64,000 nucleotides of DNA from Clostridiaceae bacterium BRH_c20a. GTDB lineage: Bacteria; Bacillota; Peptococcia; Peptococcales; BICA1-8. The notes below the pieces were generated by a model, which did not search any database, was not told the origin of the DNA, and was given only the letters and a program-made list of their open reading frames with translations. A program made the position numbers and the translations under genes. The stretch lies in NCBI GenBank assembly GCA_000961765.1, contig LADT01000053.1, forward strand, positions 1-64,000, given 5' to 3'. Position 1 is the stretch's first letter, and every line of letters starts with the position of its first letter. Below, one piece after another: positions 1 through 64,000 of this stretch.

Positions 1-55
1 GTCTCCACGTGCCTTGAGGATACAAAAAAGATGCCGCTTGAAGCCGGTTGGCACA
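1..55 (-). repeat. att-like repeat, copy A (cut by window edge)
   Basis: On the minus strand this reads PASSGIFFVSSRHVET, the conserved half of the repeat found seven more times between 5.9 and 23.8 kb. The variable tail would lie beyond the left edge. It has the same orientation as the other copies and abuts the truncated PNPOx-like gene. I read it as the left, oldest junction of the integration array that starts at rlmD. The repeat itself is directly visible; its role as an attachment site is inferred. Confidence 0.7.
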
Positions 56-424
56 CCCGCATTGGACACCGTTGATTATATGTGGACGGGTGAATCGTTG
101 TTTTTCTTCACAGATCAACGCTCCAGAAAGGCTGCCAATATAAAAGACAATCCATCGGTTGTAGCTATTGTTGCCGATCAGGATGCAGAATTTTTCTCAG
201 CAAAATCTGTCGAAATTTACGGGACCGCCAAAATATGTGAAGATCCGATAAAAATTGGTGCCTATATGCAAAATTTTATGACACGCAGAACCCAATTTGC
301 ATCACTGCCGCCGAATCCCGAAATGCAGAGCAATATAGTGATATATGAAGTGAAGCCAATAAAACTGCGCATGCTTGACAACACAGTTGCACCAGGATAT
401 ATTAACGAATTAGAAGTAGTATAA
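14..424 (+). CDS. Pyridoxamine 5'-phosphate oxidase-like (PNPOx-like) flavin-binding protein, N-truncated
   Basis: The 136-aa frame carries the middle and C-terminal part of a PNPOx-like split-barrel protein. From about residue 14 (GTPALDTVDYMW) it follows the family pattern, including FFFTDQRSRKAANIKDNPSV, the beta strand and loop that normally contact FMN and phosphate. Family members usually have another 20-30 residues before this, containing the first strand. Here that part is replaced by the att-like repeat, and the first dozen residues are translated repeat. It is therefore probably a 5'-truncated remnant rather than a working enzyme, although the frame is open. It reads opposite to the cassette genes and is followed by a terminator. 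No specific substrate can be assigned. Confidence 0.6.
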   Translation: MRIQKRCRLKPVGTPALDTVDYMWTGESLFFFTDQRSRKAANIKDNPSVVAIVADQDAEFFSAKSVEIYGTAKICEDPIKIGAYMQNFMTRRTQFASLPPNPEMQSNIVIYEVKPIKLRMLDNTVAPGYINELEVV

Positions 425-470
425 ATCAATTAATGATCATATTTTTAGAAGGTACTAAACTAAAAATTTT

Positions 471-500
471 GACCTACATTTTAATAATGTAGGTCTTTTT
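471..500 (+). terminator. Rho-independent terminator after the PNPOx-like gene
   Basis: Stem GACCTACATT with ATGTAGGTC, a 6-nt loop, and a following T-run. It lies about 45 bp after the stop codon at 424. Confidence 0.75.
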
Positions 501-529
501 CATAAAAGAAAACACAATATGCTGTAAAT

Positions 530-720
530 GATATTATAAAAGTGTACCACTTTGAAGAAGTAGGACAAGATTTAAAAGTCGCTAAGTCTACAATAAGTAA
601 ATGGGTTAAAGCTGCCAACTAACAGAGATTATTTATTCACAAATAGAATTAGCAACGAAGGAACGCAAAATTTCTGTTAGCAGTGTGCTCAAATTACTGT
701 GCGTTTCTTCATCAGGTTAT
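530..720 (+). pseudogene. IS3-family transposase remnant
   Basis: One frame reads VYHFEEVGQDLKVAKSTISK followed by WVKAAN and a stop, which resembles the helix-turn-helix end of an IS3 OrfA. The next stretch, in another frame, reads IELATKERKISVSSVLKLL and then CVSSSGYY, which resembles the start of OrfB. The DDE catalytic region is absent and the homology stops at about 720, exactly where the opposite-strand gene ends. It is a short dead remnant that probably trimmed that neighbour. Confidence 0.55.
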
Positions 721-1046
721 TACAGTTTGTTCTTTTTGAGAATCAACCTTTCATGATCATTCAATGATTTATAGACTTCCCCTACCCCATTCAACTCAAA
801 GTTATCTGTAAGTTTATGAAAAGGGATGTCACAAAAACATTTTTGAAGTATAGCTACTTCTTTAAAACTAACGTCCCCAATACGAATATCAAGATACTCA
901 ATATTTTCCATACAATATCTTGGCACTATAGCTCTATTTATCAATATGGATTTAAGATATTCGCTCTTACTCATAAAGTGAAACAACGTATTTGCACTTT
1001 GAGCATAATCATCATACGGTAACACAACCATTAGGTTCTCTGGCAT
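720..1046 (-). CDS. Hypothetical protein, possible AbiGi-like antitoxin fragment
   Basis: A 108-residue product if started at the ATG with AGGAGTG seven bases upstream; an upstream in-frame start at 1070 lacks such a site. The pattern LFHFMSKSEYLKSIL, then PRYCMEN, then FCDIPFHKL resembles the N-terminal part of AbiGi/DUF2971-like abortive-infection proteins, which also have a FHFT-like opening and a CFCDIP-like strand. Those proteins are longer, and this one ends at the border of the IS3 remnant, so it is probably C-terminally truncated. The family name is weak; the truncation is better supported. Confidence 0.4.
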   Translation of the reverse strand: MPENLMVVLPYDDYAQSANTLFHFMSKSEYLKSILINRAIVPRYCMENIEYLDIRIGDVSFKEVAILQKCFCDIPFHKLTDNFELNGVGEVYKSLNDHERLILKKNKL

Positions 1047-1073
1047 AAAATCACTCCTGCTTAATTTCAAAAA

Positions 1074-2360
1074 CTACTTCATCACATACCTTGTCAGCCT
1101 GCCGCTACCAACTTTTTTGATAAGCTCTTTTTCCAGCATTTCTTTGAGCATATTAATTGCATGAGTTGTTCCAATTCCCAGGGCTTCTTCAACATCACTA
1201 CGATTGATTTCTTTTTGCTTTTCAAATAATCTGAGTATCGGTAAATACTTTTCATCTTCTACACTTAACTCTTGCGCATGCGTGTTAGGTAATACCACTC
1301 TAAATGCACCTTCCACATTTTCAAACTTGGGTTGTACTGGTAAACCTTTATAGCAACTGATTATCTTGCTGATACCTGTACCGTATGCCTCAATTAGCTT
1401 CATTCTGTAAAATAAGCTTGCAAGCTTTTCATTTCTAGGTTGAGATGCTCCCAGCATAGCTGCCTCCAATGACAAACCTGAAACCAATCCGCCTAAGGAG
1501 ATAATCTCTAACCGGTCAGAATAAATGTTAATAATTGTACTGCCACTAAAGGAATAATCTCTGTGTACAATGGCATTCAGCAATGCTTCACGAACGGCAT
1601 CTTCCGGGTAATCTCTTTCATCTGTACGTAGTAATTCATAGAAGGTAGCTTTTGTGCCATTATAAAAATCTATGGTTTTATAAGCGTATGTAAGCTGCGC
1701 AAATAGAGAGCCTGTCAGTTCCTTTCGATCTTTAAACACCAATTTGTCGGAGCCTTGAAAAACAGCAAATTTGATAGAATGTTTGCACTGATCTGAAACT
1801 AGCAAGCCCATGTTTGTATAAATATCATCAGAGGTCAGAATGCCTAAGTTTTTCATCTGCACTTCAGAAAATTCTAAATTTCTTCTTTCCATTTCTTTAC
1901 TTAAACTAGTAAAGGTCAGTTCTTGTATGAGAGAACGATTACTTTCAAATGAATCACCATCGGTCAATTTTATCAACATACGGATAGCATCTTCAGATGC
2001 TGGGGCAGATGTTGTTCCACTTCTAACATATACGCCTGTTGGTTTAAGTCCTTTGTCAGATAGGTAGTAAGGCTTTTTTGTTCCTTGACTAACCGTTAGT
2101 TTAACAAAATACTTATTATCTTCATGCAATAACTCAATATTAGTAAACATAGAAACATCAGGACGAATACCGTCTCTTAAAGAATTTGATATCTGCTGCA
2201 TTACAATGTCAGAATTATCAAGACCAACAATTTCTCCGTTATCCCGCACACCAATATAGATCGTTCCGCCATTTGTATTTGCAAATGCCACAATTTCTTT
2301 TTTTAAATCAGGCGTATAAATTTCCTTCAATTCAACAGTTTCGCTTTCATACAATTTCAT
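1074..2360 (-). CDS. ATP-binding protein with Schlafen AlbA_2 domain (RecG-like regulator family)
   Basis: About 428 residues. The start is set at the ATG preceded by AAGGAGTGG; an ATG 30 bases further upstream has no clear site. The N-terminus (ETVELKEIY, FANTNGGTIYIGVRDNGEI) is the AlbA_2/Schlafen-type nucleic-acid-binding domain. The middle (REALLNAIVHRDYSFSGS, then GGLVSGLS and EAYGTGISKI) matches the HATPase_c_4-like ATP-binding region usual in this family. The C-terminus has a winged helix (NRSDVEEALGIGTTHAINML). Such proteins are commonly annotated as RNA-binding or transcriptional regulators and are frequent in defence islands; their biochemical role is poorly known. The reading frame is complete, with no sign of damage. 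Confidence 0.8.
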   Translation of the reverse strand: MKLYESETVELKEIYTPDLKKEIVAFANTNGGTIYIGVRDNGEIVGLDNSDIVMQQISNSLRDGIRPDVSMFTNIELLHEDNKYFVKLTVSQGTKKPYYLSDKGLKPTGVYVRSGTTSAPASEDAIRMLIKLTDGDSFESNRSLIQELTFTSLSKEMERRNLEFSEVQMKNLGILTSDDIYTNMGLLVSDQCKHSIKFAVFQGSDKLVFKDRKELTGSLFAQLTYAYKTIDFYNGTKATFYELLRTDERDYPEDAVREALLNAIVHRDYSFSGSTIINIYSDRLEIISLGGLVSGLSLEAAMLGASQPRNEKLASLFYRMKLIEAYGTGISKIISCYKGLPVQPKFENVEGAFRVVLPNTHAQELSVEDEKYLPILRLFEKQKEINRSDVEEALGIGTTHAINMLKEMLEKELIKKVGSGRLTRYVMK

Positions 2361-2447
2361 AATACCACTCCTTGTATCAGTTTCTATCACTTATGGCACT
2401 ATTCTAACACTGCAAGTGATAGAATACAAGGAGAACCGGTTGACATT

Positions 2448-2801
2448 TTACGACAATGGGATAATCTCATCAGCCTTTATAAAAATACAATCCTTAATGC
2501 AATAAAAAGAAATGCCATACTTTTCAATGGACTTTTCAATATATCCTAAACTGCTTTCATAGTCTAATAAGTCTTCCTTTGAAAAGCAGATAGCCATATC
2601 GATCTCTCCCTTACTACAGATATCGTGCAGTCTCTTTAATCTATGGGCTCCTCTTTGGAATCCTTTTTCATTTGTAAACCAACCAACGATATCAAGAAAC
2701 TTTAACTGACATAATGATGACTCAAGCAAAAATAAGTTCGGATAATTAATCTTATTCGGTGTAAATGTAAGCGTCAAACAGCGCACACCTATTTTCAACA
2801 A
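2448..2801 (-). CDS. Small hypothetical protein, possible resolvase-like fragment
   Basis: 117 residues with no firm family. The stretch from about residue 33 (LKFLDIVGWF...GFQRGAHRLKRLHDICSKGE, then IDMAICFSKEDLL) follows the layout of a resolvase N-terminal domain: strand, variable loop, helix, then a GxID-type strand and a SxxRL-like helix. The catalytic Ser/Arg motif expected near the start (YxRxS) is not seen. It may be a decayed serine recombinase fragment or an unrelated small protein. Confidence 0.3.
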   Translation of the reverse strand: MLKIGVRCLTLTFTPNKINYPNLFLLESSLCQLKFLDIVGWFTNEKGFQRGAHRLKRLHDICSKGEIDMAICFSKEDLLDYESSLGYIEKSIEKYGISFYCIKDCIFIKADEIIPLS

Positions 2802-2823
2802 TTAATTTATGTAATAATCTTCC

Positions 2824-3207
2824 TCAAAAGATTAAATGAGTCCGATTTTTTATGAGAAATGCAAAGTTAAGAAAAGAATGGGCGACCCGAGTTGCTACTT
2901 TTATGCTGGGAATTGCACCGATTTTAGTAAATGACATTATAATAAACGCAAACCCTGTAACTGAAATAATAATACCAGAGGTAATCAAAGCAAAATTTTG
3001 TTCATAAAACCTGGATTGCCTTAAGAAGGGGGCAATAAATAAAGGTAATACAAACAATCCGACATACATTTTTTGTACAAATTTTGGCATCCTAAAAAAA
3101 GAGTTTTTTAGGCCTTCGTTTTAATAAATTATATAGTAACTTACTGTTGTTACAGCGTTTATGCAAAGTACCAAAATCGGTATTATGTTATAATTGACCA
3201 TCTCCAT
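2824..3207 (-). pseudogene. ICMT-like methyltransferase gene, interrupted
   Basis: Starting at the ATG with a GGAGAGG site (3207), the frame reads a membrane helix (NYNIIPILVLCINAVTTVSY), meets an in-frame TAA at 3121, and then continues in the same frame as a hydrophobic protein. That part includes GIIISVTGFAFIIMSF, typical of isoprenylcysteine carboxyl methyltransferase-like (ICMT) membrane enzymes. The expected HPxYxG segment that binds SAM is missing, because the sequence diverges after KIGAIPSIK. The start overlaps the end of the hydrolase gene, so the two were once translationally coupled. The lesions are a premature stop and loss of the C-terminal half. Confidence 0.5.
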
Positions 3208-4186
3208 ATTCCTCTCCTCCAAAATAATTTTTTGTACTAATGGACTTACTGTCCAAAATATCGTTAATAAAATTAACCACACCATCTTCAAGTTGTATAA
3301 TTCCTGGCTGTTCAATCGGAAAATGTCCTGCATTTTCTAATATAACAGTCTTCTTTTCGCATTTTAACCTATTAAAGAACAGCAAACTCAGCTTCATAGG
3401 AGTCCATTTATCGTCTTCAGGGTGAGCAAGCAAGAAAGGGCATAGGTCAAATTCTTCGGGTTCTATTGCTGGTGTTGTGTTAAGTAAAGACAGCATAAAC
3501 CTAACGGAAACCATAGCACCAGATGAAGTTTTATCTGAAATCAGCAGTCTGAGAAGTTTTTTATCATTGACAATAGCACGCATGTTTGCAACATACCTCA
3601 TCGGCAATTTGAGATTATTATTTATTCTATAAAGGAACCCTAACATAGGTACTCCCATCCTGCTCACATACTTATTTATGGCTGATGCATCCCTTACTTC
3701 CTGAATGCTTTGGTCCAATATATTAGTAGCTATAAGTCCAGAGATTTTTTTATTTATACAGGCAACCTGATAAGCAAGCATTCCTCCTGCACTTAGACCA
3801 AAGAGGAAAATTGGCCTGTCATCTTTCTCAAATTCCCTGTCTATCAAATCATTTACCGTATGTATCCATTCAGCATAATCAACGTTTTTGTTGTTCACTA
3901 TAGTAAGTCCGTATCCTGGTATATCGGGAGCTATAACCTCAAAGCCTCTTATGTGGAGTGGGACACCGATAAAAGAAAGGAGTCTTCCATTGCCACCGAC
4001 CCCATGGAGCAGAATAACTTTTGCTCTGGCTGCAGGATTTAAGTAGCAGTCAAGATGAACCTTATTGTCTTTCAGTTCTGTGTATACCTCTACTGGCTCA
4101 GAGCGCCCCTTGATTTGGTTTTGGATTGGCAGAAGTTTAATAATCTCACTCCATAACCCTATCTCGCTATAGCTTTTATACAGCAT
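3188..4186 (-). CDS. Alpha/beta hydrolase
   Basis: 332 residues, start supported by GGGGAGATGG. The fold markers are clear: HGVGGNGRLL (oxyanion-hole loop), PDIPGYG, the nucleophile elbow GLSAGG (Ser at about residue 150), an acidic segment HPEDDKWTP late in the protein, and the catalytic His in NAGHFPIEQPG. This is the lysophospholipase/esterase-like branch. Its last 20 bases overlap the ICMT-like pseudogene. There is no signal peptide, so it is probably cytoplasmic. The substrate is unknown. Confidence 0.8.
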   Translation of the reverse strand: MLYKSYSEIGLWSEIIKLLPIQNQIKGRSEPVEVYTELKDNKVHLDCYLNPAARAKVILLHGVGGNGRLLSFIGVPLHIRGFEVIAPDIPGYGLTIVNNKNVDYAEWIHTVNDLIDREFEKDDRPIFLFGLSAGGMLAYQVACINKKISGLIATNILDQSIQEVRDASAINKYVSRMGVPMLGFLYRINNNLKLPMRYVANMRAIVNDKKLLRLLISDKTSSGAMVSVRFMLSLLNTTPAIEPEEFDLCPFLLAHPEDDKWTPMKLSLLFFNRLKCEKKTVILENAGHFPIEQPGIIQLEDGVVNFINDILDSKSISTKNYFGGEEYGDGQL

Positions 4187-4219
4187 ATAACCATCTCCCC
4201 TAAATAGTATTATTGAAAA

Positions 4220-4826
4220 TCACTTAAACACTTTAAAAACAGTTACAATATTCGTATGCTCAATAAATATCTTTAAACCAATCAATGTAAGTATGGTTCC
4301 TCCAAGCATTTCTGCTTTCTTTTGAAACAATACCCCAGACTTTTTCCCACAGATAACACCGAAAAGAGAAATCAGGAAGGTTATGCAGCCTATAATAACA
4401 GATGACTTAAATATTGCAACATTAAGAAATGAGAAACTTACCCCCACAGCCAACGCATCTATGCTTGTCGCTACAGCAAGCATCAAGAGGGTCTTAGTGC
4501 ATACAGAGCCTTTTTCAACTTTTTCTGCATCTAATTCCTCTTCTTCACATTTATCCTTCTTTAAGCTTCCATAAATCATTTTTCCACCTATGAATCCTAA
4601 GACAACAAAAGCAACCCAGTGGTCGATTTCAGTTATATAAGAACTGAAGCTCGTTACCACTAACCACCCGATAATAGGCATAAGAACTTGAAAAAAACCA
4701 AAGTATAATGCTATCTTTAATGCGTGCTTCATTTTGATGTCCTGCGATAATCCCATTTGTTACTGATACAGCAAAAGCATCCATAGAAAGCCCAAGTGCA
4801 ATTAATACTAATGATATAAAACTCAT
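4220..4826 (-). pseudogene. mntP: Manganese efflux pump MntP, frameshifted
   Basis: Two overlapping frames together give an MntP protein. The first encodes SLVLIALGLSMDAFAVSVTN (helix 1 with the DAFAVS motif). The second, from about 4750, encodes DIKMKHALKIALYFGFFQ, then GWLVVTS, a cytoplasmic acidic loop, the second half-repeat motif ATSIDALAVGVSFSF, and the last helices. MntP is a six-helix Mn(II) exporter with two DAxAVx repeats, and both are present. One frameshift lies near 4735-4750, after VSVTNG. The gene sits directly behind a manganese riboswitch candidate, which supports the identity. If the shift is a sequencing error, the gene is intact. Confidence 0.8.
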
Positions 4827-4879
4827 GATATACTACCCCCTTATTAATTTATGACATTTAACAGTTTCAAGATTTCCCG

Positions 4880-4931
4880 ATAAAAATAAAAGAGACTTAT
4901 GTACAATGGGAAACCACTATACATGAGTCTC
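4880..4931 (-). terminator. Riboswitch expression-platform terminator before mntP
   Basis: On the minus strand GAGACTCATGTATAGTGG pairs with CCATTGTACATAAGTCTC across a TTTC loop, followed by TTTTATTTTT. The 5' arm of this hairpin shares its first bases with the closing stem of the aptamer, so terminator and aptamer should be mutually exclusive. That is the usual transcription-termination switch for this riboswitch class. Confidence 0.75.
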
Positions 4932-5014
4932 ATTATTTAAGGCAAGCCAGATGTTACCATCAGTATGTTGACTTTGCCACACAATCTTTGCGCTAATTAC
5001 TCCCTCACTGAGAA
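4923..5014 (-). promoter_or_regulatory. yybP-ykoY manganese riboswitch (candidate)
   Basis: The minus strand upstream of mntP contains the class hallmarks in order: closing-stem bases TGAG, the conserved GGGAGTA loop strand, AAGTCAACATACT, a second arm ending CTTGCC, then ATGAGA, and the pairing bases CTCA. These fit the yybP-ykoY consensus, in which a GGGGAGUA loop faces a CAAGA-like loop around the Mn(II) site. Such riboswitches commonly control mntP. Ligand binding would hold the closing stem, block the overlapping terminator and turn on efflux. I matched it by eye, not by covariance model. Confidence 0.7.
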
Positions 5015-5160
5015 AAGAGTTTGTTTTTATTTTAATAATATGAAGATTTTCAAATAAAGTCAACAGCCACATTATGTTTTAAGAGATACTTTGCTGTTCT
5101 TTATGTCACATAATTCTACGACTGTGCCAAAATATTAGAAAGATGTGAACTAATATCTAG

Positions 5161-5694
5161 CTATTTTTCAAAGATATAAATCTTACCATTTTTTGCTTTT
5201 ATACATTTTTGGCCCTTAAATCCCTGTCTTAAAAGGTGTTTTTGAATATACTTCATTAAAAATCCATGGGTTACTATCAAAATGTTATTCTCCTGCAAAG
5301 AGATAACATGAGATACAAATTCTTGTACTCTTTTTCCAGTTTCAATCCTTGTTTCATATTGTGATTTATGAGAATATAGCCATGCCATTCTCCCTAAAAC
5401 ACACCATAGCGTAAAAGGAAGTTTTATATTTGTTTTAAAAGCAGGTGATATAGGCACTTCCCTCAATTCTTTTACTATTGTTATTTCCCCTTTATATATG
5501 TGCCCAGCAGTATCTAATGCTCTTTGAAAATCGCTTGAAAAGCATTTCTCCCATTTAATTTGATTTTTACTTAAATAATCTTGTCTAACTGGTGCGGTAT
5601 CGTATGCCTTTACCCATTCTTCAAATTTTTTAGATGTCATAAACTTACTACAAGAATGAACTACCTCAAAATGCCTTACTAAACCAATTTTCAT
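5161..5694 (-). CDS. Histidine phosphatase family protein
   Basis: 177 residues, beginning MKIGLVRHFEV with the RH catalytic pair (His at residue 8, the phosphohistidine). Further on are CFSSDFQRALDTA (the second arginine loop) and ILIVTHGFLMKYI (the second catalytic His). The family RHG has become RHF. Such proteins dephosphorylate small sugars or phosphohistidine proteins, and the substrate cannot be predicted here. It is a single gene with its own upstream spacing. Confidence 0.75.
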   Translation of the reverse strand: MKIGLVRHFEVVHSCSKFMTSKKFEEWVKAYDTAPVRQDYLSKNQIKWEKCFSSDFQRALDTAGHIYKGEITIVKELREVPISPAFKTNIKLPFTLWCVLGRMAWLYSHKSQYETRIETGKRVQEFVSHVISLQENNILIVTHGFLMKYIQKHLLRQGFKGQKCIKAKNGKIYIFEK

Positions 5695-5881
5695 CTATTA
5701 TCCTCATCCTCTAATATGAGTTTTTGTCTGTAACTACAATACCTATAACAAATATAGCTCATCTAATTCTAATTCTAATTCTACGTTTACGCATTATAAG
5801 TATATCACAATACCACCCAGTGCATTGCGTTTTTGGGATTTCATCTTCACGAATATCCGATGTCATCTATAAAAAGCCCTT

Positions 5882-5922
5882 AAAAAACGGGCCAAAAAAT
5901 GCACTTTTTTAGCCCGTTTTTT
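5882..5922. terminator. Bidirectional terminator
   Basis: AAAAAACGGGC and GCCCGTTTTTT flank a loop that itself contains AAAAAATGCACTTTTTT, giving A/T tails on both strands. It lies between the phosphatase start and the left end of the cassette array. Confidence 0.7.
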
Positions 5923-5941
5923 GCTTACTTTTTGCTCCAAA

Positions 5942-5961
5942 ACCACTACATATAGTGGTTG
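5942..5961 (-). terminator. Hairpin behind repeat copy B
   Basis: AACCACTA-CATA-TAGTGGTT forms a perfect 8-bp stem directly after the stop codon of the tail in copy B. The same order (tail, stop, hairpin) is seen behind copies C and E and behind rlmD. A weak T-rich stretch follows on the minus strand. Confidence 0.45.
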
Positions 5962-5968
5962 GAATGGC

Positions 5969-6068
5969 TTATTTGCCCTTCTGACCACTATTTGTCATCA
6001 GAATTATACTCTCAACATGCCTTGAGGATACAAAAAAGATGTCGTACCCCTCTGGTATCCCCTTGGCG
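5969..6068 (-). repeat. att-like repeat, copy B
   Basis: The minus-strand reading is AAKGIPEGYD followed by IFFVSSRHVE and the tail SIILMTNSGQKGK with a stop. The first half matches the other copies almost base for base; the tail is of its own type. It marks the 3' end of the cassette that holds the intact recombinase, the TOTE-type protein and RhuM. Confidence 0.75.
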
Positions 6069-6114
6069 GCGGTTATATTTCATAAATAGTCGATTTTATA
6101 GGCCAGTTTTTTCA

Positions 6115-7149
6115 TCAATCTGAGTCATTGTCTTTTCCCCTTAAATACTCCACCATTGTTTCATCGAAGTTAGAGATATAATCTCTATCCTGTTGAATAC
6201 GAAACTGTTCGTATACCTCAGCAGCTTTTTTCAGCGCATCCTCATGCGAAATATGGCCCTTACCCTCGAGTACACGGCGTCTGTTGTTGTTAAGAAAATT
6301 GTCCGTTTCATTCAGCCAATCCTGCATATTCATTGCTATGCCATCCTCTGCCATAAGCTCGGCATAATCGATGAACATCGTAACAAGTCGGTTGAGGCGC
6401 GATATCTCCTTTTCATTCAGATAATTCTTGGCTACACCAATGTCCCTCTTGAGGATTTTTCCTTTCGGAGCATCTTTCCAATTGGTAAGCCCCATTGTGG
6501 GGTGATCAAGTGTAACACGCTCAGCAATAAGTTCAGCCGCTGTTTTTCCTGTAACAGCATAGTGGAGCTTATTCTGCACAAATGCGTAAAACTCTTTGGT
6601 AAGCTCACTGTTTTTATCATAGTCGTAACTGCACTGCTCAAAAACATCGGCTATCTTTTGGTAGGCACGGCGTTCGCTGGCTCTGATTTCACGAATTTTC
6701 TCCAGTAACTCATCGAAGTAGTCGTGCCCGAACTGCCGTCCGTTTTTCAGCATATCCATATTTAATATATAACCTTTTTGGATATACTCTTTTAAGGTTT
6801 GCGTTGCCCATTGACGAAATTTAGTTGCTTTTTTGGAATTGACCCGATAACCGACGGCAATAATAGCATCCAAACTGTAAAACTCGGGCGAACGGTTCAC
6901 TTCACGACCACCTTCATTTTGAACTATTGCAATTTTTGCAATAGTTGCTTCAGGCAATAACTCCTCTTCAGCATAGATATTCTTCAAGTGCCGTGAGATA
7001 ACGGACAAATCAACCTCAAACAATTGCGTAATTGCCTTTTGAGTCATCCAAAAAGTCTCATCCTTAAATACAACATCTACATAAACGCTGCTATCACCGA
7101 TTGCGTAAAGCGCAATTTTCCCCTCACTGACGCTGATTATATTACTCAT
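6115..7149 (-). CDS. RhuM family protein
   Basis: 344 residues. The N-terminal half has the family pattern: DETFWMTQKAITQLFEVDLS with SVISRHLKNIY (a helix-turn-helix), EGGREVNRSPEFYSLDAIIA, then GYRVNSKKATKFRQWATQTL. The C-terminal half is helical and ends in a charged tail. RhuM proteins are widespread on islands; a role in pathogenicity was named from Salmonella, but the molecular function is unknown and DNA binding is likely. It follows the TOTE-type gene by 24 bases on the same strand, so the two are probably co-transcribed as one cargo unit. Confidence 0.8.
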   Translation of the reverse strand: MSNIISVSEGKIALYAIGDSSVYVDVVFKDETFWMTQKAITQLFEVDLSVISRHLKNIYAEEELLPEATIAKIAIVQNEGGREVNRSPEFYSLDAIIAVGYRVNSKKATKFRQWATQTLKEYIQKGYILNMDMLKNGRQFGHDYFDELLEKIREIRASERRAYQKIADVFEQCSYDYDKNSELTKEFYAFVQNKLHYAVTGKTAAELIAERVTLDHPTMGLTNWKDAPKGKILKRDIGVAKNYLNEKEISRLNRLVTMFIDYAELMAEDGIAMNMQDWLNETDNFLNNNRRRVLEGKGHISHEDALKKAAEVYEQFRIQQDRDYISNFDETMVEYLRGKDNDSD

Positions 7150-7173
7150 TACAGATATTCCCCCCTCTCGTTT

Positions 7174-10077
7174 TCATAACATATCTTCAACGGTTCCTAT
7201 CAGTTCATTCGCAATATTGATACTGTCCAACCTCATTATGCTTTCCTCAGAGCTGCCAAAGCTTAAAAGATTAATACTTCCATACCATATAATTCTCTGA
7301 TCAATAATCGCAAACTTCTGATGTATATTTGGTTTGAAAATAAGATTTGCACCTGATAATCGTATGGAATTAAGCATATCTAAAAAAGCAGACTTATCCT
7401 TTTCCTTATAATCCGTTTCTGGCCTTGTGACTATTGTGATCTTAGCCCCATTATTAATGCCGGAAGACAGGATATTGAGCATTTGATTTAGCCGCTTTTT
7501 TGTCATATATGGGCTTACTATAACAATATCTGATTTTGAGGATGAAATATCATTGCTGAATACAGTCATAAAATTATGGTTATCAAAAATAGCATTTGTA
7601 GATTCAAACGGCTTTCTGTCGCTTTTGGCTGAATACCCTATGGCCGCATATCCATTAAGCCTCTTATGATACATCCGCTCAAGTACCCCAACATGGACAT
7701 CCACATAATCATAAATCTGAACCTCATTCTTACTTTGATACAACCTGTGCAATCGTCCGGCATATTGCTGTACTGTTCCTTTCCACGCAATGGGCATTGC
7801 CAGAAACAATGTATCAAGTCTCGGTTCATCAAAACCTTCGCCTACAAATCTGCCTGTAGCAACGATAACAATATTCTCATTTGCCGGAATGTTTGATAGT
7901 TTTTCAAGCGCTGATCTTCTCTCATTCGCTGACATTCCGCCGATTAACTTAACAACATTCGGAAGCACCTCCGATAACTGATTTACGATTAATTCGACAT
8001 GGGCCGTCCTCTCAGTCAGAATAATAGGGTTGCGGCCTTCTTTTGCGCAGCTGATTACATCTTCTATGATTAACTGATTTCGGATTTGACTGGTGCTGAT
8101 TTCAGAATATATTTCACCTATGGACCATTCTTTTTCATCCTGACTGACAGGCTTTCTGAAAGGAGTGAAGCGAGGGATAATGTAGTGCTCAAAAGGTCTT
8201 TTTTCAGCTTGCTCTTTCGCGTCAACTTTGTATCGCACAGGCCCGCAATGCATAAATATAATGGGATGATGTCCATCCTGCCTCGCAGGAGTGGCCGTGA
8301 GACCGTAAACATATTTGGCTGAAACATTTTTTAGAATTTGTTCAAAGCTGAACGCAGGTACATGATGGCATTCGTCAACAATAACCATTCCATACTCCCT
8401 AACAACCCCGTTTACCTCGTCACCTTTTACCAATGACTGCATAACAGCAATATCAATAATGCCGCTTAGGTTTTTCTTACCACCGCCAAGCTGTCCAATA
8501 ATACTCCGAATCTTTTTCCAGCCCCGTTTTTTCACGGGTTCGTCAGGCAATACTTCATTTATCGTCAGGAATTGGTTCAGCCGTTCCTTCCACTGTTCTA
8601 ATAATTGTTGGGTGTGAACAAGCACAAGAGTGTTCATTTTTCTTTCGGATATAAGTTTCGCTCCTATAACTGTTTTCCCAAAAGCAGTAGTGGCCGATAA
8701 AACTCCATTATCGTGCCGAAGCATTGAATCTACCGCATCTATCTGTTCATCACGAAGTTCCCCGTTAAATTCAACCCTAACGGTTCTGCCTAAAGAGGTT
8801 TCATCCGCCCATTTTATATAGACTCTCGAAGTGCCGAACAAATTTACCAAATCAGGCTCGCATCCTCTTGGAAGGCACAAATAATCCGGTGTTTCATCTG
8901 ATAAAGAGATAATTCTTGGCTTATCATAAGTTGGCAATCTCATCGCCTGGGCCTTATAAAAATCAGGGTTTCTGAAAGTGGCCATACGCTTTAAGCTATT
9001 CAACGCTTTATTGGAAAAGCCATTTTTGTTAATGTACAGCATATTTGCTCTTGTAATATGAACTGTTTCCGGAATATCCGCCTTGAGTAGTTTACCATCC
9101 GGCCTTTCCCTCTCCCATGGTTTTATACCTTCATCTTCGCTTTGTCTTAAATCTCCCAGCTCGTTACCGCCGCCAAGCTGTGAGATATAAGCATCGATAT
9201 CTTCATCGCTCAGCATTCTCATATTGCTTAAAAAACTCCACTGGTCATCATATGGCTGAAAATCCTCGTCTATAAACACGCTGTTATTATTTTTTCGTGC
9301 ATTCGCTTGTAATGGCAATGCGATAAGATTTCCGAATCCCCCTTTGGGAAGCGTGTCCTGATTGGGAAACAGGCGATCATATGAGTTGAATTTAATCTCA
9401 TGTCTCTCGGACATTGCATTAGTCAAAAGCAATGTGCCGAATTTTCTTGCGTCAACAGCACTGATTCTGTCTTTAAAAAAGAACCATGCATGAGCGCCGT
9501 TCCCTGATTGAGATCGTTCGACTGCAATCGGTATATTCTTATTGATGCATATGTCTCTTAGTGTTTTAATATCCTTTTGCCAGCCCTCGCCATCAAAGTC
9601 CATAGCAAGAAAATAACAGGTTTCATCCGGCAGCATAGGATAGATGCCAAATATCGCCTTCCCCCTTAAATGAGCGTCAACTGCAAAAAAATCAACAATC
9701 GCATAATATTTTTTGTCACAGTCGGAACATTTAATTTTAGGCTTGCTGCAGATCCCCTTAACCCACTCATTCAGACAAACAGGGGAATATCCTGACTTAC
9801 CTGTCTTGTTCTGCCATCTTTTTGCATATACATCATTCCTACCTCTGAACAACGACATGAATTGGTTGATTTTTTCCTGAGGAGAACTGTTATTCGTTAC
9901 TTGCTTTGGTTCATTAAGCCGGTCAGATAGGTCTATTCCTTCTTGTAAATGAATTTCACTTTCGAATAATGGCAATGGTAATCCAAGCTGAATTCTGAAA
10001 TCTTCATTTTCAATCTTCAGCTTCTTATTTTCTTCTAATAATTTTTGGTATTTTCTATGAAGTTCTTCATATTCCAT
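7174..10077 (-). CDS. TOTE-type conflict protein: AEP primase, SF2 helicase and PLD nuclease
   Basis: 967 residues in four parts. Residues 1-30 are a coiled coil. Residues about 70-290 are an archaeo-eukaryotic primase-like domain with FLAMDFDGEG (metal-binding motif I, 156-165) and SGNGAHAWFF (motif II, 191-200), plus a possible zinc ligand set CSKPKIKCSDC. Residues about 430-800 are a superfamily 2 helicase with Walker A TTAFGKTVIG (463-472), DECH (568-571), TATPAR (594-599) and QQYAGRLHR (769-777). Residues about 845-967 are a PLD-type domain with IHQKFAIID (918-926) followed by the GSIN loop. This architecture is that of TOTE-type conflict systems, presumed to act against invading nucleic acids. 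All active-site motifs are present and the frame is unbroken. Confidence 0.85.
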   Translation of the reverse strand: MEYEELHRKYQKLLEENKKLKIENEDFRIQLGLPLPLFESEIHLQEGIDLSDRLNEPKQVTNNSSPQEKINQFMSLFRGRNDVYAKRWQNKTGKSGYSPVCLNEWVKGICSKPKIKCSDCDKKYYAIVDFFAVDAHLRGKAIFGIYPMLPDETCYFLAMDFDGEGWQKDIKTLRDICINKNIPIAVERSQSGNGAHAWFFFKDRISAVDARKFGTLLLTNAMSERHEIKFNSYDRLFPNQDTLPKGGFGNLIALPLQANARKNNNSVFIDEDFQPYDDQWSFLSNMRMLSDEDIDAYISQLGGGNELGDLRQSEDEGIKPWERERPDGKLLKADIPETVHITRANMLYINKNGFSNKALNSLKRMATFRNPDFYKAQAMRLPTYDKPRIISLSDETPDYLCLPRGCEPDLVNLFGTSRVYIKWADETSLGRTVRVEFNGELRDEQIDAVDSMLRHDNGVLSATTAFGKTVIGAKLISERKMNTLVLVHTQQLLEQWKERLNQFLTINEVLPDEPVKKRGWKKIRSIIGQLGGGKKNLSGIIDIAVMQSLVKGDEVNGVVREYGMVIVDECHHVPAFSFEQILKNVSAKYVYGLTATPARQDGHHPIIFMHCGPVRYKVDAKEQAEKRPFEHYIIPRFTPFRKPVSQDEKEWSIGEIYSEISTSQIRNQLIIEDVISCAKEGRNPIILTERTAHVELIVNQLSEVLPNVVKLIGGMSANERRSALEKLSNIPANENIVIVATGRFVGEGFDEPRLDTLFLAMPIAWKGTVQQYAGRLHRLYQSKNEVQIYDYVDVHVGVLERMYHKRLNGYAAIGYSAKSDRKPFESTNAIFDNHNFMTVFSNDISSSKSDIVIVSPYMTKKRLNQMLNILSSGINNGAKITIVTRPETDYKEKDKSAFLDMLNSIRLSGANLIFKPNIHQKFAIIDQRIIWYGSINLLSFGSSEESIMRLDSINIANELIGTVEDML

Positions 10078-10197
10078 ACTTTATTCTACCATATCCGTCG
10101 CAACGACCAATTTGGATTAGTCAATAAATAAACCCTTTGCTGTCTTTTCTGGTTCGAATTCATTTCAAAATATACCAACTAAAAGACACTGCATAGC

Positions 10198-10222
10198 ATA
10201 AAACAAGCCTCTCAGCTTGTTT
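10198..10222 (-). terminator. Terminator after recombinase 1
   Basis: On the minus strand CAAGC-TGAGAG-GCTTG is followed by TTTT. The same hairpin, nearly identical, follows recombinase 2 at 18597, showing the two elements share their 3' flank. Confidence 0.7.
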
Positions 10223-10307
10223 CTTCTGCGTTGGGATTTACCCCCGTCAATCTTTGCCGGAGGCTTCAAACTCCATTCTTATTGACAATTATTAGTATAT
10301 CATAGGT

Positions 10308-11561
10308 TCATTCCTTCTGGAATGACCTTTTCTCCTGAAACCCATTCGTGCGGAAAATCAGAATAAAAGTATCAAAAATCCGGATTCTATCAACTTCATT
10401 TCTGACTATAACTTCATTATAAGCTCCGTGGCAAATAGCCGCGCCCAGAGTATCCCGTACCCAACCTTCATCTAATGTTGGGGAATGGGGGCATGCCTCT
10501 TTTCCTCTCTCAATCCGGGTCGCACAACGCCAGACAACCTTGCCCCGTTCAGTCCTTCTACGATAAGACGCTCCGCAATCTCCGCACACAAGCAAATTCC
10601 CCAGAAGATATTTACCGCTATATTTGCTTCCGCTGATTTCTGCTGTGCCATCCTCGTTACTGACAAGCCTTGAACGCTTGGCCATTTCCTCTTGTACCTT
10701 ATCAAATAATTCAGCAGAGACAATAGCTGGATGGCTGTCTTTCACATAATACTGATTTCGCTGTCCGATATTTTTGCTTTTCTTTCCGGTCATAAAATCC
10801 TCAGTAAAGGTCTTTTGAAGCATTGTATCGACCTTGTATTTTTCGTTGGTCAACATCCTCTGGATCGTTTTTGTATCCCAAATCTCCTTGCCCGTTACAG
10901 TCCTAATTCCTTGGGCTCCCAGATAATCCTTAATTTGTCCCAACGTCAGGCCTTGTAAATATAAGTCAAATATCTTTCTTACCACCTCTGCTTGTTCCGG
11001 CACAATGACAATATCACCGTCGACGCAAGTGTATCCCATGAAATTCTTATTCTTCGCAAAGATATCGCCCTTTTCAAACTTGCGCTCAATTCCCCATTTA
11101 ATGTTCTCACTGATATTACGACTCTCGTCCTGCGCTAGCATACCCCTCAGCGTAATCTCAAATTCTTTATCAGCTTCGATTGAATCCAGCTTCTCATTTT
11201 CAAAATGCATATTGATTCCTCGCTCTCTTAAAAATCTACTCATTTTTAAAACCTCCAGAGTATCCCTTGATACTCTGCTGATTGACTTGGTGATGATGTA
11301 ATCAATTTTGCCTTTCGCCGCTTTTTTGAGCAGCTTGTCCAAACTTTTTCTACCGCTTCGGCGAAGCCCGCTTTCAATATCATAATAAACACCGGCAAAA
11401 ATCCAGTTGGGATGGCTTTTTATCATCTTCGTGTATGCACTTATCTGAATCTCAAGGCTGCGTAGTTGTTCCGGACCAGAGGTGCTGACCCGGCAGTAAG
11501 CGGCAACCCTAAGCTTTTTATTCTCTTTCAGTTTAGCAGGTATAATCCTTACATTTTTCAT
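10308..11561 (-). CDS. Serine recombinase 1 (intact, large-serine-recombinase type)
   Basis: 417 residues. The resolvase-type catalytic domain spans about 17-150, with AAYCRVSTSG (nucleophile Ser26), DIESG and SRVSRD (95-100). The recombinase domain spans about 165-290 (KNFMGYTC, then VVRKIFDLYLQGLT and TIQRMLTNEKYK). A zinc ribbon spans about 318-360 (Cys 326, 329, 346 and 357). The protein is short for the large serine class, with little coiled coil after the ribbon. Such enzymes integrate and excise DNA at short attP/attB sites. It is the only one of three paralogs here without a frameshift. It sits just downstream of repeat C and its terminator, the position expected for an integrase next to its attachment site. 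Confidence 0.9.
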   Translation of the reverse strand: MKNVRIIPAKLKENKKLRVAAYCRVSTSGPEQLRSLEIQISAYTKMIKSHPNWIFAGVYYDIESGLRRSGRKSLDKLLKKAAKGKIDYIITKSISRVSRDTLEVLKMSRFLRERGINMHFENEKLDSIEADKEFEITLRGMLAQDESRNISENIKWGIERKFEKGDIFAKNKNFMGYTCVDGDIVIVPEQAEVVRKIFDLYLQGLTLGQIKDYLGAQGIRTVTGKEIWDTKTIQRMLTNEKYKVDTMLQKTFTEDFMTGKKSKNIGQRNQYYVKDSHPAIVSAELFDKVQEEMAKRSRLVSNEDGTAEISGSKYSGKYLLGNLLVCGDCGASYRRRTERGKVVWRCATRIERGKEACPHSPTLDEGWVRDTLGAAICHGAYNEVIVRNEVDRIRIFDTFILIFRTNGFQEKRSFQKE

Positions 11562-11605
11562 TATCCTTCACATCTATATAAAATGAGACACCCATTAACA
11601 TTCTA

Positions 11606-11641
11606 CCAAAAAGAAAAGACGTGAGGGAATTCACTCACGCC
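11606..11641 (-). terminator. rlmD-type terminator between repeat C and recombinase 1
   Basis: The minus strand has GGCGTGAGTGAATTCCCTC then ACGTC and T-rich sequence. Stem and spacing match the terminator behind the real rlmD at 28026-28060, so it seems to have travelled with the gene tail. Confidence 0.7.
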
Positions 11642-11688
11642 AAAGCATATTTGTTACCATCATCCCGTTAAGCCTTGTAACGTCAGCG

Positions 11689-11775
11689 TTACAGCCGTTG
11701 CAACAGGATTACGGCTTCCACATGCCTTGAGGAGATAATAAGTATGTCGTAACACTCTGGTATCCCCTTGGCGGA
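11689..11775 (-). repeat. att-like repeat, copy C
   Basis: Minus-strand reading is SAKGIPECYD, then ISSRHVEA and the tail VILLQRL with a stop, the same tail type as the real rlmD end. It is followed leftward by a terminator and recombinase 1, so it would be the recombinase-proximal junction of that element. The first half carries a few substitutions relative to copies A, B and E. Confidence 0.75.
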
Positions 11776-11891
11776 CATTTCTGAAAACATTAAAGTAAAT
11801 AATAATATATCATCTGGGTGCAATAACTATATCCTTCTTGCCTTAATGAAAAGTAACTTAGACATTATTTAGTGACAATTCTCCAGTTGGT

Positions 11892-13160
11892 TTATAAGGT
11901 TAGTGAATCAATAGCGTTTATTATCCCGGAGATAATCTCATGCTGTCGCTTGTCTTCAAGATAAATATGAAAACGAATCATCTCATCCAGTTTATTAGAC
12001 ATCAAGCTCCTGTCCTTATCAGTTAGGTGGACTCTCAATATTCTGATACATCTTGCCGGGAGACGTTGGCATATAAACTCTATGTATTTGCTCTGTTGCT
12101 CATCCCATCCATATATACCTTTCTTATCGTCGATGAAACTTTTTATTTTATTAACGATAGCCATATATAACATGCGTTTTGAAATACGCTTTTTGTCTTC
12201 ACCTATAGCCGATGTATTTGAAATCAGACCAATGAGAAATGCAACGTCTTTTAACGTTTTAACCTTACCAGTATTACTAATTTGATAAATAAACTCATCC
12301 TGAAACTCGCTGCTTACAAGATTACGTGCAAAAGTAATGGGATAAATAGTTTGGTGTACTAACAAGAAATTGGTAAGTAAGGCTACCTGCGTCCGCTTAT
12401 CGCAGTTCTCCAGAAATGTATAGCACTCGTTAATCGATATTTTCAATGTTCTATTAACGCTTCTAATATTCTTACCGTGATAGCCTCCGAGCGTTTCAGA
12501 CCTCTTAATATAATCAATGTCGTTAATGCATCTTGATATTGAGCGGGTTATAAAGAGTAAACCTATATTTTGCTTTAGTTCATCTTCATCCAGAAGTAGT
12601 TTGTCGATTAATTCCTTAGACGGCTCGATACTAAGGTGATAACTCGTTATATTCAATAGTATAAGCTTTGTTTTATCCATTAAAGCCAACTTTTCGAATT
12701 TCTGCGAATCAGCCAGGCTAAGAACTTTGGCCGCTTGGAAGAGTTCGATGTAGTCCCAATAATTAAAATCAACAAAGCGTAATATATAATCGTATTTATT
12801 TTCGAATAGAGAATCAGTTAGGTTTACTTTTATAGACAGGAGCTCAGAATCACTGGCTAAAAGAGTATATAAACCTCCATACAAGTGACCAACAAGCCCG
12901 TGTAGCACAACAGCTTCTTTCACTTCCGAAACGCTGTCAAGATTACGTCTCAATACGGCCATAATAACGATTACTGTGGCAATATTCTTGTCCTTGCCAG
13001 GAAGAGGAGATATATAATTGCGCAGTTCACGGATTACCGTAGCAGAACTCTTATTATGTAAAATACTATTGATTTTCTGTTTGGCATCCAGCCGCTTCAA
13101 CCGTTCATTTAAGTGATCGTCAAGAACCTGACTCAAGGCTCTGACAGTATTTTTATCCAA
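11892..13160 (-). CDS. Unknown all-helical protein, partner of the PLD-like gene
   Basis: 422 residues that I do not recognise. It is predicted almost entirely helical, with no transmembrane segment, signal peptide, or nucleotide-binding or nuclease motif. It begins three bases after the stop of the upstream PLD-like gene, so the two are very likely translated together and act as a pair. There is no other gene in this cassette, which is bounded by repeats C and D. A role as regulatory or sensor subunit of a two-gene conflict system is an inference from context only. Confidence 0.75.
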   Translation of the reverse strand: MDKNTVRALSQVLDDHLNERLKRLDAKQKINSILHNKSSATVIRELRNYISPLPGKDKNIATVIVIMAVLRRNLDSVSEVKEAVVLHGLVGHLYGGLYTLLASDSELLSIKVNLTDSLFENKYDYILRFVDFNYWDYIELFQAAKVLSLADSQKFEKLALMDKTKLILLNITSYHLSIEPSKELIDKLLLDEDELKQNIGLLFITRSISRCINDIDYIKRSETLGGYHGKNIRSVNRTLKISINECYTFLENCDKRTQVALLTNFLLVHQTIYPITFARNLVSSEFQDEFIYQISNTGKVKTLKDVAFLIGLISNTSAIGEDKKRISKRMLYMAIVNKIKSFIDDKKGIYGWDEQQSKYIEFICQRLPARCIRILRVHLTDKDRSLMSNKLDEMIRFHIYLEDKRQHEIISGIINAIDSLTL

Positions 13161-13163
13161 CAG

Positions 13164-14558
13164 CTATACCTCCACATCCTTTAGCAGATTGTTACTATCA
13201 AGCGTCCATGATTCAAGCTCGCCGCATATTGTCTGCGAAGCATTATGGCTGAGCTTAAAAATGCAATAATAATGATCTCCGAGGGAGTTAAATGACGTCC
13301 CTATGGCCAGTCCAGAATGGATTTTGCCTGTTTCCGTCAGTACGAACCTGTCATGTATTGGAGACTTCGTTTGATAAAAATGTATTCCAAGCGCTTTGCG
13401 CGTTCTCAATATCATACTTAGTTCGGCATCTCTCTCAATTTCTTTTTTCAATGCCTCTAAATCAAGTGCGTTATTTGGGCCTTTGCTATAAAAGATGACA
13501 TTTTTCGATTGCGCCCGACAATTCGCGAGAATACGAATCCAGTCTAACATTCCTTTAATGCCATTGACATCGGTAAAATACGAATCGAAAATCCATATTG
13601 TGTCGGAAGCGGTCTGCATTACACTTCCTATCAAATCTATAGCCTTTTGAAGCTCGCCAGGCTTCATAAATGTTACCTGATCATCTGGTTTTTCGGCATT
13701 CAACCGCTTCTTTATTTCGGAGGCGGAGGCATTCATCATCTCTTCATATTCGTCTGGGGGATCGCCGATAGTTGATACATGACCGCTACCATTGTGTTCA
13801 AATGCATAACTATCAGCTATTTTGCTAAGTCTAATTCTTTTTTTCGGATTTTTAAGCTGCATATTGATTTGCATTCGCCTTATATATGAAAGATCCTTTC
13901 TATAATAGACCAACTCATCATCAAAAAAGATTTCTATATCATGATAAGTCCATGGCTTGTCGGACTTGATTTCCGTTTCCTCGGTTTCATGATCAATCCG
14001 AACAATTTTCGTCGATACTATGACGTCATTTTTCTTAAACCGAACGATAACAGTTGATCCAACTGGAAGACTTTCAACAATAATACCTTCTGCTTTATTC
14101 GCACGGTAATTGCGAGCGTAACTCCTATAAATAAGAACATCACCGTAAAGCATTGGGTTCTTTTCAATGTCAAGACCTGTGTATTTTTTTATAAACTCGT
14201 TAATATAAATCAGCTTATCAACAGGAATGCCGAGAAAATATCTGTCTCCTGAAAACCTGAAAAGCCTCGATGGTTTATTAGAGTACTCGTAATGAACCAT
14301 ATATGCGCAAGCGTCATCACTATATGGGTTTTTCGTTGAGTCAGGAGTTAATAATCCCTCTTCCTTTATCGACCAATCGGCGATATTGTCTATCTCATCG
14401 TCTGAAACCAGTGTTTCGGTAAAAACCAGATTATATGACCCGACCTTTTCAACTATTTTCAAGCGCCGTTCTTTGATTTCGTCGTCAAAACCCAGGTGAT
14501 AAACTGTCAATAATGCCTGTCCACCATATATAATTCTATCGCAGATCATATAATACAC
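13164..14558 (-). CDS. Unknown protein with C-terminal PLD-like domain
   Basis: 464 residues. The start may be the GTG at 14558 or, three codons in, the ATG at 14549, which is better spaced from GGGAG. The N-terminal 270 residues are an unrecognised mixed alpha/beta region. From about 315 the layout is PLD-like: TIWIFDSYF (hydrophobic strand with Asp), a helix, VIFYSKG, then SPIHDRFVLTETG (His402) and GTSFNSLG (420-427). The usual HxK is HDR here, so the lysine is absent. A nuclease or NTP-sensing role is possible. I considered the VPA1262-type paired families but cannot confirm them. It forms an operon with the helical partner downstream. Confidence 0.75.
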   Translation of the reverse strand: MYYMICDRIIYGGQALLTVYHLGFDDEIKERRLKIVEKVGSYNLVFTETLVSDDEIDNIADWSIKEEGLLTPDSTKNPYSDDACAYMVHYEYSNKPSRLFRFSGDRYFLGIPVDKLIYINEFIKKYTGLDIEKNPMLYGDVLIYRSYARNYRANKAEGIIVESLPVGSTVIVRFKKNDVIVSTKIVRIDHETEETEIKSDKPWTYHDIEIFFDDELVYYRKDLSYIRRMQINMQLKNPKKRIRLSKIADSYAFEHNGSGHVSTIGDPPDEYEEMMNASASEIKKRLNAEKPDDQVTFMKPGELQKAIDLIGSVMQTASDTIWIFDSYFTDVNGIKGMLDWIRILANCRAQSKNVIFYSKGPNNALDLEALKKEIERDAELSMILRTRKALGIHFYQTKSPIHDRFVLTETGKIHSGLAIGTSFNSLGDHYYCIFKLSHNASQTICGELESWTLDSNNLLKDVEV

Positions 14559-14654
14559 ACACTCCCATGCATAACTTGCAGACTTGTTCGAAATAGTCCA
14601 TATACTACATTTTGTTCAATACCTATTAACTCTTGAAATCACCGATTGTTTCGT

Positions 14655-14735
14655 TCTGCAACAGGATTATGGATTTCACATGGCCTTCAGGATAACAAAA
14701 AGGTGTCATGCCAATCTGGTATCCCCTTAATGACA
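14655..14735 (-). repeat. att-like repeat, copy D (degenerate)
   Basis: Minus-strand bases give VIKGIPDW and, after one indel, the remains of the SSRHVE segment, then a well preserved ATAATCCTGTTGCAG tail start. It lies between the PLD-like two-gene cassette and the DUF4238/OLD-like cassette. Substitutions and an indel mark it as old. Confidence 0.65.
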
Positions 14736-14803
14736 GGTTATATTTCCAATGGTCGAATTTGTCACTTAAAGTTTTCAATTTCATTTTTTTCCCGTTTAGC
14801 AAT

Positions 14804-15823
14804 CTATCTTAGTTTAGCTTCCGCTTCCATTTGTTCTTCATGCCAACCAGCTATTATGCCCTTTTCCCTTTCAAAAAGAGCTGCATCAACCCTTCTGGGA
14901 TTAATAGCAAGCATTCCTTTTTGTGGTTCGATTGCATATACATAGCGATGAGCATGCTCAATAATAATTTTACGAAAAAAATTACTCCAATGCTCTGAAT
15001 AATCCAATTGTTTGCTAGACATGTTACTGCCAATTTGAGTTATCAGTAAGAGCTTGGGCGAAATTGGCATAATAATATTTCCGTTTTTCTTGCCCCATCC
15101 CCCCTTGAAATCATATTCACGCTCATTATTGTAGTTTAAGCATATTACGGGGTCATCGGAGGTCGGAAATGATATACCATCTATGGCGTGAATAACGTGC
15201 CATTGGTGTTTTTCCAGAGCACTTACCGTCTTTGTAAGCAGGTGCTTCAATGCAAATAGATACATTCCTTTACCTACCAGTGAATCAACTTTCACCTGGC
15301 ACATATCTTTATTAACCGATACTTTGATTGGTAACAGTTTTGCTTCTTCAGATATTTGCGGTTGGTTGCTAATTATCTGAGGATTTGCTTCTAATTGTTT
15401 CGATGCTTTTTGCAAAACGTCTTCAACTATTTGGGGCATTTCTGTGCGCCACCGTGCCATCAAATCATTAAGACGTGCGGGTGTTCTTAAATATTGAGCC
15501 CCAACAAAACGGGAAAGCTTTATTGATCCATCTTCATCCAAATTATGACCCTTTAATATATTATCAAAAACCATTTTTACGGGTGATTCAAATTCTCTGT
15601 CAAACCATTTTTCAAAATCATCGATTTCCTTTTTCCCCTCATTTCGTGTGTAAAAATCATCCCAAACGGCGGTTGATTTTATTTTTCTACGATTCCAATA
15701 AGGGATTCTAGAATCAGGGACAAGCAAACTGTAAGCAAAAATGCTAATACCGTCTTGACTCCAATTTTTAAGGTAAAACTGCGGAATATAATGATTATTG
15801 TGAGCAGTTTGATTTGTTGACAA
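14804..15823 (-). CDS. DUF4238 domain-containing protein
   Basis: About 339 residues starting at a TTG seven bases from a perfect GGAGGT site. The earlier in-frame ATG at 15850 would place this site inside the gene. The N-terminus HNNHYIPQFYLKNWSQDG is the DUF4238 signature. A helical middle contains RFVGAQYLRTPARLNDL, and the C-terminal part has DPVICLNY followed by PISPKLLLITQ. The function of DUF4238 is unknown, but such proteins are frequent on mobile islands. It is the last gene of the recombinase-2 cassette, ending next to repeat D, and is separated from the OLD-like gene by about 95 bases. Confidence 0.8.
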   Translation of the reverse strand: MSTNQTAHNNHYIPQFYLKNWSQDGISIFAYSLLVPDSRIPYWNRRKIKSTAVWDDFYTRNEGKKEIDDFEKWFDREFESPVKMVFDNILKGHNLDEDGSIKLSRFVGAQYLRTPARLNDLMARWRTEMPQIVEDVLQKASKQLEANPQIISNQPQISEEAKLLPIKVSVNKDMCQVKVDSLVGKGMYLFALKHLLTKTVSALEKHQWHVIHAIDGISFPTSDDPVICLNYNNEREYDFKGGWGKKNGNIIMPISPKLLLITQIGSNMSSKQLDYSEHWSNFFRKIIIEHAHRYVYAIEPQKGMLAINPRRVDAALFEREKGIIAGWHEEQMEAEAKLR

Positions 15824-15918
15824 AATAACACCTCCGAACACAAGAATCAAATTAAGACGACTTTATCCGCAGTTTAGAGTTTCACAGTCTACTAGTGGGA
15901 TCTTCGCGGCGAATTATA

Positions 15919-17169
15919 TTATATAAATTCAAAATTTCCCGTTTGTCTGCCCAAAATATGTCTTTTCAGTTGTTCTTTATTGATTTCATCCCTGAAAAAA
16001 ACGAATGCAGCTAAGGATTTAAGCCACCCTTTATTTCTATCTTTCACTGCATTTGACATCCCCAAATCTGTGCCAATTTGACTAATATTGATATTATAGA
16101 ATCCCTCTAAATCAGGTGTATGTATAACAAGCTTTATTTCATTCTTTTCTTTATATAATTTGAGTAAATGTGTTATCGCAAATGGATGTTTTAATGGTGA
16201 CCCTTCTCCAGGTAACAAATTGTCTTCATCAATGATTACAATAATTTCTTTCTTGAATTTTAAAAATATTTTTACAAAAAAAGGGATAAAAGTTTTACCA
16301 TTTGGGTTAAAAATTTCTAAAGAGTTTTCAAATTCATTTTTCATTGATGATAACGCCACTATATCTGAGGCTCCTTCAGAAATGATAATTTTATTATAAA
16401 ATAAACATCTATAAAACTCCTCACTTTGTAAGTTCTGTTCTATAAAATTATCAAAAGCAAACTGATTATTTGTTAAGTTTAATTTGTACTGAATTGATGC
16501 ATCGGTCTGGAGATTCTCTTCCTCTCTAATTTTCTCTATTTCAGCAGATGCCTCGCAATAAAGCCCCTTAACCTCATCCGTTAATACATGAAATTGAGAA
16601 TGTGCATTAAAGAATATAATATCTTCTAATCTAACTTTCAAAATATTGAGCAATCTCGAATTATGAGTGGCAACTCTCACTACAAAATCATTCTCAATTA
16701 ATACTTTAAAAAATTCGGCTATAACTTTAAGAAACTCTTCATCTAAGAAATTCTCGGGTTCATCAAAGTAAATAATCTTAATATTATTCAAATTGTAACT
16801 AGTGAAAATCTCCATCATATTATAGAGTTTTTCCTGCCCCTTAGATTTCTTCTTAAATAGACTCAGCTTTTTCATAATGTCCTTACAGAATAAGATTATG
16901 TTGCTTACCTTTTCGGAAACATTCTCTTCTTCCACTACTTTTCTTGATTGTCCACGTGAGCCTTCGTCTAAATAACTATACGACATATTATCGAAATCGA
17001 TTGTCACTTTATTCAAATGTCTTGGGATAATGGGCATCCCATCCTCAGCAATCAAAATTGCCCTTTGCTCTTGCTCTTTTAACGCCTTATTTAGGGCATA
17101 AGTTTTCCCGGACCCATTCACCCCAACAAGAAAATTTAATGGCTTTGGAAAATCGTTTATTAAGCTCAT
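15919..17169 (-). CDS. OLD-like ATPase with TOPRIM nuclease-like domain
   Basis: 416 residues. ABC-type ATPase part: Walker A GVNGSGKT (16-23), a K-S-K-G-Q-E segment near 107-112 in the signature position, Walker B IIYFDEPE (132-139) and the switch His in VATHNSRLL (166-174). A TOPRIM-like part follows: IIISEGASDIVAL (Glu265) and IIVIIDEDN (Asp314 and Asp316 region). This order is that of OLD-family nucleases such as GajA-type defence proteins, here in a compact form. The start overlaps the preceding gene by 4 bases (ATGA type), so it is coupled to it. A nucleic-acid cleaving effector is likely by family; what triggers it is unknown. Confidence 0.75.
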   Translation of the reverse strand: MSLINDFPKPLNFLVGVNGSGKTYALNKALKEQEQRAILIAEDGMPIIPRHLNKVTIDFDNMSYSYLDEGSRGQSRKVVEEENVSEKVSNIILFCKDIMKKLSLFKKKSKGQEKLYNMMEIFTSYNLNNIKIIYFDEPENFLDEEFLKVIAEFFKVLIENDFVVRVATHNSRLLNILKVRLEDIIFFNAHSQFHVLTDEVKGLYCEASAEIEKIREEENLQTDASIQYKLNLTNNQFAFDNFIEQNLQSEEFYRCLFYNKIIISEGASDIVALSSMKNEFENSLEIFNPNGKTFIPFFVKIFLKFKKEIIVIIDEDNLLPGEGSPLKHPFAITHLLKLYKEKNEIKLVIHTPDLEGFYNINISQIGTDLGMSNAVKDRNKGWLKSLAAFVFFRDEINKEQLKRHILGRQTGNFEFI

Positions 17170-18524
17170 TTGTTATACTCCATTTGTATCGCATAACAAT
17201 ATTTTTGATAGAGTAAATTTAAATCTTTGGGATTAATCTCCAAATTTTTACCTTGTCTAATATTGATTAATGTTTTGACTTCTTCTGAATTTTGATTAAA
17301 TTGTTCTAATTTTATATTGGTCAAAGCTTCAGTTTTCAAAATAAAACCCTTTAGATCTTCTTCATCCTGTGGTTTAATAAATGACAAGCCTAAGTCAATT
17401 GCTCTACTAAAGGCTTTTTCTCGAATAAGGTTAGCCAACTTATATTCCGGCGATAACTTTTTATCCCAGTCCCAATTGGCCTCAAGTTGCATTGCAAACA
17501 TTGCTTCACTAGTAAAGCCTTTTTTATCCTTAGGTACAAAGTTGTATGAATCAATTTTATCTTTAATCTGGTTAGGTAATTTATTGTACTCAGCTTCCCA
17601 AAATACTATTTTGTCATCAAGAACATCTACTAAATAGGTATTGTCAATATCCATTTTATCTACCATTTGCAAATCATAGAAATAATAGAATTCCTTTAGT
17701 ACATTGATCACATCAGGCTTGAAACATACAAATCCTTCAATTGTATCGCCATTATAATGATTAAAGTTATGTTTTCGAGTTTTAAGGTCAGTTAAACCAA
17801 TCACTTCTATATTTCGGCTCTTTCTTTTTTCATTACCTCTTGTAAATGGTATCTTAATACTTCCTAAAACAAAAATAAAATTATCACTCTTATCAAACTT
17901 AACATATGAATCTCTCGTTTTATAAATGCTTTTAGTATCTGTAAAATGATTATTGTGCGTTCTATATTCAAATTCAGCAACTAACTCAAATTTAGGGTAA
18001 ATATTGCTATTAGGATCATTTATAAAGTCTTTAAAAACCTGTTTCAAGACCATCATCTTAATCTCATTTGATGATTTTAAAACAGGTCGCCCTTGAATAT
18101 TCGAATATTCATCATTATAAAATGCATTCACATGGATTGAATTAGTATTCTCATATTCGTTAATTGATTCCGATACCAATAAAGGATTTAATTGGTAAAG
18201 GCTTCTTGATTTATATCTTCTATAAGTAATAACATTATGAATAAAAGCACCATGATTGTTCTCATTTCCAAAGTCAGTTGGTTCCTCTAGGCCGAATTCC
18301 ATATTTCTTTTTAGCCAAGTCGTCTGTAATTCTATAGACTGATGCTTCAATACTAGCTTTAGATATAAGTCTTCTCCTTGTCCTGACGTAAAATTTCCTT
18401 CTTCTATAATCGCTGGAATATAATCATCTTCATCAAAATCTCTAAAAATAGATATGATCTTTTTAACTAAACTGGGTACGGACTTTGTTTGTTTAATCTG
18501 TTGTAAGTATTTCACTTGTTTCAT
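17166..18524 (-). CDS. Unknown partner of the OLD-like protein
   Basis: 452 residues with no recognised domain. It is lysine- and asparagine-rich, with many beta strands in the middle (FELVAEFEYRTHNNHF, IFVLGSIKIPFTRGN) and a helical C-terminal third. No membrane segment and no Walker or nuclease motif was seen. Its stop overlaps the start of the OLD-like gene by 4 bases, the classic sign of two subunits made together. In other defence systems the second gene with an OLD-type protein is a helicase (Gabija) or another regulator. This one is not visibly a helicase, so the pair may be a different system. Confidence 0.7.
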   Translation of the reverse strand: MKQVKYLQQIKQTKSVPSLVKKIISIFRDFDEDDYIPAIIEEGNFTSGQGEDLYLKLVLKHQSIELQTTWLKRNMEFGLEEPTDFGNENNHGAFIHNVITYRRYKSRSLYQLNPLLVSESINEYENTNSIHVNAFYNDEYSNIQGRPVLKSSNEIKMMVLKQVFKDFINDPNSNIYPKFELVAEFEYRTHNNHFTDTKSIYKTRDSYVKFDKSDNFIFVLGSIKIPFTRGNEKRKSRNIEVIGLTDLKTRKHNFNHYNGDTIEGFVCFKPDVINVLKEFYYFYDLQMVDKMDIDNTYLVDVLDDKIVFWEAEYNKLPNQIKDKIDSYNFVPKDKKGFTSEAMFAMQLEANWDWDKKLSPEYKLANLIREKAFSRAIDLGLSFIKPQDEEDLKGFILKTEALTNIKLEQFNQNSEEVKTLINIRQGKNLEINPKDLNLLYQKYCYAIQMEYNK

Positions 18525-18596
18525 AGCTCTTCACCACCTGTCAAATATATCTATCTCGTTTTAACTTATGGTAACATAATAAGTAAATGTATAGTG

Positions 18597-18622
18597 AAAA
18601 ACAAGCCTCTCAGCTTGCTTCT
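18597..18622 (-). terminator. Terminator after recombinase 2
   Basis: A hairpin almost identical to that at 10198 (CAAGC, loop, GCTTG, TTTT on the minus strand), placed the same distance behind the recombinase frame. Confidence 0.7.
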
Positions 18623-18695
18623 TCTTAGTTGGGTTTCAGTCTTGGTCAGGGCTCTTAACTGCATTTTTATTGGCAATTATTAGTATATCACAGGT

Positions 18696-19950
18696 TTAGT
18701 CATCCTGGAATAGCACTTTCTTCTGTGACCCATTATTGCGGAAAATCAGGATAATCGTATCAAAAATCTGGACTTTATCAACCTCATTCCTAATTATGCC
18801 TTCATCATAAATTCCTTTATGGCAAATAGCTTCACTCAGAACACCTTGTACCCATCCTTCATCCACAGTAGGGGAGTGAGGACATGTCTCTTTGCCCTTT
18901 TCAATCCGAGTCGCACATCTCCAAACCACCTTGCCTCTTTCCGTTCTTCGCCGATACGATGCTCCACAATCGCCACACACGAGTAAATTCCCCAAAAGGT
19001 ATTTTCCGTTATATTTTATTCCGCTGGTTTCTACCGTGCCATACTCTTTACTGACAAACCTTGCACGCTTGTCCATTTCCTCCTGTACCTTGTCGAATAT
19101 TTCGGCAGAAACGATGGCCGGATGGCTGTCCTTCACATAGTATTGGTTGCGTTGCCCGATATTCTTACTTTTCTTACCGATCATGAAATCCTCCGTGAAG
19201 GTCTTTTGCAGTATTGTATCACCTTTGTATTTCTCGTTCGTCAACATTCTCTGAATCGTTTTCGCATCCCAAAGCTCCTTACCAGTTACTGTTCTAATTC
19301 CCTGAGATTCCAAATACGCCTTGATTTGTCCCAAGACAGGCCTTGCAAATATAAATCAAATATTTTTCTGACTATTTCTGCCTGCTCTGGTATAACAACA
19401 ATCTCACCGTCAACGCAGTCATATCCCATGAAATTCTTATACTTAGTGAAGATATCGCCTTTCTCGAATTTACGTTGAAATCCCCTCTGAATATTTTCGC
19501 TGATATTCTGGCTTTCGCCCTGTGCCAGCATGCCCCTGAGCGTAATTTCGAATTCTTTATCCGCTTCGATTGAATCCAGCTTCTCATTTTCAAAATGCAT
19601 ATTAATACCTCGCTCTCTTAAAAATCTTACTATTTTCAAAACCTCAGAGTATCCCTTGAGACCCTGCTGATTGACTTGGTTAAGATGTAATCGATTTTCC
19701 CTTTCGCCGCTTTCTTGAGCATTTTATCCAGCCCAGTTCTGCCGCTTCGGCGCAACCCGCTTTCAATATCATAGAAAACACCGGCAAAAATCCAGTAAGG
19801 ATGGTTTTTTATCATCTTAGTATAAGTTTTTATCTGAATCTCAAGGCTGCGCAGTTGTTCCGGTCCGGATGTACTGACCCGGCAATAGGCAGCAACCTTG
19901 AGCTTTTTATTCTTTTTGGGTAAAGCAGGAATAATCCTGACATTTTTCAT
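18696..19950 (-). pseudogene. Serine recombinase 2, two frameshifts
   Basis: A close paralog of recombinase 1 over its whole length, but split in three frames. The N-terminal part (19636-19950) keeps AAYCRVSTSG and SRVSRD. The middle part (19286-19639) runs to LYLQGLSWDK. The last part (18696-19334) carries the recombinase domain end and the zinc ribbon CGDCGASY. Single-base losses are inferred near 19645 (before VLKIVRFL) and near 19330 (in LQGLxLGQIK). Unless both are sequencing errors, the element that carried the OLD-like pair can no longer move by itself. Confidence 0.85.
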
Positions 19951-20001
19951 TTACATTCCTTCATTATCTATGTATAAAATAGTCAACCATATTAAATTTT
20001 A

Positions 20002-20034
20002 AAAAACAAAAGACGCGAAGGATAGCCTCCACGT
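20002..20034 (-). terminator. rlmD-type terminator between repeat E and recombinase 2
   Basis: Minus strand: GACGTGGAGG-CTAT-CCTTCGCGTC followed by TTTTGTTTTTT. Same place and shape as behind repeat C and behind rlmD. Confidence 0.75.
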
Positions 20035-20076
20035 CAAAACGAATTTTCATATTCGCCCTCTCAAACCCTTGATGCA

Positions 20077-20172
20077 TCAGCCTTTCAACCGTTGCAACAG
20101 GATTATGGCTTCCACATGCCTTGAGGATACAAAAAAGATGCCGATTGAAGCTGGTAGCCCCTTGGCGGCAGG
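20077..20172 (-). repeat. att-like repeat, copy E (best preserved)
   Basis: Minus-strand reading is AAKGLPASIG, IFFVSSRHVEA and the tail IILLQRLKG with a TGA stop. It aligns to the real rlmD 3' end (TEAVVLLQRLKT, stop) through the tail, stop codon and downstream bases up to a terminator. It separates the recombinase-2 cassette from the toxin-antitoxin cassette. Confidence 0.8.
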
Positions 20173-20225
20173 GAACGGTCATCTCCTAATGCTTAATAAC
20201 ACTTGTCTAATGTCTAAGCTGCACG

Positions 20226-20561
20226 CTATTCTGCACCATCGTCATTCTGTAATGCACCGAACAAAATTCTCATATAATTACGCCTTCCGTACAAAACGCG
20301 GTCTATATGTACCTCGAAGCCCATGACACGGTAAAAGGCGATATATTTTCCGCAAACAAGGAACCGATAATCACTTTCAAATTCAGTAATTGAGGACAAA
20401 GGTGGCCCTAATTCCGGAAAATCCCGCAGCTTCTCAATGGTGTCCAATGTGTCTGACACAATTTTTTGAGCGGCTGCAGGATTTTGCAATTCGTTATTGA
20501 TATAGGCCCATATCTCGTCAAGGTCATTTAGAGCTTCGGGTGAATAAAGTAGTTTATTCAT
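20226..20561 (-). CDS. RelE/ParE-type toxin
   Basis: 111 residues with the family pattern: YSPEALNDLDEIWAYINNEL, IVSDTLDTIEKLRDFPELG, and the C-terminal strands YRFLVCGKYIAFYRVMG and HIDRVLYGRRNY. Members are ribosome-dependent mRNA interferases (RelE) or gyrase poisons (ParE); the sequence does not decide which. The start overlaps the antitoxin gene by 8 bases, so it is translated after it. Confidence 0.9.
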   Translation of the reverse strand: MNKLLYSPEALNDLDEIWAYINNELQNPAAAQKIVSDTLDTIEKLRDFPELGPPLSSITEFESDYRFLVCGKYIAFYRVMGFEVHIDRVLYGRRNYMRILFGALQNDDGAE

Positions 20562-20811
20562 AAGTCTTTCCTGCGAAATGCGCTTTCACATCTTCATGCA
20601 GAAGCCATCCTTTTTCCTCGCCCGATTTTCGTCCCTTAGTAAGCTCGCTCATGAGCTTGATTGTCGCCTGTGTTTTTTCGTAATCAGCAATATCGACGAG
20701 AGCATATCGGCCACGACCATTCTTCGTTAAAAAGACAGGCTCTCCAACGGAAACATCGCGCAAAACCTCGTTATAATTCCTTAAATCTGAAATGGGCTTT
20801 ATTTTCGGCAT
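20554..20811 (-). CDS. Phd/YefM-type antitoxin
   Basis: 85 residues. The N-terminal dimerisation and DNA-binding part (IKPISDLRNYNEVLRDVSVG, then EPVFLTKNGRGRYALVDI) is the Phd/YefM fold, and the charged C-terminus (EEKGWLLHEDVKAHF) would wrap the toxin. It lies first in the operon, as is normal, and should repress its own promoter upstream. The cassette between repeats E and F contains only this pair. Confidence 0.9.
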   Translation of the reverse strand: MPKIKPISDLRNYNEVLRDVSVGEPVFLTKNGRGRYALVDIADYEKTQATIKLMSELTKGRKSGEEKGWLLHEDVKAHFAGKTYE

Positions 20812-20889
20812 CGTTATCAGCTCCTTTCTGCTGATATTATTATATGTATATTATTCGCAAAATTCAACAGCAATTACATGCATGATATT

Positions 20890-20977
20890 CTAGCGTGTCC
20901 GTACCAACAGGCAAGCCGTCTCCACATGCCTGAGGAGACAAAAAAAATGCCGTTTGGAGCTGGTAGACCCTTGGCGA
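20890..20977 (-). repeat. att-like repeat, copy F
   Basis: Minus-strand reading is VAKGLPAPNG and IFFVSS; a one-base loss follows, and restoring it gives RHVE and the tail TACLLVRTR with a stop. The tail type differs from copies C, D and E. It separates the toxin-antitoxin cassette from the SEC-C cassette. Confidence 0.75.
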
Positions 20978-20985
20978 CACTGTCT

Positions 20986-22218
20986 TCATTTTCCACAGCA
21001 CTTTTTATATTTCTTACCACTGCCACATGTGCATGGATCATTTCGTCCAACCTTAGTGTGGGTCGATATGTCAATCACATTCGAATTTGGCCTAACCATT
21101 TTAAACGACTCAGGCGGCAAAGGTTTTAAGAACTTCCTTTCCTCCTGAAACAACTCATTGGGAGTGTGCCCCTTTAACTCCCACTGACGGGTATTATTAT
21201 ATAGTTCCATTATTTTTGCAGTTAACTGCTGCACAAATTCAAACGACGGAAACTCCATCCAGCTCTGCAGGTATTGAATAATCAGCGTCGGTTTTGAATC
21301 TGCATTGATCATATTGGTTATCTGCAATGCTATTTTGTTTGTTTCTTGATCTGTTAACCTATAGTGCTTTAAAAGGAAATTGATAAGGCTGTTCATCTCC
21401 GGTGTTTTATCAACATAATCCGGATCACCAGCTTTTAACAGTTGCTTTTTTGTAAAAGGATAGTAATCAACGCCCGGTCTCTTTCTGTGTTCTTCAACAA
21501 TTTTCTTTGCATCGAAAACTCTGTCATCCTGATATCCATATGGCGTGTTACGGACCTGCCCATAGAAATCACAGGCAAAGGACATTACATTCATAAATTC
21601 CATAATGTCAGCTTCTTGCCCTGTAAGCTCTTTAATCTTCTCTTTAGCGAGCCATACATCCATGACCCCATAATAATAAAGCATTCCATGGGTTAATCGT
21701 ATCCATTCGGTATTACGTTGAACAATGTTTTCCAGTTCACTGCCATCTATTTGAGAAAAAATATTTATCAGTTCATAAGGCATGAATATTATCTTTTGAT
21801 CTTCATATAACCCGGTAAATATAATACTCAATCCCATGAATGCTTGCGCATTCGAAACAGAAATACCTACGTCAGATATAACTCCCGAATTCTTAATGAT
21901 TGTTTTGATAAAGTCATACCTGCTTTGATCCAATGTATATATAATCTTCTTAAACTTAGAGGGAATCAACCTCGCTAGTTCCGCTGCCAGATCTGTTTTT
22001 TTGAGAGCGCTTAAATTTTTAAAATCATAATTTTTGCGGATTATATCCATTTCTGCCTTTGTTAACCCGTTGATGGCGTCATAAAGGCTGCATGGCACAT
22101 CAACCTCCTTCCAAAGTCGTTTCTCCCTGTTTTCCTCCAGTTGTTGGCTAAAGGCCTTTGCATTTTCCAGTGCCCTTAGTAGAGCCGCTTCTGTTTTCTT
22201 GTCAATTTTTTTATCCAT
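20986..22218 (-). CDS. SEC-C motif protein of unknown function
   Basis: About 410 residues, started at the ATG nine bases after AGAGGG; the ATG 18 bases upstream would contain that site. The first 380 residues are helical and unrecognised, with a possible coiled coil near the start. The last 20 are a SEC-C zinc motif, GRNDPCTCGSGKKYKKCCG, as at the end of SecA, which binds zinc and often mediates ribosome or protein contact. It follows a broken small zinc-finger gene on the same strand. A role as effector in a small defence cassette is possible but unproven. Confidence 0.75.
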   Translation of the reverse strand: MDKKIDKKTEAALLRALENAKAFSQQLEENREKRLWKEVDVPCSLYDAINGLTKAEMDIIRKNYDFKNLSALKKTDLAAELARLIPSKFKKIIYTLDQSRYDFIKTIIKNSGVISDVGISVSNAQAFMGLSIIFTGLYEDQKIIFMPYELINIFSQIDGSELENIVQRNTEWIRLTHGMLYYYGVMDVWLAKEKIKELTGQEADIMEFMNVMSFACDFYGQVRNTPYGYQDDRVFDAKKIVEEHRKRPGVDYYPFTKKQLLKAGDPDYVDKTPEMNSLINFLLKHYRLTDQETNKIALQITNMINADSKPTLIIQYLQSWMEFPSFEFVQQLTAKIMELYNNTRQWELKGHTPNELFQEERKFLKPLPPESFKMVRPNSNVIDISTHTKVGRNDPCTCGSGKKYKKCCGK

Positions 22219-22264
22219 CAAGCTTCCCTCTTTCAAAATGGCAGTTCTTCATCATTTTGATCAT

Positions 22265-22512
22265 CTATATTTTGTTTTTCAAAATCAATTTCAGAAAGCA
22301 GCTATCATCGAAATACATACTTTCCGGTTGAATCAACATATCATTCAACAGTACCGTGGTTTCAGAGGCAAAAACGTTTTCATCTATGCTGTCCTTCTTA
22401 GCATTTCTACCGGATTTGCCGGAGCAATCTTTGCATACGTGATTTTATGTCCTTTTCCTGAAAAATTCTCATTAGCCCGTGTTCTCCCGCATATTCTGCA
22501 ATAGTGCCCCAT
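22265..22512 (-). pseudogene. Small zinc-finger protein, frameshifted
   Basis: An ATG at 22512 opens MGHYCRICGRTRANENFSGK followed by GHK. After one missing base near 22441 the next frame continues HVCKDCSGKSGRNAKKDS and runs to a stop at 22265. The joined protein has two CxxC pairs about 20 residues apart around a conserved RANENFSGKGH core. It is 47 bases upstream of the SEC-C gene, so both were probably one operon. It is a broken gene unless the shift is an error. Confidence 0.6.
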
Positions 22513-22643
22513 TAATAGACTTCCCCGCTTCCAGTTGTTGATAACAATAAATGGTTCATCACTTAGGCTTGCTAATATGTCATCTTTTTTATCTCCTCAA
22601 GGGTAGCTTAACTTACAATATAAACAAATGTGCCTCAAATCCT

Positions 22644-22742
22644 TTATTTGCAAGGCTTTATGTACGCTCTAGCAAGCAAACCGATTCTGTATGCCTTGAG
22701 GATACAAAAAAGATGCCGCCGGGAGCTGGTGGGGCCTTGGCG
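22644..22742 (-). repeat. att-like repeat, copy G
   Basis: Minus-strand reading is PAKAPPAPGG, IFFVSSRHTE and the tail SVCLLARAYIKPCK with a stop. The HTE matches the HTE of the real rlmD end better than the HVE of the other copies, but the tail differs. It lies between the TIR cassette and the SEC-C cassette. Confidence 0.75.
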
Positions 22743-22751
22743 GGAAATTAA

Positions 22752-23563
22752 CTAAAAAGTTATCTTAAAATCTTTTAAAGACTTCAGTCTACGCATCACC
22801 GCTTCAACTAATATTGCAAGTTCATCTGTCTGATTGTTTAATTGACACCACATAGCTATTTGATGAGGACCACCTTTGATTGCTTCTTTTCTTAAACCAT
22901 GTAATACATATCCTGCTGTAACATTCATTCCAGAGCAAATAAATGCATAATACTTATTAATATCTTCAAAATCTGGCAGAAAAGATTTTTCATGATCAAT
23001 AGCCTCTTTCAATGCTTCCGGAATATCACGACGTTCTTTTTCTAACCTTTCAAGCAATAATCTTTTTTCTCCCCGACTTACGTTAATCTCTTCTTTAAGT
23101 TTTTCTATTGTCATAAGATAAAAGTCTATTTCCTCTTTGGAAATTTTGCTGTCTTCAGTTTTATACGGACTTTCACTAAGCTTTTCAATTATTAAATTCA
23201 ACGCATTGGAATAATTTTCCTCAGTAGTAAAATCGGCATACAATTTGCCTTTTAAAAAAGATGGCGGGTCGACTTTCTCAAGCATAATAGGCAGACCTTA
23301 ATTTTCTTGCCCTCAATTTCTTGATTCATCGCGATATCTATTTCACGCCTTACCCATTCAGATTCAATCGAACTTTTTGAAAGTACCACGCCTACATATT
23401 CAACCTTATCAATACCTTCTCTGATTTTTTGAGTAAGGGAATCACCTAATTTAATTTCTGCCTCGTCTATCCAAACATAAAAGCCATTTCGTCTCAAATC
23501 ATTGGCTAATTTTCTCGCGAAAGGTTTGTCACTTGAATTATGACTTAAAAAGATACTGCTCAT
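22752..23563 (-). pseudogene. TIR-domain protein, frameshifted
   Basis: The first frame gives a near-complete TIR domain: SSIFLSHNSSDKPFARKLA, GFYVWIDEAEIKLGDSL, VVLSKSSIESEWVRREIDIA (with the Glu expected of NAD-cleaving TIRs) and KKIKV. After a one-base loss near 23290 the second frame continues PIMLEKVDPPSFLKGKLYAD, the natural next TIR segment. A coiled-coil stretch and a helical C-terminal domain of about 80 residues follow. TIR defence proteins usually degrade NAD+ on infection. As written the gene would not give a full product. Confidence 0.75.
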
Positions 23564-23647
23564 CTCAATTCACCCCTATAAGCAATTCACTTAAATTCTC
23601 TATAATAACCTTTTGGACTCTTCAATTCCTTTATATATTAAAGTTTT

Positions 23648-23728
23648 AGGTCTGCAACATGATTATGACTTTTCATGTCTTAAGTTTACATAAAGATGTC
23701 GCTTGGACCTGGTGGGGTCTTAGCGAGA
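23648..23728 (-). repeat. att-like repeat, copy H (most degenerate)
   Basis: Minus-strand reading is LAKTPPGPSD and IFM, then stops and small indels, and a tail resembling IIMLQT. The order of bases still follows the other copies. It lies between the ABC-3C cassette and the TIR gene. Confidence 0.6.
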
Positions 23729-23766
23729 ATGTGTATTCTTAAAAAACAAGATGGCAAAGTGCCATC

Positions 23767-25500
23767 TTATTTTAAGTTATATTTTTCTTCGATTTTAAAA
23801 AGCTTACTTTCTTGAGATAGTTCAACTGCCACATGGGCTTTTTCCAAGACCCCTTCCGGAAGCTTATCTTTTAGTATTGATATTACTAATTGAATATTTT
23901 TATCTTGAACAAATTCGGCCACTTTAATCAACTGATTATCATGCATTAATTCCTTTTTGTCATTTAACAAAAAGTGTAAACACGGAATATCTTCTTCATC
24001 CGCAAACAATATATAAGCTAAATCAAAGCATAAAATTTCTCCTTGTTTTTTACCGGAACTCATATTTGCATTAAAGGCACTGAACTTATAAACTTGCTGA
24101 TTATTTTTATTTATAATTTTGTCATATTTCAAGGCATATTTTTCTCCATACAGCTCCTGTGAAATGGCAGAAAAATGTTTATTAAACTTATTTCTTTGAA
24201 GTTTTAATACTTCTTCAAAGTCATTGGAAAACAACATATTGTCAATTATTTTGATTTCATCATTGATTTCCTTGATATTATTCTCAACTTCATCTAATTG
24301 CGAAATTATGCTTTCATATTCACCTTTTGTTCTGTATTTTTCATTCAATTCAACAATAATATTCTCTAATTCTTCGAAAGAATCGCTCTTTGCTATTTTT
24401 GAGGAAAGCTCCTTTTCTGCTCTTAGTAAAGAGGCCATTATCTTTTCTTCTTCTTTTATTTTGTTCATCAAAGCTGGAAGATCTGCAGAAATGAATTTTG
24501 CCTTTTCAATTAACATATTATTATGATAGGCGACCAGATCAGCAAAGGTCTTCTGTATCCCAGTTATATTAATAGTAGCTTCAGAATACAAGGTCTCCAG
24601 CTGTTTCAAATCAATTGAAGAAATATTTTGCTCCAAGTCTAATTTGGCTTCTTCAATAAGATTCTTGCGGATATTCATTTTACTTATGGACGAACTAGTT
24701 TTATTAATCTTATATTTAATATTATTAAGTTTTTCTAAGTCATCTTCAAAATTTTCGTTTAAATTAAATGTAGATTTTTTTTCGTTTAACGCTAAGATAT
24801 CATTTTCAATTAATGAAAGTGCAATTTCATAAGCTGATCTTGTTTGATTTTTCTCTAAACGTTCTTTAAAATTTTCTTCTTGTTTTATTTTTGTAACTAG
24901 AGCCTGTTTCTTCGCCCCATCATCAAATGAACAGCCCAATAAAAATAGATATAAGGTTTCGTATTCAACATCAGAAGTAAACTTATTTAGTGTTTTCAGT
25001 GTGTTATTTATACTCTCATCGCTATATCTGATATTATGTGAAATTATCTGTCTAAGGGTTGGTTTCTCCGATTCTTGATGAGGTATAAGTAATTTTAATA
25101 ATTCATCTTCAAATTCTTTATCAAGGGTTTCTTTTCCATTAATGCTTCTTATAGCATTTTTTCTTGATAAAAAATTACGTCGTATCACAATATCTTTAGA
25201 ATCTGTATTGTCCAAGTCTTCTGTTAAAACTAATGTAATCATCACTTTTTCATCAATTAAATAGCTCTTCACTAAATCATATACTTCTTTTTTATTTTCA
25301 GTATCAGTATAAATAATAGCTCGAGCTGCGCCCAAGCAAAAATCCACCAGTTTTAAGACTGTGGTTTTTCCAACATTATTTCCAGTTAATTTATCATCAG
25401 TAGTGGGGGTATTATCTATTATTAAATTGAGCCCAGAGGTAAACTCTATATCTCTAATGACGCCTCTGATACTCTCAATTGTCAGTTTTTTTATGAACAT
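23767..25500 (-). CDS. ABC-three-component system ATPase (DUF2326)
   Basis: About 577 residues from the ATG at 25500. Walker A is GNNVGKTT near the start, followed by VLKLVDFCLG, which is characteristic of DUF2326 SMC-like proteins. A long coiled coil with a hinge fills residues about 200-440, and the C-terminal ATPase half contains SSGKKQGEILCFDLAYILF. These proteins are the ATPase subunit of ABC-3C conflict systems. The 10-base overlap with the middle component gene supports co-translation. The gene is intact. Confidence 0.85.
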   Translation of the reverse strand: MFIKKLTIESIRGVIRDIEFTSGLNLIIDNTPTTDDKLTGNNVGKTTVLKLVDFCLGAARAIIYTDTENKKEVYDLVKSYLIDEKVMITLVLTEDLDNTDSKDIVIRRNFLSRKNAIRSINGKETLDKEFEDELLKLLIPHQESEKPTLRQIISHNIRYSDESINNTLKTLNKFTSDVEYETLYLFLLGCSFDDGAKKQALVTKIKQEENFKERLEKNQTRSAYEIALSLIENDILALNEKKSTFNLNENFEDDLEKLNNIKYKINKTSSSISKMNIRKNLIEEAKLDLEQNISSIDLKQLETLYSEATINITGIQKTFADLVAYHNNMLIEKAKFISADLPALMNKIKEEEKIMASLLRAEKELSSKIAKSDSFEELENIIVELNEKYRTKGEYESIISQLDEVENNIKEINDEIKIIDNMLFSNDFEEVLKLQRNKFNKHFSAISQELYGEKYALKYDKIINKNNQQVYKFSAFNANMSSGKKQGEILCFDLAYILFADEEDIPCLHFLLNDKKELMHDNQLIKVAEFVQDKNIQLVISILKDKLPEGVLEKAHVAVELSQESKLFKIEEKYNLK

Positions 25501-25718
25501 AACTGCACCCACCCTTCATTATCAATTTTGGCCAATTCAATAAGGTATAGCCAATCTAAAGTCAAAATGAAAGTAGGGAGAGACATATCGCTGTTGTTTT
25601 TTAGTTTTTGGTATAAATCAAAAAAAGGTTGTCTCTCTGCTGTCTTTAATTCCTGCAATACCAAGGAGCCATTATAATAAATACTAAGTTCCGGATGTAT
25701 ATTATCTGGTAACAACAT
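25491..25718 (-). CDS. ABC-3C middle component (MC6-like)
   Basis: 75 residues: NIHPELSIYYNGSLVLQELK, with the PExSIYYxG pattern of the small middle components, then LPTFILTLDWLYLIELAKID. It links the effector-type protein and the ATPase in these three-part systems. It overlaps the upstream gene by 17 bases and the downstream gene by 10. Confidence 0.75.
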   Translation of the reverse strand: MLLPDNIHPELSIYYNGSLVLQELKTAERQPFFDLYQKLKNNSDMSLPTFILTLDWLYLIELAKIDNEGWVQLCS

Positions 25719-26676
25719 GGTTATAGCCCTCCGGATTCTTAAAAATCTTACACCTTATGAACGCATCTACAGCTAATATGTGTACACACATCTCCAATTC
25801 TTCATAAGGAATTTCTTTGTAATTTTTGCTATTCATTATTATCCCTATTATTGCGTCGATTATTGAGAAAAATAGGTCATGCGAGGTTTTACAACTGGAC
25901 TGAAGTTTTGTATACTGGCTCTTAAATATCCGAAATACAGATAAGCTTTTATTTGCCCCTTGCTTATCAAACTCCGAATATTTTTCATCCAGCTTATGAT
26001 AATATATTTTATATTCATCAATAATATCTTTGGCGCTGTTTAATTCGTTTAAGTCAATCTTTTTGTCTATCTCAAAAGTGTTGATTTCAGGCGACTCAAT
26101 TTCGCTTGACAGGTTTTCAGCCGCGAGAATATTTAATATAATTGCTAAATTACTATCAATTTTTACAATATCTACTTCGCTTCCAAGCTCTTTCTTTATA
26201 AAATCAAATACTTGTTTCTGCTTATCAATAGACATGTTCAATACTATATTTAAAATGGAAATAGTATCTACAATATCATCCTCTGGCGAAAATAATGCGC
26301 CGTGTGGGTTATGGAAAGATTGTTTTCTTAAATTTTCAGCGCTTTTCGAAATCGGTATGAATTTATATCTATATCCTTTATAGTCCTCAAAAATTTTTTT
26401 CGCTAAAGAATTTTCTACCTTTTGTTTTGTGCATGTTGAGGAGACCTGGGCGATGACTTTACTCTCGTGATCAACCAAATCAATTCCTTCGACATTTTGC
26501 TTTATGGTATTTAAATTTATTAATTGGTAATTAAGAAGCATATTCAGTAAATCAGCAAAAAATGTTTCAGATGATATGTTTAATTCCAGTAGATTAATCT
26601 TTGCACGTCTTTCAATACGCAAAGACAACAGGTTAATCTTTTCCTCAATATAGTTAAAATATTTGCTCCTATTCAT
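25702..26676 (-). CDS. ABC-3C effector subunit with SMEK-like N-terminus and C-terminal ABC-3C domain
   Basis: About 324 residues, started at the second ATG, which is better spaced from GAGGGGGGC. The N-terminal 160 residues (YFNYIEEKINLLSLRIERRA, NVEGIDLVDHESKVIAQVSS) are SMEK-like with a possible restriction-endonuclease-type core (IDLVD with xVIAQVS). The C-terminal part (DEYKIYYHKLDEKYSEFDKQ, then HILAVDAFIRCKIF) is the domain shared by ABC-3C effectors. With the next two genes it forms a complete and apparently intact three-gene system, directly downstream of the broken recombinase 3. Confidence 0.75.
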   Translation of the reverse strand: MNRSKYFNYIEEKINLLSLRIERRAKINLLELNISSETFFADLLNMLLNYQLINLNTIKQNVEGIDLVDHESKVIAQVSSTCTKQKVENSLAKKIFEDYKGYRYKFIPISKSAENLRKQSFHNPHGALFSPEDDIVDTISILNIVLNMSIDKQKQVFDFIKKELGSEVDIVKIDSNLAIILNILAAENLSSEIESPEINTFEIDKKIDLNELNSAKDIIDEYKIYYHKLDEKYSEFDKQGANKSLSVFRIFKSQYTKLQSSCKTSHDLFFSIIDAIIGIIMNSKNYKEIPYEELEMCVHILAVDAFIRCKIFKNPEGYNHVVTR

Positions 26677-26730
26677 GAACATGCCCCCCTCTCAATGTGT
26701 TTTTTTATCTTTAGATTAACACAGCATCCA

Positions 26731-27980
26731 TCATTTTGGAAGAATTTTCTCCTGCGACCCATCCTTACGAAAAATCAGAATATAAGCGTCAAGAACCTGA
26801 ATTTTATCAACTTCATTCCTGATTATGCCTTCATTATAAGCTTCGTTCTGGCAAACAACTGCACCCAGGGTATCATGCACCCATCCTTCAACCAGAGTAG
26901 GGGAATGAGGGCAAGCATCTTTGCCCTTTTCAATCCTTGTCGCACAGCGCCAGACTACCTTACCCCGCTCAGTTCTCCTCCGATAAGATGCTCCGCAATC
27001 TCCGCACACGAGCAAATTTCCCAGAAGGTATTTGCCATTATATTTACTTCCGCTGATTTCTACTGTGCCATCCTCGCTAGTAACAAGCCGCGCACGTTTC
27101 GCCATCTCTTCCTGCACCTTATCAAATACTTCAGCAGAGACAATAGCTGGATGGCTATCTTTCACATAATACTTGTTTCGCTGCCCTTCATTTCTTCTTT
27201 TCTTACCGGTCATAAAATTCTCGGTAAAGGTTTTTTGAAGCATTGTATCGCCTTTGTATTTCTCATTGGCCAACATCCTATGGATCGTTTTTGTATCCCA
27301 AATCTCCTTACCCGTTACAGTCTTAATTCCCTGGGCTTCTAGATATGCCTTTATGTGTTGCAACGTCTGGCCTTGTAAATATAAATCAAATATTTTGCTG
27401 ACTGCCTCTGCCTGTTCCTGCACAATGACAATCTCGCCGCCTATGCAGGTATAGCCCATGAAATTCTTGTACTTAGTGTAGATTCACCTTTTTCAAACTT
27501 GCGTTGAATTCCCCATTGAATATTCTCGCTGATATTCCGGCTTTCATCCTGTGCCAGCATACCCCTCAGCGTAATCTCAAACTCTTTATCTATTTCGATT
27601 GAATCCAGCTTTTCATTTTCAAAATGCATATTGATCCCTCGCTCTCTTAAAAATCTTATTATTTTCAAAACTTCCACTGTATCCCTTGACACCCTGCTGA
27701 TTGACTTGGTGATGATATAGTCTATTTTCCCTTTCGCCGCTTTTTTGAGTAGCTTATCCAAACTTTTTCTGCCGCTTCGTCGAAGCCCACTTTCGATATC
27801 ATAGAAAACACCGGCAAAAAGCCAGTTAGGATGGCTTTTTATCATCTTCGTATAAGTCTTTATCTGAATCTCAAGACTGCGCATCTGCTCCGGTCCTGAT
27901 GTGCTGACTCGGCAATAGGCGGCGACCCTGAGCTTTTTATGCTCTTTGGGTTTAGCGGGTATAATCCTTACATTTTTCAT
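26731..27980 (-). pseudogene. Serine recombinase 3, one frameshift
   Basis: A third paralog, as long as recombinase 1. The catalytic domain and the following linker are in 27441-27980 (AAYCRVSTSG, SRVSRDTVEVLK) and break at KFEKGES, where paralogs have KFEKGDIF. The rest (MGYTC, recombinase domain, zinc ribbon) is in 26731-27459. One indel near 27485 separates them. It is the recombinase nearest rlmD, hence presumably the last element to enter, yet it is broken. The shared downstream hairpin of the other two copies is missing here. Confidence 0.85.
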
Positions 27981-28025
27981 TATCCTTCATCATCTATTAA
28001 AATGAGAGACCTATCCATATTATAC

Positions 28026-28060
28026 CAAAAATAAAAGACGTGAAAGCATCCTCTCACGCC
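28026..28060 (-). terminator. rlmD terminator
   Basis: On the minus strand GGCGTGAGAG-GATG-CTTTCACGTC, a 10-bp stem with G-T pairs, is followed by TTTTATTTTT. Versions of the same hairpin follow repeats C and E. Confidence 0.85.
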
Positions 28061-28101
28061 AAAACACATTTTCATCTATAACCCCGCAAACCCGCTTTAC
28101 A

Positions 28102-29469
28102 TCAGGTTTTCAGCCTTTGCAACAGGACTACGGCTTCCGTATGGCTGGTCTGAGGAAAAAGATCTACAGGCTGGACATTCCCTACCTCATATCCGTTTGT
28201 CACCAAGTATTTTAAATCTCTAGCCAAAGTAGCGGGGTTACAGGATACATAGACAACCCTCTTTGGACTAACCCCCACAATAGCCTCCAATGTCTCCGGA
28301 GCACAGCCTTTACGAGGGGGATCAACTATAATTACGTCAGCCCTTCCCCCTCCTTTGACCCATTGGGGCAGCCATTCTTCTGCTTTGCCAACAATAAATT
28401 CTGTGTTAAAAATATTATTTAGCTTAGTATTTTCCCGGGCATCTTTAATAGCCTCTTCAACTACTTCTATCCCAATTACCTCTTTAGCCTTTTTTGCTGC
28501 ATAAATTGCAATACTTCCAATACCGCAGTAAGCATCAACTACTGTCTCTTCTCCAGAAAGATCTGCATATTCTAAGGCTTTTTCATACAGAACTTGAGCC
28601 TGTTCATTGTTAACCTGAAAAAAAGATTGGGGAGAAATCTTAAAAATGAAAGGGCCAATAGTATCCTGTATAAAGGCTTTTCCCCAAATAGGTTTAAATT
28701 TATTTCCTAAAATGACCGGCTTATTACCTTTATTAATATTTTGATAAACCGATTGAACCTGAGGAAAAACTGCTAGTAAGCTATGTAATACTGCATCTAC
28801 CAACCACGCATCATCATTAGTAACAAAAATAACCATTATTTCACCGGTAGCCCTACTTTCCCTAATCATAATATTACGTAGATATCCCTGACCCTTATTA
28901 CGTTTATATACTGATACTCCTGCGAGGGTAAGCTGTTCTTCCAGGTAGCTTAGAAGCCGATTTACCACTGAGCTAAAAAGGAGACTTGCTTTGGCGGGAA
29001 TAAAATCATGGGAACCAGGTTCATAAAAGCCCAGCATAATCTCTCCGTCTACCTTTTCTAGATGGAAATGCCCCTTATTCCTGTAGCGCCAAGGATATCC
29101 CATTCCTAATGTAGGCTCTACAGCTACATCAATACCTCCTAATTTAAACAAGGCGTCTTTTACCTGCTGTGCCTTTAATTCAAGCTGTTTTTCATAGCTG
29201 ATATGCTGAAGCTGGCACCCACCGCACTTTTCGGCATAAAGACAGGGGGCATCAACTCTACACGGGGCTGCCTCTAGTATGTTTTTTAGCCTTCCTTGAG
29301 CAAAGTTTTTTCTAATCCCACAAATCTTCACACTGACTTTTTCTCCCGGTATTGCTCCCGGCACAAATACAGCAAAATTATTGACTCGGCCGATACCCTC
29401 ACCTTGATGAGATAATCCCGTTATATTTAAATCATAATTTTCACCTAGGATTACAGGTTTTTCTTGCAC
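28102..29469 (-). CDS. rlmD: 23S rRNA (uracil-C5)-methyltransferase, RlmD/RumA family
   Basis: 455 residues from a GTG start with GGGGTG upstream. It has a TRAM domain at the N-terminus (YDLNITGLSHQGEGIGRVNN), the iron-sulfur cysteines of PCLYAEKCGGCQLQHI, SAM motif VDAYCGIGSIAIYAA, VDPPRKGC, and the catalytic Cys in YVSCNPATLARDL. It methylates a specific uridine in 23S rRNA (U1939 in E. coli, or the RlmCD pair in Gram-positives; the site here is not certain). The C-terminus FPQTSHTEAVVLLQRLKT is the segment echoed by the repeats, and a broken recombinase starts 120 bases downstream. This end is the presumed integration target. Confidence 0.85.
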   Translation of the reverse strand: MQEKPVILGENYDLNITGLSHQGEGIGRVNNFAVFVPGAIPGEKVSVKICGIRKNFAQGRLKNILEAAPCRVDAPCLYAEKCGGCQLQHISYEKQLELKAQQVKDALFKLGGIDVAVEPTLGMGYPWRYRNKGHFHLEKVDGEIMLGFYEPGSHDFIPAKASLLFSSVVNRLLSYLEEQLTLAGVSVYKRNKGQGYLRNIMIRESRATGEIMVIFVTNDDAWLVDAVLHSLLAVFPQVQSVYQNINKGNKPVILGNKFKPIWGKAFIQDTIGPFIFKISPQSFFQVNNEQAQVLYEKALEYADLSGEETVVDAYCGIGSIAIYAAKKAKEVIGIEVVEEAIKDARENTKLNNIFNTEFIVGKAEEWLPQWVKGGGRADVIIVDPPRKGCAPETLEAIVGVSPKRVVYVSCNPATLARDLKYLVTNGYEVGNVQPVDLFPQTSHTEAVVLLQRLKT

Positions 29470-29609
29470 TTATATCACCCCTACGAAAAAGTAAAGTTAC
29501 TGGTGGCTAGTGACTGGTGACTTGGAAAGTCGTGCGACTAAAGTCTAGCTTTCCTGACGTGCCACCGTGCGATCGTGCCGCCGAAAAGACATTTGATGAG
29601 TGCATATTT

Positions 29610-29740
29610 TGACGCATCCGCTGAATCAATAAAACGATGACACATCCAAGTAGACTGACTTTCATCGTGACACGTCATGAGAGCTTAACATGCATGTTGA
29701 CACGTCAATTAAAATTGCCATGCATGATCACACGTCTTCC
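29610..29740. repeat. Five direct repeats of TGACACGTC-like sites at 30-bp period
   Basis: TGACGCATC, TGACACATC, TGACACGTC, TGACACGTC and TCACACGTC begin at 29610, 29638, 29668, 29698 and 29728. The last two are preceded by the 8-mer CATGCATG. They lie in the 360-bp gap between the divergently read rlmD and a membrane operon. Apart from direct copies of a tract ACTGGTG near 29500, nothing else is seen in this gap. Confidence 0.75.
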
Positions 29741-29835
29741 ACACTCACACACTTACTCACTTAAGTAATGCATACCCTAACGCCTTGTTGCTAAAGATAA
29801 TAATATCACTATCTTATCCTAAATAGGTGGTAGCC

Positions 29836-30447
29836 TTGATTAGTTTAATTGATTTCGCCAGTACAATCAGGGAATTATTTTCCCAGCCCTTCTGTTCGCC
29901 TTTAGAGGGCAATTATTTAGATTTAGCTCAGGTCACTGATTTAAATAAGATAGATTTAGAAAAAAAGATCCATATTCTTCCCGAACCTAATCCTATTGCT
30001 GAAGCAACTTTTTTAATTATTCAATCCATGAAGGAGTGTCATCTTACTCAAACAAAAATAGGAGTGAACGAGCTCTTAAAGGCATATCTAAACGTTATCA
30101 ATAAAGACCATGAGAAAGAATGCTCTGAGGTCTTTTCCGATTATCTTTTTGAAATATATCTCTATAGTCTTCAAAAAAACTATCCTTATACTGATTTATT
30201 GTGGAATTATCTGAGCAACTGCTTTCATGTTGTTTCCCAATATTTATTAGAGTCGGGTTATGTTCGAGGCTGTGAAATATTCCTGCAACAAATTGCTGCT
30301 ATGGGTAAGACTGCTGCTCAAAAGGGTTTGCATACCAGCAGTATCCAGCACTTTTTGCATACTTTAGAATTAAGGGCTGGGGAATTAGGCTATAGTGACC
30401 TGGCGGCAGCAGCTAAAAACCACCGCTTCAACCTGGAAATATTCTAA
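29836..30447 (+). CDS. Unknown protein, first gene of a two-gene operon
   Basis: About 203 residues that I do not recognise. The TTG at 29836 is nine bases downstream of AGGTGG and is preferred to the GTG at 29827, which overlaps the site. It is leucine-rich and helical, with no clear transmembrane segment, and resembles no catalytic family. It is followed by a membrane protein gene nine bases further on, so the two probably work together, for example as a soluble partner of a membrane protein. Confidence 0.6.
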   Translation: MISLIDFASTIRELFSQPFCSPLEGNYLDLAQVTDLNKIDLEKKIHILPEPNPIAEATFLIIQSMKECHLTQTKIGVNELLKAYLNVINKDHEKECSEVFSDYLFEIYLYSLQKNYPYTDLLWNYLSNCFHVVSQYLLESGYVRGCEIFLQQIAAMGKTAAQKGLHTSSIQHFLHTLELRAGELGYSDLAAAAKNHRFNLEIF

Positions 30448-30456
30448 GGAGGTCCA

Positions 30457-31560
30457 ATGTTTAACAATAACCTCTACCCCTTTATTGTCACCAGCATGGT
30501 CGGCGGCCTTTTAACACTTTTAGGCTCTGTTGGTATCTTTATTTCCATAATAATACAGCGGAAAGTAGAAAGACTGCAAGCTATTCTGGAGGAATTTATC
30601 GACCTGTCCTACCAAAGTGATTTAAACCTTAGCGGAAAAATGTTCAACCTAATAGAAAAGTATCAAATGCATTATATACTGCCTGATAATCCTCGGCAAA
30701 TTATCATGGGGTACATGAACATAACCATAGGCATGGTTATTACCCTATGGCTAGGCTTGTATGTTCTTGGTTATCAATCACCCTTTCATTGGCTTTCTAT
30801 TATCTATTTACTTCCCCTCATTGCTCTAGGTCTCATTATGCTCTGGTTTCGTAGGCTTTTACAGTATTTAATAGATATCGATGATACACCATTACTAGGT
30901 TCAATTATACCTGCACCCAAAAGGCTGCGGAGTATATCCTACTTATCAAGTTTTATTAATGTCTCGGTCAAGTCTGTATTAAAACAAGCCCGTTTAAGCT
31001 TACATTTTAAAAAATGTGATATAAAAAAAATAGAAAGTCCCTGGATGATAATCTTAAAGGAAGAGCTGTCATTTGATGATTTTTTTTATTTCCTTGTGTG
31101 TTTTTATGAGAGGACACCGCTTTTCTTATCCTTTGGAGAAATTGTTTTTGATTTTCCCTGTGATGGAATTACAGGTAAGCCTTCACCTATTAAAAAGAAC
31201 TTAAACATTCCTCTAGGAGAAATGCAAGTTAAAAACGAGTCAGAGGAATTGACAGCAAATATGCTAATTTTTACCAAAGGGGAAAAATACCCCATTAATT
31301 ATCAGTACACCTTAAAAAAAGGGGGTGCGTATTATGCCCCCTCGGAAAATCCTGAAGTATCTATAGACCATCAAATTACCTATTGTTTAGAAAAGAACAA
31401 AATTACTATTGTCAAAAATGAAAGCAGCCTGCCTTTTATTAAAGAATTTTCCAGTTTATTTAAGCTAAACGGTACCAGACTTTATCTGCCAAAAATTACG
31501 GAAGGTAAGATATCCGAAGAAAATTTAAAAACCTCTCACGAATCAGTTTTTGTAGATTGA
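30457..31560 (+). CDS. Unknown membrane protein
   Basis: 367 residues, start fixed by AGGAGGTCC. Three to four hydrophobic segments lie in the first 145 residues (FIVTSMVGGLLTLLGSVGIF, a pair in 85-135), followed by a large soluble beta-rich C-terminal part. No known domain. The stop overlaps the opposite-strand amidohydrolase-like gene by 25 bases. Anchoring of a cytoplasmic or external domain by the N-terminal helices is the only inference possible. Confidence 0.6.
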   Translation: MFNNNLYPFIVTSMVGGLLTLLGSVGIFISIIIQRKVERLQAILEEFIDLSYQSDLNLSGKMFNLIEKYQMHYILPDNPRQIIMGYMNITIGMVITLWLGLYVLGYQSPFHWLSIIYLLPLIALGLIMLWFRRLLQYLIDIDDTPLLGSIIPAPKRLRSISYLSSFINVSVKSVLKQARLSLHFKKCDIKKIESPWMIILKEELSFDDFFYFLVCFYERTPLFLSFGEIVFDFPCDGITGKPSPIKKNLNIPLGEMQVKNESEELTANMLIFTKGEKYPINYQYTLKKGGAYYAPSENPEVSIDHQITYCLEKNKITIVKNESSLPFIKEFSSLFKLNGTRLYLPKITEGKISEENLKTSHESVFVD

Positions 31561-32276
31561 ACATCGCTGCCTTCGATAGCGAATTCTAAAGGAGGCAGCT
31601 TTTCTTGTAATAAATAATCCAATAATTTTTCATTATTTAGTTCACGATGATTGAAGATTACCAAGCTAGCCGGAAACCCGGGCTTAATCTTACCTATATC
31701 CTGAGCTAATAATTCTCCCCGCCAGCCAGAAATCTGATAATATGCTGTATTAATATCATTGGCTTCTGTTTCTTTCAACACAGGTGAGATAAAGGCCACA
31801 GCACTCCTATCAGCTTCTAAAATATTTTTGGAAATCGCCGGATTACTTAATAAAGCCTTGACACTTTTGCCCTCCCACTGGCTGTTCTTAGCCTTAGATA
31901 TAATTATCCTATTCTCGGGATAGCGTACTAAAGCTGAGGCTAAATCCCTTTTTATACAGCCCAAACTTTCCACCCACTCCACCTTATGAGGAGCAACAGT
32001 ATATCCGGCAGCATCAAAAATCTTCGCTTTTTCAGTATTAAGCCTTTTACCAATTTTTATTATTATATTATCTCTAATTCCTATATCTGCCCGATATATT
32101 TCTCCCCCTGTTCCGTCAATGATCCGGGCATTTTTAATAACCAAGTCATAGGGATTTTGGGCACGAAACAATTGAGCACCACTGGTGTGCTTATAAGCCT
32201 CTAATCCAGCAAAAAAAACAAAAAAGCTTACCAAAAGGGACAGAAATCCTATTCCTATTAATTTAAGAATTTTCAT
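31536..32276 (-). CDS. Amidohydrolase-like protein with the catalytic barrel deleted
   Basis: About 246 residues from the ATG with AAAGGTGAG; an in-frame start at 32348 lacks a site. It has an N-terminal membrane anchor, then YDLVIKNARIIDGTGGEIYR and DIGIRDNIIIKIG, the beta-sandwich of N-acyl-D-amino-acid deacylase-like amidohydrolases. After AAGYTVAP the family continues with the metal-binding HxH and a barrel of some 250 residues. Here it jumps to late family sequence (YPENRIIISKAKN, IGKIKPGFPASLVIFNH). The active-site metal ligands are therefore gone. Probably an inactive internally deleted gene, though the frame is open. Confidence 0.6.
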   Translation of the reverse strand: MKILKLIGIGFLSLLVSFFVFFAGLEAYKHTSGAQLFRAQNPYDLVIKNARIIDGTGGEIYRADIGIRDNIIIKIGKRLNTEKAKIFDAAGYTVAPHKVEWVESLGCIKRDLASALVRYPENRIIISKAKNSQWEGKSVKALLSNPAISKNILEADRSAVAFISPVLKETEANDINTAYYQISGWRGELLAQDIGKIKPGFPASLVIFNHRELNNEKLLDYLLQEKLPPLEFAIEGSDVQSTKTDS

Positions 32277-32391
32277 ATTCTTCTCACCTTTAGTTTTTTC
32301 TACCCTAACCAAGAGATTACCACAGGCTAAAGCCTTCGCAATTATCACGCGTTGCCCGCACCACTATAAACGAAAACATTCCCGAGCATTC

Positions 32392-32465
32392 CCGTGATCC
32401 TGAGCGATAGCTTACGTACTTAAGAATCTCCGATCCTTCGGTCGTACCTTCCTCAGGATGACGCA
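32392..32465. repeat. Imperfect palindrome in intergenic region
   Basis: GTGATCCTGAGCGATAGC on one side and CTTCCTCAGGATGAC on the other form a near-palindrome of the kind dispersed in Firmicute intergenic regions. The rest of 32277-32641 shows nothing I can name beyond A/T-rich sequence. Confidence 0.4.
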
Positions 32466-32641
32466 GCAATAATCAATCACTTTCATAGCAATGACAGCTT
32501 TAATCCCAGCCTTAATATGTTAGAAAATATTTAAAAATATCTTTGATTTTATCTGTGTTTATCCGAGTGCCCCAAAGGGGCCCGTGGTTAATTACAATTT
32601 ATGTTTTTCTCAACCTCAACCTTAGCCTTAACCTGTTATTT

Positions 32642-33373
32642 TTAAATCGCTTGGGGTATCCAAAAAATCAGCAGTGTCATTATCCCATTCCAAACAGAAT
32701 GGGCAACTATAGGAGCATAAAGAGAACCGGATCTTTCATAGAGCCAGTTTAACCACATTCCTCCAAAAGCTAGAGGAATCATCCTGATAATATCAAAGTG
32801 TAGGCTTCCGAAAATAAGAGATGTCACAAGGATTCCCCATTTCACACCAATTTTCCGCCGTAGTGCTGGATACAAAAATCCTCGAAAATATAGCTCCTCG
32901 CTTATTGGTGCAAATACAGATGCTACAATAAAGGGTATAATCATTTCCCACTTTGTTCTAGCTGACATAATTATTTCAGCTATAGGCTGAGGCTTTATCT
33001 CCATAGGAGAAAACCAATTAATAATAATCCCCAATAACATTACTGCAAAGAAGAGGATAATTCCATTGATAATTCCAACCTTTAGCCAGTGGCCAATTTT
33101 AGTTTTCACAAGTCCTAGGTATTTAAGACTAACCTTGTATTTACCCAGAATAAAAAGGGCCATAAAGAAAAGAAACATAAATGTCTGAATGAAACTGCTA
33201 ATTAATAGTTGATTTATTTGGGTTTTTCCGCCGGGGAAAAAGTCTACTAAGAATGTGAGCCAATTATGACCAAAAATTTTTAATAGAAATGCTAAAATAT
33301 TTATTATTAATAATACCGATAAGGCATCTATTATTCCCCACGGAGGATTGGCCGGTGGTAAATTTTTTTGCAT
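32642..33373 (-). CDS. CPBP-family intramembrane protease
   Basis: About 243 residues from the ATG preceded by TTGGAGGT; longer in-frame starts lack a site. Seven to eight membrane helices. The diagnostic motifs are present: EELYFRGFLYPAL (the EExxxR motif), GSLHFD (first His) and VAHSVWNGIM (second His region). These enzymes are type II CAAX-protease and bacteriocin-processing relatives, thought to be membrane metalloproteases. The substrate is unknown. It reads away from the DUF4912 gene, which starts 128 bases further on. Confidence 0.8.
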   Translation of the reverse strand: MQKNLPPANPPWGIIDALSVLLIINILAFLLKIFGHNWLTFLVDFFPGGKTQINQLLISSFIQTFMFLFFMALFILGKYKVSLKYLGLVKTKIGHWLKVGIINGIILFFAVMLLGIIINWFSPMEIKPQPIAEIIMSARTKWEMIIPFIVASVFAPISEELYFRGFLYPALRRKIGVKWGILVTSLIFGSLHFDIIRMIPLAFGGMWLNWLYERSGSLYAPIVAHSVWNGIMTLLIFWIPQAI

Positions 33374-33500
33374 ACTTACCTCCAATTTTTTCTTATTCAT
33401 TAACAGTATAACAAAACAAGCACTTGAACAAAATCTTATTAAAAGCAATTCCAACTTTTTTAAAAACTTTAATAACAACATTAAAGGGAGGCAATAAAAC

Positions 33501-34034
33501 ATGTGGGCTTGGTATTTTATCTTATTCGTAGTTTTACTAATGATGATTGTAAAATTTGTTAGTTCCAAAAGAAAGAAGCCTTTTCCCGGGATTAAGGCTT
33601 TACTTCCTGATTATGGTGCGGAAGCAGGGGCAGAATTAACCCCTTATTATAAAAACAGGAGTCAAATGCTAGTTGAAGGATTAACGGGGAAGCCCCTCCC
33701 CTATTTTGAAACAACCATAGATCTTTATGAAAAAACCCCTCAAAAGCTGGTAGCTGAGTGGTCAATAGGAGATAATTTTAAAAAACTCCTCACCGATGAA
33801 TATGGACAAGAATTCTGGCATAACTGCCAGCCGGTTTTGCGTATTAATCATACAAATGCAGTCCCTCAGGCGTATCATCGGGAAATAAAGATTGAATTAG
33901 CTAAAGGTATCCAGGAAATCCATGTTAGTGCACCGGGCGAAACTCTAAATACTGAGGTGGGTGTTATCACTGAAACAGGCTCTTTTATTCCCTTTGCTAA
34001 ATCTAACGATGTTGCAATTCCTAAAGAGAGTTAA
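33501..34034 (+). CDS. DUF4912 domain-containing protein
   Basis: 177 residues, with AGGGAGG in front. An N-terminal transmembrane helix (YFILFVVLLMMIVKFV) is followed by a globular part whose run LVAEWSIG, PVLRINHT, YHREIKIELA and FIPFAKSNDVAIP matches the DUF4912 pattern. That family is often found near cell-envelope and glycosylation genes, but no activity is known. Its last 14 bases overlap the convergent transporter gene. Confidence 0.65.
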   Translation: MWAWYFILFVVLLMMIVKFVSSKRKKPFPGIKALLPDYGAEAGAELTPYYKNRSQMLVEGLTGKPLPYFETTIDLYEKTPQKLVAEWSIGDNFKKLLTDEYGQEFWHNCQPVLRINHTNAVPQAYHREIKIELAKGIQEIHVSAPGETLNTEVGVITETGSFIPFAKSNDVAIPKES

Positions 34035-35385
34035 TTAAAACGATATACGCTCCCGAAAGCAAGATACCAATGATTCCAAAGGTTCTATTCCATTTGAGAC
34101 CAACGGTGAAGCTGTTTTCTTTAATTAATCCTCCTAAAAGAATATTATAGGGTACAAAGGGTGACATAATTATACAAACAGTCCAAGCAGCCATTAATGT
34201 TAGAGAAAAGGTTAGATCATTAAGACCAATAAGAGCGGGATTTATAGTAAAAGCTAAAGTAGTAATGGTAATAACCTGATGAAAGCCAATACTAGAGAGC
34301 AATACTGTAATAATTATAATAAACTCTACTAAAAAAAAGGTAGATAGATTAGATACTCTTCCTAAAATATCTTGAAGCAAATATTGGAAAGGTGTTTTTG
34401 CCATGACAATTCCAAAAAAACCTACACTTAAAAAAAAGACAACTTCATTTTTAAATTGAAGTATTACCTTATGATACCCCTTTAACTCAAGTAAAAAGCC
34501 TTTAAATCTATTTATTAATAAGGACCATACTGCTGCATAAAATAACGCAATTAAACTGACTAAAAGCATCATGTTGCTTAAATCTAGTAATTTCTCGCCA
34601 ACTATTACTAAAGATAAAAGCCCAGCTAATGCTATCGCCAATTCCTTTATCTTCCCGTTATCTTCTGCATTAATATTTAGATTTTGGCCGCTGAGCCTTA
34701 CCTCCCGTTGACACTCTAAATCCTTGTAAAATAGTAAATTCCCCAGACCTAGGAATAATAAACCCAAGATAATCCCGTAAATAAAATAACTACCAAATGA
34801 TACACCTGTATAATATAACACCAAATTTACGGAACCATAGTAAGGTGACCATGCAACACAAGCACCAAAGCCTGTGGTAAATACTTTGGCTAAAAATTTA
34901 GGGGGAAATTGGGCTTCTTCTAATAGATCCTTTGTAACTCTAATACCTCCTAAGTTTGTTATAGAGCTAAAGATAAAAATAAAGCCCGATAGCACACCAA
35001 AAAGGCTACATGTTCGATCTAAATATTTAAAAACATAATAATTAATGGTCTCTAAATACCCACCTTGCTTAAGGGGAATGGATAACAAAGGTACTGTGAC
35101 CAAAAGGATACCTAATGGTAAGTTTTTTGTTATGCCTTCAAGCCAGATTGATTGGTCCATTTTATAGCTAAAAAACAAAATGTGCCCAATCATTAAAGCA
35201 GCCAGGCTAAAATAAAGGGCGATACCCCTAGCAAGTATTATTCCAGAAGTTAGAAGCAATATAAGCAGGATAATTTGAATTATTGTTAAAAGCTCCGTTT
35301 GAATTATTTCTCCTAAGAAAACTACAGCAATAAGTCCTAATACGCTCATGACACATATTTTTTCTAAAAATCCTTTTATATTCAA
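34021..35385 (-). CDS. Polytopic membrane protein, transporter-like, paralog 1
   Basis: About 454 residues if started at a TTG with AGAGGG, which aligns with the start of the neighbouring paralog; an in-frame ATG at 35436 exists. About 11-12 membrane helices are predicted. Conserved blocks shared with the next gene are SIPLKQGGYLETINYYVFKY, SITNLGGIRV, the loop CVAWSPYYGSVNLVLYYTGV and PFVPYNILLGGLIKENSF. The layout resembles ion-transporter superfamily carriers, but I cannot name the substrate. It probably arose by tandem duplication with the upstream gene. Confidence 0.6.
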   Translation of the reverse strand: MNIKGFLEKICVMSVLGLIAVVFLGEIIQTELLTIIQIILLILLLTSGIILARGIALYFSLAALMIGHILFFSYKMDQSIWLEGITKNLPLGILLVTVPLLSIPLKQGGYLETINYYVFKYLDRTCSLFGVLSGFIFIFSSITNLGGIRVTKDLLEEAQFPPKFLAKVFTTGFGACVAWSPYYGSVNLVLYYTGVSFGSYFIYGIILGLLFLGLGNLLFYKDLECQREVRLSGQNLNINAEDNGKIKELAIALAGLLSLVIVGEKLLDLSNMMLLVSLIALFYAAVWSLLINRFKGFLLELKGYHKVILQFKNEVVFFLSVGFFGIVMAKTPFQYLLQDILGRVSNLSTFFLVEFIIIITVLLSSIGFHQVITITTLAFTINPALIGLNDLTFSLTLMAAWTVCIIMSPFVPYNILLGGLIKENSFTVGLKWNRTFGIIGILLSGAYIVLINSL

Positions 35386-35435
35386 TGCCGGTCCCTCTTT
35401 CCTAGGTTTCGGAAAATTCATTTGACTACAAACCA

Positions 35436-36797
35436 CTAAAAAAGATAATTAACTAAAGTAATAAAAACTCCGGAAAAAAGGATTGCCATGATAGCAAAGT
35501 TCCTATTCCACTTTAGTGAAACTACAAAGGAGTTTTCCTTTAAGAGCCCCCCAGCTATGATATTGAAGGGTGCAAAAGGGGATAAAATCATAGATATAGT
35601 ATACGATGCTATAAGAGTTAAAGAATAGCTCAAGTCCGATAATCCCAAAACCTGTGCCTTTAGAGAAAGCCCTAAAGCAGTAATAGTAATAACATGATGG
35701 ATACCTACCACTGATAGTAATGCAATCAGGATGATTATTACCTCAATTACGATAAAAACATAATACCCAGATAATTGCTTGAAAAATACTTCGATATACC
35801 CCTTTAATGGAGTATTCGCCAGTACTACACCTAAAAAGCCTACACTTAAAAAGAAAACCATTTCATTTTTAACCTGCAGGATATTTTGGTCATAGCCTTT
35901 CATTTGCTGCAAAAATTCCTTAAACCTTTTGATACCTAATGACCAAAAAACCGCATAAACCAAGGCCAAAATACTTACTAAAAGCATCATACTACTAAAT
36001 GCAAAAAACTTTTCACCAATAATAACTGCCAGAAAAAGTCCTATTAGATTTAAAACAAGAAAGTAGAGCTTTTTTCTGCTGTCAGCAGGCTCGTCTATTT
36101 TATGTGCACTTAACCTAACTTCATTTTGACATTGCCGGTCTTTATAAAAAAGCAAATTGCCCAGTACCAGCAAAAAAAGACCATAAAGGAAGCCTGGCAG
36201 AAAATAGCTGTTAAAAGAAACTCCAGTATAATATAGGACTAAGTTTACTGACGCAAAATAAGGAGACCAAGTCATACAACTGGCAAAGCCTGTTGAGTAT
36301 ACCTTAGCTAAAAACCGTGGCGGTAAATTTACCTCCTCTACCAAATCATGAAAAACCCTGACGGCACCTAAGTTTGCAATGGAAGCTAATCCGAAAACTG
36401 AACTACTCAAGGCAAAAAACAAACTGCAGGTTTTGGCAACATACTTACTAATAAAATAATTAACTGCCTGTAGATATCCTCCTTCTTTTAAAGGAATAGA
36501 TAAAACAGGTACCATTAAAAAAACAATAGCCAGGGGTAAATTTTTCGTAATACCCTCCAGCCAGATTGTATACGCCATATTATATTTCAATATTAGAAAA
36601 TGCCCTAGAATGAGGGATCCCAAGCTCATATAAAATGGGATACCTTTAGCCAAAATTACACCTGGTATCAATACCATTATAAGGGTCACTGTTTCTAGAT
36701 TTTCTAATATCCCTAAATTTACAAACTCTCTAAAAAACACAACAGCCAAGAGTAAAATAACACTTATGACATAAAACCTTTCAAGATACCTAGCCAA
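35436..36797 (-). CDS. Polytopic membrane protein, transporter-like, paralog 2
   Basis: 453 residues, tandem paralog of the gene after it and similar over the full length (LSIPLKEGGYLQAVNYFISK, SCMTWSPYFASVNLVLYYTG, PFAPFNIIAGGLLKENSF). About 11-12 helices, no signal peptide, no ATPase partner, so a secondary carrier is likely. A terminator lies between it and panB, so it is probably transcribed separately. The function is not known. Confidence 0.6.
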   Translation of the reverse strand: MARYLERFYVISVILLLAVVFFREFVNLGILENLETVTLIMVLIPGVILAKGIPFYMSLGSLILGHFLILKYNMAYTIWLEGITKNLPLAIVFLMVPVLSIPLKEGGYLQAVNYFISKYVAKTCSLFFALSSSVFGLASIANLGAVRVFHDLVEEVNLPPRFLAKVYSTGFASCMTWSPYFASVNLVLYYTGVSFNSYFLPGFLYGLFLLVLGNLLFYKDRQCQNEVRLSAHKIDEPADSRKKLYFLVLNLIGLFLAVIIGEKFFAFSSMMLLVSILALVYAVFWSLGIKRFKEFLQQMKGYDQNILQVKNEMVFFLSVGFLGVVLANTPLKGYIEVFFKQLSGYYVFIVIEVIIILIALLSVVGIHHVITITALGLSLKAQVLGLSDLSYSLTLIASYTISMILSPFAPFNIIAGGLLKENSFVVSLKWNRNFAIMAILFSGVFITLVNYLF

Positions 36798-36879
36798 TTC
36801 CCTTACCCCATCTCAATATTTTAAGTACAACATTATTTAATTATAATCCTCTTGCAAGGAGAAGTAAATGAATAGACAG

Positions 36880-36908
36880 AAAAAGCCGCCCGTAAAGGCG
36901 ACTTTTTA
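36880..36908 (-). terminator. Terminator after panB
   Basis: Minus strand: GTCGCC-TTTACG-GGCGGC followed by TTTTT, directly after the panB stop. Confidence 0.75.
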
Positions 36909-36910
36909 CT

Positions 36911-37744
36911 CTAATATAATCTTTTTAAGTCTTCCTCATTCATGGTAAAACAGTGCTTAGGTGCTGGAAATTCCCCGCTGTTAGTTTGCTTAGACCAGGT
37001 GTTAAAAACTTCTACCATTTGTTTTCCCATTTGAGCGTATTGTTCAACAAACTTAGGCACAAATTTATCAAAAATACCTAATATATCGTATGCGTTGAGG
37101 TTTTGTCCAGTGGTATCTGGTCCACCTCCACAGCCGATAGTAGGAATGGTTAATTTTTCATGAATTAATTTTCCTAACTGAGCAGGGATACACTCAAGCA
37201 CCATGGAAAAAGCACCTGCTTCTTCTAAGGCTAGAGCCTCCTGTACTAGTTTTTCAGCCGCTGCAGTACTCTTACCCTGCACCTTAAAGCCTCCTACCAT
37301 GCCAGCTGTTTGTGGTGTTAATCCAATATGAGCCATTACAGGTATGCCGGCATCAACTACTGCCTGAACCTTATCAACTATTTTTAAGCCGCCTTCCATT
37401 TTAACACAGTCAGCACCGGCCTTTAATAACATCCCAGCATTTCTGATGGCTTCCTCCTTACTGACCTGATAAGAAAGGAAGGGCATGTCCCCTACCACGA
37501 AAGTATTTGGTGCTCCTCTCCTTACCAGCTTCACATGATAAAGCATATCTTCAATATTTACCGGAATTGTACCATCATGACCTTGAATAACCATACCCAG
37601 TGAATCACCAACTAAAATTAATTCTATCTCTGAGCGGTCAACCATGGAAGCCATAGGATAATCATAAACTGTAAGCATTGTAAACTTCTGATCTGAGCTC
37701 TTTCTTTCTAAGAGCTCCGGTATAGTAATTTTTTTCTTACTCAT
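36911..37744 (-). CDS. panB: 3-methyl-2-oxobutanoate hydroxymethyltransferase (ketopantoate synthesis)
   Basis: 277 residues of normal length. The motifs include VGDSLGMVIQGHDGTIPVN, GDMPFLSYQ, VKMEGG, AHIGLTPQ (metal and substrate loop) and GCGGGPDTTGQNL. It transfers a hydroxymethyl group from methylene-tetrahydrofolate to 2-ketoisovalerate, the first committed step of pantothenate and CoA synthesis. The upstream ilvD makes that keto acid and ends 30 bases earlier, so the pair forms a metabolically sensible operon. No panC or panD is in the window. Confidence 0.95.
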   Translation of the reverse strand: MSKKKITIPELLERKSSDQKFTMLTVYDYPMASMVDRSEIELILVGDSLGMVIQGHDGTIPVNIEDMLYHVKLVRRGAPNTFVVGDMPFLSYQVSKEEAIRNAGMLLKAGADCVKMEGGLKIVDKVQAVVDAGIPVMAHIGLTPQTAGMVGGFKVQGKSTAAAEKLVQEALALEEAGAFSMVLECIPAQLGKLIHEKLTIPTIGCGGGPDTTGQNLNAYDILGIFDKFVPKFVEQYAQMGKQMVEVFNTWSKQTNSGEFPAPKHCFTMNEEDLKRLY

Positions 37745-37773
37745 AATATTTAAACCTCCTAAGTTTGTTTAGC

Positions 37774-39438
37774 TTATCTTTTGAATACTGCACCGGACAT
37801 AGCTGAGAGTACCTGCTTGGAATACCGATCTAAATAGCTCCCCGGTTTAACCTTAGAAACGGGCGGTATCCAATTAGCCTTTCTTTTAGCCAATTCTTCT
37901 TCACTTACTTCTAAAGTAACATTGCCGGCTGGAATATCAATACTAATCATATCCCCTTCTTCTACCAAAGCTAAGGGGCCTCCCTCAGCTGCCTCAGGAG
38001 AGATATGACCGATTGCTGCACCAGATGTTGCACCAGAAAATCTACCGTCGGTAATTAAAGCAACCTCTTTACCCAAGCCCATACCCACAATAGCCGCGGT
38101 AGCAGTAAGCATTTCCCGCATTCCCGGACCACCTTTCGGACCTTCATATCTGACAACAACCACATCGCCTGAGTTAATTTTACCTCCATAAATAGCAGCT
38201 ACAGCTGGCTCTTCCTGATCAAACACTCTAGCCGGACCCCGGTGCTTTAGCATCTCCGGCAATACGGCAGCACTCTTACAAACCGCCCCTTCCGGGGATA
38301 AATTGCCATAGATTAGTTTTAATCCGCCGGTAGCGGAATAGGGATTGTCCATAGATCTGATGACTTCAGGATTAATTATCTGAGCACTTTTTACATTTTC
38401 CTCTACAGTTTTAGCACTTACCGTCAGAGCATCTGTATGAAGCAGACCATTTTCTGCCAGATGCTTCATTAAAGCAGTAATGCCTCCGGCATAATGGACA
38501 TCTACAGGATAATGACCATTGGCCGCCGGTTTCATCTTAACCAGGTGAGGGACTTTTTTAGCCATTTCATCAAAAATGTTAATATCAAAATCAATGCCTG
38601 CTTCATGGGCTAGGGCAGTCAAATGTAAAATGGTATTTGTAGAACCACCGATAGCCAAATCAACAGTAATGGCGTTTTCTAAAGCTTCCTTAGTTATTAT
38701 ATCCAAAGGCAATATGTTTTTCTGATATAATTCCATAATTTTTAAGCCAGTTTCCTTGGATAGGGCTAATCTTCTTCCCGTTGCAGCAGGCGTTGTACTT
38801 CCTGGCAAAACCATTCCCAAGGCTTCGGCAATAAAATTCATGGAATTAGCAGTACCTAGTAAATTACAGGCACCACAACCAGGTAAGGCTTCCCTTTCCA
38901 TTTCTCCTAGCTGGTCCAAAGTTAGATTACCTTTAGCTACTTCACCCTGTACAGCCATTAAATCAGTGTAGCCAATTTCCTTTCCGTCAAAACAGCCGGT
39001 TGCCATAGGGCCGCCGCTGACCATAATGGACGGAATATTTAATCTTACTGCAGCCATCAATAATCCAGGGGTAATCTTATCACAATTAGTAACAAATACT
39101 ATAGCATCATACTGATGACCATTAACCATACACTCAATAGAATCACAGATTAGCTCTCGGCTGGCTAAAGGATAATGCATGCCGTAATTGCCCTGGGCAA
39201 TACCATCACAGATACCAATTGTCGGGAACTCAATAGGGGTTCCCCCAGCAGCAATTACTCCTTCTCTAACAGCTTTGGCAATACTGTCCAAATGAAAATG
39301 ACCCGGCATAGTCTCATTTTGGGTATTTACTATAGCGACTAAAGGTTTTTCTAAGTCCTGGGGTAAAAAACCCATGGAGTAATATAAGGCTCGATGTGTT
39401 GCTCTTTCTAACCCCTTAGTTGTTATATGACTTCTCAT
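37774..39438 (-). CDS. ilvD: Dihydroxy-acid dehydratase
   Basis: 554 residues. Family motifs for the iron-sulfur enzyme are [38 protein letters not shown] (cluster Cys), [20 protein letters not shown] and, late, [20 protein letters not shown]. It dehydrates 2,3-dihydroxy acids to the keto acids for valine, isoleucine, leucine and pantothenate. AAGGGG lies before the ATG. It forms an operon with panB; no T-box or riboswitch was seen in the roughly 150 bases upstream. Confidence 0.97.
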
Positions 39439-39627
39439 GTTAACATCCCCTTATCAAAAGATTTAATAATTCTTTAATATATTTCAGAAATATTAAAGAG
39501 ATATAGCTTCTTTCTTTATTTTCTCTCTAAATGAACTAATATTACAATTCTTTACTAAAAAAATATTACCTCCATAATAATTTATCATTTAATTTAGATT
39601 TTTTGTCTATTAATACTTGAATTAATA

Positions 39628-39984
39628 ATAAGCATGATCAACTCCGCTACCAACCAAATATCTTGCAAAACCATTATCAGTTGAAAATTCTACTGAAATA
39701 GTTACAGCTTAAGAATAATTGATCTGCAACTACTTTTAAAGTTAATGCTTTAGTAAAATTTTGGTTAATATAACCCTGAGACCAATTTACCATTTTTTCA
39801 GCTTGACTTTGCCTACTGGCATCTATTTTTAAACTCAACTCATCAATTAAGTTTCTAAATATATTATTTATCTCTTCAATTTTCCACATCTCCTCAAGAT
39901 ACTCTTCATTATTTTTTGATTTAGTACAAAATGAATAAATTTTAAAGCCATCGGTTCATCATCAGCAATTAATAATTTATACAA
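39628..39984 (-). pseudogene. AraC-type response regulator, internally deleted
   Basis: A TTG start with GAGGTG opens YKLLIADDEPMALKFI, matching the receiver start of the complete regulator at 41875-43422. After a short stretch the sequence jumps to MWKIEEINNIF, then QAEKMVNWSQGYINQN, ALTLKVVADQLFLS and NYFSRIF, the C-terminal helix-turn-helix part, and then decays. About 380 residues are missing between the two. It follows the kinase at 40022 just as the complete regulator follows the fused kinase at 43453. Confidence 0.75.
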
Positions 39985-40021
39985 TTATCACCTCTCCCTA
40001 AATGTACTAGATATTCCGGTA

Positions 40022-41248
40022 CTAATCCAAAGGTATTTTTATCGTAATCTCTGTTCCTTTTTCCGACATAATCCCAATATTGAAGTTAAATTTTTCACCA
40101 TAATAATATTGTAAGCGCTTAAAAATATTTTTTAGCCCAATTCCTTTTGACAAAGAAGGTGTTATACTTAAATCTCCCCTAAAAGAATTCACTTCTTCAA
40201 TTACTTGCTTTGATATACCACAACCATTATCTACAACTTGAATAACAGCATAACTATTCTCAATAAAAGCCTTTATCTTGAGTTTACCCGGCCAACTAAT
40301 ATTAGCAAAGCCATGTATTATGGAATTTTCCACCAGAACCATGATAGCCATAAAGGGAATTTTTATATTCATTATTTCTTCACTTATTTCAGCTTCAACC
40401 GTAAATCTATTAGGAAACCTGCTTTTTTGTATTAATAGATAGTCTTCTATATGGTTTAATTCTTCTTTAATCGATATTAAGTTATCTACTTTCCCTAAAC
40501 TACACCGCAGTAAATTTGCTAAAGCATAAGTAAGGGAAGCAGCGGTGTTTGCCCCTTCAATGATCGAGGCTTGGACAATAGTATTTAGAGTGTTAAATAG
40601 GAAATGGGGATTTACCTGCGCTTCTAAAAACATTAATCTAGCTTCGTTTAACGAGCTTTCCAGCTCGGCCTGTCTTTGTCTTTCTCTGGTAAGGCTTAAT
40701 TTATACATATTAACTTGCTTTTCTCTAGCTGATTCGATAATTAATCGTACTAAGTAAGCACTAACAAAAGATAGTATTTCTGCTGTTGATTTTAGATGAA
40801 TAGGATTAACAAAACCAAGCTTAGAATACTCCTCTAATGCAGCCTGACGATTTTTATCAGAAAATAAACGTTTAATTAAATTCTTTTCAAAGGAAGAAGT
40901 TAATGATGTTCTTCCATAACCGCAACCTAAATAACCTAGTAAGCGACCATTAATTTTAATGGACGACTGTACAGAATACAAGCCAAATTTACAACAATTA
41001 ACATTTAAGTTATTATCAACCTGCATTTGATCTGGAGAACTGATTATACAGTTGCCTACCTTTTCTTTAATGCACAGCTTGCAAAAAGCAGGGAATCTGG
41101 CCAATTCAGTTAATAAATTTACTGATGCATCAAACAGAGACACCGACAAACTAATATTTTGAGTATATTTCTCGGTAATTGCATATACGTCGGTCATCTT
41201 AACTAGCTCTGAAAGTTCAACATCATCAATATTTATTATCTCCTCCAT
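40022..41248 (-). CDS. LytS-type sensor kinase with PocR-like domain (module A)
   Basis: 408 residues. The N-terminal 190 residues are a PocR-like ligand domain with a cysteine set (FCKLCIKEKVGNCI, NCCKFGLYSVQS, LLGYLGCGYGR). A coiled coil leads to the kinase core EAQVNPHFLFNTLNTI (phosphorylated His in NPHF), VLVENSIIHG, VDNGCGI and GIGLKNIFKRL. There is no membrane helix, so it senses something in the cytoplasm, possibly a metal or small molecule bound by the cysteines. Its start overlaps the cupin gene, in a paralog of a protein where both are fused. The partner regulator next to it is a pseudogene. Confidence 0.8.
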   Translation of the reverse strand: MEEIINIDDVELSELVKMTDVYAITEKYTQNISLSVSLFDASVNLLTELARFPAFCKLCIKEKVGNCIISSPDQMQVDNNLNVNCCKFGLYSVQSSIKINGRLLGYLGCGYGRTSLTSSFEKNLIKRLFSDKNRQAALEEYSKLGFVNPIHLKSTAEILSFVSAYLVRLIIESAREKQVNMYKLSLTRERQRQAELESSLNEARLMFLEAQVNPHFLFNTLNTIVQASIIEGANTAASLTYALANLLRCSLGKVDNLISIKEELNHIEDYLLIQKSRFPNRFTVEAEISEEIMNIKIPFMAIMVLVENSIIHGFANISWPGKLKIKAFIENSYAVIQVVDNGCGISKQVIEEVNSFRGDLSITPSLSKGIGLKNIFKRLQYYYGEKFNFNIGIMSEKGTEITIKIPLD

Positions 41249-41631
41249 CTCTCTGGAATAGTTGGATAAACAATACTTAAAAATTTTGCTGGTACTGGGG
41301 AATTATTGACCATAATATGTTGCCCCTCAGCAGGGATTAGCACTAATTGACCTTTTTGCAAATAAGTCTTCTTACTATTAGCCCAATGAATTGTTTCTCC
41401 CTCTAATCCATATAGTATTTCATCATATCCGTAGTGAGTATGTGATTCATGCTTTATATTTGGTTTTACAGTTACTACCGCGACATTTCTACTATTCTTT
41501 TTGGAATATTTATCAAAATCCATTTTTGATTCTAATTGTAGAGAATAGGATTCACCCCAAGAAAAACTCTGCTCATCTATAATTTTAAGATTAAGGCTTC
41601 TTTCTATTTCATCGCGAATTTTTTTATTCAT
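41236..41631 (-). CDS. Cupin sensor domain protein (split off from the kinase, module A)
   Basis: About 131 residues from the ATG with GAGGTTAG. The cupin core is VKPNIKHESHTHYGYDEILY followed by GLEGETIHW, with a HxH metal-ligand pair, and GQLVLIPAEGQHIM. It closely matches the first 128 residues of the fused kinase at 43453-45066. It ends VYPTIPERWRR with a stop, where the fused paralog continues VYPTIPDMGETITIEDV. A two-base difference after the proline-rich segment shifts the frame, and the kinase restarts at an overlapping ATG. Either a natural fission or a sequencing indel. Confidence 0.75.
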   Translation of the reverse strand: MNKKIRDEIERSLNLKIIDEQSFSWGESYSLQLESKMDFDKYSKKNSRNVAVVTVKPNIKHESHTHYGYDEILYGLEGETIHWANSKKTYLQKGQLVLIPAEGQHIMVNNSPVPAKFLSIVYPTIPERWRR

Positions 41632-41752
41632 ACTAACCTCATTTCCTAACAACAAATGTGGACATAAATTCAACTAAATATTCTCGAATAAATTAATTGT
41701 TTCCTCTTTATTGCTCGAGTAAAATATCCCAACAGAACCGATAAAATAACTA

Positions 41753-41779
41753 AAGGCAGCTTTAAATTAAAAGCTACCT
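41753..41779 (-). terminator. Terminator after the response regulator
   Basis: Minus strand AGGTAGCTTT-TAATT-TAAAGCTGCCT followed by a T-rich stretch, about 100 bases after the regulator stop. Confidence 0.65.
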
Positions 41780-41874
41780 CATCGATTCATTTAACTTAAA
41801 TCATAACATTAATTGTCTATAATAAAAACAAAATTATTTTTATCATCAAGTTTTATATTTATACTTTGAAATTC

Positions 41875-43422
41875 TTATCTTTTTAATATGTTAATAGGAA
41901 TTTGATTTTTTTCTTTTTTAAAAACATAGCTAAAGTAACTTGGATCTTTAAAACCAACTCTTTTAGAAACCTCGGTAACGGTATATTTGCCAGTTAATAG
42001 TAGTTTTTGTGCTTGCTCAATTCTCACTTTTTGCAAATAATTCACAAACCCTTTTCCAGCATATTTCTTAAAAATTCTACTAAAGTAAGTTGTACTTACA
42101 AATAGTTTATCTGCCATTACTTTTAAGGTTAGGTCTTTATTATAATTCTGGTTAATATATCCTATAGCCCAATTTACCATTTGTTTTGTTTGATTTGGAA
42201 TATTAGAATGGATTTGACTGGCTAAATCTTCAGTAAATTCTAAAAACAGCTGTTCTAATTCCAAGAAATTAGCTATTTTTTGTAGCCTTCTTTCGTACTG
42301 TAACAATATGTTCGTTTGCTCATTTGCTGAGACAACCGCCGATAAACTGCTTAATAGTATGGTGATTACTTGTTTACTATAAAGCAATACATCTGCATAC
42401 CAATAATGTTTTGTCAACATCAAAGAATTTAATTTTTTTAAGTAAGTTGCTGAAAGGGGAAGATTTTCTTTGGTTAGCAGGTTATATAAATCCCGCTGTA
42501 CTTCCAATATTTTTGATAGATTAAATGACAGTCTGTAAAAATCTCCTTTACAATATAAGCCCCTTAGTCCCCAGAAAACAGCTGTTTTCCTAATTTCTTC
42601 TGCTTCTTTATAAGAGTTACAAATGCTTTCATCTTTAGTAATTGAGGAGATGGCTACTGTACAGTGAAGCTTATATTCCTTTGACCACCTATTAATTATT
42701 TCTTCAATTTTCCCCATAATATCTTTACTGTATTCTCTCAAAAATACTACTTGCCCATTATTAAGACCAGTAAATAGCTCAACCCCTATCTCATTATCTA
42801 GCTCTGTTAAAAAACTATCATAGTTGTTACAATTTTGATTATCTGCATTTTTGAATATTGATGCACTCAACAATCCTAAAGGTTGAAATTTGGCCCAATT
42901 AAAAGCAGGGATAAATTTTTGAATCTCTGTAATATCCGGCTTTTCCTTTGTTAATAACTCCTTAATTAAATTTTTTTTGACTATTGGTTTAAGCTGTTCA
43001 ATTTGATTTCTAATATTATTAATTTCTTTTTGTTCTAATTCCTCTACCAAACTTGTATTTATCCCATGGTTTAATATATTTATCAGCGTCTCTACCTTTA
43101 AGGGCTTAAGTAAGTAATCCTCGACTTTAACCTTTATTGCCTTCTGGGCATATGAAAAATATCCATATGCTGTTAAGATATAAATTTTTGTATTTGGTAA
43201 CGTGTCTTTGATTATTTGGGCAGCTGTTAATCCATCCATTAATGGCATCTCAATATCAATAATAAGGAATTCAGGTTGATGCTTTTTTGCTAATTCAATA
43301 GCTTCAAGCCCATTTTCCCCTTCATCACATATATAAATAGGCAAGTCACTTTCCTCTATAATAAGTTTAATAAATTTTAGTGTCATAGGTTCATCATCAA
43401 CAATTAACAGTTTATACAACAC
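41875..43422 (-). CDS. YesN/AraC-type response regulator (module B)
   Basis: 515 residues. The receiver domain has the acidic pair and phospho-acceptor: LLIVDDEP, IIDIEMPLMDG (Asp near 56) and LKPLKVETL. A long helical linker follows, then a pair of AraC-type helix-turn-helix motifs in the last 100 residues (TLKVMADKLFVSTTYFSRIF, then LLLTGKYTVTEVSKRVGFKD). It is the partner of the upstream fused kinase, from which it is separated by 30 bases. Likely targets are the nearby metabolic genes, but no binding site can be assigned. Confidence 0.85.
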   Translation of the reverse strand: MLYKLLIVDDEPMTLKFIKLIIEESDLPIYICDEGENGLEAIELAKKHQPEFLIIDIEMPLMDGLTAAQIIKDTLPNTKIYILTAYGYFSYAQKAIKVKVEDYLLKPLKVETLINILNHGINTSLVEELEQKEINNIRNQIEQLKPIVKKNLIKELLTKEKPDITEIQKFIPAFNWAKFQPLGLLSASIFKNADNQNCNNYDSFLTELDNEIGVELFTGLNNGQVVFLREYSKDIMGKIEEIINRWSKEYKLHCTVAISSITKDESICNSYKEAEEIRKTAVFWGLRGLYCKGDFYRLSFNLSKILEVQRDLYNLLTKENLPLSATYLKKLNSLMLTKHYWYADVLLYSKQVITILLSSLSAVVSANEQTNILLQYERRLQKIANFLELEQLFLEFTEDLASQIHSNIPNQTKQMVNWAIGYINQNYNKDLTLKVMADKLFVSTTYFSRIFKKYAGKGFVNYLQKVRIEQAQKLLLTGKYTVTEVSKRVGFKDPSYFSYVFKKEKNQIPINILKR

Positions 43423-43452
43423 CTAGTCCTCCTTATCTCTAGTAGGAGATTA

Positions 43453-45066
43453 TTACTCGACTAGAGGCAACTTAATAATAACTCTTGTTTTTTTCCCCTT
43501 CATGACACTTATATTAAACTCAAAATTATCGCCATAATAATACTGTAAACGTTTATATATATTCTTTAATCCAATCCCTTTAAAAGTGGACTTTTGTAGA
43601 GTAGATTCTTCTTTAAATGCATTTACCTGCTCTATAATTTCATCCGATAGTCCACAACCATTATCAATAACTTGGATAACACCAAAACCGTCCTCTAAAA
43701 AAGCATTAATAATGAGCTGGCCTTGATAAGAGATATTAGAAAAACCATGGATTATCGAATTCTCAACTAACACCATTATTGTCATGAAAGGAATTTTAAC
43801 TTTCTCCACCTTATAACTCACTCTGACTTCTACAGTAAACCTTGTGGAAAATCTGTTTTTCTGAATAAATAAGTAGTCATTCACATAATTCATTTCTTCT
43901 TTAATTGATATTAGATTTTCTACCTTACCTAAACTACACCGTAGTAGATTAGCTAAAGCGTGAGTTAGGGAAGCAGCAGTATGAGCACCTTCCATAAAGG
44001 AGGCCTGGGCAATTGTATTTAAGGTGTTAAATAAAAAATGAGGATTCACCTGTGCTTCTAATAATCTAAATTTCGCTTCGTTTAATGTGTTTTCTAATTC
44101 CGCTTTTCTCTGCTTATCTATAGAAAGATTCAACTTATACATATCAATCTGCTTTTCTCGTGCAGCTTGTATTATTACCCGTACTAAAGAAGAGCTGACT
44201 AAAGCAAGTACTTCTGCTACAGAATTAAGATGATGATGGTTGGCAAAACCAAGCTTAAAATATTCTTTTAGCGCGATTTTATGAACTTCTTCAGAAAAAA
44301 ATTTCTTAATTAAATTCTTTTCTTGAGAAGGTAATGTTTTCCTTCCATAACCACAACCCAAATATCCTAACAGTCTACCATTAATCGTTATAGGTGACTG
44401 CACAGAATAAACATTAAATTTACAACAGAAAACACTCAATTTATATTCTGGCGAATTAACACAATTATTTTGATTAATAATACAATTACCTAACTTTTCC
44501 CTAATACAGAGTTTACAAAAAGTCGGGAACTTATCTGATTCATTGAGTAAATTACCTGAAACATCAATCAATGAGACTGATAAACTAGCATTATCTGCAA
44601 GTTTCCCCAAAATCGTATCTAAATTAGTGATTTTAACTAATTCCAATAGTTCAACATCTTCTATAGTAATTGTTTCACCCATATCAGGAATCGTAGGATA
44701 AACAATGCTTAGAAACTGTGCTGGCATATCCGTATTATTGACCATGATATGCTGCTCGCCTGAATAGATAATTCCTAAATTCCCTTTTCTAAGAATAAAA
44801 TGATTATTATTAGACGAATGAATAGTTTCCCCTTCTAGGCCATATAGAATCTCTTCATAACCAGGATGTATATGAGATTTATGTTCAACATTAGGATATA
44901 CAGTTACTATAGAAGAAGACCTACTTAATCTATCAATATTTTTTTTATTTTTTGTATCATTTGATTCAAACTGAAAAAATGATGATTTTCCCCAAGGGAA
45001 ACATTGCTCTTCCTTAATTTTCAGATTAAATGCTTTTTCAACTTTTTTGCGAACGTTTCTATTCAT
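43453..45066 (-). CDS. Cupin-PocR-LytS fused sensor kinase (module B)
   Basis: 537 residues in three parts. The cupin spans about 50-125 (EHKSHIHPGYEEILYGLEGE, with HxH). The PocR-like domain spans about 130-300 with Cys pairs 184/187, 195 and 214/215. The kinase part spans about 315-537 with NPHFLFNT (His343), VLVENSIIHG (432-441), DNGCG (468-472) and GIGLKN (497-502). There is no membrane segment. The cupin plus cysteine-rich PocR-like part suggests a cytoplasmic ligand sensor. It is the intact version of the split module at 40022-41631. Confidence 0.85.
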   Translation of the reverse strand: MNRNVRKKVEKAFNLKIKEEQCFPWGKSSFFQFESNDTKNKKNIDRLSRSSSIVTVYPNVEHKSHIHPGYEEILYGLEGETIHSSNNNHFILRKGNLGIIYSGEQHIMVNNTDMPAQFLSIVYPTIPDMGETITIEDVELLELVKITNLDTILGKLADNASLSVSLIDVSGNLLNESDKFPTFCKLCIREKLGNCIINQNNCVNSPEYKLSVFCCKFNVYSVQSPITINGRLLGYLGCGYGRKTLPSQEKNLIKKFFSEEVHKIALKEYFKLGFANHHHLNSVAEVLALVSSSLVRVIIQAAREKQIDMYKLNLSIDKQRKAELENTLNEAKFRLLEAQVNPHFLFNTLNTIAQASFMEGAHTAASLTHALANLLRCSLGKVENLISIKEEMNYVNDYLFIQKNRFSTRFTVEVRVSYKVEKVKIPFMTIMVLVENSIIHGFSNISYQGQLIINAFLEDGFGVIQVIDNGCGLSDEIIEQVNAFKEESTLQKSTFKGIGLKNIYKRLQYYYGDNFEFNISVMKGKKTRVIIKLPLVE

Positions 45067-45255
45067 AAACCACCTCTACATACTTTTAACAATATGTATT
45101 TGAATAGTTCTTTTAGGACTACCATGTTTCCTCCTAGCTTCTGAATATGAATAAAAATTTTTTACAGAAGAATAACGATATTATCTTAAAAATAATAACG
45201 GACCTTTTCTTATCAATAATTTAATCATGGAATATATGTTCCAATTAATTACAAG

Positions 45256-45295
45256 AAAATGGAAAGTGGTTTTTTTTAGGTTGCTTTTCCATTTT
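45256..45295 (-). terminator. Terminator of the larA-like gene
   Basis: AAAATGGAAA and TTTTCCATTTT are complementary around a loop that includes a T/A tract; the hairpin begins right at the larA-like stop codon. Confidence 0.6.
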
Positions 45296-46570
45296 CTATA
45301 TTAATATTTGATTTCCTGTAATAAATACAAAGTTATCGTTAGTATCAAACTGTATATCTTCCGGTCCTCTAATAATTATTAGATCGTCCCTCTTTCTTAT
45401 TTCTTCTTCAAAGGCTGTTGATAGCTCTAAATATTCTAAATATAGAGTAGTTTTAATATGCACTACTTTCGCCTGTTCAGGAGCAATAAAACCTATTGTC
45501 TTTAGAGCAGCTTCCAGCATCTCTTTATCCGAAGAAAACGCCATAGGCAGTCTGGCCTTTTCGGGACATAAACCGGTAATGGCATTAGTGTACATTGCTT
45601 TTTTATCTAACTTATCTATAATTCTACTGTTACAAAAATCAGCCGCACCAATCCCCAGTGCATTACCATATGTTTCTGGTGTCAGGTCACTAACCACAAT
45701 ACGTTTAATTCTAGGCAGTTCCGGGTCAGGAGAATAAATACTCATCAATCGTCCCACCACATTTGTATCCATACCGGTCCCGCTAATGTTTTTCCCTATT
45801 TGATCTATAATAAGAACATCAATATCATCAAATGGCAGGGCCGCAAACATTTTCTTAGATTGTTTTAACAGTGTTTTTTCACTTTCCTCAAACTGTTCCG
45901 GTAGCATTCCTTTTAGGATTGCAGTTTCATCATGGCCATTTTCCACAATACCCAGCCCACATAAAATGTTGCCTTCCATTAGCATCGTTTGCCCCACGGT
46001 GTAGATAATTCTATCCAAGCCATGTGTAACCGCTGCCTGGTGATAGTATTGGGCCCCTTTATGCTTTCCCAGACCAATAGCCATAATTTTATGCAGCCCG
46101 CTTTCAATATCTCCGTTAAAATCGGTATGTGGTTTCACTCTATTCATTACTAAAACATGGTCAGCTTTTGCTGCATACATGTCCATGTAGACAGTAATAT
46201 TATCTTCTGTTTTACCAATTTCCAAAACTTCCATAGTTGCCTTAACCGGGGCTCCTACTGTTTCCTCTGTCACACCGTAATGGGCTAAAACATCTTTTTG
46301 CCCATTTGCAGTAGCACCTCCATGACTACCCATGGCTGGAACTACAAAAGGGCGAACACCTAGTTCATGTAAATAGGCGACAACCGCTTTAGTAATGACA
46401 TCTATATTTCTAATACCTCTGCTACCTACAGTAATGGCTACACTCTCTCCCGATTTTACTTTTTGATCTATTCGAATACTTAATAGCTGCTTTCTTATCT
46501 CACTCGGTATATCTCCAACACTTAGTTCTGATAGTTTTTGATTAACTTTTATCATTTTTGGAAAGTCCAT
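45296..46570 (-). CDS. LarA-like (DUF2088) protein, lactate racemase superfamily
   Basis: 424 residues, GGGTGAG before the ATG. Superfamily blocks are VGSRGIRNID, VPAMGSHGGATANGQ, NRVKPHTDFNG, KIMAIGLGKHKGAQYYHQA and DQIGKNISGTGMD. The characterised member LarA uses a nickel-pincer cofactor to racemise lactate, and relatives act on other 2-hydroxy acids or sugars acids. I do not see larBCE genes nearby, which would make the cofactor. It lies between the sensor modules and an Nramp-like transporter, with its own terminator at each side. Confidence 0.7.
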   Translation of the reverse strand: MDFPKMIKVNQKLSELSVGDIPSEIRKQLLSIRIDQKVKSGESVAITVGSRGIRNIDVITKAVVAYLHELGVRPFVVPAMGSHGGATANGQKDVLAHYGVTEETVGAPVKATMEVLEIGKTEDNITVYMDMYAAKADHVLVMNRVKPHTDFNGDIESGLHKIMAIGLGKHKGAQYYHQAAVTHGLDRIIYTVGQTMLMEGNILCGLGIVENGHDETAILKGMLPEQFEESEKTLLKQSKKMFAALPFDDIDVLIIDQIGKNISGTGMDTNVVGRLMSIYSPDPELPRIKRIVVSDLTPETYGNALGIGAADFCNSRIIDKLDKKAMYTNAITGLCPEKARLPMAFSSDKEMLEAALKTIGFIAPEQAKVVHIKTTLYLEYLELSTAFEEEIRKRDDLIIIRGPEDIQFDTNDNFVFITGNQILI

Positions 46571-46605
46571 TGGTCTCTCACCCTTCTCCCAAAATTAAAT
46601 TAAAT

Positions 46606-46625
46606 AAGGGGGCAAAAGCCCCCTA
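46606..46625 (-). terminator. Terminator between the Nramp-like and larA-like genes
   Basis: Minus strand: a GGGGGC-TTTT-GCCCCC stem, six perfect G-C pairs, followed by TTATTTAATTT. Confidence 0.75.
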
Positions 46626-46633
46626 TCAATCAC

Positions 46634-48034
46634 CTAACTTAATAATATACTACCCAATACCAAAGCAATAATGCAAATTGCACTCAACCAAAGATAAATG
46701 GTCCCCAAGCCGCCGAAACGCAGCATGTCGCCTTCTTTTTTCATCTTATTTTCCAGTACTAATGCACAAACGGCTGCAATAGGTACAGACAAACTCAATA
46801 CAAAGCTACCAATCATAATTAATTGTGTAGGATTGCCTACTACATAGTACAGTAGCAGCATGGCCATAGGTCCAATTATAGTAAACACACGGCGGATAGT
46901 AAGATGTTGCTTTTGGCTTTCAGCCTTAATTATTTTTGCCTTAATAAGACAATCACCCACCACCCTAGCGATACCCGCAGTGTTAACCATGTAGGTAGTG
47001 AACAGAATACAAATAGCGGCTACCATAAATAATGGCCGAGTCCAAGCACCTACCGTTTGCGTATAGATACTACTGATGGTTTCTATGGCTTCAAATCCGG
47101 CAGGCACCTTTCCTATGACATGTAAAACACCTGCCCCAAGGATATAAAATGCAACAGTTACGATAGATACTAAAACCGCGCCGGCAACCAGGTCAGAACG
47201 CATTACATTAGTCCAACCTTTTGCTCGGTCTGCAAAGCCGGAACTATCATTCGGACCACTCCAAGCAGCATAGCCTTTACCTCTAACCCAATAAGTGTAA
47301 GTTAATACCTCATTCGCCGAGATACCCGTTACCCCGAAGACAGCTAAAGCAACAAACCAGCCCTCCGGCGGAAATGAAAAAGTAAGACCCGAGGCAATGT
47401 CGCTAGCTGTATAAGCATAAGGTGTTGCTTGAATTAAAAAGAATGCGATAACGACTGTAATAAGAGAAAATATACCAACAAGTATTACTGTAATATTTTC
47501 AATATCAGCATAAAGCCCTCTTAATAACAATAAAATCCCAATGACAATTAAAATGAGACCCCAAACATCAGCATTACCAAACCCAAAAAAAGCTTGAACT
47601 GCAATCCCCATTGACGCTACAATTCCCGCCATAACAATTAACAGGGAAATCATCAATAAGCCAGCCCACCATACAGCCCAAGAGACCCCAAAAATACGTC
47701 CCGGAATGTCATCTAAAGCATCCATTAATGTTTTACCGGTAGAAATGGTGTAACGGGCAAACACTTCCTGGATAGCCGCCTTTACAATTATCCCTAAGAT
47801 TAACATCCAAAGCATAACATAGCCAATTTTAGCCCCCATGATAGTGGTAGCAATGAGCTCACCAGAACCTACAGTAGCACCCATAATAACAAAGGAGGGA
47901 CCAAAGTGTTTTACTGTGTCCTTCCACGATTTAGGCGGTTCTTTTGAGTCCTCTACAGTACGCTCCCTAATTTCATAATCTTCACGTAAAGCTTCTGGCA
48001 ATTGTTCCTGGTTAATTTCTGGTCTTATTTCCAT
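46634..48034 (-). CDS. Nramp-like membrane transporter without DPGN motif
   Basis: 466 residues with an N-terminal soluble tail of about 35, then 11-12 helices. Helix 1 reads FVIMGATVGSGELIATTIMG where metal-transporting Nramps have DPGN; the aspartate and asparagine that bind Mn(II) or Fe(II) are absent. Helix 6 and other parts follow the Nramp/APC-like fold (GVTGISANEVLTYTYWVRGK). Annotation pipelines call this branch Nramp family divalent metal transporter, but with these changes the substrate is open. Nearby genes point to organic acid metabolism. Confidence 0.65.
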   Translation of the reverse strand: MEIRPEINQEQLPEALREDYEIRERTVEDSKEPPKSWKDTVKHFGPSFVIMGATVGSGELIATTIMGAKIGYVMLWMLILGIIVKAAIQEVFARYTISTGKTLMDALDDIPGRIFGVSWAVWWAGLLMISLLIVMAGIVASMGIAVQAFFGFGNADVWGLILIVIGILLLLRGLYADIENITVILVGIFSLITVVIAFFLIQATPYAYTASDIASGLTFSFPPEGWFVALAVFGVTGISANEVLTYTYWVRGKGYAAWSGPNDSSGFADRAKGWTNVMRSDLVAGAVLVSIVTVAFYILGAGVLHVIGKVPAGFEAIETISSIYTQTVGAWTRPLFMVAAICILFTTYMVNTAGIARVVGDCLIKAKIIKAESQKQHLTIRRVFTIIGPMAMLLLYYVVGNPTQLIMIGSFVLSLSVPIAAVCALVLENKMKKEGDMLRFGGLGTIYLWLSAICIIALVLGSILLS

Positions 48035-48477
48035 AAATCCAGCTCCTTTTTATAATTTCTTTATTTCTTAATATTCATATCTTTTTACGAATTCACCTCC
48101 TCCTTGTTTAAATTATTTACTTTTTGCAGTAGTATCATAAAGATTAATTGAATTTAGATTATTTATGTTGAATTATAAAATAAATCTGAAAAATCAAAAT
48201 AAAATTTCTATACTAGAATATTCTTAAAATTTCTAACAAAGCCTCCTGATTTTTTTGTCTTTAATTCTAGATTTTTTGTTCAAATGCATTATTCCCTATC
48301 TAACCCAAGCTAAATTCCACAGGTAATTAAAGAACAGCAGTTTTAATCGGTAGTATTACCCTGATATAAAAACCGCTACTTAATTTTTTTCCATATTAGA
48401 ATTCACCATAGACAGGTTTATATGAGATTAACGTCGAATACCAGAAAAAAATATTATATGTACCGGGAGGAGATATA
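48035..48477. other. Intergenic gap, nothing recognised
   Basis: 443 bases, very A/T-rich, between the divergent Nramp-like and old-yellow-enzyme genes. I looked for sigma-54 sites, riboswitches, T-boxes and repeats and saw none; it must hold two promoters, but no clear sigma-A pair stands out. Confidence 0.5.
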
Positions 48478-49533
48478 ATGAGTAAACTCTTTCAACCTAT
48501 CCAGATTGGTAACATGGAGGTAAAAAACCGCTTTGTCCGTTCAGCTACCCACGATTGGTTAGGCAACCCTGACGGCAGCATTTCCCCACAACAAGTGGAA
48601 CTGTATGAAAAGCTGGCAGCCAATGATGTTGGATTAATAATTACCGCTCATGCTTACATAGAGCACCCTCGGGGAAAAGCCAGCCTAAACCAAAATGGGA
48701 TTTACGATGACAATTTTATCTCTGGCTACCAGAAGTTAGCCAAAACTGTTCATAAATATGGTTCAAAGCTGGTTGTCCAGATTTCCCATGCCGGGAGCCT
48801 GACCACTCTGGAATTTACAGAAGGGGAAACCCCTCTTAATTTAAACAATATGACTAATCAGGAAATAGAGAAAATTATTGAAGCTTATGTTCAGGCTGCA
48901 AACAGAGCTAAACTAGCTGGCTGTGATGGAGTACAGCTTCATCTGGCCCACGGATATTTCCTTTCCCGTTTCATATCCCCGGATACCAATAAACGGCAAG
49001 ATCAGTGGGGAGGCTCACGGGAAAACCGGGTTAGAATAGTGGGGGAAATAATTAAAAGAATTCAAGCCCTGGTAGGGGTTGATTTCCCTATTCTAGTCAA
49101 ACTCAATTCCACAGGTGGCTTTGAGGGAACAGGGGCAATCTCCCTGGAGGATGTAGTCTATACTGCCCAAGCTTTAGAGGATTTAGGCGTTTGTGCCATT
49201 GAAGTAAGCGGCGGTGTCGGAGGAGAAAAGAAAAATTCCCTGTCTAGGACCGGAGTTCTATCTCCCGAACAGGAGGCTTATTTCGCAGAAAATGCCCAAG
49301 AGATAAAAAAGGCCGTTAGCATACCAGTTATCCTTGTGGGAGGCTTAAGGTCACGCCTAATTATAGAAAAGATTTTAGATGAAGGTATTGCTAACATGAT
49401 ATCTATGTCCCGACCCTTTGTTCGAGAGCCTGATCTGGTCAGAAAACTTAAGGAAAGTCAAGATAAGGTAACCTGTATTTCCTGCAACAAATGCCGGGTC
49501 TTTACAGGAATTAAGTGTTTTTATAAAGACTAA
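48478..49533 (+). CDS. NADH:flavin oxidoreductase, old yellow enzyme family
   Basis: 351 residues, GGGAGGAG before ATG. The FMN-binding TIM barrel starts LFQPIQIGNMEVKNRFVRSA and continues with QISHAG, GVQLHLAHGYFLSRFISPDT, NRRQDQWGGS-like NKRQDQWGGS, and EVSGG. The C-terminus VTCISCNKCR keeps the start of an iron-sulfur cysteine cluster, as in the 2-enoate reductase branch, but the second NAD(P)-binding domain of that branch is missing. It would reduce alpha,beta-unsaturated carbonyl compounds or similar. The natural substrate is not known. It is followed by a small membrane protein gene 24 bases later. Confidence 0.85.
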   Translation: MSKLFQPIQIGNMEVKNRFVRSATHDWLGNPDGSISPQQVELYEKLAANDVGLIITAHAYIEHPRGKASLNQNGIYDDNFISGYQKLAKTVHKYGSKLVVQISHAGSLTTLEFTEGETPLNLNNMTNQEIEKIIEAYVQAANRAKLAGCDGVQLHLAHGYFLSRFISPDTNKRQDQWGGSRENRVRIVGEIIKRIQALVGVDFPILVKLNSTGGFEGTGAISLEDVVYTAQALEDLGVCAIEVSGGVGGEKKNSLSRTGVLSPEQEAYFAENAQEIKKAVSIPVILVGGLRSRLIIEKILDEGIANMISMSRPFVREPDLVRKLKESQDKVTCISCNKCRVFTGIKCFYKD

Positions 49534-49556
49534 ATATTACGAAAAGAGGCCAAAAG

Positions 49557-49994
49557 ATGGAGAAAATTCATGGGGTATTAATGGCGATTACAATAGGACT
49601 ATGCTTTGGTCTACAGCCCGCAATAAATTCAACCCTTGGCAAAGCCCTGACTCCCAAGGTTGCTGCATTCCACAGCATTCTGGTAACATTCATTATTATA
49701 TTTCTCGTAGTACTATTTTCTAATGAACTACCAATATATAAAAACATCGTAAGTCTTCACCCAGTTTATTGGATGGGCGGAGTCTTAGGCTTTGGTATTG
49801 TTTTTATGGCAATTCTCACAATACCCATTTTAGGCTCTAGTGCATCTATTGCTATTTTTGTCACAGTACAACTAATTGTCGGCTCTATCCTAGACCATTT
49901 TGGATTATTAGGCATAGAACGCTCCCCCATTATTCCTAAACAATTATTGGGTATATTAGTATTAATAATTGGAGTGAAGCTTATTCTTAAATAA
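49557..49994 (+). CDS. YdcZ-like (DUF606) membrane protein
   Basis: 145 residues with four to five hydrophobic segments and the YdcZ/DUF606 pattern GLCFGLQPAINSTLGK near the start and GIERSPIIPKQLLGILV near the end. The family belongs to the drug/metabolite transporter superfamily with one half-unit. It is likely a small exporter or importer subunit; a single gene of this kind may form dimers. It is co-directional with the flavoenzyme and ends before a strong terminator. Confidence 0.75.
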   Translation: MEKIHGVLMAITIGLCFGLQPAINSTLGKALTPKVAAFHSILVTFIIIFLVVLFSNELPIYKNIVSLHPVYWMGGVLGFGIVFMAILTIPILGSSASIAIFVTVQLIVGSILDHFGLLGIERSPIIPKQLLGILVLIIGVKLILK

Positions 49995-50028
49995 ACATAC
50001 TTATTATTCAATATTTAATTACGTTTAT

Positions 50029-50071
50029 AAAAAAGTAGACTCCCAACCTTTTGGTTCGAAGTCTACTTTTC
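50029..50071. terminator. Bidirectional terminator
   Basis: AAAAGTAGACT and AGTCTACTTTT, a perfect 11-bp stem around an 18-base loop with its own small hairpin, placed between the YdcZ-like gene and the gatB fragment, with T tracts on both strands. Confidence 0.8.
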
Positions 50072-50078
50072 TTATTTA

Positions 50079-50280
50079 TTAAAGCTCATTCAGTTTATCC
50101 TTCAACAATTTATTAACCACTCCGGGGTTTGCCTGACCCTTAGTTTCCTTCATTATCTGACCTACTAAAAAACCTATGGATTTTTCCTAACCTCTTCTTT
50201 AAAATTATAAACAAAGTTCTGGGGTCAGCGCAATTACCTCTTCAACTAGGGAACCAATTTGGCCTGCATCAAATGGTTTA
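50079..50280 (-). pseudogene. gatB: gatB C-terminal fragment
   Basis: The minus-strand frame [20 protein letters not shown] followed by [12 protein letters not shown] and a stop is the C-terminal tail of the Asp/Glu-tRNA amidotransferase B subunit. A frameshift earlier separates it from a preceding piece with GSLVEEVIALT and EEVRKNP. The body of gatB is absent. A fossil of a rearrangement that removed gatB from this site. Confidence 0.75.
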
Positions 50281-50290
50281 TTTCCTCAAA

Positions 50291-51295
50291 CTACCTAGTC
50301 TTAAGTAGTTTCAAAACCGATTCTATAGTTTGAGTCAAAGTTCGCGAGAAAACTATATTTCTAAATGGACTATCTAAACCACTACCTTGTCCAGCTATGG
50401 CAAATATGATAGGCGCACCAAGAATAAGTCCAGAATATAAATTCTTATTTTTAAATAACTTGAGAACTGAATAGGTTTGGTCATGATACATTCCTATATA
50501 TGCATTATGTTTCTCTGCCAAAATATCTTTTAGAAAATCATCTCCTGAAAGCGGTCCAGTAACATTAATTCCTAAATTTCTCGCCTCTTTTATTGCTGGT
50601 TCAATTTCTTCAATTTCCTCCCACCCATACGAACCTGTATTTCCAGCATGGGCATTTAAACTTGAAACCGCCAAATTGGGTTTTGGGACTCCTAACTCTT
50701 GAACAGTATCATTTACAATCTTTATTGTTTTCAAAACTACTTCTCTTGTAATTAAATCACATGCAACTCGCATAGGTACATGTAAAGTTATATTACAAAC
50801 CCGTAAGTCACCGTTTAGCAACATTAGAAATACTTGCTGATCAAGTATTTTTGCAACATAAGAGGGATAATCATAAACTTCAACTTCACTCCTAGCCAAA
50901 TTCACTGTTTCATTTAAATAGGGACAACCTATTATAGCATCAATTTTATTAGCCATAACTAGACTGATTGCTTTTTCTGTGCTTTCTAAAAAGGCTTCAC
51001 AGAATATACTAGATTTTATGCCTTTCTTGAATTGTTCTATATTCATATTGGCCAAATCAATAACATTAATAATACGAGATTCAAATTTTGCTTCCCCAAT
51101 ATCAAATATTTTTTTTAACTCATATGAAGATTTTATGACCCCGTTTACATATTTAAGTATATTATAATCACCTATTATAATCGGATTACATACTTCAGCA
51201 ATTTTATTTTCTGCCATTGCACTTAACAATACCTCCGGCCCTACTCCAAAAGCATCGCCCATTGTTATACCAATCATTGGTTTAGCACAAACCAT
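50291..51295 (-). CDS. PdxA-like dehydrogenase, divergent
   Basis: About 334 residues, ATG at 51295 with GAGGTG. PdxA-type blocks are recognisable: PMIGITMGDAFGVGPEV, VSSLNAHAGNTGSYG and GMYHDQTYSVLKL. The later block is unusual: PdxA has HGTAFDIAG, here it reads IFAIAGQGSGLDSP. PdxA oxidises 4-phosphohydroxy-L-threonine; the PdxA2 branch acts on 4-phospho-erythronate or threonate in sugar acid catabolism. The sigma-54 promoter shared with the TRAP operon supports a catabolic role. No DUF1537 kinase gene is present, which PdxA2 normally needs. Confidence 0.7.
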   Translation of the reverse strand: MVCAKPMIGITMGDAFGVGPEVLLSAMAENKIAEVCNPIIIGDYNILKYVNGVIKSSYELKKIFDIGEAKFESRIINVIDLANMNIEQFKKGIKSSIFCEAFLESTEKAISLVMANKIDAIIGCPYLNETVNLARSEVEVYDYPSYVAKILDQQVFLMLLNGDLRVCNITLHVPMRVACDLITREVVLKTIKIVNDTVQELGVPKPNLAVSSLNAHAGNTGSYGWEEIEEIEPAIKEARNLGINVTGPLSGDDFLKDILAEKHNAYIGMYHDQTYSVLKLFKNKNLYSGLILGAPIIFAIAGQGSGLDSPFRNIVFSRTLTQTIESVLKLLKTR

Positions 51296-51319
51296 CAAAT
51301 CACCTCTTCTTATTTACTA

Positions 51320-51337
51320 TTGCAAAAAATATGCCAC
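51320..51337 (-). promoter_or_regulatory. Sigma-54 promoter of the pdxA-like gene
   Basis: TGGCATATTTTTTGCAA has GG and GC 10 bases apart (-24/-12) and fits the TGGCAn(5-7)TTGCa consensus. Predicted start about 51310, 12-15 bases before the AUG leader. The same 17 bases occur at 63354-63370. Confidence 0.85.
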
Positions 51338-51378
51338 CGAAAAATAGGATTGAATGAATCCGGTTTTTCGGTGGCATA
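51330..51378 (-). terminator. Palindrome overlapping the sigma-54 promoter
   Basis: AAATATGCCACCGAAAAA and TTTTTCGGTGGCATATTT enclose a smaller GGATT/AATCC hairpin. On the minus strand it is a terminator-like hairpin followed by ATATTTTTTGC, so the -24 element sits in one arm and the -12 element in the U tract. Confidence 0.65.
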
Positions 51379-51461
51379 TTTAAACTTTTCTCTGTTAAAG
51401 CATATTAATTTAACACCCTTATTTTATCCTATAAAAATTTAAAATTCCCCTTAGAAACAAA

Positions 51462-51500
51462 GTGATGCAATTAGCAACATAAATGGAGCTAATTGCATCA
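51462..51500 (-). terminator. Hairpin at the end of the sigma-54 activator gene
   Basis: GTGATGCAATTAGC and GCTAATTGCATCAC form a perfect 14-bp stem with a 12-base loop, starting in the last codons of the activator and followed by TTTGTTTC. Confidence 0.65.
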
Positions 51501-53426
51501 CTTATGTGATGTATAATATTTGAGTTTTCTCCATAACGTAGAACGATTTATACCTAAAATATTGGCTGCTAAACTTTGATTTCCACCACTCTCGTTTAGA
51601 GCCTGTTGTATTGCTTCATATGTTAATGATTCAAGCAGTTTATTACTATCGAGTGATTTATAGTTATCAATTAATTTGCTGTTATTTTTATTTATAAATT
51701 CTAAATCTGACTTAGTTATGCTATTATGGTTGCTTAGAACAATAATCCTTTCTATAACTGACGAAAGTTCCCGAACATTTCCGGGCCAATTGTACTCTTG
51801 GAGAACTTCTAAGGCATCTTTATCAATATCCCAGACAGGTTTATGGTAAAGTTTACTAAACTTTATCATAAAATGTTTAGTAAGAATTTCAATATCACAA
51901 ACCCTTTCCCGGAGAGAAGGTACGTATAAATTCAATATATTAAGACGGTAAAAAAGATCTGCTCTAAAATTGCCGTCTTCAACAAACCTTTCTAGGTCTC
52001 GATTAGTAGTAGCCATAATACGACAGTCTATGGAAACTACCTTATCATCACCTAATCTAATAATCTCCTTTTCCTGTAATACTCTTAGCAATCGAGCCTG
52101 CAGTTCTATGGGCATTTCCGTTATTTCATCAAGGAGAAGAGTTCCCTGATGTGCTTGTTCAAATAAACCTATTTTCCCTTCTTTACGGGCATCAGTAAAA
52201 GCTCCTTTAACGTATCCAAAAAGTTCACTTTCCAGTAAAGTACTTGGTAAAGCAGCACAGTTTACAGCAACAAAAGGTCCGCTTGCACGGGCACTGGCAT
52301 TATGGATACTTTGGGCAAAAACTTCTTTCCCAACACCAGTTTCTCCATTTATTAGAATAACTGATTCCACCTTGCTATAACTGTTGGCATGTTTAATAGT
52401 TTGTAGCACATTTTTGCTATGACCAATTATGTCATTAAAGTTCATTTTAGCTACATGCCCTTTTAAACGCAGTTCATTTCGAATCTTTTTCTCAACCTCT
52501 TGTACTTGACCTACCTCTTGAAAGGTGATTACAATCCCATTAATTTTTTCTCCACTTATAATAGGTACCCTGTTAAACACTAAACGCATTACCCCGAGAC
52601 TAACAATCACACCTAATTCGGGCTCCTTTTTTTCTAATAATTCTGGGAGATGGGATTTCGGAATTATGTCAAAAATACTTTTTCCAATTATTTGTTTAGC
52701 TTGGACTCCCAGACAATTTTCCGCTTGAGGATTAATGGAAGAAATAAACCCTTTTTCATCCAAAGCAATAATGCCGGAGTATACATTGTTTAAAATTACT
52801 TCCATTTTTTTAGTTCTAACTCTCTCTTGCTTTAAAGCATCAATTAACCTTTCAGCTTCTTCATAAGCAGCTAAAATAGCCTCTATTTTTGATTTAATTA
52901 ACACACTAGGAAGTTTATGCTTCTCCACTATCTTAACTACTCGACCATCCCCGACTATAACCTTTACCCCATTTTCCATTGCATTTAAAATCAGTTGTTC
53001 GCAATCATCTAAATTTTCCCTAATATAAACTCTTGAACGATCAATACCCAAAATTTTTTCTATCCTGGGAACTCCTTGAATCACATTAGAAAACCCAATT
53101 ATAGCAATTTTCTTTGAAACTTTCCTCGCTTCATATATTGCCTCAATAATATCAAAACCGGTAACCGGAATGTCTACTACCGGTATTTCCATTTGATATT
53201 CCTTTAACTTTAGAGCAAATCCTCCCCTACAAATTAATGCATCTATTTTAAATTTTTTAGCCTCCTCTATTAATGCTTCCACTGAATAGTTACTGCTCTC
53301 CCGAATTATAACTTTCAAGTTGTATTTTTCATTAATTTCTGCCGCCAGTTGAGATATCTCCGGATATGGTGCTACCAAAAGTAACCTGTTTTTATCTTTT
53401 AAGCTAAATTCTGTTGCATTCAGCAC
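51498..53426 (-). CDS. Sigma-54 activator, PrpR-N plus PAS, AAA+ and Fis domains
   Basis: About 642 residues starting at a GTG with GGAGGTG; the earlier ATG at 53441 contains that site. The N-terminal region (about 15-190, [20 protein letters not shown] and the [17 protein letters not shown] part) matches the PrpR propionate-catabolism sensor. Then a PAS domain ([20 protein letters not shown]), the AAA+ part with GETGVGKE (Walker A), [10 protein letters not shown] (the GAFTGA loop) and LLLDEITEM, and a Fis helix-turn-helix ([20 protein letters not shown]). It should activate the two identical sigma-54 promoters at 51320 and 63353. Confidence 0.9.
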
Positions 53427-53546
53427 TTTGGCACCTCCCATAAATACTTTTTAAAACAATATATTTTTTAGATTTTTTTATCATTTTATCATAAAAATTT
53501 TGTTAATGTTGCTTCTTTTTAAGGTTACCGGAAATCTAATTATTAC

Positions 53547-53584
53547 AAAAACCGTAAGTTTAAAGTAAACTTACGGTTTTTTAT
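53547..53584. terminator. Terminator between the TTT operon and the activator gene
   Basis: AAAAACCGTAAGTTTA and TAAACTTACGGTTTTTT form a strong 13-14 bp stem. It lies about 45 bases after the tctA stop. Confidence 0.85.
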
Positions 53585-53629
53585 TGCCTAGCTATTAAAA
53601 TTATAAACGTAAATTGGTTAATGACTTTA

Positions 53630-55111
53630 CTATTTATTTCTCCTCATACCCCTTATTTTCGGGAAAATAATTATAGCGGCAGCTAATAAATAGAAAACTA
53701 AGCTATATGGCCTGGTTATTATTTCAAAAATATTTCCCTCATACATTTTTAAAGCAACTCTTAAATTACCCTCTGCCATCGGTCCCAAAATAAACCCTAT
53801 AAGCATAGGTGTAATAGGCATATCGATTCGTTCCATTAAATAACCAACCACTCCAAATACAACCATAATTACTATATTAAAAAGACTATTACTTATGGCG
53901 TACGCACCCAAAGTACAAAACATAACGACTAGAGCCATTAAGATATGCCGAGGAATATTTAGCACTTTAGCAAACAACCCGGAGGCCCATAATCCTAAAA
54001 ATAGAAAGAAAAAATGTGCTAAAATTAATGCAACAAAAATACCGTAGATCAGTCCTGGATTCTGTTGAAATAATAATGCTCCTGGTCGTATATTATGCAT
54101 CATAAAAGCACCAATCAATAAGGCAGTAATAGCGTCACCAGGAATACCCAATGTCAATAATGGAACAAGAGCACCACCTACACTAGCGTTATTTGCAGTC
54201 TCAGCTGCGGCGATCCCCTCTGGGGTCCCTGTCCCAAACTTCTCCGGGTGTTTGGATACGCTCTTTTCAGTATTATATGCTATAAGTCCCGACATACCTG
54301 CCCCAGTATTACCAGGTAATACACCAACTCCAATTCCTATAGCTGCACCTCTAATCCATGTGCGCCAAATACTTTTGATATCCTCTTTAGATGGAAGAAT
54401 TTTGCCTATTTTTTGCTCAATTTTATGAAATATTTCAGTGTTCCCAACTTCCTTTAAAACTTCGGATATACCAAAAAGCCCAATCATTATTGGAACAAAT
54501 TCAATACCGGACTGCAAATTAACCAATCCAAAAGTGAAACGCAAAGCACCGGTCATGGGATCCATACCAATGGTTCCTAAAAAAATGCCCATAACGACAG
54601 AGATCAGACCAAAAACCAGTTTACGACCGGTAACAGTAGCTACGGAACACAAACCCCAAATTGCAATAGCAAAGTATTCAGCAGGACCAAATTTAAGAGT
54701 AAATTTGACAATAATATCTGAGGTAATAATTAAGAAAATAATCGATATTAAACCACCTATAAAAGAAGAAGTAGTAGCTATACCAATAGCACGACCTGCT
54801 TCACCACGTGTAGCCATGGGGTATCCATCCAAGGTGGTAAAAGCTGCAGCAGGAGTACCTGGTATACGTAGCAAAATAGCACTTATTGATCCTCCATATG
54901 TCCCTCCCACATAAATCCCTGACAACATGGCCAGTCCCACTAATGGCTCCAAGTGAAATGTAAACGGTAAAAGTACAGCTACCCCCATGGCAGCAGTTAG
55001 ACCAGGTATACAACCAACCAAAATTCCCCCAACAGTTCCAAATAGGGTATACATCCAAACCTCAGGCCTACTTAAGATACTTACTATCAGCGAGAATAAA
55101 TTCCCCTCCAT
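53630..55111 (-). CDS. tctA: TTT transporter large membrane subunit TctA
   Basis: About 493 residues. The start is set at the ATG at 55111 rather than the GTG at 55123, which overlaps the AGGAGG site. About 11-12 helices, with family blocks GGILVGCIPGLTAAMGVAVL, LSGIYVGGTYGGSISAILLR and IPGTPAAAFTTLDGYP. It carries a small carboxylate across the membrane together with TctB, receiving it from TctC. The order C-B-A is the usual one. It ends the cluster. Confidence 0.92.
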   Translation of the reverse strand: MEGNLFSLIVSILSRPEVWMYTLFGTVGGILVGCIPGLTAAMGVAVLLPFTFHLEPLVGLAMLSGIYVGGTYGGSISAILLRIPGTPAAAFTTLDGYPMATRGEAGRAIGIATTSSFIGGLISIIFLIITSDIIVKFTLKFGPAEYFAIAIWGLCSVATVTGRKLVFGLISVVMGIFLGTIGMDPMTGALRFTFGLVNLQSGIEFVPIMIGLFGISEVLKEVGNTEIFHKIEQKIGKILPSKEDIKSIWRTWIRGAAIGIGVGVLPGNTGAGMSGLIAYNTEKSVSKHPEKFGTGTPEGIAAAETANNASVGGALVPLLTLGIPGDAITALLIGAFMMHNIRPGALLFQQNPGLIYGIFVALILAHFFFLFLGLWASGLFAKVLNIPRHILMALVVMFCTLGAYAISNSLFNIVIMVVFGVVGYLMERIDMPITPMLIGFILGPMAEGNLRVALKMYEGNIFEIITRPYSLVFYLLAAAIIIFPKIRGMRRNK

Positions 55112-55126
55112 TGTTTGTAACACCTC

Positions 55127-55594
55127 CTAAGGTAAAGATACTTTAAGTAAAGAATGGAATACAAAATACATTGCTAGAGTGGCACTAATACTCACCAGGA
55201 AAGTAGTCTTCCAGGACTGCTCCCCCAACAACTTCAGTGAAAACACACCAAGGAGTAGAGTTCCCGGTATAAACTTAATTATAGGGACAACAGCTGAGTA
55301 ACCTAATAAAAACAATAAAAGCATTGCTTTTTTAAAGTTATCTTTGCCTACTTCAAATTCGGTAGTAGAGTTTTTACCCAAGAATATCGAACTAATAAGG
55401 AGCCATAATCCTAGAATAATCAAAACATAAGCTATAAGCCTGGGGACAGTATCTGCACCTACAACCTCTACTACTGCTGTTAAACGAACAAAACTTTTCA
55501 CCGAAAACAATATATAACTAGCTAGTACCCAACAACATAATATAACCACTAAATCTACCCAAGGAAACTTCCTATTTGTCTGACCAATTTGCAC
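55127..55594 (-). CDS. tctB: TTT transporter small membrane subunit TctB
   Basis: 155 residues with four hydrophobic helices and the region VVGADTVPRLIAYVLIILG where the family usually has GPGFFPR-like sequence. Its stop is 15 bases before the tctA ATG. Normal size for a TctB. Confidence 0.85.
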   Translation of the reverse strand: MQIGQTNRKFPWVDLVVILCCWVLASYILFSVKSFVRLTAVVEVVGADTVPRLIAYVLIILGLWLLISSIFLGKNSTTEFEVGKDNFKKAMLLLFLLGYSAVVPIIKFIPGTLLLGVFSLKLLGEQSWKTTFLVSISATLAMYFVFHSLLKVSLP

Positions 55595-55662
55595 CGGGAA
55601 AACCTCCTTAAATCAAAAAATAATAGCGATCAAACTATAAAATATTTATCTAGATTTTATTT

Positions 55663-55705
55663 AAAGGCAAGAGAATAAGCTTTTTATTACCATCCTCTTG
55701 CCTTT
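55663..55705 (-). terminator. Intercistronic hairpin after the TTT binding protein gene
   Basis: AAAGGCAAGAG and CTCTTGCCTTT, 11 bp, between tctC and tctB. Such hairpins after a solute-binding protein gene usually raise the level of that mRNA over the downstream genes. A similar one follows dctP at 62139. Confidence 0.7.
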
Positions 55706-55722
55706 AAATATTGAAATCCAAT

Positions 55723-56691
55723 TTATTTAGTCATTCCTGTTTCCTTTAGTAAATCACGATATTTATTTAATTCGTCAGCTAGATAATCCGTATATTCTTT
55801 TGTACCCATCCAGATAGCATTAGTTCCGGTCTTTTTGTTATAGTCTTGGTATGTTTCACTTTCATAAGCCTTTTTAAATAACTTTTCAAGAGACTCAACT
55901 ACATCAGCAGGTGTATTTTTAGGGACTAAGAAGCCTTTAGGCGATCGAATGTCCAAGTCTACTCCTAATTCACTAAATGTGGGACCTTCCATATCCAGAA
56001 TATTTCTATCAGGACCCATAATACCTAAAATACGAAAGTCTTTATTTTCTAATTGGGAGGCTGCTTCATTAGGTGAAAGTACTATGGCATCAACATGTTC
56101 ACCAAGTAGCATTACTGCGGCAGGGGCGCCACCCTTTTCTTGAGTTATAATATTAAGGTTTAGACCCTCACGTTTGTCTAAGGCTAATGCACCAGCTGCC
56201 CAAAGACCTCCAGGTGCACCTGTTCCTAATTTAAGTCTTCGGCTTTTAGCTTCATCAGCAAATTCGTTGTATGTCTTCCATGGGGAGTCACTTCGTACGA
56301 CTAATGCTGGAGCATCATAGTTCACAGCACAAACAGGTTGAAAATCTTCGTAGGTTAATTCTGTATTACCCGTCCATTTTAACGTAGAAATATTTGCAGT
56401 CATAATCAATACAGTATATCCGTCAGGCTTAGCTTTAGCAATTTCAGCCATACCTACAGCGCCAGAGGCACCAACTTTATTAGCAACTACTACCGAAGGT
56501 GTTATTTCTTTATCAACTAAGTCCCCTAGCACACGGGCTAATTGATCAGAACCACCACCAGTACCAAATGGTACTATAATATTTATATTTTTTTCTGGGA
56601 ATGAACTCTGTTCAGAATTACAACCTGCTAATGCTAATGCTACTAAAGTAAACAGCAATAAAACAATACTTATTCTTTTTTTTGCAAACAT
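55723..56691 (-). CDS. tctC: TTT transporter solute-binding lipoprotein TctC
   Basis: About 322 residues from the ATG preceded by GGGAGGTT. Lipoprotein signal peptide with lipobox LALAGC near residue 23. The mature part has family blocks PEKNINIIVPFGTGGGSDQL, NKVGASGAVG and DGYTVLIMT. It captures a carboxylate outside the membrane and hands it to TctAB. The ligand may differ from that of the TRAP system encoded upstream, or the same compound may be taken up in two ways. Confidence 0.9.
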   Translation of the reverse strand: MFAKKRISIVLLLFTLVALALAGCNSEQSSFPEKNINIIVPFGTGGGSDQLARVLGDLVDKEITPSVVVANKVGASGAVGMAEIAKAKPDGYTVLIMTANISTLKWTGNTELTYEDFQPVCAVNYDAPALVVRSDSPWKTYNEFADEAKSRRLKLGTGAPGGLWAAGALALDKREGLNLNIITQEKGGAPAAVMLLGEHVDAIVLSPNEAASQLENKDFRILGIMGPDRNILDMEGPTFSELGVDLDIRSPKGFLVPKNTPADVVESLEKLFKKAYESETYQDYNKKTGTNAIWMGTKEYTDYLADELNKYRDLLKETGMTK

Positions 56692-56806
56692 ATCAGAACC
56701 TCCCAATTTTTTTAATTTTCGCAGTTTCATGCAAGCATGACCATTCTTTCAGTTGATAATTAAAATAAATCATTGAAATATTTTACCTTATTTGATTTAT
56801 TTTCCA

Positions 56807-57409
56807 TTAACTTAGTTGTTCCTTAAGTTGTTTTATAAGTTCTCCCTCTTTTACTTGATAAGCTTCAGCCTCTTCAACTAGTTCTTCAGCTTGTTGTATC
56901 GTCAGTACTACAATCCCATCGTCATCAGCAATGACTAAATCTCCCGTATTCACAGGTACGCCTCCACAAATTATTGAGCCCCCCATATCCCCATCTTCAT
57001 TTCTTGGGCGCCCCGTGAGTGCACTAATACCTCTAGAAAACACAGGAAATGCTAATTTTTCTAAGGCTCTAATATCAGTAGTACTACCGTCAATAATAGT
57101 TCCCACCAAACCTCCTTGCATTGCCCGATAGGCAGCAATTTCCCCAAAACACGCTCGTGTAATATCACTTCGCTGATCAATAACTACCACACTCCCGGGA
57201 GGAGCAGTTTGGTACACTTTAGGCATAATTCCGGTATCATAAGATAAAAGGCGAACTGTAAAAGCAGGTGCAACAATTTTCCCTCCCTTCCAGACTGGAC
57301 GAATTCTAGGGTCCATAAAGCCTTTATCAATAAGATGTCCTAGAGTACCTGTTTCAATTTTCTTGTACCGTTCTACAAGGCTAGCGAGTTTTCCACCTAA
57401 ACTATTCAT
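56807..57409 (-). CDS. RraA-like protein 2 (substrate Arg replaced)
   Basis: 200 residues, without the longer N-terminus of the paralog upstream. It follows the RraA fold: GTLGHLIDKGFMDPRIRP, PGSVVVIDQRSDITRACFGE, GTIIDGSTTDIRALE and GDLVIADDDGIVVL. Functional RraA-type aldolases/decarboxylases have GGxRD at the position of GSTTD, with the Arg holding the substrate carboxylate; here it is Thr. The metal-loop Asp is kept. It may act on a different substrate, or be a non-catalytic regulator. Gap to the tctC gene about 115 bases. Confidence 0.7.
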   Translation of the reverse strand: MNSLGGKLASLVERYKKIETGTLGHLIDKGFMDPRIRPVWKGGKIVAPAFTVRLLSYDTGIMPKVYQTAPPGSVVVIDQRSDITRACFGEIAAYRAMQGGLVGTIIDGSTTDIRALEKLAFPVFSRGISALTGRPRNEDGDMGGSIICGGVPVNTGDLVIADDDGIVVLTIQQAEELVEEAEAYQVKEGELIKQLKEQLS

Positions 57410-57454
57410 TTATTCTATCTCCTTTTATGCAATCTTTAATTTAATTTTAACATT

Positions 57455-58090
57455 TTAACTATTCATTAATAAACTTCTTTTCTCGTTAATATCTGCTAAT
57501 CTTTCACCATTATCCATTCTTCTGTTTTTAATTCTTTCTTTCTCTTCGATTTCTTCGGCTCTTATTAAAATATTTTCCCATTCGTTAGCTTCTAAACGAA
57601 CAACTCCTAAATAATCCCCAAAAATGATATCCCCAGGTTCAACAATAATTCCACCACATATGACTGGAATTTGGGTCTGTCCTATACGAGGATTCATCGC
57701 TACCCGTGGCGAGACATATTTAGCAAAGGAAGGGAAACCCATTTTACATATACCATGCAAATCCCTTATTCCTCCATCAATAACTATTCCAGCTAAACCT
57801 GAAAGTTTTGCATCTTTCGCCATCAATTCCCCAAAAAATACACCTTGCTGATAATTTTCCCCTTCTATAACCAAAACGCTACCTGCTGGGGCTTCAAGCA
57901 TAGCCTTATGTACAGTTAAGATACTTCCAGGAGCACACTTTACTGTAAAAGCAGGTCCACATAGCATCATACCTGGGTCAATAGGTTTAATCATGGGGTC
58001 CATGGTATTCTCTCCACTCATCGCATCACTAAGGGAAGCACTGTCTACTCCCCGAAATCGCGATAGAAAATCCTCTGTAGAATGTTGCAT
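57455..58090 (-). CDS. RraA-family aldolase/decarboxylase-like protein 1
   Basis: About 211 residues. The start at 58090 is chosen because AAGGAGGCAG lies just in front; an ATG at 58144 would overlap the formamidase stop. Family blocks include SASLSDAMSGENTMDP, APAGSVLVIEGE, GIVIDGGIRDLHGI (the GGxRD Arg present) and PGDIIFGDYLGVV. RraA-type enzymes act as 4-hydroxy-4-methyl-2-oxoglutarate aldolases or oxaloacetate decarboxylases, giving pyruvate. This copy keeps the key residues. Confidence 0.8.
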   Translation of the reverse strand: MQHSTEDFLSRFRGVDSASLSDAMSGENTMDPMIKPIDPGMMLCGPAFTVKCAPGSILTVHKAMLEAPAGSVLVIEGENYQQGVFFGELMAKDAKLSGLAGIVIDGGIRDLHGICKMGFPSFAKYVSPRVAMNPRIGQTQIPVICGGIIVEPGDIIFGDYLGVVRLEANEWENILIRAEEIEEKERIKNRRMDNGERLADINEKRSLLMNS

Positions 58091-58118
58091 TAATTTCTGC
58101 CTCCTTCTATACTGTTTT

Positions 58119-59411
58119 TTAAACTCCATAATGTTGGGCGACAATAGCCCATAGCCCCAAACCTTTTAGCATTTCTGCCGGAATTAGTATACTAATTTGA
58201 ACTGTGCCGGGTAATCGACCGATATCAACCTGCCCGGTAATAGTACACCTATTCTTAACTTCAGCCAAAGGAATATTAAACAATTGGGAAATTCGTAGCA
58301 AACCACAATTCACTGCACTATTCAAATTCTTACCACTACCAATTACCTGAATGGGTAATGAATCTTCCTCCAAATCAAAACCATATAGCTCAGATATTAA
58401 TTTTGCCTTTAGTAAGTCTTCGTTGGACCGAAAGCGTACTATTTTAGGAAGATCTTCTTTTAGCGGAAGTATGATTGGGCCCTGCAACTCCAAACCTTTA
58501 ATTACGGATATTTCCATTATGACTTCTGCGGAAACATCAGTAGTATGTCCTGCTAACTCGCCATCTCCCTGCATAGCATGGACATCACCTAAATAAATCC
58601 CACCACCGGGAACTTTAACAGGCACAATAACTATTGAACCTTCAACTACCTCATTGACATCCATGTGGCCATCGGTTAATTTTTCAATATCTGTTTCATC
58701 ATCGAGAGCATAATCATGAGACGCACCTACTAAAGAGCTACCGACATCTCCTGCATTTTTTGATGCTGGAACCTTAATCATTGGACAAGAACCTATATTA
58801 CCTATCATTGGTCTCAATGGTGCAATTAAACCTGGAATTTCACCCCGTGCCAATAGATTAGCAGAGTACTGTTTGGAATTGTTAGGTAAAGCACTATAAC
58901 CATTGGCGTCATTTGCAATTTCCTGAGCTATAGAAGCTGGTACAGTTACCGCAACCCGCCGCTCAGCATCCATTAATATTGTATAGCTATTGTCCACTTT
59001 GAAAGGTTTTACCGAAACATGACACACACTACATTTAATAGAGTCTTCCCCTATACCATCAACATATGTACCTGGTCGTATATTTTTACAGGAGGGACAA
59101 CAAGGTTGTATGGAAGGATCGCCGACAAAATGATTTACCTGGGGCTGATCATTTCCTGAGGTTGTTGCTAAAGATAATACATTTATTTTTCTGATTTTTA
59201 TGGCAATTGCATCTCCAATATTAGCCTCATCAACTGCAATAGGCTTTGTAATCTCATGACCCCCTGGAAATCCTGGTGTAATCATCGGTCCCCAACATCC
59301 AGGCCCAACCCTGGCAACTATAGTTCCTCCATTTTTCACAGGTCCTAGAAAAGCTTCCTGCGGATCGAGCACCCACACAAATTCAGTAGCATGAACAATA
59401 TTTTTTACCAT
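58119..59411 (-). CDS. Acetamidase/formamidase family protein
   Basis: 430 residues. The core GGGIYLGDVHAMQGDGELAG is the family signature, with PGGHEITKP and GHMDVNEVVEGS also present. It has an insert with two CxxC pairs (CCPSCKN, CSVCHV at about 105-130) that could bind a structural zinc. The family hydrolyses formamide or short amides. Placed between a HpcH/HpaI aldolase and the RraA pair, it may remove an amide from an intermediate, or have been recruited for another carboxamide step. Confidence 0.88.
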   Translation of the reverse strand: MVKNIVHATEFVWVLDPQEAFLGPVKNGGTIVARVGPGCWGPMITPGFPGGHEITKPIAVDEANIGDAIAIKIRKINVLSLATTSGNDQPQVNHFVGDPSIQPCCPSCKNIRPGTYVDGIGEDSIKCSVCHVSVKPFKVDNSYTILMDAERRVAVTVPASIAQEIANDANGYSALPNNSKQYSANLLARGEIPGLIAPLRPMIGNIGSCPMIKVPASKNAGDVGSSLVGASHDYALDDETDIEKLTDGHMDVNEVVEGSIVIVPVKVPGGGIYLGDVHAMQGDGELAGHTTDVSAEVIMEISVIKGLELQGPIILPLKEDLPKIVRFRSNEDLLKAKLISELYGFDLEEDSLPIQVIGSGKNLNSAVNCGLLRISQLFNIPLAEVKNRCTITGQVDIGRLPGTVQISILIPAEMLKGLGLWAIVAQHYGV

Positions 59412-59457
59412 TTTAGCGCCTCACATTCTAATGCATGTATAATATCATTATTTTTAT

Positions 59458-60240
59458 TTATTTCTGGTATGTAGCCTTGATATCTTCAAGTGATTGTTTT
59501 AAAGAGCTAAACAAAACTCTTACATCAGATGGCGGACAAGTAATCAAATTGGCACCTAAATTTATTGTATCGGGTATATCTTCAATCTGGAATGAAGGAA
59601 TACCAATCTTTATATGGGGATACTTCTTAGCTGTTTCAAAGATATGTTCAATAACTTTTCTTACCTTTGGATGTTTCATTTCACTAGGTACTCCACAGGA
59701 TCTAGACAAATCAGCAGGACCTACAAACACAAGGTCTAAACCGGGTACACTTAAAATTTCCTCTAGATTATCTACTGCCTCCAAATCTTCAATCATAATC
59801 ATAGCCATTATTTCCTGATTAGATTTTTCCATATGTTCTTTCATAGATAAGACACCATAGTCATTTGCTCTTGTAGCCGCGCTCATTCCCCGGTCTCCAA
59901 TTGGAGGATATTTTATGGCATTAACCAATTCTTGAGCCATCTTAGCAGTACGAACGTGTGGAACTAATACAGCAGGAGCACCTAGTTCAGCGACTCTTAA
60001 ATAGCTGCCTGAAGCATCTTGAGGAACGCGAACTATTGGAGTTATACCAACAACTTCAGCAGCTCTTATTAAATCCTGAACTTCGGATAAATTCATTGAA
60101 GTATGTTCCATTTCTAAGATAACAAAATCATAACCAGTGATTCCAATCATTTCGATAACAGCAGGGTCTTTTAAAGAACAAAATGTACCATGAGCAATGC
60201 GATTTTCAAGAAAACATTTTTTTAACATATTTGGCTTCAT
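59458..60240 (-). CDS. HpcH/HpaI class II aldolase
   Basis: 260 residues. Family motifs: YDFVILEMEHTSM, IVRVPQD, KYPPIGDRGMSAATRANDYG, MIMIEDLEAVDNLEEIL (metal Glu) and DLVFVGPADLSRSCG (metal Asp). Such enzymes cleave 2-keto-4-hydroxy acids to pyruvate and an aldehyde with Mg(II) or Mn(II). It would be the carbon-carbon splitting step of the cluster. The spacing to dctM is about 110 bases, with no promoter seen. Confidence 0.9.
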   Translation of the reverse strand: MKPNMLKKCFLENRIAHGTFCSLKDPAVIEMIGITGYDFVILEMEHTSMNLSEVQDLIRAAEVVGITPIVRVPQDASGSYLRVAELGAPAVLVPHVRTAKMAQELVNAIKYPPIGDRGMSAATRANDYGVLSMKEHMEKSNQEIMAMIMIEDLEAVDNLEEILSVPGLDLVFVGPADLSRSCGVPSEMKHPKVRKVIEHIFETAKKYPHIKIGIPSFQIEDIPDTINLGANLITCPPSDVRVLFSSLKQSLEDIKATYQK

Positions 60241-60352
60241 TTAATAAACTCCTCTCAAATAAAAACATCACTTTTTATTGCTCTGATCTTAAAAATACAA
60301 AAATAATTGAGTAGCATATAATCATTCATAAAATAAATTTAAGTAAAATTCA

Positions 60353-61642
60353 CTATCGCCCCGTCAATGATGGAAAATACGTAACTAATTGAGGGAACAT
60401 TATCAACAATATTAATACAGCAACTGCAGAGATTAAAAAAGGTATAACATTGACAATAACAGTCTCAAACTTTTCCTCTGATATACCAGCCGATACAAAA
60501 AGAAGTACACCTACTGGGGGAGTAATCATCCCAATTTCAATAGCAACTATAAATACTATAGCAAAATGAATTGGATTTACTCCTAGTGCAACTGCGACTG
60601 GCATTAGTATAGGTGCCAGCATAATAATGGCCGGTCCGGGGTCAATAACGCAGCCTATGATTAGTAACAAAACAGCAACTATCATCATAAATATGGTAGG
60701 ACTGGTGGTTAGCCCGGATACAAACTGCACTATCATAGTAGGTACCTGATTAACAGTAATTATCCATGAAACCACACTTGCCATACCCAAAAGGAAAAGC
60801 ACTACAGAGGTAACAACGCCTGAACGAATGAAGAAACGTGGTAAATAAGCTAGTTTTAAATCCTTCGTAATAAAGAACCCTACTACCAAAGCATAAATAA
60901 CAGCAATTACTGAAGCTTCAGTAGCAGTGAACATTCCGCTAAGCATACCACCCACTATAATAATAGGCATCATTAAAGCCCAAACAGCACTTTTGAACGT
61001 TTTTATTGCTTTAACGAAACTAAAAGGCTCTTCAGAGATAGCATACTTCCTTTTTTTCGCAATAATATAACAAGTTACCATAAAGCCTAATCCAAGCATA
61101 ATTCCCGGAATTATTCCCCCCAAAAATAAGCTAGATATGGAGATGTCCCCACTTACGGCCATTGCAAAAATGATCATAGGCACACTAGGTGGAATAATTG
61201 GTCCCATAACAGACGAGGCCGCTACAACACTAGCTGCAAACCCACCATCATAACCTTCCTTTTTCATAGCGGGGATAAGTATGGAGCCAATGGCTGTTGC
61301 GTCTCCGATCCCAACACCGGTTACACCACCAAAAAACATACAAGCTATAACAGTTACGTAAGAAAGTCCACCACGAATACGTCCCACTAGGCTTTTAGCA
61401 AAATCAACGAGCTTATTGGTTATCGATATGCCCATCAGCTCCCCAGCAAGCACAAAAAAGGGTACTGCTAACATAGGAAAGGAGTCCATAGCACGAAATA
61501 CTCGCTGCGGAATAAATATTAATGGAGTAACCCCTAAATCGCCAGCTAATAAAGATACCAAACCGCTAATTCCTAGGGTAAAGGCAATTGGCACTCCTAT
61601 AATTATAGTTGATATAAAAACTGCCACTAATGCCCAAATCAA
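60353..61642 (-). CDS. dctM: TRAP transporter large permease DctM
   Basis: 429 residues, about 12 helices. The blocks MLAVPFFVLAGELM, GVTGVGIGDATAIGS and ASSVMGPIIPPSVPMIIFAM are those of the TRAP-T large subunit. The start overlaps the dctQ stop by 4 bases. It moves a carboxylate with sodium or proton. Confidence 0.95.
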   Translation of the reverse strand: MIWALVAVFISTIIIGVPIAFTLGISGLVSLLAGDLGVTPLIFIPQRVFRAMDSFPMLAVPFFVLAGELMGISITNKLVDFAKSLVGRIRGGLSYVTVIACMFFGGVTGVGIGDATAIGSILIPAMKKEGYDGGFAASVVAASSVMGPIIPPSVPMIIFAMAVSGDISISSLFLGGIIPGIMLGLGFMVTCYIIAKKRKYAISEEPFSFVKAIKTFKSAVWALMMPIIIVGGMLSGMFTATEASVIAVIYALVVGFFITKDLKLAYLPRFFIRSGVVTSVVLFLLGMASVVSWIITVNQVPTMIVQFVSGLTTSPTIFMMIVAVLLLIIGCVIDPGPAIIMLAPILMPVAVALGVNPIHFAIVFIVAIEIGMITPPVGVLLFVSAGISEEKFETVIVNVIPFLISAVAVLILLIMFPQLVTYFPSLTGR

Positions 61643-62118
61643 GATTTCACCTCCTTCTTAGATAACAAGACTAATAGGTAATGAGGCAACATAAGTACTG
61701 CACTTACAGGTATAGCTAAAGTGGGCCACATCATTGAGATAGGTAATGTTGCTGCCATTTGACTTTTTTGTTGCCAAGAAACACCTAATCCCCCTATAAA
61801 TAGAAAGAGGAGAAATAATATTACAATTAAACTAGAAGTTCTTTCTAAAATGCTATTAACTTTAGGACTAAAAAGTTTCTGAAAGGCCTCCACATGTATA
61901 AAATCACCTGTTCTTACAGCCACGCTGGCACCTAAAGCACCAGTCCATATTAAAAAATATCTTGATGTCTCCTCAATAAAATGTGGCGTAGCTGAAAACA
62001 CGAAACGTCCGAGAACACTGGTGAATACCAAAATAACTAAACTCGGAACAGTGATAATAAGAATACCTTTAGATATTTGTGAAGTGAACTGGTCAAGCTT
62101 AAATAAAAGCTGACTCAC
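61639..62118 (-). CDS. dctQ: TRAP transporter small permease DctQ
   Basis: 159 residues from a GTG with AGGAGG a little upstream. Four helices. The RYFLIWTGALGASVAVRTGD block is the DctQ signature. It is coupled to dctM by overlap. Confidence 0.9.
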   Translation of the reverse strand: MSQLLFKLDQFTSQISKGILIITVPSLVILVFTSVLGRFVFSATPHFIEETSRYFLIWTGALGASVAVRTGDFIHVEAFQKLFSPKVNSILERTSSLIVILFLLFLFIGGLGVSWQQKSQMAATLPISMMWPTLAIPVSAVLMLPHYLLVLLSKKEVKS

Positions 62119-62138
62119 CTTTTTGCCAACCTCCTTAA

Positions 62139-62170
62139 ATGCCCCATTAAACTACTTTTTAATAGGGCAT
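62139..62170 (-). terminator. Intercistronic hairpin after dctP
   Basis: ATGCCCCATTAAA and TTTAATAGGGCAT form a stem with one mismatch around CTACTTT, between dctP and dctQ. It resembles the one behind tctC and probably stabilises or boosts the binding-protein mRNA. Confidence 0.65.
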
Positions 62171-62177
62171 ATCAATA

Positions 62178-63230
62178 CTAATTTAGACTTACACCCAAAT
62201 TATTTAGAACATTTTTAGCAAATTCTTTATCTTCGGCTTGTTCAACATATTCAGAATACATTGATTGTACCTTTTGCTGAAACAACTCTGCATTTTCAGT
62301 AGTTATTTTATTCACTTCCATCTCTGCTTCAATTTTTGCTAAATATTCGTCTTCGGATTCCTCTGAAATCTGACGCTGATACTTTATTGATTCCATTCCT
62401 GCCTCTTCTACTATCTGTTGTAAATCCGCAGGAAGTTTATCAAATATTCCTTTGTTCATATAAATACCGGTAAATTCAAAAAAGTGATTAGTAATACTTA
62501 GATACTTTTGAACTTCATAAAACTTGTTTGTATAGATAATATCTATAGGATTCTCCTGTGCATCAACAACACCCTGTTGAAGAGCAGAATACAATTCCGC
62601 AAAATCTATTGCCGCAGGGTTAGCTCCTAATTTACTAAATGTATCCATTTGTGTTTTATTAGGCTGTAATCTTATTTTTATGCCCTCAAGATCACTTGGA
62701 GTCTGAATAGGTTTTTTACTATTGGTTATATTCCTATAACCTTGCCGACCATAACCCAACACTTTGAAACCATTTTTTTCCAAAGTAGCAGATAATTGTT
62801 TTCCGGTATCTCCATCCATCATGGCATATGCTTTTTCAACATTTTTATCATTAATAATAAAGGGAAGCGAGAACACATTATATCTTGGCTCAAAATTGGC
62901 TCCCATATAGGAAATTGCACCATATGTCATCGTAAGAGAACCCTGTTGTACAGCCTCATTCATTTCCACATTACCACCTAATTGTTTAGCTGGATAAACC
63001 TCTACCTTTATTCGTCCCTCACCTTTTTCTTCAACTATTTCTTTAAACTTATACAAGGTCAGGGCTGTGGGATGTCCCTCTGGTTGAGTAGCTCCAAAAC
63101 GAAATAAAAATTCAGGTTTTTTCTCTGTAACTGGGTTTTCTTTCTTTTCAGACTGTGTACCACATCCTGCAAGTATTAAAGCAATAAAAACCACAAATAA
63201 TAATAATGATGTATACTTAATTCTTTTCAT
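62178..63230 (-). CDS. dctP: TRAP transporter solute-binding lipoprotein DctP
   Basis: About 350 residues, started at the ATG after GGAGGAG; the one at 63254 contains the site. Signal peptide with lipobox LILAGC near residue 22. The mature part has FRFGATQPEGHPTALTLYKF, LGGNVEMNEAVQQGSL, GRQGYRNITNSKKPI and LEGIKIRLQPNK, where the Arg typically binds the ligand carboxylate. It is the first gene of the sigma-54 controlled cluster and binds the substrate outside the cell. Confidence 0.93.
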   Translation of the reverse strand: MKRIKYTSLLLFVVFIALILAGCGTQSEKKENPVTEKKPEFLFRFGATQPEGHPTALTLYKFKEIVEEKGEGRIKVEVYPAKQLGGNVEMNEAVQQGSLTMTYGAISYMGANFEPRYNVFSLPFIINDKNVEKAYAMMDGDTGKQLSATLEKNGFKVLGYGRQGYRNITNSKKPIQTPSDLEGIKIRLQPNKTQMDTFSKLGANPAAIDFAELYSALQQGVVDAQENPIDIIYTNKFYEVQKYLSITNHFFEFTGIYMNKGIFDKLPADLQQIVEEAGMESIKYQRQISEESEDEYLAKIEAEMEVNKITTENAELFQQKVQSMYSEYVEQAEDKEFAKNVLNNLGVSLN

Positions 63231-63352
63231 TTTTCTCCTCCTTTTGTTTTCCAAAAATAATTATTATAAAATGGGATATAACTGTATTTACAGTTTGCAG
63301 AACACCTCCCCTTCTATTGATAATTTATGTGTATTTTCTACAAAAACATATA

Positions 63353-63370
63353 GTTGCAAAAAATATGCCA
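63353..63370 (-). promoter_or_regulatory. Sigma-54 promoter of the TRAP operon
   Basis: TGGCATATTTTTTGCAA with GG and GC 10 bases apart, identical over 17 bases to the site at 51320. It gives a leader of about 110 bases before the dctP ATG. Confidence 0.85.
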
Positions 63371-63416
63371 AAAAAAAAACCAGGAAAATAGCCTCATGAT
63401 TTCTAGAATCACATAA

Positions 63417-63465
63417 AAAAAATGCGGCTATTCGCAACACAGTGTTGCAGAATGCCACATTTTTT
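63417..63465 (-). terminator. Long hairpin upstream of the sigma-54 promoter
   Basis: On the minus strand ATGTGGCATTCTGCAACAC can pair with GTGTTGCGAATAGCCGCAT (mismatches), with a T tract after it. It is the terminator of the transporter remnant at 63492. Its tip is the palindrome GCAACACAGTGTTGC, 65-80 bases upstream of the promoter, which could also serve as activator site. Confidence 0.55.
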
Positions 63466-63491
63466 TATTTTTTTTAAATTATTCCTTTTTA

Positions 63492-63695
63492 TTATGGAAA
63501 CAAAGTATTAATCATCATAATGTATAATCCCAAAAAAACATTACTCATTTTATATTTAAATATTAGTACTATAACAAGTAAAATTACTTCAATATTCTTT
63601 AAATAGACCACATCAAAACATTCTATACTGAACACAACTCCTATAAGACCTAAGATACTAACAACATATAATTTATTTAAAAATGTTTTCAACAA
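63492..63695 (-). pseudogene. N-terminal remnant of a third transporter paralog
   Basis: 67 residues resembling the start of the protein at 35436-36797: KLYVVSILGLIGVVFSIECF against RFYVISVILLLAVVFFREFV, then LKNIEVILLVIVLI against LENLETVTLIMVLI. The remaining helices are missing. A truncated copy of the same family, about 27 kb from its relatives. Confidence 0.6.
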
Positions 63696-64000
63696 TTTAC
63701 CGCCTCATTCAATTTTTATTGATAAGCAACTTGATTATAATATTTATAAATCTTTCCAAGGAATACCCATAGATAAATTCACAAAGTCAACTCAATAATA
63801 GAGTGAAAATACTGAAGACATAAAACTTTTTTTAAATATCAGTACAATGCTCACCCTATCTCCTACGTCATATTTTCAAACATTAAATTTATTATAGTCT
63901 TTTAAAAAAGAGAAGTAAACGCAGAGGCTCTGTTCAGTTCAATAGCATCTATTGCAATTTTCAGTACTACTATCAGGATCTATCCTCAACCACTTTAGAT
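63696..64000. other. Right edge, nothing firmly recognised
   Basis: 305 A/T-rich bases. The minus-strand frame near 63905-63985 (VLKIAIDAIELNRASAFTSL) may be the tail of a broken gene, perhaps a transposase, but it is too short to name. Confidence 0.3.

Follow-up and report, generated by a model that had tools for sequence, protein, structure and literature searches.

In known PLD nucleases the Lys of the HxK motif binds phosphate, and the site used by SCC elements lies at the 3' end of rlmH, an RNA methyltransferase gene. VPA1262, the family closest to the locus described here, takes its name from a Vibrio parahaemolyticus gene on island VPaI-6 (PMC1464126) and is mentioned in the open literature as an island ORF. 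It is represented in NCBIfam by a domain model (NF040700, VPA1262_N_dom) and by a full-length model (NF040699, VPA1262_fam) that describes a fused protein roughly 1,000 aa long; a Vibrio copy has no DNA-level relative in E. coli genomes, and no PADLOC-DB model convincingly recognises the ten VPA1262 relatives that were scanned. A second point of comparison is the MIT_C domain, whose bearer MITD1 has been reported to bind membranes via a PLD-like fold (PMC6015221); MIT_C goes unmentioned in the passages found in a 2026 BREX survey (PMC12839542).

Here we describe a pair of adjacent genes in a window of 64,000 nucleotides, the whole stretch of DNA analysed, from Clostridiaceae bacterium BRH_c20a (contig LADT01000053.1). 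We regard the pair as a good candidate, as yet unproven, for a new bacterial immune system with two parts.

The gene pair and its distribution

Both genes lie on the minus strand. Gene 1 (13164..14558) has 464 codons and a GTG start, and encodes a divergent VPA1262_N-type protein with a C-terminal PLD-like region, while gene 2 (11892..13160), its partner, has 422 codons and a TTG start, and its product is predicted to be all-helical and solenoid-like. An ATG three codons into gene 1, to which the homologues align, could be the true start. The ORF calls place the two genes three bases apart, as the initial annotation of this DNA had stated. A scan of 84,980 species genomes found relatives of gene 1 on four contigs. 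One belongs to a Desulfosporosinus MAG and shows 86% identity, the other three come from gut or rumen MAGs of Clostridia and show 48%, and in all four a gene 2 follows after exactly three bases, with 82% identity in Desulfosporosinus and 46-47% in the gut and rumen copies. Relative to the Desulfosporosinus copy the dN/dS ratio is 0.18 for gene 1 and 0.30 for gene 2, indicative of purifying selection, and since the pair and its three-base gap are also kept in four other contigs, both genes must be real. No other carrier of either gene was seen in a 398-genome sample of the phylum, bar one distant match to the PLD region, and no close relatives of the pair turned up in viral contigs, plasmids or phages. 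It is thus a real, rare unit that is kept together. In two of the MAGs the gene immediately ahead of the pair encodes the same S-layer-homology-like surface protein (L003, 1-663; L005, 265-4101, upstream of gene 1), an insertion context different from the recombinase array of the window.

The recombination cassette

The pair is bounded on both sides by recombination-site-like repeats on the minus strand, one upstream at 14660..14732 (nhmmer E 1.9e-17) and one downstream at 11702..11774 (E 4.4e-21). From 14660 to 11774 the two sites enclose the pair and nothing more, so that its description as alone in its cassette was correct. The repeat is about 74 nt long and has seven clear copies (2-49, 5997-6069, 11702-11774, 14660-14732, 20096-20168, 20906-20976 and 22671-22743), a weaker copy at 23656-23725, and a remnant (28117-28161) that lies inside a TRAM/uracil-5-methyltransferase gene (28102-29469), at its 3' end. 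Elsewhere in the 4.5 Mb genome none was detected at a meaningful E-value; all copies lie in this island.

Positions 1-28161 of the window form an array of about eight cassettes bounded by seven to nine such sites, several with a serine recombinase of their own and most holding a single unit, probably of defence or toxin type. Three related serine recombinases are present, and the one at 10308-11561 is the only copy that looks intact, the other two (18696-19950 and 26731-27980) being broken into two or three frames.

On the Desulfosporosinus contig (L002) the same repeat flanks the pair on both sides, at 5834-5899 and 8699-8755. DNA identity between the two loci is 88%, beginning inside the upstream site and ending at the end of gene 2. 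The neighbours differ, with a NACHT protein and HEC-02A/B in Desulfosporosinus and TOTE/RhuM and an OLD-like unit in the window. The same bounding repeat with different neighbours indicates that the mobile unit consists of these two genes and no others.

Gene 1 and its PLD-like centre

It had been thought that the first 270 residues of gene 1 were unrecognised. This holds for residues 1-88, which match nothing in PADLOC or PHROGs and nothing in Pfam or NCBIfam above weak sub-cut-off matches, but not for residues 89 onward: NF040700 matches residues 89-451 (13206..14294, minus strand) with an E-value of 8e-19 and 67.7 bits, short of the curated cut-off of 80 bits. The profile comparison with hhalign bears out the earlier hint of a VPA1262-type relationship, aligning residues of about 95-450 with the profile of separate-gene VPA1262 proteins over 337 columns at a probability of 98.1 and an E-value of 1.4e-13. 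The pairing sets IFDSYF of gene 1 on LWDPY, IHDRF on FHDRF, and GTSFNSLG on GTSINSLG, and the FHDRF-type motif, [WF]D[PS][YF] and GxSxN are all present in gene 1 and its homologues. In the tree the four-member clade of the window has full support (100/100) and sits on a long branch within the group of separate-gene VPA1262 proteins, apart from the fused ones; its placement within VPA1262 is not firm (93/89). Gene 1 is a clear homologue of VPA1262_N and a new clade of it. The full-length model NF040699 matches neither gene of the pair, which here are two separate genes.

The PLD-like region spans about residues 303-451 (13206..13652, minus strand), with an FDSYF strand, IHDRF at residues 401-405 and GTSFN, resembling the GSxN of PLD proteins, at residues 420-424; the conserved form of this PLD-type centre is FD[SP]YF, HDRF and GxSxN. 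The layout is as first annotated, the Lys being absent and Arg following IHD: at the HxK position (HDR, residues 402-404; 13347..13355, minus strand) the His is kept and Lys is replaced by Arg, and Glu stands for Asp, so that the HxK(x)4D motif is missing. What does not stand is the reading of HDR as a peculiarity of this protein. HxR occurs in all 24 aligned relatives, as HDR in 23 and HGR in one, and the His, Arg and GxSxN positions are kept from Firmicutes to Alphaproteobacteria and Cyanobacteria. As judged from these alignments HDR is a signature of the whole VPA1262 family, seen in a BREX BrxL too, in its MIT_C domain, so that it cannot be taken as a sign that the enzyme of gene 1 is newly broken.

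The link to MIT_C is a faint one. Pfam MIT_C (PF16565) matches residues 309-412 of gene 1 at E 0.003 and 17.9 bits, below the gathering cut-off of 25 bits, and being below the cut-offs of both models gene 1 is filed as a formal member of neither VPA1262_N nor MIT_C. A BrxL from the same phylum (L067, 6780-8906) ends in an MIT_C PLD-like domain (E 4e-53) that carries HDREIRLD, an HxR(x)4D motif, and a DPY strand motif; HDR falls at about position 92 of the MIT_C profile in this copy and about 93 in gene 1. Compared directly by profile, gene 1 and the MIT_C domain of BrxL gave no significant match, and the motifs and one weak HMM match hint at a weak kinship. Most other MIT_C matches had an LH[NH]RL pattern in proteins of ~370 aa that resemble ABC-transporter ATPases, and were discarded as chance.

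Pfam gave no classical PLDc match in gene 1, and sequence searches against solved structures returned matches at chance level. A PtuB match recurred, covering 39 residues of gene 1 at E 0.02-0.2. Fold prediction of both proteins had been proposed as a check, and its outcome was mixed, with an all-helical model of gene 2 (pLDDT 68) and an unusable one of gene 1 (pLDDT 43), for which Foldseek found no meaningful match in the PDB; the strand-helix order of the PLD-like region is visible in this low-confidence model.

Gene 2 and the second parts of VPA1262 systems

The AlphaFold2 model of gene 2 (pTM 0.52) contains 21 helices and no strand, in keeping with its initial description as a helical partner. 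The nearest PDB folds are solenoids of ARM/HEAT/Pumilio types (importin-alpha, beta-catenin, ALPK1 and Pumilio-like), none of them significant and none with an E-value below 0.03, and at moderate model confidence this suggests an all-helical, solenoid-like protein. The partner was also said to be unrecognised, and PADLOC and PHROGs indeed hold nothing like it, with Pfam and NCBIfam giving nothing above weak sub-cut-off matches.

Wherever the contig permits checking, VPA1262_N has a large second part, fused to it at eight of the loci compared, in a single chain of about 1,000-1,130 aa, and encoded by the next gene at ten; gene 1 and gene 2 fit this plan. On a Bradyrhizobium plasmid the VPA1262_N gene is separated from its partner by an IS630-type transposase gene (L041, 9660-10724). 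Nine of the ten separate partners form a loose family by BLAST. Profile comparison of gene 2 with the separate VPA1262 partners and the fused C-terminal parts gave no significant match, and the second parts of different VPA1262 clades are likewise unmatched to one another, whereas the N-domains clearly match; the negative result for gene 2 therefore weighs little against a relationship. At the level of sequence comparison, what stays constant in the system is the PLD-type protein and what varies is the partner, helical in the model of gene 2.

Defence neighbourhood

The cassettes near the pair carry TOTE, RhuM, OLD-like, ABC-3C and TIR genes, and a ParE-type toxin is among the next cassettes. 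The TOTE protein, two genes from the pair, ends in a PLDc_2 domain. The TIR domain gene (23252-23563; Pfam TIR_2, E 2e-24) has a frame apparently broken from the following 177-aa ORF (22752-23285), and the two are possibly a frameshifted TIR effector. HEC-02A/B lie beside the Desulfosporosinus pair, as noted above; PDC-M30/M41, AbiH and SIR2-like genes lie beside VPA1262 pairs, and plasmid-borne VPA1262 loci keep company with CBASS, restriction enzymes and reverse transcriptases. Defence genes are nearby at many, not all, of the loci, namely the window, the Desulfosporosinus contig and six VPA1262 loci; at four other VPA1262 loci there is none. The defence company of the pair is guilt by association. 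No housekeeping context was seen at the loci of the pair and its VPA1262 relatives.

Proposed function and alternatives

The suggestion in the initial annotation that the pair is a candidate conflict system gains from its defence neighbours and its mobile cassette, and its basis is still genomic company. On that basis we propose, with a probability of roughly 0.55, that the pair is a self-contained two-component defence module, anti-phage or anti-plasmid. It would be the minimal cargo that a serine-recombinase cassette can carry. The alpha-solenoid of gene 2 would recognise an invader component and, upon recognition, would release or position gene 1, whose PLD-type centre, having an Arg instead of the Lys in its phosphate pocket, may bind a phosphate-bearing ligand, either nucleic acid or a membrane phospholipid. 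Gene 1, in an effector or adaptor role, would as an effector halt the infected cell or the invader. Recognition is assigned to the partner because the second parts are the faster-evolving, variable ones and the N-domain is constant, an assignment that we infer from rates and fold class. Gene 1 might cleave its ligand, with Arg standing in for Lys in a dimer, or might solely bind it, as the PLD fold of MITD1 binds membranes; binding with impaired or altered catalysis appears slightly more likely than cleavage.

The main rival to this proposal, though an unlikely one, is a restriction-like system: the PLD-type domain would be catalytically active as a nuclease or phosphodiesterase, working as a homodimer with Arg replacing Lys, and would break down DNA or RNA of the invader, and the helical protein would be its specificity factor. 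PLD domains in other defence proteins are nucleases, the TOTE protein two genes away ends in a PLDc_2 domain, and the conservation of His, Arg and GxSxN across distant phyla is what would be expected of an active site. The phosphate-binding Lys of HxK is, however, never present in the relatives, the Asp expected seven residues beyond the His, one off the canonical spacing, is Glu in gene 1 and is not conserved among them, and gene 1 lacks a classical PLDc match.

Two tightly spaced genes alone between recombination sites, with a ParE-type toxin in the next cassettes, might also be read as a toxin-antitoxin-like pair, made up of a poison and its neutraliser, that keeps the cassette stable. That is improbable, as both proteins are large for such a pair and match no toxin-antitoxin family, and the VPA1262 relatives are often one fused chain. 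Still less probable is an accessory of cassette movement, an aid to excision or integration rather than defence: the pair does lie between recombination-site-like repeats in a serine-recombinase array, but it is present in one of the eight cassettes, several others have neither a recombinase nor such a gene, and there are VPA1262 relatives outside any such array. That the pair is an ordinary metabolic or structural unit is very improbable given the sporadic distribution, the mobile-cassette location and the defence neighbours, and no point in favour of it was found.

A wider form of the defence proposal is more tentative than the proposal itself, namely that these systems might constitute an undescribed two-component immune class, in which an HxR PLD-type phosphate-binding centre is joined to a fast-diverging alpha-solenoid recogniser, separate or fused, in several phyla and also as a bare two-gene cassette. 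VPA1262 has been merely a name in NCBIfam, and it is the two-part plan, the HxR PLD-type centre and island residence that together make it a testable immune system. The bounds of the cassette define the exact DNA to assay: two genes and nothing more.

Comparison with known systems

As an element, the array resembles SCC and the Enterococcus cassette chromosome (PMC6222049) in its serine recombinases and repeated sites. The gene that holds its last site also encodes an RNA methyltransferase, with the site again at the 3' end; the layout is SCC-like, the target gene another one. It differs from these elements in its recombinase branch, its TRAM/uracil-5-methyltransferase target, its seven to nine tandem sites and its one-system cassettes.

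With the classical HKD PLD proteins and nucleases (PF13091, PF00614; TOTE, DISARM DrmC, Nuc) gene 1 probably shares its fold order, and it keeps the His and GxSxN, but it has HxR instead of HxK, the following Asp is not conserved, and there is no Pfam PLDc match. MIT_C proteins (PF16565; eukaryotic MITD1 and the BrxL of L067) are alike in having a PLD-like domain without HxK, HDR at the matching profile position and, in the BrxL copy, a DPY motif similar to the strand motif of gene 1; gene 1 in turn has no MIT, BrxL or ATPase domain, and its MIT_C match is sub-cut-off. The VPA1262 family (NF040700, NF040699) differs from the pair in the first ~90 residues of gene 1, in a partner not detectably related and in the pair's own long-branch clade, yet has in common with it about 340 homologous columns, the order of W/F-D-P/S-Y/F strand, HDRF and GxSxN, an N-part plus a large second part, and location on an island or plasmid. 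The system is a variant of the uncharacterised VPA1262 kind.
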